Virus record (IMG/VR): IMGVR_UViG_3300031658_000148
Location: 1 to 22,429 of that record
Length of the DNA: 22,429 bases
Strand: one strand, 5' to 3'
Origin: a virus
Within the stretch, counting starts at the first letter, position 1, and each line of letters begins with the position of its first letter. Position numbers and translations under genes: made by a program. The notes beneath the pieces were generated by a model that had not been told where the DNA came from, made no database searches, and was given only the letters and a program-made list of their open reading frames with translations. Shown piece after piece: positions 1 through 22,429 of this stretch.

Positions 1-3000
1 CAAAGTCATCAGCTCCTGGAGGTATGTATATATTAAATCTGCTTAATAGTTTTCCTATTTTAGATCTTTTCTTACCTCTTATAAGTGAATCCATTTCATC
101 TTCAAGACTTCTTTGACCACTTTCTTTGGCTTGTTGTACTCTTTTGGTAACACCTAAATTATCTAACATATCAGCGACAGCTTTTACGTTAGCAGCAACA
201 TCATCAGCAAAGAAAACATCGTTATAGCCTTCAGATACTTTTTCAGCAACCCACATAGCTTTAGCACCAGGCTTACCGTTAGCAAGTCCAGTTATATTTT
301 GCAGTGGTATACTTATACCTAAAGTAGCTCTTAAAAATTCTTGTATAGCTATATTAGCATTTGCTGGTCTAGCAGTTAATACAAAAACATCTCTATCACC
401 TTTAGCTTCTGTAAAACGTTTAGCAAGAATAGCCAGAGGCCCTTTGCTTCCTTCTTTTACTTGGCTAAATTCTGAATAATCAAAAGTTGCTCCCGCATCT
501 TGTAACTCACTAAATTGTTCAGCAAATTGTGTAGCATCTAAATTACCCTGCGTTCCATCTGGAAGCGTGTAGAGCACCTTAGAATTAGTTTTAGCTAATG
601 TATCGTCAAAATCAAATACTCTAGCTTTTTTAGTAGGCGCTTTTGTGTTAGATCCTACTACTTTAGCTTTTCTAAGTATATCTAATTTTTCTATTATTTG
701 ATCAGTTGTTAAACCATCTATATCTATATCAAAATCTTTTAATAAACTGTAATTACCCTGACGAACTTGCTCTTGCATTTTAGCAATACCATCTTCAGAC
801 ATTATTTGTAATTTTACTTGAGCAAAGTTTTTTTCGTTTCTAACTTCATAAGTAGCTTTACCAACAAAATCAGTCCATTCAGCTTCACTCATGTATTTTT
901 TTACAGAGTTGTATCCAGTGCTTATAGCATTTAACATAGACTTACCACCTTGATAAGCTAATTTAGTAGCTCTAAGTCCACCTATTAAAACATTAATTGG
1001 CACCGCTCCAAGATTCATTTGCAACGTACCATTGTCTCCAGTAAGTTCAGTTAATTTAGCTATAGCTCTATCAATTAAGTTTTCTACTTGATCAATGTTA
1101 TTTTCTACAGCAGCAGCATTAGATGCAGCTACAGCATCAGGAGTACTAGCGCTTTGAACATTATTTTCTTCAGCTATAGTTTTTCCTGTTTCAGGATTTA
1201 TTATAGAATTTAAATCAATTCCTGCTTTAGCTAATCTTACTATTGGATTATCTAATATACTAAAACCTTCAGGTAAAGTAGCATCTAGTTTAGCGTTGTC
1301 AATACGCTCATCATCTTTTTTAGAAAGTTGTGTTTGGTAATAATTATCTTTAATATAAGGCATTATTTCAGCAACTTTATTATTTGCTATAGCCCATATC
1401 AATGTTGCACCTATTACTGAAGCTGGAGGATTGTGTTCTTCTCTAAATTTTTCTCCTTGTTTTTGTTTAAAACCAATACCATATTCCATTAATTTAGATT
1501 TATATCTAAATGGAGCGGCAATTTTTATTATACCCGTAGTGGCTTGGTAACCAGAAGATATAAATAAAGAAGCTAATTCTACAGACATCTTATTTTCTGC
1601 AACTGAGTTAGCTAATTTGTTTGCTAAAAACTCTAAAGCTTTTAAATTAATTTCACCTTGTTTTTTTCCTTCAGCCGTAAAAGCTTTTAAAATACTTACA
1701 CGTTTAGGTTTTTTTACATCATAATTATTATCAAAAGTTTTAGCTAATTCTAAAGCTTCTATATAAGCGGGATCTTTTGTACCCCAATATAAACCACCTT
1801 TTTTAGGTAAATTAACATAAACTCCATCTACTTTTCTTCTAGCAAAATTACCAAACTTAGAACCTTCAAGCATCCAGCTTGGTATTTCAGCAGCAATAAC
1901 AGCCGCTTTCATTTGTTCTTGTTTTTCTAATCTATTAGAATCATTAACAGTAACTCTTCCTATACCTAATAAATCTGTTACTTGATTTATTGATCTCAAT
2001 GAAGATATTTTATTCAACATATCAATCATTGTTGACGTAAAACCTTTAGGAATTAACAAGTCTAATCCTTTTTTAGCTGTTTCATTTTCTTGCGCTTGTC
2101 TACTTAAAAACTTTTCTCTAACACCAGCATCATTGTTTAATAAATCTATAGCTTGAGCAGCGCCTAATGACGATGCTACCGCTTCTATAAGATTCATACG
2201 TCTATCAGAAAGCTTTTGTGCATCACCTTTTTTAGTATTATCTACTTTAGTATAAAAATCAATAAAAGCTTGTTGATCTATGTTTTCAAAAGCAACTTTA
2301 TTACCGTCAACATCTAATAAACCTAGCTCAACAAAAGGATTAATACCTGTTTTGTTATTTCTAGCTTTACGCATACTTTCAGTAGTAAGAACATCATAAA
2401 AAGGTCTTATGTTTTCCTTAAGATTTTTTGTAAAATCTTGTTTTGTTTTTGTGTTTTTACCAAATAAATTTTTTAAATCAGAATATAATACATCTTTAAG
2501 TGTTTTAGCTATTTCAGATTTAAATTTAGTTGCATCCACCTTATTGCTAATAGTAGACAATGCTGACATGGCTGCTTTGCGAGCTTTATTAATTATTGAA
2601 TCTGGAATTTGCATAGCTCTCGCTGTTTCAATAGCTTGTCTCGCTTCTTCTTGTTCTTGTACGTCTTCTAAAACAGATGCACCTAAATTAGGATTCTCAC
2701 TTATACTTTCTGTAAAACCATCTTGTTTTGCTGATTTTGTAGCAACTCTATTAGCTCTTAAGTTTAATCTATTACTAATAAATCTATCTAAAGATTGTAA
2801 AGAAGGATCAAAATTTTCTCTATTTATCATTAGAAAAGCATCATCTTCTAGATTTTTCTTAAACTGATCTCTAGTTACATCTCTTAAATCTGATGGTATA
2901 TTATCATAAAGTCTTTTTGTAGCAGACTCAACTATTCCACCAACAATTTTTCCAAATTCATTAGAAGTTTTAGTATTTTCAATAAAATTACCATTTTTAT

Positions 3001-5626
3001 CTAAGCTTTTGTTGTAGAAATCTTGAAGTTTAGTATATTTATCACTTTTAGTTTTTCCTTTAACTTCTTGTATTTGACTTCTTTTATTTACAAAAGCATT
3101 TTTAACTAATTTATATTGTTTTTGATACTGTTCTTGAGTTATTTGTTTGCTGTTTTTTTGAGCTAAAAGCTCTTGAGACTTAGCTACAAAAGCTTTACCT
3201 AATTGAACAATATTTTTAGATGTAGCTATTGTTGGTAAATTTAAATCTATACTTAAACCAGCTGCTTTAGGTGTTATAAATTTTAATTGTTCTTCTGTGT
3301 TTTTAATCTTTAAATCTAAAAACTTCATTTCAGCTGGCGTTACAGCTTCCTTTCTTTTATTATAAAGTTTATCTAATTGTTCGCTTAATATAAATGATTT
3401 AGTTGCTACATAGTTTCCTTCAGGAACTTTACCTTTAACAACCTCTTGTTCAAATTGTTCAAGCGCAAAAGTTGCTCCATTAAAGTTTTTTTCATCAGCT
3501 AAACTAGTAATTTGATCTTTTTCATCTTGCAGCGCATCGTATCTGGCAATTTGAATTCTAGCTTTGTCGTTTCTAGCTTCTTTACTAAGTTTAGCATTAA
3601 CGCCTTCTCCTCTAGCTATTTTACCAATATCTAAACCTACATTTCTTTTTATATTATCTATTTCAAATAATCTTTTTTGTTGAGATTTATTTAAATTATC
3701 CCAACCGTCTACTGATTTTTTAAGCAGTTTAGTCTGTTTTAATCTTATGTCATTAATGTCATTTTGTATAGATGACTTTTCTTCTAACGACAATTTAGGA
3801 TTAACTAATTCTTTAGATAAACTTTTAATTAAATCGTTACCAGTAACCATTTCATCAATAACATTTGGACCAGTTATTGCTTTTAAAACAGCTGATCCTG
3901 CAACTGGAAATTTATAAATAAAACCACTCATTACAGCACCACTTGCAAAAGAATCAACTAAACCTCTTGTTAAAGAAACATCTTCTTTACCTAAAAGAAA
4001 TCTATCCGCTATGTTTTCGGCATAAGTTGCAGCAACTTCAGCTCCACCTTCCATACCCATATCTTTAGCCCAATTTACATAATCATTAGCTATATACCTC
4101 TTGGCACTATCTATAAGAGTGTTTTCTCCTTTAAAAGCTTTTGTTATTCTGTTTAATTGACCTAAACTAACTCTTTCGGTTAAATATTCTGCACCTCCAA
4201 CCATAGCTGGAGCCATAAGAAGTTGTAATCCGCTATATTCTTGGCCATTATCAATTTCTTTTTCCATTTCAAGAAACTTACCTCCAGCTGCAGAACTTCC
4301 TAACATAGCTAAAGAAGCATTAGGCATTGTTATCATAGTAGCCATTATTGGCAATTGAGATCCAATTAAATTTCCAATCCAATTTCCAGCTTGTCCAGCA
4401 TTTTTAATATTAGAAACCTCAACTGGTTTAGCTATTCCGCCTCTTATATTTTCAGATATATTTCCTAAATAATCATTAATATCTTTAGATGTTTCGCCAA
4501 ACAAAGCTCCAAAACCAGGAACAGCCATATTAACCATCCAGCTTGGTATTCCTACTTCTTTACCAGCTATATCACTAGCTATACTTTCAGCACTTTCTTT
4601 TAACCATCTAGGTGTTGCGTATAATCCCGACGCTATATCTATTGTAGACGCAGCTAAAGCTCCTGCAAAAACCTCTGAAGTTCCATAATTTCTTCTAACT
4701 ATGTCTAAAGCTTCTGCATTTCTTTGTTGTGAATCATTTATTTCTCCTATTTTAGAGAACTCTTCATCTTGTAAACTATCAAGAATTTTTAATTCATCCA
4801 TATAGCCTTTAAACTCTATTTGAGCATCTTCAAGTTCCTTTTCAGTTGAATATGTTTTCTTTAAACCTTGAGCATAAGCAGCTGTGTTTTTTGCTGTTTC
4901 TTGAATTTTTTCAATTCTATTTTTTATTTTTTTAGTTTCTTCTTTATCAAATTCTTGATTTTTTAAACTAATCCTAGATTCTTTGTTTTTTAATTTTTGA
5001 GCTTCATTTGCTTCAAAAATATTTAAGCTACCTAATTTAGTTTCAACAACTTCAGTTGCTATTCCTTTTTCTTGATCTTGTTGCCAAAGTGTTTTTGCTT
5101 TATTTAAAACTTGATCTTCAGTTAACAAATTTCCACCAAAATTTTCTGTTTCTAACTGTGCTTTAGCTTCTTTAATAAATTTAACTCTATCTTCAGGTTC
5201 TTGATTAGTTACATAAGTACCTTGTGAATATCCAGACGATGGTATATAAACTTGATTTTCTTCTTGCCATTTATTTGAAAAAAGTTTATCAGCTTTTTCA
5301 GGTAATTCTTCTACTAATTTATCAGCTTCTTTTTGTAATTCTGGAGAAAGTCTATTTCCTGTTACAACTACTTCATCTAACGTATTTTCAGAACCAAAGC
5401 CTGTTGATACTGTTTCAGGTTGTAATCCCAATAAAGAATCTACCGATTGCAATTCCGTATCTACGCTTTCCGCCGTTGCAGGTGCAATCTCGTCTACTAC
5501 AACGGCTTCTGTCTTTAGTGGTTTTAAACCAGTGCTTTGAGTGTATTCTTCAACACTCATTTTACTAGCCAAAGCGGCTTCTTCAACTTGTTCTAACGTA
5601 TATTCTGTTCCGTTAAGTTCAAACAT
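1..5626 (-). CDS. Giant internal virion/ejection protein with HAD phosphatase domain (3' end beyond window)
   Basis: Starting at the ATG at 5626-5624, I read an open frame of at least 1875 codons to the window edge with no stop. It begins 8 bases after the 532-residue gene ends. The N-terminus (MFELNGTEYTLEQ...) is followed by a motif LDEVVVTGNR at residues 83-92. Hydrophobic stretches lie near 319-335, 416-447 and 555-585, the kind of segment expected in a membrane-penetrating ejection protein. Residues from about 585 to 1000 are rich in Lys, Glu, Gln and Asn and look helical. Residues about 1250-1400 form a compact aromatic-containing block I cannot assign. A full HAD hydrolase motif set lies at 1672-1809. 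Size, hydrophobic segments and position after three smaller virion genes match the place of T7 gp16. I see no lytic transglycosylase motif. It could also be classed as a 'polyvalent' protein: a giant phage protein carrying several effector domains. Structural role is likely; exact function is inferred. Confidence 0.85.
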   Translation of the reverse strand, partial: MFELNGTEYTLEQVEEAALASKMSVEEYTQSTGLKPLKTEAVVVDEIAPATAESVDTELQSVDSLLGLQPETVSTGFGSENTLDEVVVTGNRLSPELQKEADKLVEELPEKADKLFSNKWQEENQVYIPSSGYSQGTYVTNQEPEDRVKFIKEAKAQLETENFGGNLLTEDQVLNKAKTLWQQDQEKGIATEVVETKLGSLNIFEANEAQKLKNKESRISLKNQEFDKEETKKIKNRIEKIQETAKNTAAYAQGLKKTYSTEKELEDAQIEFKGYMDELKILDSLQDEEFSKIGEINDSQQRNAEALDIVRRNYGTSEVFAGALAASTIDIASGLYATPRWLKESAESIASDIAGKEVGIPSWMVNMAVPGFGALFGETSKDINDYLGNISENIRGGIAKPVEVSNIKNAGQAGNWIGNLIGSQLPIMATMITMPNASLAMLGSSAAGGKFLEMEKEIDNGQEYSGLQLLMAPAMVGGAEYLTERVSLGQLNRITKAFKGENTLIDSAKRYIANDYVNWAKDMGMEGGAEVAATYAENIADRFLLGKEDVSLTRGLVDSFASGAVMSGFIYKFPVAGSAVLKAITGPNVIDEMVTGNDLIKSLSKELVNPKLSLEEKSSIQNDINDIRLKQTKLLKKSVDGWDNLNKSQQKRLFEIDNIKRNVGLDIGKIARGEGVNAKLSKEARNDKARIQIARYDALQDEKDQITSLADEKNFNGATFALEQFEQEVVKGKVPEGNYVATKSFILSEQLDKLYNKRKEAVTPAEMKFLDLKIKNTEEQLKFITPKAAGLSIDLNLPTIATSKNIVQLGKAFVAKSQELLAQKNSKQITQEQYQKQYKLVKNAFVNKRSQIQEVKGKTKSDKYTKLQDFYNKSLDKNGNFIENTKTSNEFGKIVGGIVESATKRLYDNIPSDLRDVTRDQFKKNLEDDAFLMINRENFDPSLQSLDRFISNRLNLRANRVATKSAKQDGFTESISENPNLGASVLEDVQEQEEARQAIETARAMQIPDSIINKARKAAMSALSTISNKVDATKFKSEIAKTLKDVLYSDLKNLFGKNTKTKQDFTKNLKENIRPFYDVLTTESMRKARNNKTGINPFVELGLLDVDGNKVAFENIDQQAFIDFYTKVDNTKKGDAQKLSDRRMNLIEAVASSLGAAQAIDLLNNDAGVREKFLSRQAQENETAKKGLDLLIPKGFTSTMIDMLNKISSLRSINQVTDLLGIGRVTVNDSNRLEKQEQMKAAVIAAEIPSWMLEGSKFGNFARRKVDGVYVNLPKKGGLYWGTKDPAYIEALELAKTFDNNYDVKKPKRVSILKAFTAEGKKQGEINLKALEFLANKLANSVAENKMSVELASLFISSGYQATTGIIKIAAPFRYKSKLMEYGIGFKQKQGEKFREEHNPPASVIGATLIWAIANNKVAEIMPYIKDNYYQTQLSKKDDERIDNAKLDATLPEGFSILDNPIVRLAKAGIDLNSIINPETGKTIAEENNVQSASTPDAVAASNAAAVENNIDQVENLIDRAIAKLTELTGDNGTLQMNLGAVPINVLIGGLRATKLAYQGGKSMLNAISTGYNSVKKYMSEAEWTDFVGKATYEVRNEKNFAQVKLQIMSEDGIAKMQEQVRQGNYSLLKDFDIDIDGLTTDQIIEKLDILRKAKVVGSNTKAPTKKARVFDFDDTLAKTNSKVLYTLPDGTQGNLDATQFAEQFSELQDAGATFDYSEFSQVKEGSKGPLAILAKRFTEAKGDRDVFVLTARPANANIAIQEFLRATLGISIPLQNITGLANGKPGAKAMWVAEKVSEGYNDVFFADDVAANVKAVADMLDNLGVTKRVQQAKESGQRSLEDEMDSLIRGKKRSKIGKLLSRFNIYIPPGADDF
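137..634 (-). other. HAD-superfamily hydrolase domain inside the giant protein
   Basis: Residues about 1665-1830 of the giant protein carry all four HAD motifs in order. Motif I is DFDDT at 1672-1676, with nucleophile Asp1672 and acid/base Asp1674. Motif II is LTARP with Thr1751. The motif III lysine is probably Lys1789 (GKPGAKAMW). Motif IV is FFADDVAAN with Asp1808 and Asp1809. Spacing is normal for a small HAD phosphatase, and a short hydrophobic strand precedes motifs I, II and IV as expected. The family removes phosphate from small molecules, nucleotides or nucleic-acid ends using Mg2+; the substrate here cannot be told. All catalytic residues are intact, so an active enzyme is expected. 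Confidence 0.85.
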
Positions 5627-5634
5627 ATTTAATA

Positions 5635-7233
5635 TTAATTAATTATTTGTAATCCAGAAGGTGTAAAATTGCCAGGTCTTGCTATTTGAGAAGCTCTAGC
5701 CTCATTAAAACTCATGTTATCTGTAGAGTTTCCATTTATAAATCCAGCAGCTAATTCTTTAGCCTTAGCTTCTGAAAAACCTTGTGCTATAAAAATGTTT
5801 TGCAAACCTTTTTGCGCATTATCACCAGGACTTAAGGTTATAGATTTTTTAGTTGATTTACCAGAAGTACTACCGCCTGGTCTTGATATTTTAATATAAT
5901 CAACTGTACCAGGTGTTTGTATTTCGCCTGTATCTTTATCCACAATAGGTTGATCTCCAAATTCTTCAACTTCTAATCCCATTTTACCTAAAGCTTCTTT
6001 TAATTTAGGATTTAATTTTGAATTATCTGTTGAATCTGTTAATTCTAAGTTACCTGAAAATACTCCAGCGTCATTTTGACTAAAACCTAATCCGTTTAAA
6101 TTTTCTGTTGTATTTGTAAATGAATTAGCTAATCTTTCTTGTTCTTGAAGTCTAAAAACTTCATTTGGATCACCTGCATTTGCTGCAGCAGTTGTTTTAG
6201 CTTTTAAAGCTCTAGTGGCTTCTACTCTATATCTATTATCTAAAATACCTTTAGAATCTTTAATAAAATTAGCTTCACCCATTTCTTGAAACCTTTTACC
6301 CATTACATAGTCTAATTCATTCTCATACCTTTCATCTGACAAAGGTTGACCTGTCTTAGCATCTATTTTTGCGTCTGGTGGAACATAACCAAATTGACCA
6401 CCAGTATTTTCCGCCATTGCATCAATTTCTTTTCTTTCCATAAACATCCAATCAGCCGCTGCATATTTTAAACCATCTTCTCCAACGTTTGTTTTATATT
6501 GATCATAAGTGTTTTTCCAAGAAGCTCTAACATCATCATTTACTTCAAAAACATTATTATCGTAAGCTAATTTATTAGCTACTTTTATAGAATCATTTGG
6601 ATTTGTAGGTGTTACTGCTAAAGTTGACATTTGATCAAACTTATTTACTGGCATACTTATTTCATCTCCAGTAACAGTCTTACCTTTTAAAACTAAAGTT
6701 CCATCTTCCATTTCAAAATAGTTTCCATTGTCTGGTGTTAAACCAGTTGCATAAAAACTTAAATCTTCTTCATTGTTGTAACTAGAAGCACCTCCAACAC
6801 CTTTAGTTGCTATAGCTTGTGCTCCAGCTGTCATTTTTTGAACATATTGTGCTTTAGCGCCTTTTAACGTACCCACTTGTTTTAAAACGTTAGCTTTAGC
6901 CATAGCTCTTTCTTGAGTAGTCATACTATCGTCGTTGTCTACTTTATAATATGTGTCAGCTAATAAACCACCTGCAGTTTGCATTTGGTTTTCCATGTTG
7001 TCATATTGACTATCTATTGGAAAATTAAAAGCTGAATACTCTTGTATTTTAAGCTGTTCCATGGAATAATCTTCCAAATCTTGCTTTCTTTGACGATCTT
7101 CAGCTAATCTTCTTCTGTCAGTTCTAACTCTATTTTGATTTATAGCTTCTTCTACAGAATCTCCAATTCGCTTTGATTGATCTGCATAATTACCTGTTCC
7201 GTAGAACTGTTGCCATTCGCTTATGCTTGCCAT
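5635..7233 (-). CDS. Putative internal virion protein (T7 gp15 position)
   Basis: This 532-residue protein belongs to no family I recognise. Residues about 20-70 are charged and helical (many Arg, Glu, Asp, Gln), the middle is mixed, and residues about 455-470 are a Ser/Gly/Lys-rich linker (GGSTSGKSTKK). The C-terminal 60 residues look like a small helical domain. No signal peptide, membrane segment or enzyme motif is visible. Its ATG shares one base with the stop of the S74-domain gene (TAATG), which suggests translational coupling, and the giant virion gene follows 8 bases later. Lying between the gp14-like and giant proteins, it occupies the place of T7 gp15, an ejected protein forming part of the trans-envelope channel. 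That role is inferred from position only. Confidence 0.8.
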   Translation of the reverse strand: MASISEWQQFYGTGNYADQSKRIGDSVEEAINQNRVRTDRRRLAEDRQRKQDLEDYSMEQLKIQEYSAFNFPIDSQYDNMENQMQTAGGLLADTYYKVDNDDSMTTQERAMAKANVLKQVGTLKGAKAQYVQKMTAGAQAIATKGVGGASSYNNEEDLSFYATGLTPDNGNYFEMEDGTLVLKGKTVTGDEISMPVNKFDQMSTLAVTPTNPNDSIKVANKLAYDNNVFEVNDDVRASWKNTYDQYKTNVGEDGLKYAAADWMFMERKEIDAMAENTGGQFGYVPPDAKIDAKTGQPLSDERYENELDYVMGKRFQEMGEANFIKDSKGILDNRYRVEATRALKAKTTAAANAGDPNEVFRLQEQERLANSFTNTTENLNGLGFSQNDAGVFSGNLELTDSTDNSKLNPKLKEALGKMGLEVEEFGDQPIVDKDTGEIQTPGTVDYIKISRPGGSTSGKSTKKSITLSPGDNAQKGLQNIFIAQGFSEAKAKELAAGFINGNSTDNMSFNEARASQIARPGNFTPSGLQIIN

Positions 7234-8633
7234 TATTTAATTTTTTTAAATTCAACATCTATAAAACCGTAATCTACCCTATCAAAACCATCCTCATGTT
7301 TAGCTACGGCATATTCTGGAATTTCATCAGACATTACACCTTGAAAAGTACCTTCACCATGTTTGTTATCTTTATATTCAAAATTATAAATTTTATAACC
7401 ATTCGCAGAAATAGCAACTTCTTTAATATTTTTCTTTAATCTTCTATCGCTTAACATTTTCATTCCTATATCTGCAACACCTGCTATACCACCTATAAGA
7501 TCACCTTTAGCTGCTGCTCTAGCATCTTTGGTTGCTTGATATTCTCCTGCTCTTCTATTTAAAGTATCTTGATCTCTACCATATTCCATGTCTTGAACTC
7601 TCATTTGGCCTTGAGCATTTAATTCTGAATTTCTCATTAAACTTTCTTGAGCAAATCTATCAGCACCTATTTGATTTCCAATATTAAATTGTTGACCTTG
7701 GTTTGCAAATTGAGTATTAGCAAGTTCAAATTTATTATCTGATTGAAATTGCATTTGTTGGTTTCTATTTATGTTGCTCATATTAAATTGCTCTCTTCTT
7801 TCATCAGCTCCAAATTGACTTAATGCAAATTGATTATTAGCTTGAGCTCCAAACTTAGCGGCTTGATTAGCTGCTTGAGCTCCAAATTGAGAAGCTGTAT
7901 TAGCTTGACCTGCTGTAAATTGATTTGCTTGGTTTTGTGCTTGTGCACCAAATTGAGCTGCTTTGTTTTGACCACCAACATTAAATTGAGATTGTCCAAG
8001 ATCAAATTGTGATGATAAATTACCTTGAGCTAATTGAGCTCTTTGCAATTCACCTTCACCTTTTGCTCTCATCATTTCATTAGATTTAACTTGTTGATCT
8101 ATACTTGCTGATATTCCTTGTTTAGATTTAGCTGCAGCAGCGGCCAAAGCAGTTGCGCCACCTGCACCAGTACCAGCTTGAGCTGCTAAGTCTTGAGACG
8201 CTGCTAAAGATTGATCTGCTTCTTGAGCTGCAATTTCAGCACCAGCTGTTGAAACTTGAAGATTAGACATAGTATTAGTAAGACCAGTATTTGCACCTCT
8301 TGCTAATCCTCCTACATTTGTACCTTGTGCGCTGTATCCTTGACCTTCATATCCTTGAGATGTGTATCCTTCAGATGTATATCCTTGAGCATCACCTAAA
8401 GTGCTACCTTGAGCAACACCCATCGGTCCACCTAAAGTTCCTCCAGTTGCTTGTCCAGGTGTGTATTGACCAGGCGCATAAGATCCAGCTGTAAGATCTC
8501 CATACGAATTTTGAAATTGTCTATTTTCAACAGCATCTTCAGCACCTTCAAAACCTTTTTTAGCGGATTTTTCTGCTGCCCTTCTTTTCTTGCCTCCAAA
8601 AGCTGAGGCTACTCCTTTAACTATACTTCCCAT
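7233..8633 (-). CDS. Gln/Gly/Ala-rich virion protein with C-terminal S74 chaperone domain
   Basis: The 466-residue product has a basic N-terminus (GGKKRRAAEKSAKKG), a low-complexity region of GQY/GYxxxG repeats (about 52-104), an Ala-rich helical part (130-200), and Phe-Gln-Asn repeats with an 11-residue period (217-271, looser to about 327). From residue 395 it ends in a short peptidase S74 domain starting SDRRLKKNIKEV. In characterised S74 domains the protein cuts itself just before this Ser using a Ser-Lys pair; here Ser395 and Lys400 have the correct spacing. The domain is short, about 72 residues. Such domains usually help trimeric fibres or spikes fold, so a tail fibre is possible. Position after the GNAT-like gene and before two larger virion genes instead suggests an internal virion protein like T7 gp14. 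The start overlaps the preceding stop as TAATG. Confidence 0.88.
   Translation of the reverse strand: MGSIVKGVASAFGGKKRRAAEKSAKKGFEGAEDAVENRQFQNSYGDLTAGSYAPGQYTPGQATGGTLGGPMGVAQGSTLGDAQGYTSEGYTSQGYEGQGYSAQGTNVGGLARGANTGLTNTMSNLQVSTAGAEIAAQEADQSLAASQDLAAQAGTGAGGATALAAAAAKSKQGISASIDQQVKSNEMMRAKGEGELQRAQLAQGNLSSQFDLGQSQFNVGGQNKAAQFGAQAQNQANQFTAGQANTASQFGAQAANQAAKFGAQANNQFALSQFGADERREQFNMSNINRNQQMQFQSDNKFELANTQFANQGQQFNIGNQIGADRFAQESLMRNSELNAQGQMRVQDMEYGRDQDTLNRRAGEYQATKDARAAAKGDLIGGIAGVADIGMKMLSDRRLKKNIKEVAISANGYKIYNFEYKDNKHGEGTFQGVMSDEIPEYAVAKHEDGFDRVDYGFIDVEFKKIK
7236..7451 (-). other. Peptidase S74 (intramolecular chaperone) domain
   Basis: Residues 395-466 of the preceding protein. The S-D-x-R-L-K signature has the catalytic Ser at 395 and Lys at 400, followed by KNIKEV, GYKIYNFEYKD and a GVMSDEIPEYAV segment typical of the family. 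Both catalytic residues are present, so self-cleavage between Leu394 and Ser395 is predicted. The long helical tail seen in larger members is missing. Confidence 0.87.
7821..7985 (-). repeat. Hendecad (11-residue) Phe/Gln/Asn repeats in the S74-domain protein
   Basis: Phenylalanines fall at residues 217, 228, 239, 250 and 261, exactly 11 apart. The units resemble FGAQAxNQAxx, for example FGAQAQNQANQ and FGAQAANQAAK. At DNA level this is five 33-base units of related sequence. Eleven-residue periods fit a straight or slightly right-handed helical bundle. A looser form of the repeat continues to about residue 327. Confidence 0.85.
8322..8384 (-). repeat. Short Gly-Tyr repeats in the S74-domain protein
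   Basis: Residues 84-104 are four imperfect copies of a GY-containing unit of 5 residues: GYTSE, GYTSQ, GYEGQ and GYSAQ, with a trailing G. On the plus strand the repeating unit reads close to 'tatccttgagatgtg'. The stretch is low-complexity and probably flexible. Related GQY and GGT motifs precede it from about residue 52. Confidence 0.8.
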
Positions 8634-9070
8634 TAGTATTTCATTATTAATTCATAAGATGGAGTTTCATCTACATAATACTCCGCTTTTTTATATTTAT
8701 CTAATAACATTCCTTCTTTTGCCCATGCAAATGCATATTTATATCCTAAGTCTTTTGCAAAATCAGTTGTAAAATTTACTAAGAGTTGCAACGCATCACT
8801 TCTGTCTGTATCGCGATAATGTTTATCGCTAATAACAACAGCTGGAATCGCAGTCTTACTATTTGTCATCCATAGCCACATGGCTGCAATAGGATCATCT
8901 CCTTTGCAAACCATAAAACCACCTAAACCTATTTTTTCTTCTTGTTCATCACCAATTTTAAATGAACCTGGTAAAAAGTCACGTGGGAAAGCATCTGCTT
9001 TGTATGCTTCCCACCAACTTGGTAAAAAATCCCAATCGGATTCTTGTAATTTTCTTACTTGTAATTGCAT
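8633..9070 (-). CDS. GNAT-fold-like protein (T7 gp13 position)
   Basis: The 145-residue protein has the length and layout of a GNAT N-acetyltransferase domain: an N-terminal strand and helix (MQLQVRKLQESDWDF), a central strand pair (KIGLGGFMVCKGDDPIAAMW), a strand then helix (AIPAVVISDKHYRD... LLVNFTTDFAKDLGY) and a final strand pair. The acetyl-CoA loop (usually Q/R-x-x-G-x-G/A) is not clear; the matching place reads YRDTDRSDA. It may therefore be a structural derivative rather than an active enzyme. It lies between tail genes and ejection-type genes, where T7 encodes gp13, an internal virion assembly protein that I believe has been linked to the acetyltransferase fold. Its stop overlaps the next start (TAATG). 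GNAT assignment is moderate; function is inferred. Confidence 0.72.
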   Translation of the reverse strand: MQLQVRKLQESDWDFLPSWWEAYKADAFPRDFLPGSFKIGDEQEEKIGLGGFMVCKGDDPIAAMWLWMTNSKTAIPAVVISDKHYRDTDRSDALQLLVNFTTDFAKDLGYKYAFAWAKEGMLLDKYKKAEYYVDETPSYELIMKY

Positions 9071-9075
9071 ATAAT

Positions 9076-9315
9076 TTAATTTGACGAATTAACTGCTTCT
9101 GCGTTTAAGGCAAATAATTCTTTTTGTGTACCAGCGTTAGCCACTGGTAATTTTAATTTAATTGAAGCAAAAGCTCCTTTTATTCCACTTACTATTTTAT
9201 TACCATTAGCCTGAACAGCTCCATTGACAACAATATAATTAGGTTCTTCAGAGGCTATTGGCGCAAAATATTTACCTTCGTTGTTTTGAAAAGCAAATGT
9301 TACTAAATTTCCCAT
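9076..9315 (-). CDS. Small hypothetical virion-module protein, 79 aa
   Basis: I do not recognise this protein. It is predicted to be mostly beta strand, with hydrophobic alternation in LVTFAFQN and IKGAFASIKLKLPV and an Ala/Asn/Ser-rich end. No Cys, signal peptide or membrane helix is present. Its ATG comes one base after the stop of the 1359-residue tail protein gene, and the GNAT-like gene follows 5 bases after its stop, so it is very likely translated with both. A small virion component or tail accessory protein is plausible, but nothing in the sequence proves it. Confidence 0.7.
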   Translation of the reverse strand: MGNLVTFAFQNNEGKYFAPIASEEPNYIVVNGAVQANGNKIVSGIKGAFASIKLKLPVANAGTQKELFALNAEAVNSSN

Positions 9316-9316
9316 A

Positions 9317-12300
9317 TTACGCTTGTGTTATTGTTATTGTTTGAGTTGCTACTCCTGCACCTGTTACTCTAGTATTAGAAGAAGCTAACGCTATATCTAT
9401 AGTTGCTGATCTAGAAGTTCCAGGATTAGGATTAGTTGTTGCACTTATTGTAAATGAAGTTCCAGGAATTAACTGAATACTTGCATTTGCTCCGTTTAAT
9501 AAAAGCCATGTAGGTAAAACTCCGGGACTTGATACGGTTCCAGAAACATTCCAAGTAGATGCAATAGTTACAGCTGTTCCAGCTGATGTTAAAGACTGTG
9601 TTGCTGAAGTGCTACCTAAAGTAGCAGTCGCTGGTCCAACTGTAGAATCTACAATTGGCGTTATTGAAGTATCTGCAGTTAGCACAGGTATTACTTTTGT
9701 TATAACTAAAGTTCCATCATTGTTATTTAAAACAGGCGTGTTTGTTGTTCCAGTTGGAAAACCAGTAATAACATAACTGTTGCTAACTAAAACTTGTGTA
9801 TTTGAGCATGTATATGTTATAACAGCGGTTCTAGTACTAGGTGCATCAAAAGGTCCATTGTAAAAAGCTACACCTACACCACTAACGTCACCGTTAGATT
9901 GAATAGGAAGTACATAAGTAACAGTACCACCTGTTGGCGCTGAAATAGCTCCTTGATTTAATTGCAATAAATACTTTATAGTTGCAGTTCCGTTTATTAA
10001 TACAGTTCCAGCCGTTGCTGTTGAAGGAACGGTTATAGGTATAGTGTATGTTATATTATCTCCACCAACTCCACTTCTTTCATTAGTTATTGTACCAGGA
10101 GCTGTACTAGCTGGCATATCAACGGTGTTAATAGTAATATTACTGTTATCTACATAATAATTAGTGAAAGCATCTATTGTGAATTCTAGCTCATTGCCAC
10201 CCGAACTGTTAAATACAAAAGACGCAGGATTTATTGTTGCTAAAGAAACGGTATCAGCAGTGTTTACTGTTAATAATGCTACCGTAAATGCTAATCCAGG
10301 TCCAGTTCCTGTTATATCTAATGTTTGTACAGTGTCAGCACTACCAACAGTATGTTGCACTAAAAAAACTAAATTACCATCAGTGACAGCTGTTGGATTT
10401 GTTATTGTTAACGAACTACCAGAAGCTTGAGTTAATATTACTTCACTTGCAAAAGATGTTGTATCAAAAGCGTATTGTGAATTTAAAGGAGATACAAAAA
10501 TAGCCCAACTTATTCCAAAGTTTGTTTTATTAATAATAGTATTAGCTCCATTAAAAATAGATTGAGGAGCTGATCCAGAAAGTTGCAAAGTTGTACTGTA
10601 AGAAGTTTGTAATACAGGTATTGAACCTGCTGAACTGATATCTGTTTGAATATAATCTAATTCCCATCCAGAAGTGCCTTCATAGCTAAGAGAATTAAAT
10701 TGTTTAACTAAAGAAGGAGCATCATTAAATATAGGAATTATATAAGATTCTTTTACTCCTGATCCGTAAAAATTGTTTCTCGAAACGTTATTACTATGAT
10801 GTTGATATAAATTTCCTGCACTAAATGTATAATATTTATTATTTAAAGAAACTCCATCTTCTTGTTTAAAAGATCTATAACTAGTCCAACCATTTGAACG
10901 ATCATCAAAACATAAAGTTAAATAACCATCACTAGCTGTAGCTACATTAGTATCTATATTGCTATCATAACCTTCACCAATTATAGTTAATTCATAAATT
11001 CTACTATACTCATCATAAGAACCTATTATTTCTGTAGAATTTTTTAATGCATCTCTAAAAAAATCACCCATACCGTTTTGTGATATTTCTTGTATTCCAT
11101 TTTGAGATAATCTTAATACAGTACCTTTATTTTTGTCAGTAAAATATCTAGAAAAACCATAAGATGCAAAAGAACCAGGATCTTTAGATATACCAAATTG
11201 ACCAGCATAAGCAGCTATAGTTCCTAAAAATTGTGAATTACTAGTTACAGGAACAGCACCACCTTCTGCTGAATAAATAAAATCTTTATCTATAGGAGAA
11301 CGAGAAACTTTACTTTCTTGAAACACAATAATTTGCGTATCATCAGAAAATAATTTTTGTACTGATCCATTTAAAGGATCTAAAGATATAGTTAAACCAC
11401 CTTCAGCTTCATTAAATTGGTTTATATAATTTATACCAGTTCTAGAATTTAAAAGTCCACTAGAATGTATAAGAGTATTGTTTCTTCTTTCTTCTGTAAA
11501 GTTTTCTTGAACAACATAAGCTCTAACTCCAACGTCAAAAAAAGGTTGATTATAACCTGCTCTAATTCTATTTATTTCTATATGATCATCGTTAGAACCT
11601 CCTCCATCTGGATCAAAAGTTAAAAGTATACAATTAAAAAAATTAATATTAATAACAACGTTTTCAATATTTCCAACAAGACCACCTGTTGATGTTTCGT
11701 AAAATATGTCTAATTCAGAACTAACGGGTTCTGTTTCAAAAACACAAACTCCAGAAGTTACTCCTGCACCCGCGTTGTTTAAAGTATTTACTAAAGCTGT
11801 ACCTTGTGGATTTGCTATAGATTGTATGGATTGTAAACTTCCTGCAAAATTATTAGCCGCATTTGACGTATAAACATTTCCTCCTCCTAAATATTTAGGA
11901 TAAACAGATACATCACAAGGTGATATTGAATTACCAGTACTTGGTGGTATAACAGCAGTTTGATCTCTAGGTATTTTATTTATACTATCACCTAATCTTT
12001 GTACTGTGCTTGCTGAAGATACAACAGAAATCCAATTATAATATTCTTGTTCTCTTTGTTTTACAACAATTTTATAAGAATAAGCCCATGTAGGTATTTG
12101 TGTTACATCTGTAAAAGCTATTCTTAAAGCATTAAAAGCTGTTGTTGAAGATGCACTTCCTTTATCAGGATCAACATAAACAGTATCTACTCCATCACTA
12201 GATAATATAACCGGTGATTGTCTACCAAATTTATCAGCTAATACAACACCAACTTGATAAGTTCTTCTTGATTTAACAGATTGATTTTTTAAAGGACCTG

Positions 12301-13396
12301 TTGGTCCAGTGTTTCTAGCATCATCATCACCTGTTACAGTAACATTAAATGCAATAGATGGTACGTTATAGTTTTGTAAAAAATTACCATAAACTAATCT
12401 ACCTCCACCTACTTCTTGTGATAAAGCTTTTCTAGGAACTGAATCATAAACTCTAGTTAATTGATCTCCAGGTAAAGTTCTAAATGGATCAGTTGAAGAA
12501 TATGTAAAGTTTATAAAAGGTTCTGTTGTAACTTCTTTATCTTCAGCAACATATAAAGTACCTGATCCAGATTCTTTATAAATTAATTCAACATTTTTAA
12601 TACCATAGCCAGTTGGCGTAGGCACTTGTAATTGAATTTGATTTATAGCGTTTGTAAATGTTTCAATTTCTCCAAAATTTTGTATATTACCAGACACAGA
12701 ATCTAGCTGATCTAACCTAGAAAAACAAATAGAAGAAAATGGAGCTAATGTGCTATATTCATTATCTTCAAATTTCCATCTATAAGAAAATCTAACTAAT
12801 TTATCTTCTAAAAAAGTAGATGATATAGAACCTAATCTTATAGCTGTAATTAAAGTTGCAGATTTATAAGGTGCAAATTTACATACCGATATTAAATTAT
12901 CTATATATGCAGGTGCTGTGTAATAATTAACATTATTACTAGCTGTAACTACATTTATTTTTCTTGGATAATTTCTATTGTCAGTCCAAAATAAAAGGTC
13001 ATCTATTAAATTAATGCCACTTATAGGATAATTAACATGAAAATTTAATTGTTGAGAAACTATTAAAGCTTTCCAAAATCTTGTTTTTTGATTGTATTCG
13101 TATATACCATGACTACCAGTATTGGTTTCATTATATATAGAATTTGTTGTAATAAAGTAATAAATTTTTTCATTAGCTTCATCTGCAAGAGAACCAATAC
13201 ATTTTGCAGTGCCAGAAAGACCATTAGATGCAACTAATTCATTACCTAATAAATTCTCCACAGCACCAACATCTGAACCTTCTGATTGTCCTATATTGAT
13301 ATTTAACGCTTCTCGATACTCACCGGGAGGTACTATTCTATCATCTAAATCTCGGTTCATTTTACCGACATTAAATGTTCTTTTAATTTCTGGCAT
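9317..13396 (-). CDS. Large tail (tail-tube/stabilisation or 'muzzle'-type) protein with BACON-like C-terminus
   Basis: The 1359-residue protein begins with a motif I associate with tail-stabilisation proteins of crAss-like and marine podoviruses: MNRDLDDRIVPPGEYREALN at 13-32, then EGSDVGAVENLLGN. Residues to about 950 are beta-rich with repeated YxYN and W/Y-containing blades, suggesting a propeller-like fold as in P22 gp10 or T7 gp12. From about 970 to 1255 there are Thr/Ser/Val-rich Ig-like segments, and residues 1258-1359 resemble a BACON domain. It is much longer than T7 gp12 (about 794 residues) because of these C-terminal additions, which are likely exposed and may touch the host or surface glycans. 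It starts 9 bases after the adaptor-type gene ends. General assignment is firm; exact equivalence to a named tail protein is inferred. Confidence 0.82.
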   Translation of the reverse strand: MPEIKRTFNVGKMNRDLDDRIVPPGEYREALNINIGQSEGSDVGAVENLLGNELVASNGLSGTAKCIGSLADEANEKIYYFITTNSIYNETNTGSHGIYEYNQKTRFWKALIVSQQLNFHVNYPISGINLIDDLLFWTDNRNYPRKINVVTASNNVNYYTAPAYIDNLISVCKFAPYKSATLITAIRLGSISSTFLEDKLVRFSYRWKFEDNEYSTLAPFSSICFSRLDQLDSVSGNIQNFGEIETFTNAINQIQLQVPTPTGYGIKNVELIYKESGSGTLYVAEDKEVTTEPFINFTYSSTDPFRTLPGDQLTRVYDSVPRKALSQEVGGGRLVYGNFLQNYNVPSIAFNVTVTGDDDARNTGPTGPLKNQSVKSRRTYQVGVVLADKFGRQSPVILSSDGVDTVYVDPDKGSASSTTAFNALRIAFTDVTQIPTWAYSYKIVVKQREQEYYNWISVVSSASTVQRLGDSINKIPRDQTAVIPPSTGNSISPCDVSVYPKYLGGGNVYTSNAANNFAGSLQSIQSIANPQGTALVNTLNNAGAGVTSGVCVFETEPVSSELDIFYETSTGGLVGNIENVVININFFNCILLTFDPDGGGSNDDHIEINRIRAGYNQPFFDVGVRAYVVQENFTEERRNNTLIHSSGLLNSRTGINYINQFNEAEGGLTISLDPLNGSVQKLFSDDTQIIVFQESKVSRSPIDKDFIYSAEGGAVPVTSNSQFLGTIAAYAGQFGISKDPGSFASYGFSRYFTDKNKGTVLRLSQNGIQEISQNGMGDFFRDALKNSTEIIGSYDEYSRIYELTIIGEGYDSNIDTNVATASDGYLTLCFDDRSNGWTSYRSFKQEDGVSLNNKYYTFSAGNLYQHHSNNVSRNNFYGSGVKESYIIPIFNDAPSLVKQFNSLSYEGTSGWELDYIQTDISSAGSIPVLQTSYSTTLQLSGSAPQSIFNGANTIINKTNFGISWAIFVSPLNSQYAFDTTSFASEVILTQASGSSLTITNPTAVTDGNLVFLVQHTVGSADTVQTLDITGTGPGLAFTVALLTVNTADTVSLATINPASFVFNSSGGNELEFTIDAFTNYYVDNSNITINTVDMPASTAPGTITNERSGVGGDNITYTIPITVPSTATAGTVLINGTATIKYLLQLNQGAISAPTGGTVTYVLPIQSNGDVSGVGVAFYNGPFDAPSTRTAVITYTCSNTQVLVSNSYVITGFPTGTTNTPVLNNNDGTLVITKVIPVLTADTSITPIVDSTVGPATATLGSTSATQSLTSAGTAVTIASTWNVSGTVSSPGVLPTWLLLNGANASIQLIPGTSFTISATTNPNPGTSRSATIDIALASSNTRVTGAGVATQTITITQA
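9320..9625 (-). other. BACON-like domain at the C-terminus of the tail protein
   Basis: Residues 1258-1359 show the pattern of BACON (Bacteroidetes-associated carbohydrate-binding often N-terminal) domains: STWNVSG, then PTWLLLNG, then FTISATTNPNPGTSRSATID, ending TQTITITQA. The R-S-A-T-I strand after an NPNPG turn and the closing TITITQ are the clearest points. BACON domains are common in Bacteroidota proteins and occur in crAss-like phage proteins. Carbohydrate or mucin binding is proposed for the family but not shown for every member. Confidence 0.68.
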
Positions 13397-13405
13397 AAAG
13401 TTTTA

Positions 13406-14332
13406 TTAGTGTTTAATCCACTTAGCTTTGTTTCTAAATATTTGAGTCATTTCCTCAATCTTCATATTAGCTAATCTAATCTTAGCATTTCTAGTTTTAG
13501 CCGCTGCTTCTTTTTTATATAAACCAGCAGCTCCAGAAGCTGAAGGTCTTAATTTAGATAAATTATATAATATCGTAGACATAACAGCATCTTCTGCCAT
13601 TTTAGGTACTAATACATTATCAAAATCTCCATTTTGTCCTAATCCATCAGATATATAATTTAATGTTATGTATGTGTCTTTAGGAAATGATGATGGAAAA
13701 TATATTTGACCAGCATTTAAATCAAGTACAAACGTACCATTCATATTTGCGAATTGTGGAGTCAAACCATATCTTTCACCAAAATAACTAAAATTATTTC
13801 TATCAAAAGATCCATAATAAAAAGAGTTAGCTAATTGTTCTGTTTCTTCAACTGATCTTCCTTTTTGATATCTATCTATTGTTTCAGACGTTTCTGCAAA
13901 TACAATATTACCATTGTTATCATATAAATAGTGATAATTTTCATCTTGAGCTACGCCTTGATTAGCTCTTGTCGTTGTGCTTGGAAGTATAGTTCTCATA
14001 ACTCCATTTGCATCTGTACACTGTATGCTTATGTAATTAACATAATCTGAAGGCAAAGACATTTGCCTAGTAGAACTTAATTGTATTTCTAAAGCTTTTT
14101 CAGAATGAAAAGTATCATAACTAAATTCTTGAACCGCTCTTTGAGCCCAAAAAGCTACTTCATATCTTGGAACTTTTGTTAAAACTTTTCCATCACCTAT
14201 GTAGGCAACAATAAAATTATTTATAATATCATTTAAATTTGTTCTCCTGTAATAACCAGGGATAGCTAATCCAGTTCCACCGTCTAAGGCTGAATAATTA
14301 TCTACATCTAAAGGTCTTCTTGATACTGCCAT
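13406..14332 (-). CDS. Head-tail connector/adaptor-type protein (tail tubular A-like)
   Basis: This 308-residue protein sits between the ring-type gene and the large tail protein gene. Residues about 25-75 (NDIINNFIVAYIGDGKVL... VAFWAQRAVQEFSYDTFHSE) look like the helical core of podovirus connector proteins. A beta region with SLPSDYVNYISIQC at about 92-106 follows, the SLPSDYV pattern being common in such adaptors. The C-terminal 60 residues are helical and basic, ending KWIKH. T7 gp11 and P22 gp4, which form a ring under the portal, are the best-known analogues. Its ATG overlaps the preceding stop by one base (TAATG), so the two connector proteins are probably made in similar amounts. Confidence 0.78.
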   Translation of the reverse strand: MAVSRRPLDVDNYSALDGGTGLAIPGYYRRTNLNDIINNFIVAYIGDGKVLTKVPRYEVAFWAQRAVQEFSYDTFHSEKALEIQLSSTRQMSLPSDYVNYISIQCTDANGVMRTILPSTTTRANQGVAQDENYHYLYDNNGNIVFAETSETIDRYQKGRSVEETEQLANSFYYGSFDRNNFSYFGERYGLTPQFANMNGTFVLDLNAGQIYFPSSFPKDTYITLNYISDGLGQNGDFDNVLVPKMAEDAVMSTILYNLSKLRPSASGAAGLYKKEAAAKTRNAKIRLANMKIEEMTQIFRNKAKWIKH

Positions 14333-15048
14333 TATTGTTCAGTTGCTGCGTTTTGTTGTTCTTTACCCTGTGCAAATCCTGCTACGTCTGCTTGTTTTAT
14401 AACTACTCCAGCATAATTTAATATGCTTACAACCAAATTATTTTCTTCAGATGGATGTAATTCAAAATTATAAGATTTAGCAGCTGTATCATAGCTATCA
14501 GTTGCTGGATCAAATGATGTTGAATCATAATATGGCACAGTACCTTGAAGTACGTAACCCCATTTAGGTCGTACTGGTTGTTTTAAATAATCTAAACTTA
14601 CATCATCTGTAATTGTTGAAGGATAAACAACTACACCTGAGCTTGTTAAGGTATATACTGGTTGAGTTTTTACAGGTGTTGTTAATGGAGATAAATTTAT
14701 ATATTTAATTTCTTCATTAGAAGCTCTATCTGCAACTGAATTACCTACAGAAACTACACCAACTCTATATATATCTGTTGGATATGTAAATTCTTTATCT
14801 AATTTAGTTAATGTACCATTTTTATAAAATACACTTATCTTTTCAGCTAAGTATTGGTTTGGGTCTGAAAAATCACTAGTTAAAAATGCATTTAATTCAT
14901 ATCCTGCTTCTCTAGCAAAATAACTAGCAAATATCTCATTTTGAGCTTGCTCTGCTAATCTATTAAATTCATCAGGCGTTATATAACCTCGATGATCTTT
15001 GTTAGTTATAACAAGAACAGTTTGGTATACATTGTTTATATTAACCAT
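14332..15048 (-). CDS. Connector/ring-type virion protein
   Basis: The 238-residue protein begins with VYQTVLVITNKDHRGYITPD and continues EFNRLAEQAQNEIFASYFAR. This helical N-terminal pattern is one I know from many uncultured marine and crAss-like phage structural proteins encoded between capsid and tail genes. The rest is beta-rich (VGVVSVG, PVYTLTSSGVVVYPS) with a short helical C-terminus. Four-helix or Ig-containing ring proteins that lengthen the portal neck are the probable equivalents. The gene follows a 63-base intergenic stretch holding an 11-bp hairpin, and its stop overlaps the next start. The exact ring position cannot be told from sequence. Confidence 0.75.
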   Translation of the reverse strand: MVNINNVYQTVLVITNKDHRGYITPDEFNRLAEQAQNEIFASYFAREAGYELNAFLTSDFSDPNQYLAEKISVFYKNGTLTKLDKEFTYPTDIYRVGVVSVGNSVADRASNEEIKYINLSPLTTPVKTQPVYTLTSSGVVVYPSTITDDVSLDYLKQPVRPKWGYVLQGTVPYYDSTSFDPATDSYDTAAKSYNFELHPSEENNLVVSILNYAGVVIKQADVAGFAQGKEQQNAATEQ

Positions 15049-15074
15049 TTATTTTTGTTTATTATTAATTTAGT

Positions 15075-15105
15075 TGATGTAAGATTAATTTCTTATCTTA
15101 CATCA
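15075..15105 (-). promoter_or_regulatory. Perfect 11-bp inverted repeat (weak terminator or RNA-processing hairpin)
   Basis: In the 63-base gap, TGATGTAAGAT at 15075-15085 is the exact reverse complement of 15095-15105, with a 9-base loop. The stem is A+T-rich, with only 3 G-C pairs of 11. It starts 6 bases past the stop of the 252-residue gene. No clean U run follows on the minus-strand RNA (A-rich instead), so it would be a poor intrinsic terminator; it may protect a 3' end, be a processing site, or be an operator. Confidence 0.6.
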
Positions 15106-15111
15106 GGTAAG

Positions 15112-15870
15112 CTATGAAAGCTTTTTAGTAATTGATTTCATTAAATCAACACCTTCATCTGTTTTAAAGTATTGAGCTAATGCTCCGTAAGGATGTTGAT
15201 CAAAAGGAATTGTCATTATCTTTTTACCATTAGAACCTAGTTTGAAAACTGTATTATCATCTGTTAAGATTAATATACCTGTTTCAACAGCTCTATTGGC
15301 TAAATTTCTTAATGTTATATCTTCATCTTCTGATAATTCTATAAATAATGAAGGTTCAGCTCTTGCAAATCTATAAGCATCTCTTTTTAATTCTTTAGAC
15401 GTTAAACTAGCAACTGCTGATCCTAATTCAGTTCTCATGATAGCCTCTAAATGAGATATATCAAGAGATTGAACAAGATTCAATGCTTGTAGTTCAAATT
15501 CAACATCTTCAACTTCATCTTCAGCTATAATTTGATCATCTATTTCTTCCCATTTTTTATTAGGATGATAAACTGATAAAAGTTTTTGAAGATTAACTTC
15601 TGTTCTTGGAACATTTAATATTCCATCTTGAAATATTACGTGTTGCAACGTGCTATAACCATCTTGTTCTTCAACAAATAATGATCTTTGATTAGAAGCA
15701 AGTCTTAACTCTCTGTTAATACCTAATTCTTCATCAAAATAAAGCAAAGGCTTTTTATTAGTATGTTTAGTTTGAATTGTGTAAGTTAAAGGACTCATGT
15801 CATTTTTTAAAATATACACTCTGTCTTTAATTTCCCAATCTTGTTTTTTAATTTTTGTTTTTGTAGTCAT
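15112..15870 (-). CDS. Conserved structural-module protein after the capsid gene
   Basis: This 252-residue protein starts TTKTKIKKQDWEIKDRVYIL and has LLYFDEELGINRELRLASNQ, then a helical middle with an acidic stretch (about 113-125), EAIMRTELGSAV and SLTSKELKRDAYRFARAEP, ending in a compact domain (GKKIMTIPFDQHPYGALAQY, KTDEGVDLMKSI). I recognise it as a type found next to capsid genes in crAss-like and uncultured marine phages; its function is not known to me. Neck or head-completion protein, or capsid accessory, are possible. It stops with TAG, lies between two hairpins, and starts right after the capsid terminator's U-rich tract. Being placed between capsid and ring genes supports a role at head completion. 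Confidence 0.72.
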   Translation of the reverse strand: MTTKTKIKKQDWEIKDRVYILKNDMSPLTYTIQTKHTNKKPLLYFDEELGINRELRLASNQRSLFVEEQDGYSTLQHVIFQDGILNVPRTEVNLQKLLSVYHPNKKWEEIDDQIIAEDEVEDVEFELQALNLVQSLDISHLEAIMRTELGSAVASLTSKELKRDAYRFARAEPSLFIELSEDEDITLRNLANRAVETGILILTDDNTVFKLGSNGKKIMTIPFDQHPYGALAQYFKTDEGVDLMKSITKKLS

Positions 15871-15917
15871 GATAAAATAATATAAAATAAGAATACTGGG
15901 CTCCGAAGAGCCCGTAT
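15871..15917 (-). terminator. Rho-independent terminator after the major capsid gene, UUCG tetraloop
   Basis: On the minus-strand RNA the stem GGGCUC (15913-15908) pairs with GAGCCC (15903-15898) across a UUCG loop (15907-15904). A four-pair extension, AUAC with GUAU, lies beyond a one-base bulge at 15897. The C(UUCG)G loop is unusually stable and the stem is the most G+C-rich element I noticed between genes. A U-rich tract (15892-15871) follows directly. It begins about 15 bases after the capsid stop. It probably lowers expression of downstream genes while keeping the capsid message stable. Confidence 0.88.
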
Positions 15918-15931
15918 CCTATAGTTAAAAA

Positions 15932-17521
15932 TTAAGCTTTGAATAACACAAAGTTATTAGCCGCTTGTGTAATAAGACATCTTTCACTTAAATAAGCAAT
16001 TCTCATCTCATCAATATCAGTAGTAGGAGAACTTGTTCCAACAGATCCTGTAATCCAAGATTTGTTTTTACGGTTTTCTGTTTCTGAAGATCTGTATCGT
16101 ATGTGCAAAAATGGTCTTTTTATATTTTGACCTAATTGCTGATCGTATACTGTAGAAGTACCTGCTGGTATTAAAGCACCTTCAATATCTCCAAAACCTC
16201 CACGAGTTGACCAGTCATTTAAATACTTCCAGTCAGTTTTGTAAAAGTCATAAGATCCTCTACGGTATCCTGTAAATCCAAGGTTTAAAGCCATGTCAGC
16301 ACTATTGTTAAATACACCATAAGATGTACCATGAGCAACACCTGCTGCGCCTGGATATGCACCATTTTGCATTGCAAGAATGTCATCAATTTCTAAAGAA
16401 AGTTCACGATTTAAGAAAAGCATATTTTCTTCAATAGCTCCTTGCTTGTCTAATTGCTGAAGAACTGCATCAAAATCTGTTAATGCACCACCACCTGCAC
16501 CTGCAGCCGCTTGAGCACCAAATCCTTGATATACATTTCCTCTAGCTTCAAGAGCAGCAAAGAAACCTTCAGTACCTTTAGCATTTTGATTGTTTCCTGC
16601 AACAGTAATAGAACTAGAACCTGCAGTATAGCCTAAAGCAATACCATTAGCACCAGCTTGTCCACCAGTTTTAAGAACACCTTCTACCATAGACATTTCT
16701 AAATAATCTTCCCAACGAAGTCTTACTTCATGTTCTGCTTTCATGTACCATAAATATCCATTAGCTCCATTTTCAGAAGTAACTTCAATCCATCCAATCT
16801 GAGCCGTGTCAGATCCATTAATAGCATAATTATCTTTTAAGATAATAGGAGAATTAGTAAATGTAGCATAGCTAGGATTTAAAGATTCTGTAAAAGTTCC
16901 AGTACCTTTAGCAAATTCATTACCATAAGCTACAGCTGTAAGTCTGTTGGCAATTAAAATTCCTGCATGAGCAACATAACATTTTATTTGAAAGTTTTGT
17001 CCTGTTACAGCAGTAACAACACCTTTGATAACTTCTCCAGCTCCTCCAATAGCAGTTGCTGCTCCTGTTTGAACTTGAACCATTACCGTTGCACCTACTC
17101 TAAAGTTTACAGGCTCAGTTTTATCTGTAGTTGATCCTGTGCTTCTTGGTTGTGCAGTTGGTACACTAAAATTAAGTGCTGTACCTGATGCACCTGCTGC
17201 AATTGCTCCTGCAACAGCTCCAGCTGGTAAAGCTGCTTGATTTCCTAAAGGAATTATATTTGCATAACGAGTATGTAAACGTCCTTGTTCTGTCCAGATA
17301 ATTTGATCTGAAGTTGATGGCATCTCTGCCGATACCATACGTAAGAAAGATCCTATAGAACGATTTCCGTAACGTTCTACTTCTTTTTCATATACATCTG
17401 GTAAAAATTGTTGTCCCCATTGTTCAAAGCCTGCTGCTTGAAAATCTATATAGTTTCCAGGGTACATTGTTTTTGACTGCGTTGGTTGTAACGCCGCCGG
17501 TATTCCGCTTGTAAAAGCCAT
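15932..17521 (-). CDS. Major capsid protein (HK97-like fold)
   Basis: The 529-residue product begins MAFTSGIPAALQPTQSKTMY, followed by YIDFQAAGFEQWGQQFLPDV and EVERYGNRSIGSFLRM. This start and layout match capsid proteins I know from uncultured marine and crAss-like podoviruses: an N-terminal arm, a long helix, and a beta hinge. Residues about 135-215 are beta-rich, like an inserted domain (RVGATVMVQVQTG... VVTAVTGQNFQIK). The C-terminal part contains GFTGYRRGSYDFYKTDWKYL and ends NNFVLFKA. It lies directly downstream of the acidic scaffold gene (25-base gap), and a strong terminator follows it, as expected for the most abundant virion protein. No Shine-Dalgarno sequence precedes the ATG. No maturation protease is seen in the window. 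Confidence 0.9.
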   Translation of the reverse strand: MAFTSGIPAALQPTQSKTMYPGNYIDFQAAGFEQWGQQFLPDVYEKEVERYGNRSIGSFLRMVSAEMPSTSDQIIWTEQGRLHTRYANIIPLGNQAALPAGAVAGAIAAGASGTALNFSVPTAQPRSTGSTTDKTEPVNFRVGATVMVQVQTGAATAIGGAGEVIKGVVTAVTGQNFQIKCYVAHAGILIANRLTAVAYGNEFAKGTGTFTESLNPSYATFTNSPIILKDNYAINGSDTAQIGWIEVTSENGANGYLWYMKAEHEVRLRWEDYLEMSMVEGVLKTGGQAGANGIALGYTAGSSSITVAGNNQNAKGTEGFFAALEARGNVYQGFGAQAAAGAGGGALTDFDAVLQQLDKQGAIEENMLFLNRELSLEIDDILAMQNGAYPGAAGVAHGTSYGVFNNSADMALNLGFTGYRRGSYDFYKTDWKYLNDWSTRGGFGDIEGALIPAGTSTVYDQQLGQNIKRPFLHIRYRSSETENRKNKSWITGSVGTSSPTTDIDEMRIAYLSERCLITQAANNFVLFKA

Positions 17522-17546
17522 TTGTTTTGATTTTAAGTATTATTAT

Positions 17547-18803
17547 TTATTTCCACTTTACTCGCAACTTATTAGGATTATTATCTTGTACAGCTCTTAT
17601 TTTTGGTTGTTCACTATTTTTATTTGTCATATTGTCTTGACGAGGTGACATGTTTATGTTTTTAGATTCTTTTGCCGCAGTGCGGATAGCATCGGCACGG
17701 CCTTGCTCATAAAAGTGATTTGCTATTTTGTCTGCATTTTTTGCTGCAAACATAGCTCTGTGATACCCTTGAGCATCGCTTATAGCTCCATCTTTATCTA
17801 AAAATTCTCTCACAAAGTTAGACATATCTGATTGATATTCTTTAACCTTTTTAGCGTCATCTACTTTAAACCTATATTTATTTTCTCCAACCTTAAAATC
17901 AAAACCTTTGAATTTATCAGAAAAAACATCATCAGTTTTTTTCAAAAACGTTTGCTGTAAATTAGTATGATCTTCATCTTTCTTTAAAGAACTTTGATAA
18001 TATTCCATTGCTTTAGCATATTCAGGATCAACATTTTCTTGCTTTCTTAACTTAAGATCAGCATAATATTTTTCCCTTGATGTTTTAAAGTGATTTTGGG
18101 CATTATATAGTTCTTCTTTGAAGGCTAGTTGCTTAGCCTTTACATCTGACGGATCGTCCGTCTCTCCATCATATCCAAAATTTTTGTTGAATAAAAAATC
18201 AACATCATTTGCATCTAAATGAGGTTTTGTAGTTCTGTAATATTCTCTTAATAAATCAACATTATCCATTTTAGAAACATCACGATTGAGATTAACATAA
18301 TCTTCAACAGTTCCACCTGTTTCTTCCATAAACTTTACTAATTTATCAACATTTTCAGGCAAAACTTGTTCAAGCTTTTCTTGTTTTTGTTCTACCTTTT
18401 CATTAGCTGAAGGAGTAATTATTTCTTCTACTTCCTTCTCTTCTTTTTCATTTATTAATTCTAAAGGACTATTAGACTCTTCTACTTTTTCTTTAGTTTC
18501 TTCTTCACTGGATTCGACCCGTACTTCGCTGTCCACTTTTTTGCTATCTTCGGATGAAACATCCAAAGATACTTCCTCTGTTTTTCGCTCTTGAATGGCA
18601 TTTTCTTCTTTTTCTTTAAATTTATCTAAATCAAGCTTAACAACGCCGTCGATTTCTTTTGGTGAATATTTTTCATCAACTTCACCGCTTTCAACAGCTT
18701 GTTCTAAAACTTCAGCTTCTCTTTCTTGAGCGCTTGGCGCAGGTGTATTATCTTCTACAGCTTTAACTGTAAATTGTTCTTGTTCTTGTGTTTGTTCTTC
18801 CAT
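17547..18803 (-). CDS. Scaffolding protein
   Basis: This 418-residue protein is a typical internal scaffold by composition. Residues 1-160 are extremely Glu/Lys/Gln/Ser-rich and probably disordered or coiled. Residues about 160-345 are charged and helical, and the last 60 are polar, ending with a basic tail (NKLRVKWK). In known scaffolds a basic C-terminal helix or tail contacts the inside of the coat protein. Position between portal and capsid genes is the canonical place (T7 gene 9, P22 gene 8). It has no enzyme motif and no obvious protease site. Homology to a named family is not evident; the call rests on composition and context. Confidence 0.82.
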   Translation of the reverse strand: MEEQTQEQEQFTVKAVEDNTPAPSAQEREAEVLEQAVESGEVDEKYSPKEIDGVVKLDLDKFKEKEENAIQERKTEEVSLDVSSEDSKKVDSEVRVESSEEETKEKVEESNSPLELINEKEEKEVEEIITPSANEKVEQKQEKLEQVLPENVDKLVKFMEETGGTVEDYVNLNRDVSKMDNVDLLREYYRTTKPHLDANDVDFLFNKNFGYDGETDDPSDVKAKQLAFKEELYNAQNHFKTSREKYYADLKLRKQENVDPEYAKAMEYYQSSLKKDEDHTNLQQTFLKKTDDVFSDKFKGFDFKVGENKYRFKVDDAKKVKEYQSDMSNFVREFLDKDGAISDAQGYHRAMFAAKNADKIANHFYEQGRADAIRTAAKESKNINMSPRQDNMTNKNSEQPKIRAVQDNNPNKLRVKWK

Positions 18804-18834
18804 GATTATATATAATAAAATATTTACTCGTTAT

Positions 18835-21255
18835 TTATTTTGGCTCAAATCTAGACAAATCAATGCCACCTAGTACATCATTACCTTTTGATTCAAATGA
18901 TTTAGACGGCTTACCACTACTAGGAGGTCCTGATACGCTTTTTATATTAGCTACACTTTCAGCTGTTTGGCTTTGCTTATCTATTATTTCTTTTTGAGCG
19001 TCTAATTCAAGTTCTTTTAATTTAACATTTAAATCATACTCAAATTGCATTAATTCTCTTTTTGTTCTAGCTTCAACTTCAAGTTTTTTAATTTCAAACT
19101 CTATATCAGCACTACGGTATTGTATTTTTGATTCTGTTTTTATTTGTTCTGCTTGAGCTTTAGCTTCTTCAACTTGAATTTGCATTTGGCCTTGAGCTTC
19201 AGCTTGAGCAACACTAGCTGCTTGAGCCATTTCTTGATCAGTCTGTTGTTTTTGTTTTCTTCTTACTTTTAATAATTGATTTGCTAATTTTAAATTCTTA
19301 ACTTCTCTTATATCTATAGCATCTTCTAAATTTATACTATCTCTTGATAAAGCTACTTGTATATTAGCTTCTAATAAAGATTTTTCTTCTTCATCAGGCG
19401 CTAATTCTAAAAATATACCAAAATCATGTAAATGAAGATTGTTCATTTCTTCTAAAGACCCAACGCTAAATTTACCTAAAGAACCTATAAAAGCTTTTTT
19501 TGTTGGATGAAACTCTAAAACATCTTTAAATCTTAAACATACAGCTTCTGCTAAAGCTAATGTTATATACATGCTTGAGGATAATATATGTCTTGTTGCT
19601 GTATTACTATTTGCCGCGGCTAATTTTTGAACTCCAACTAAAGAATTAGGATCTGGATCTGATCCGTCTCTAGCTTCGTTTAAACCTGTTACATCTCGTA
19701 TCATTTGTAGATACTGATTGTAAGCACCTACTAAAACTTGTACTTGACCACCACCACTTCCTGGTAATTCTTGAATAGGAACTCTACCTGGATTTTGATC
19801 TCCTTCTACAGTTAAAGATCTACCTATTATAGAACCTGTAGAAAAATACATGTTTAAAGCTTCTTGAGCATTATAACTAGTACCATTACCAAGATCAACT
19901 TCAGCTAGCCCATCTGCGTCAATAAAAACACCTGAAGGTGTCATTCTTTGTATTGTTTGTTGTAGTTTTAAATGTGTTAATTGAATTAAATCAGCGTATG
20001 GTGTCATTTTTGAAACCAAAGATGATATTACACCTTTGTACATTCTTGGAGCTGAAACAGTATAGTTCATCAATACTTTATTTGTATTAGATGAAGGTCT
20101 AATCATGTTACTTGCTTTTTCCCATTTCAACAAAGTATTTGTACCTAAAACAAAAGCTCCTTCGTATATAACTTCTATAGCTTTTGCTACTTTTTTAAAT
20201 CTAGTTCTTTTATCAGAAGGCGGATCAAAAGTATCATCTTTTTTAATAGCTTTTTCAGCACCAGTAGATGTTTCTTTTATTTTATAAACATTGTTTTCCC
20301 AAGTTTTCCAATTAAAATATAACAGTGTTAAAGTGTTATTATTGTCTATTTCATTGGTTCTTGGATTATATAAAGTATTATCATAATCTGCCCAATTAGA
20401 ACCTTTTTTTGTTAATTCAGCAATTTCACTATCAGGTATATTTGGATATTGTTTGTGTAATTCGTTAGTAGATATTCTTTTAATTTCTCCAAAATAATAA
20501 CAATCTTCAAAATTTGGATCATCAGTATAGGACCATATTAAATCAGCAGGATCAACGTAATCTACCTTTATTCCATCGGTATTATTAAATGTATTTTTAA
20601 CAGCTCCTATGCCTAATACCGTTAAATCATAATCAACTCTCTTTTTTATTTCAGGATATTTGTTAGATAAAAACACATTATTTATAGCTTGCTCTTCAGC
20701 TATTTCAATTCCTTGCTTGTAACCAAGCTGCATGTATAACTCTAATTCTTCAGAACTTGAAGGAAGTTCGTCTTCAGGAACATTTCTTGCGCTAACACCT
20801 AACTGTTGCTCTATGGCTGTTAAAACTTCTTTTGAAGCCATATCTCTTTCTACTCCTTTTACAAAATCAGTTCTTTTTTCTGTAGCTATAGGATCTTGTG
20901 CAAATGCTTTTATATCAAATAATCTATCCTGCATTCCATTTACAACAATGTCTACAAATTTAGGAATTATAGGTACTGGTTTCCAGTCTAAATTAAGATA
21001 AGATAAATCTCCATTTACAGCAAATTCATCTTTATATTTTCTTATAGACTGTTCTCCTCTAGCATATAATCTTAATCTATTATATTCTTGTGTTGATTGA
21101 AAGAAAGAAGCCATAGTGGCGCCGTTGTCTTTATTAAACCACTCTTGTTCAATTGCTCGAGCTACAGATAAACCGTATTCTTTTGACTGCTTTTCAGCAT
21201 CTGAGACTGCTTGACTCGGAAATTGCGTAGGAAGTTGTCCTGTAGTTATTGCCAT
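18835..21255 (-). CDS. Portal protein with long C-terminal coiled coil
   Basis: The 806-residue protein is the right size for a P22- or crAss-like portal. The body (residues about 20-640) contains portal-like blocks: FVDIVVNGMQDRLFDIKAFA, WSYTDDPNFEDCYYFGEIKR, and RDVTGLNEARDGSDPDPNSL, the last typical of the helix and loop near the channel. Residues about 664-775 form a long Glu/Gln/Lys/Ala-rich coiled coil, likely the barrel that extends into the capsid; a Ser/Pro/Gly linker and short tail (GGIDLSRFEPK) follow. It starts 2 bases after the terminase stop. Twelve copies at one vertex would bind the terminase and later the connector rings. The barrel may hold or guide internal proteins; this last point is inference. 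Confidence 0.9.
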   Translation of the reverse strand: MAITTGQLPTQFPSQAVSDAEKQSKEYGLSVARAIEQEWFNKDNGATMASFFQSTQEYNRLRLYARGEQSIRKYKDEFAVNGDLSYLNLDWKPVPIIPKFVDIVVNGMQDRLFDIKAFAQDPIATEKRTDFVKGVERDMASKEVLTAIEQQLGVSARNVPEDELPSSSEELELYMQLGYKQGIEIAEEQAINNVFLSNKYPEIKKRVDYDLTVLGIGAVKNTFNNTDGIKVDYVDPADLIWSYTDDPNFEDCYYFGEIKRISTNELHKQYPNIPDSEIAELTKKGSNWADYDNTLYNPRTNEIDNNNTLTLLYFNWKTWENNVYKIKETSTGAEKAIKKDDTFDPPSDKRTRFKKVAKAIEVIYEGAFVLGTNTLLKWEKASNMIRPSSNTNKVLMNYTVSAPRMYKGVISSLVSKMTPYADLIQLTHLKLQQTIQRMTPSGVFIDADGLAEVDLGNGTSYNAQEALNMYFSTGSIIGRSLTVEGDQNPGRVPIQELPGSGGGQVQVLVGAYNQYLQMIRDVTGLNEARDGSDPDPNSLVGVQKLAAANSNTATRHILSSSMYITLALAEAVCLRFKDVLEFHPTKKAFIGSLGKFSVGSLEEMNNLHLHDFGIFLELAPDEEEKSLLEANIQVALSRDSINLEDAIDIREVKNLKLANQLLKVRRKQKQQTDQEMAQAASVAQAEAQGQMQIQVEEAKAQAEQIKTESKIQYRSADIEFEIKKLEVEARTKRELMQFEYDLNVKLKELELDAQKEIIDKQSQTAESVANIKSVSGPPSSGKPSKSFESKGNDVLGGIDLSRFEPK

Positions 21256-21257
21256 AT

Positions 21258-22429
21258 TTATTTTATTATCTCACTCATTGATCCTTCGTTTTTGTATTTT
21301 GCAAATCCAAAATCAATTTTTTTATTTATTTTTTTTGCATAAGGGCGATACATATGCTTTCTGCAAGCCATTATAGCTAAACCGCTACTTATAGACGCAT
21401 CATAAGCTGTTCTTTTTGATATATCAAATTTAGCCCAATCTTCTAGTGTTCTTTGAAAAAACATATTTCCATGCCCAGTATCATTGCTTCCTACATATTC
21501 TTCTATGTAAGATTCTATAGCAGCTGCATGTGCTTGTTTAATATCTTCTGATGTATTTGGTATACCACCTAATTCTAATTCTGTTTTAGATAAATTACCT
21601 ATTAGTTTATCTGGTCTATTCATAGAATAACCTCTATAACCTCTTCGTTTAAAATGATATAATAGTCTTGGTTTATTATTTTCAGCAAGTATTGGCATAC
21701 TATAAAATACACATGCCATTAAAACTTCTTCAAAAAATATTTCAGCAGTTTGAGGTCTTGCAACATATTCTAAAAAAAATTTTGTTGTAGGTACATCAGG
21801 CGTCATACTAAAAGTAGTTAATCCGTGAAGAGCTCCATTAGATCCACCACCACCAACAGTACCACTAATATCATAACTATCACAACCAAAAGCACCAAGG
21901 CCATCGTTGCCAGGATATTTAATACCATTTTTATGTATAGTATTGTTTTGAAAATTATTATTAGGTAACCAAGAAACTTTAAATCTTCCATTTTTAGTAG
22001 GTACCCAAATAACTTCAGTATCTTTTATACCATTTTTCCAGCTAAATGTACCTTGTACTACATGACCTTTAGCTGTTATTTCTTCATTAAAATCTATTTG
22101 TTCATAAATTCTAGTTAAATTAAATAAAGAATTAATTGTTTCGTCTCTAAAAGCATGCTTTTCTGATCTTGGAAACTGTCTGTAATACTCATTTAAAGCA
22201 TCGCTATCTCCTTTTAAACCATCTACTTCATTTTCCCAGTGCTCAACAACTCCTGTGTATATTGTTTCCCCATCAATTCCTTCAACCGGTTTTTGTGGGC
22301 TGTCGAATACAGGATACCCATACTTGTCGATAAATCCTTCGTAACCCCATTCCATAGGTATGAACAAAGAATATAATCCACTTGCAGTCTGACCATTGCG
22401 GTTTCTATTTGTGACATCTGAATTATAAA
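21258..22429 (-). CDS. terL: Terminase large subunit, C-terminal (nuclease) part; 5' end beyond window
   Basis: The frame is open to the right edge; 389 residues are visible, from YNSDVTNRNG... through LFIPMEWGYEG to the stop. The ATPase domain is mostly off the window, so the TTG codon at 22367 is an internal Leu, not a start. The visible half contains a RuvC-like nuclease region: FGCDSYDISG (visible residues about 180-189, Asp183 as the likely first metal ligand), an acidic residue in MPILAENNKP (Glu249), and FDISKRTAYDAS (Asp335/Asp343). The enzyme pumps DNA through the portal and cuts it. It lies directly upstream of the portal gene, as in P22-like and crAss-like phages and unlike T7. Confidence 0.87.
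   Translation of the reverse strand, partial: YNSDVTNRNRNGQTASGLYSLFIPMEWGYEGFIDKYGYPVFDSPQKPVEGIDGETIYTGVVEHWENEVDGLKGDSDALNEYYRQFPRSEKHAFRDETINSLFNLTRIYEQIDFNEEITAKGHVVQGTFSWKNGIKDTEVIWVPTKNGRFKVSWLPNNNFQNNTIHKNGIKYPGNDGLGAFGCDSYDISGTVGGGGSNGALHGLTTFSMTPDVPTTKFFLEYVARPQTAEIFFEEVLMACVFYSMPILAENNKPRLLYHFKRRGYRGYSMNRPDKLIGNLSKTELELGGIPNTSEDIKQAHAAAIESYIEEYVGSNDTGHGNMFFQRTLEDWAKFDISKRTAYDASISSGLAIMACRKHMYRPYAKKINKKIDFGFAKYKNEGSMSEIIK

Follow-up and report, generated by a model that had tools for sequence, protein, structure and literature searches.

Which virion protein of a crAss-like phage ends in a BACON-like domain, and how could such a domain be carried on the particle? The question is raised by the virus record IMGVR_UViG_3300031658_000148, a fragment of 22,429 bases that was analysed over its whole length (the window) and that contains head-tail genes of a crAss-like phage. 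The neighbouring ORFs match terminase, portal, and virion structural PHROGs in crassvirus order, and phi38:1 has the same terminase-portal-structural order; the arrangement around crassvirus muzzle genes (terminase, portal, capsid, tail proteins, muzzle, large cargo genes) is also found in the window, with the cargo genes recognized by position only. The features of the locus are as follows:

9317-13396, reverse strand: muzzle chain A, 1359 aa (PF25731, PF25729, phrog_14478, and similarity to Calle_1)
10622-13396, reverse strand: muzzle core, residues 1-925, boundary approximate, with the first half of crAss_MUZ_C at 872-913 (conservation and extent of blastp alignments)
10295-10609, reverse strand: predicted arm domain 1, an Ig-like beta sandwich, residues ~930-1034 (AlphaFold2 model, boundaries from its strand list)
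9977-10276, reverse strand: predicted arm domain 2, Ig-like, residues ~1041-1140 (same 445-residue AlphaFold2 model)
9635-9934, reverse strand: predicted arm domain 3, Ig-like, residues ~1155-1254 (same 445-residue AlphaFold2 model)
9320-9625, reverse strand: BACON domain, residues 1258-1359, the free C-terminal end of chain A (profiles of relatives and AlphaFold2 fold matches)
9313-9319, reverse strand: junction, made up of the stop TAA, one base, and the start ATG of chain B (sequence)
9076-9315, reverse strand: muzzle chain B, 79 aa, read as the detached C-terminal end of the muzzle (conservation, HMM, and PF25729 joining)

By its sequence, the 1359-aa ORF at 9317-13396 is a crassvirus muzzle; the ORF is real, and it is conserved among relatives. 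It matches PF25731 (crAss_MUZ) over residues 11-158 only (E 5.9e-11, 41.7 bits, cut-off 27) and phrog_14478 with an E-value of 2.3e-107; its match to PF25729 (crAss_MUZ_C) involves residues 872-913, scores below the cut-off of 27 (23.4 bits, E 8.4e-5), and covers only positions 2-42 of the 83 in that family. The structural protein of Cellulophaga phage Calle_1 is 32% identical to it over 58%, and, among the 40 matches listed of 87 records, structural proteins of Cellulophaga, Tenacibaculum, Maribacter, and Flavobacterium phages are about 25-32% identical. Blastp alignments to named phage muzzles extend to about residue 911-926 (to 1020 in Gundel). No solved muzzle was returned at E ≤ 1 from PDB sequences with the muzzle or the whole-muzzle profile as query, so the link to crAss001 is drawn from Pfam and a weak blastp match (E 1.7e-4). 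Scanning viral contigs for the muzzle yielded 77 loci, of which 76 were read: the muzzle is full-length (>1200 aa) in 67, is truncated by the contig end in eight, and breaks off early in one (L064). Together with the window, the 67 relatives give 68 full-length muzzles, or 42 after dereplication.

The original prediction had assigned the last 102 residues of this protein (1258-1359, encoded by nucleotides 9625-9320) to the BACON family. Taken alone, this stretch has no Pfam match at E ≤ 1, no PHROG match, no tblastn match against phages, and a match of chance level among PDB sequences (E 0.47); the record as a whole has no PF13004 match. The family to which it belongs is more informative: PF13004 (BACON) is matched at E ≤ 1 by 36 of the 42 dereplicated terminal stretches (the window's included), with a best E-value of 2.4e-8, and PF19190 (Viral BACON, BACON_2) by 14 of them, the best of these (5.1e-5, 23.6 bits) being below the cut-off of 25. 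All ten members that were scanned singly match BACON, three of them (34.2, 29.1, and 27.2 bits) above the 25-bit cut-off. With an HMM built from the 42 stretches, all 68 full-length muzzles of the clade (42 of them in the training set) show the domain at their C-terminus; BACON domains are often N-terminal in multidomain proteins, which, being a matter of "often", is not decisive. A PHROG scan of the 42 members gave scattered single-member matches only, and their profile gave non-significant matches among PDB sequences (8va4, a GH16, at E 0.23; 3zmr at E 5.6).

The predicted folds point the same way. AlphaFold2 models of residues 915-1359 (445 residues, mean pLDDT 88.2) and of the single domain (85.0) both have the BACON domain of BoGH5A (3zmr) as their best solved match: in the longer model, 3zmr residues 42-127 align with Z 11.3 and rmsd 2.1 A over 84 residues at 17% identity, the next row covering the terminal domain alone being at Z 7.3; in the single-domain model, the match has Z 10.6 and rmsd 1.9 A, again over 84 residues. 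The structure 4zmh, which is listed as BACON/BACON_2 in PMC11216935, ranks 37th (Z 7.7). The terminal domain is a BACON, as established for its family; it is established for the window's stretch because it is established for the family. Both the profile search and the structure comparison thus bear the assignment out.

In the 445-residue model, residues 926-1359 (434 aa) form an arm of three Ig-like domains followed by the BACON; this arm is set into the C-terminal domain of the muzzle, and chain A stops where the arm does. Among the 42 members, mean pairwise identity is 0.71 in the core, 0.48, 0.43, 0.39, and 0.39 in the four arm domains in order, and 0.62 in chain B. A BFVD fold search of the arm was uninformative, with TM-scores of 0.08-0.22 among the 50 matches listed, which comprise generic Ig-like proteins and several viral proteins named BACON.

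Several relatives (L027, L029, L035, L040, and others, the window not among them) carry an insertion of about 100 residues between arm domains 2 and 3 (columns ~207-345 of alignment A3). A C-x2-H-x2-M motif in this insertion (YYC..HS.MG) was observed in 28 of the 68 full-length muzzles, and we take it to look like a copper site of the cupredoxin type.

Where on the muzzle is the arm rooted? In crAss001, the tip is described as the crass domain, which is inserted in IG2 (318-1021) and spans residues 453-904 and 940-1012 (PMC10172136). The C-terminal muzzle domain of the same protein, at residues 1244-1333, lies after the crass domain and outside the tip, so the arm root belongs to the body of the muzzle. 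The earlier claim of a BACON on a large tail protein is therefore upheld and sharpened in one part, the carrier being a crassvirus muzzle, and is doubtful in the other, namely the placement at the tip, since the arm roots in the C-terminal muzzle domain.

The missing part of that domain appears to be encoded immediately downstream. An ORF of 78 or 79 aa (chain B) adjoins the muzzle stop in 67 of 67 full-length relatives; that of the window (9076-9315) resembles at its end the muzzle ends of phi38:1, Gundel, elemoF, and crAss001, in all four of which PF25729 is complete in one chain. When the small ORF alone was used for a scan, 80 loci were kept, in 78 of which the muzzle ORF ends at the small ORF; terminal residues were BACON-like in all 11 that were read of these 78. 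In two near-identical contigs (L164 and L165), the muzzle ORF itself includes the small-ORF sequence as a fusion, and the site is without an arm. The small-ORF HMM matches the C-termini of fused muzzles in L255 (the same contig as L164; 1.9e-11), L256 (1.1e-8), L257 (4.3e-6), and L258 (6.6e-11), the best of 2000 shuffled controls reaching 8.4 bits. Its top six matches among 826 ORFs from eight named crass-like phage loci are all muzzle-end ORFs (two at E < 0.01, and four weak ones at E 0.029-0.45); the Gundel muzzle was found at E 8.3, and the crAss001 muzzle is not among the matches listed.

Chain B has no Pfam match by itself. When it is joined to the end of the core, however, the PF25729 match of the window grows from positions 2-42 to 2-80 of 83, and this remainder of the family aligns only with chain B joined. 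In three cases of joined halves, coverage rises from 42 or 43 to 80 or 81 of the 83 positions, and the score rises in all three (27.7 to 33.3, 27.8 to 31.7, and 33.9 to 39.3 bits; gains of 3.9-5.6 bits, read without a shuffled control). From the presence of the small ORF in all 67 relatives, its fused homologues, and the joining of PF25729, we conclude that the C-terminal end of the muzzle is most probably made as a second chain. Sequencing error was rejected as the cause of the split, which all 67 relatives keep.

Split muzzles are also found across wider crass-like loci. We surveyed 141 loci (out of 171, distinct by exact 200-base probes; not a random sample), taken from named phages without crAss001 and from the best-80 lists of the scans, using a core HMM (in window numbering) and a tail HMM that were both iterated on the survey itself. 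The muzzle occupies at least two ORFs in 91 loci; the tail lies in the muzzle ORF in 26 (in one of them, L256, the first 200 muzzle residues are absent from the tail-bearing ORF), and 24 loci, mostly at contig ends, are unassigned. In 73 of the 91 split loci, the tail has an ORF of its own, 106-178 residues long from stop to stop: it is directly behind the muzzle ORF in 18, where the muzzle ORF extends 241-1566 residues past the core, and lies 763-4118 nt downstream, with other sequence between, in the remaining 55. The E-values of the tail ORFs have a median of 8.5e-23 (worst, 5.3e-14), and the best E-value of both HMMs on 2778 reversed ORFs is 0.08. The other 18 split loci are cut elsewhere: at about residue 113 (L255), 192-194 (L257 and L258), 576-601 (five loci), about 683 (Panino), and 816-825 (nine loci, with 344-966 extra residues on the first piece).

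A Pfam scan of the first-piece extensions of ten loci revealed Big_9 and cadherin-like domains in L386, L392, and L407, and He_PIG in L342 (over the cut-off); below the cut-off were a BACON match in L367 (22.9 bits, cut-off 25), Ig_2 in L255, and a weak Big_9 in L391, and the extensions of L345, L372, and L373 had no Pfam match. The pattern of an Ig-like arm followed by a cut thus recurs. The window's version with a BACON appears, within this sample, to be confined to its clade, as the terminal-domain HMM has no match among the 2778 survey ORFs at i-E 1e-3. On balance we lean, by a small step, toward a wider statement: in a large non-gut crAss-like group the muzzle would be made of two (sometimes three) chains and be cut at any of several sites, each cut would mark the exit of a linear Ig-like arm with several domains from the muzzle body, and repeated gene fission would hang removable fibres from the middle of a folded, hexameric gate protein.

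Several single loci of the survey deserve mention. L257 and L258 have additional pieces: the middle ORF (L257:460-4227 and L258:299-4246) starts near muzzle residue 112 and has about 1200 residues after residue 188, the next ORF restarts near 192, and the muzzle seems to be cut at least twice. In Maribacter phage Panino (L083, 10745-10808), the muzzle is broken near residue 683 in overlapping frames and has no arm; L327 and L381 also break in overlapping frames, and a sequencing error or a frameshift is possible in all three. Finally, ORFs of about 510 aa that look Ig-like separate the muzzle ORF from its detached tail in L261 (after 8568), L284 (after 8625), and L288 (after 8304), as if arms can also be separate proteins.

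Two other accounts of the small ORF have to be weighed against a split muzzle. Chain B might be an independent small virion protein that shares the muzzle domain, the clade's muzzle having given up its original C-terminal end upon gaining the arm; chain B forms a complete small ORF that has a start codon of its own, and the separate tail ORF is non-adjacent in those 55 of 73 survey loci. Yet the tail-bearing ORF is single in 114 of the 141 loci, absent in 27, and never present twice; the muzzle ORF is without the piece where a separate ORF has it; and the conservation of chain B is close to that of the core. We regard this account as unlikely. Alternatively, programmed frameshifting or stop readthrough might join both ORFs, and the muzzle would be one chain with a long inserted arm. 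This agrees with the close spacing of the two ORFs, which in 67 of 67 relatives lie end to end or share a few bases, with stop-to-start offsets of -1 in 30, +1 in 26, +2 in 5, -4 in 4, 0 in 1, and +4 in 1. However, chains A and B are in three relative frames (39, 27, and 1 of 67), so that two different shifts would be needed besides one in-frame case, and the muzzle stop codons TAA, TAG, and TGA are all used, which leaves the joined chain with very little probability. The varying offsets fit a restart, not one programmed shift, and the overlap or abutment of stop and start in the window's clade suggests termination-reinitiation.

The terminal domain leaves a similar choice. A generic Ig-like or fibronectin-like domain could have converged on the BACON pattern, and some comparisons lean that way: Fn3_arc is the next family (4 of the 42 stretches) and scores slightly above BACON in 2 of the ten single scans (L027 and L066, both of which also match BACON); a pilus chaperone is the runner-up of the single-domain model at Z 9.6, within 1 Z unit; and in Foldseek, which has no match for the domain at E ≤ 0.001, 3zmr is tied with pilus chaperones at E 0.017. 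Against this, BACON is matched by 36 of the 42 stretches, three of the ten members scanned singly exceed its curated cut-off, and a BACON domain is the best solved match in both models; we thus consider a generic domain, the outcome that would have spoken against the original assignment, decidedly unlikely. Granting a BACON, it might itself be a glycan-binding receptor module: it sits at the end of a variable arm carried by a tail protein, its family is named as carbohydrate-binding, and crAssphage BACON proteins have been proposed to aid host binding (PMC6949934). But a spacer role is ascribed to bacterial BACON (PMC11216935), and that of BoGH5A is reported to have bound none of the substrates tried (PMC9853417); moreover, the residues that are invariant across the 42 members (A4, W43, R89, and Q104) look, in our reading, structural and not like a binding patch. 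Glycan binding by the BACON itself is unsupported and seems to us rather improbable; the domain may be a terminal spacer, and binding may reside in any of the four arm domains.

The split muzzle remains our preferred reading, and we think it likely that a two-chain muzzle lets a linear, BACON-capped arm hang from inside a folded domain, with chain B completing that domain and the variable arm probably contacting the host. Chain A would run through the muzzle core, leave the C-terminal muzzle fold, form the three Ig-like domains and the BACON cap, and stop. Chain B would start right after this stop, most likely by termination-reinitiation, supply the rest of the C-terminal domain, and associate with chain A without a peptide link. 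An inserted loop has to run back into its fold; cutting the chain at the distal end of the loop would release it as a free linear arm and so create a branch point. If a virion has six copies of the muzzle, as crAss001 does, it would carry six such arms; from its position, variability, and exposure, the arm is probably a host-contacting appendage, its variable domains touching the host surface or its glycans.

How does this arrangement compare with known systems? The crAss001 muzzle protein gp44 (PF25731 and PF25729; PMC10172136) belongs to the same family and has the same gene order as described there, but it is one chain, with crAss_MUZ_C at residues 1244-1333 of 1371, whereas the domain is split in the window and bears a 434-aa arm; the word BACON does not occur in the main text of the crAss001 paper (PMC10172136), while the muzzle of the window ends in one. 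Cellulophaga phage phi46:3 and its relatives likewise have the muzzle in two adjacent ORFs, gp111 and gp112, both annotated as structural proteins (by blastp, residues 1-804 of the window's muzzle, P0001, are in gp111 and 827-923 in gp112). The cut is about 100 residues earlier than in the window, and the arm of about 490 aa contains Big_9/cadherin and has no BACON match. The BACON proteins of crAssphage and gut phages (de Jonge 2019, PMC6949934) resemble the window's in being BACONs of crAss-like phages in a tail context; they consist of tandem repeats, are encoded by separate ORFs close to tail genes, and come mostly from gut or sewage contigs, and the single BACONs reported there are not near tail genes, whereas the window has a single BACON that ends the muzzle itself. 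The BoGH5A BACON, the closest fold (rmsd 1.9-2.1 A over 84 residues, 16-17% identity), is an N-terminal spacer of a surface enzyme, whereas that of the window is C-terminal on a virion arm.

In full-text searches of the open-licence literature, neither a split muzzle nor a muzzle-borne BACON turned up. Beyond the earlier BACON observation, the main feature is that the muzzle chain is split where the arm ends, which would explain small "hypothetical" ORFs behind muzzle genes; splitting at the end of an inserted arm would be a simple rule by which a rigid virion machine gains exchangeable appendages. The muzzle is described as the gatekeeper of crassvirus genome ejection (PMC10172136). If the arms root in the muzzle body and the C-terminal end is held non-covalently, then pulling on the arm, or loss or shift of the piece, are testable ways of opening the gate.

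As in the earlier remark, no classical fibre gene was found in the window, which is a fragment of 22,429 bases; the only fibre-like signal is a sub-cut-off Peptidase_S74 match. This match (20.4 bits, cut-off 22) is at the C-terminus of the ORF at 7233-8633 (reverse strand), a Q/N/A-rich structural protein of 466 aa (phrog_6121). The ORF was rejected as a tail fibre gene on account of the S74 score, its Q/N/A-rich body, and its place, which is that of the crassvirus cargo genes (composition and position being our own reading). By eye, the S74-like module is present on 8 of the 49 homologue ends listed, and therefore seems to be optional. The ORF at 8633-9070 (reverse strand; 145 aa, phrog_17252) has, also by eye, the look of a GNAT acetyltransferase, and ctfjg026 has, at a comparable position, a gene annotated as an acetyltransferase subunit.
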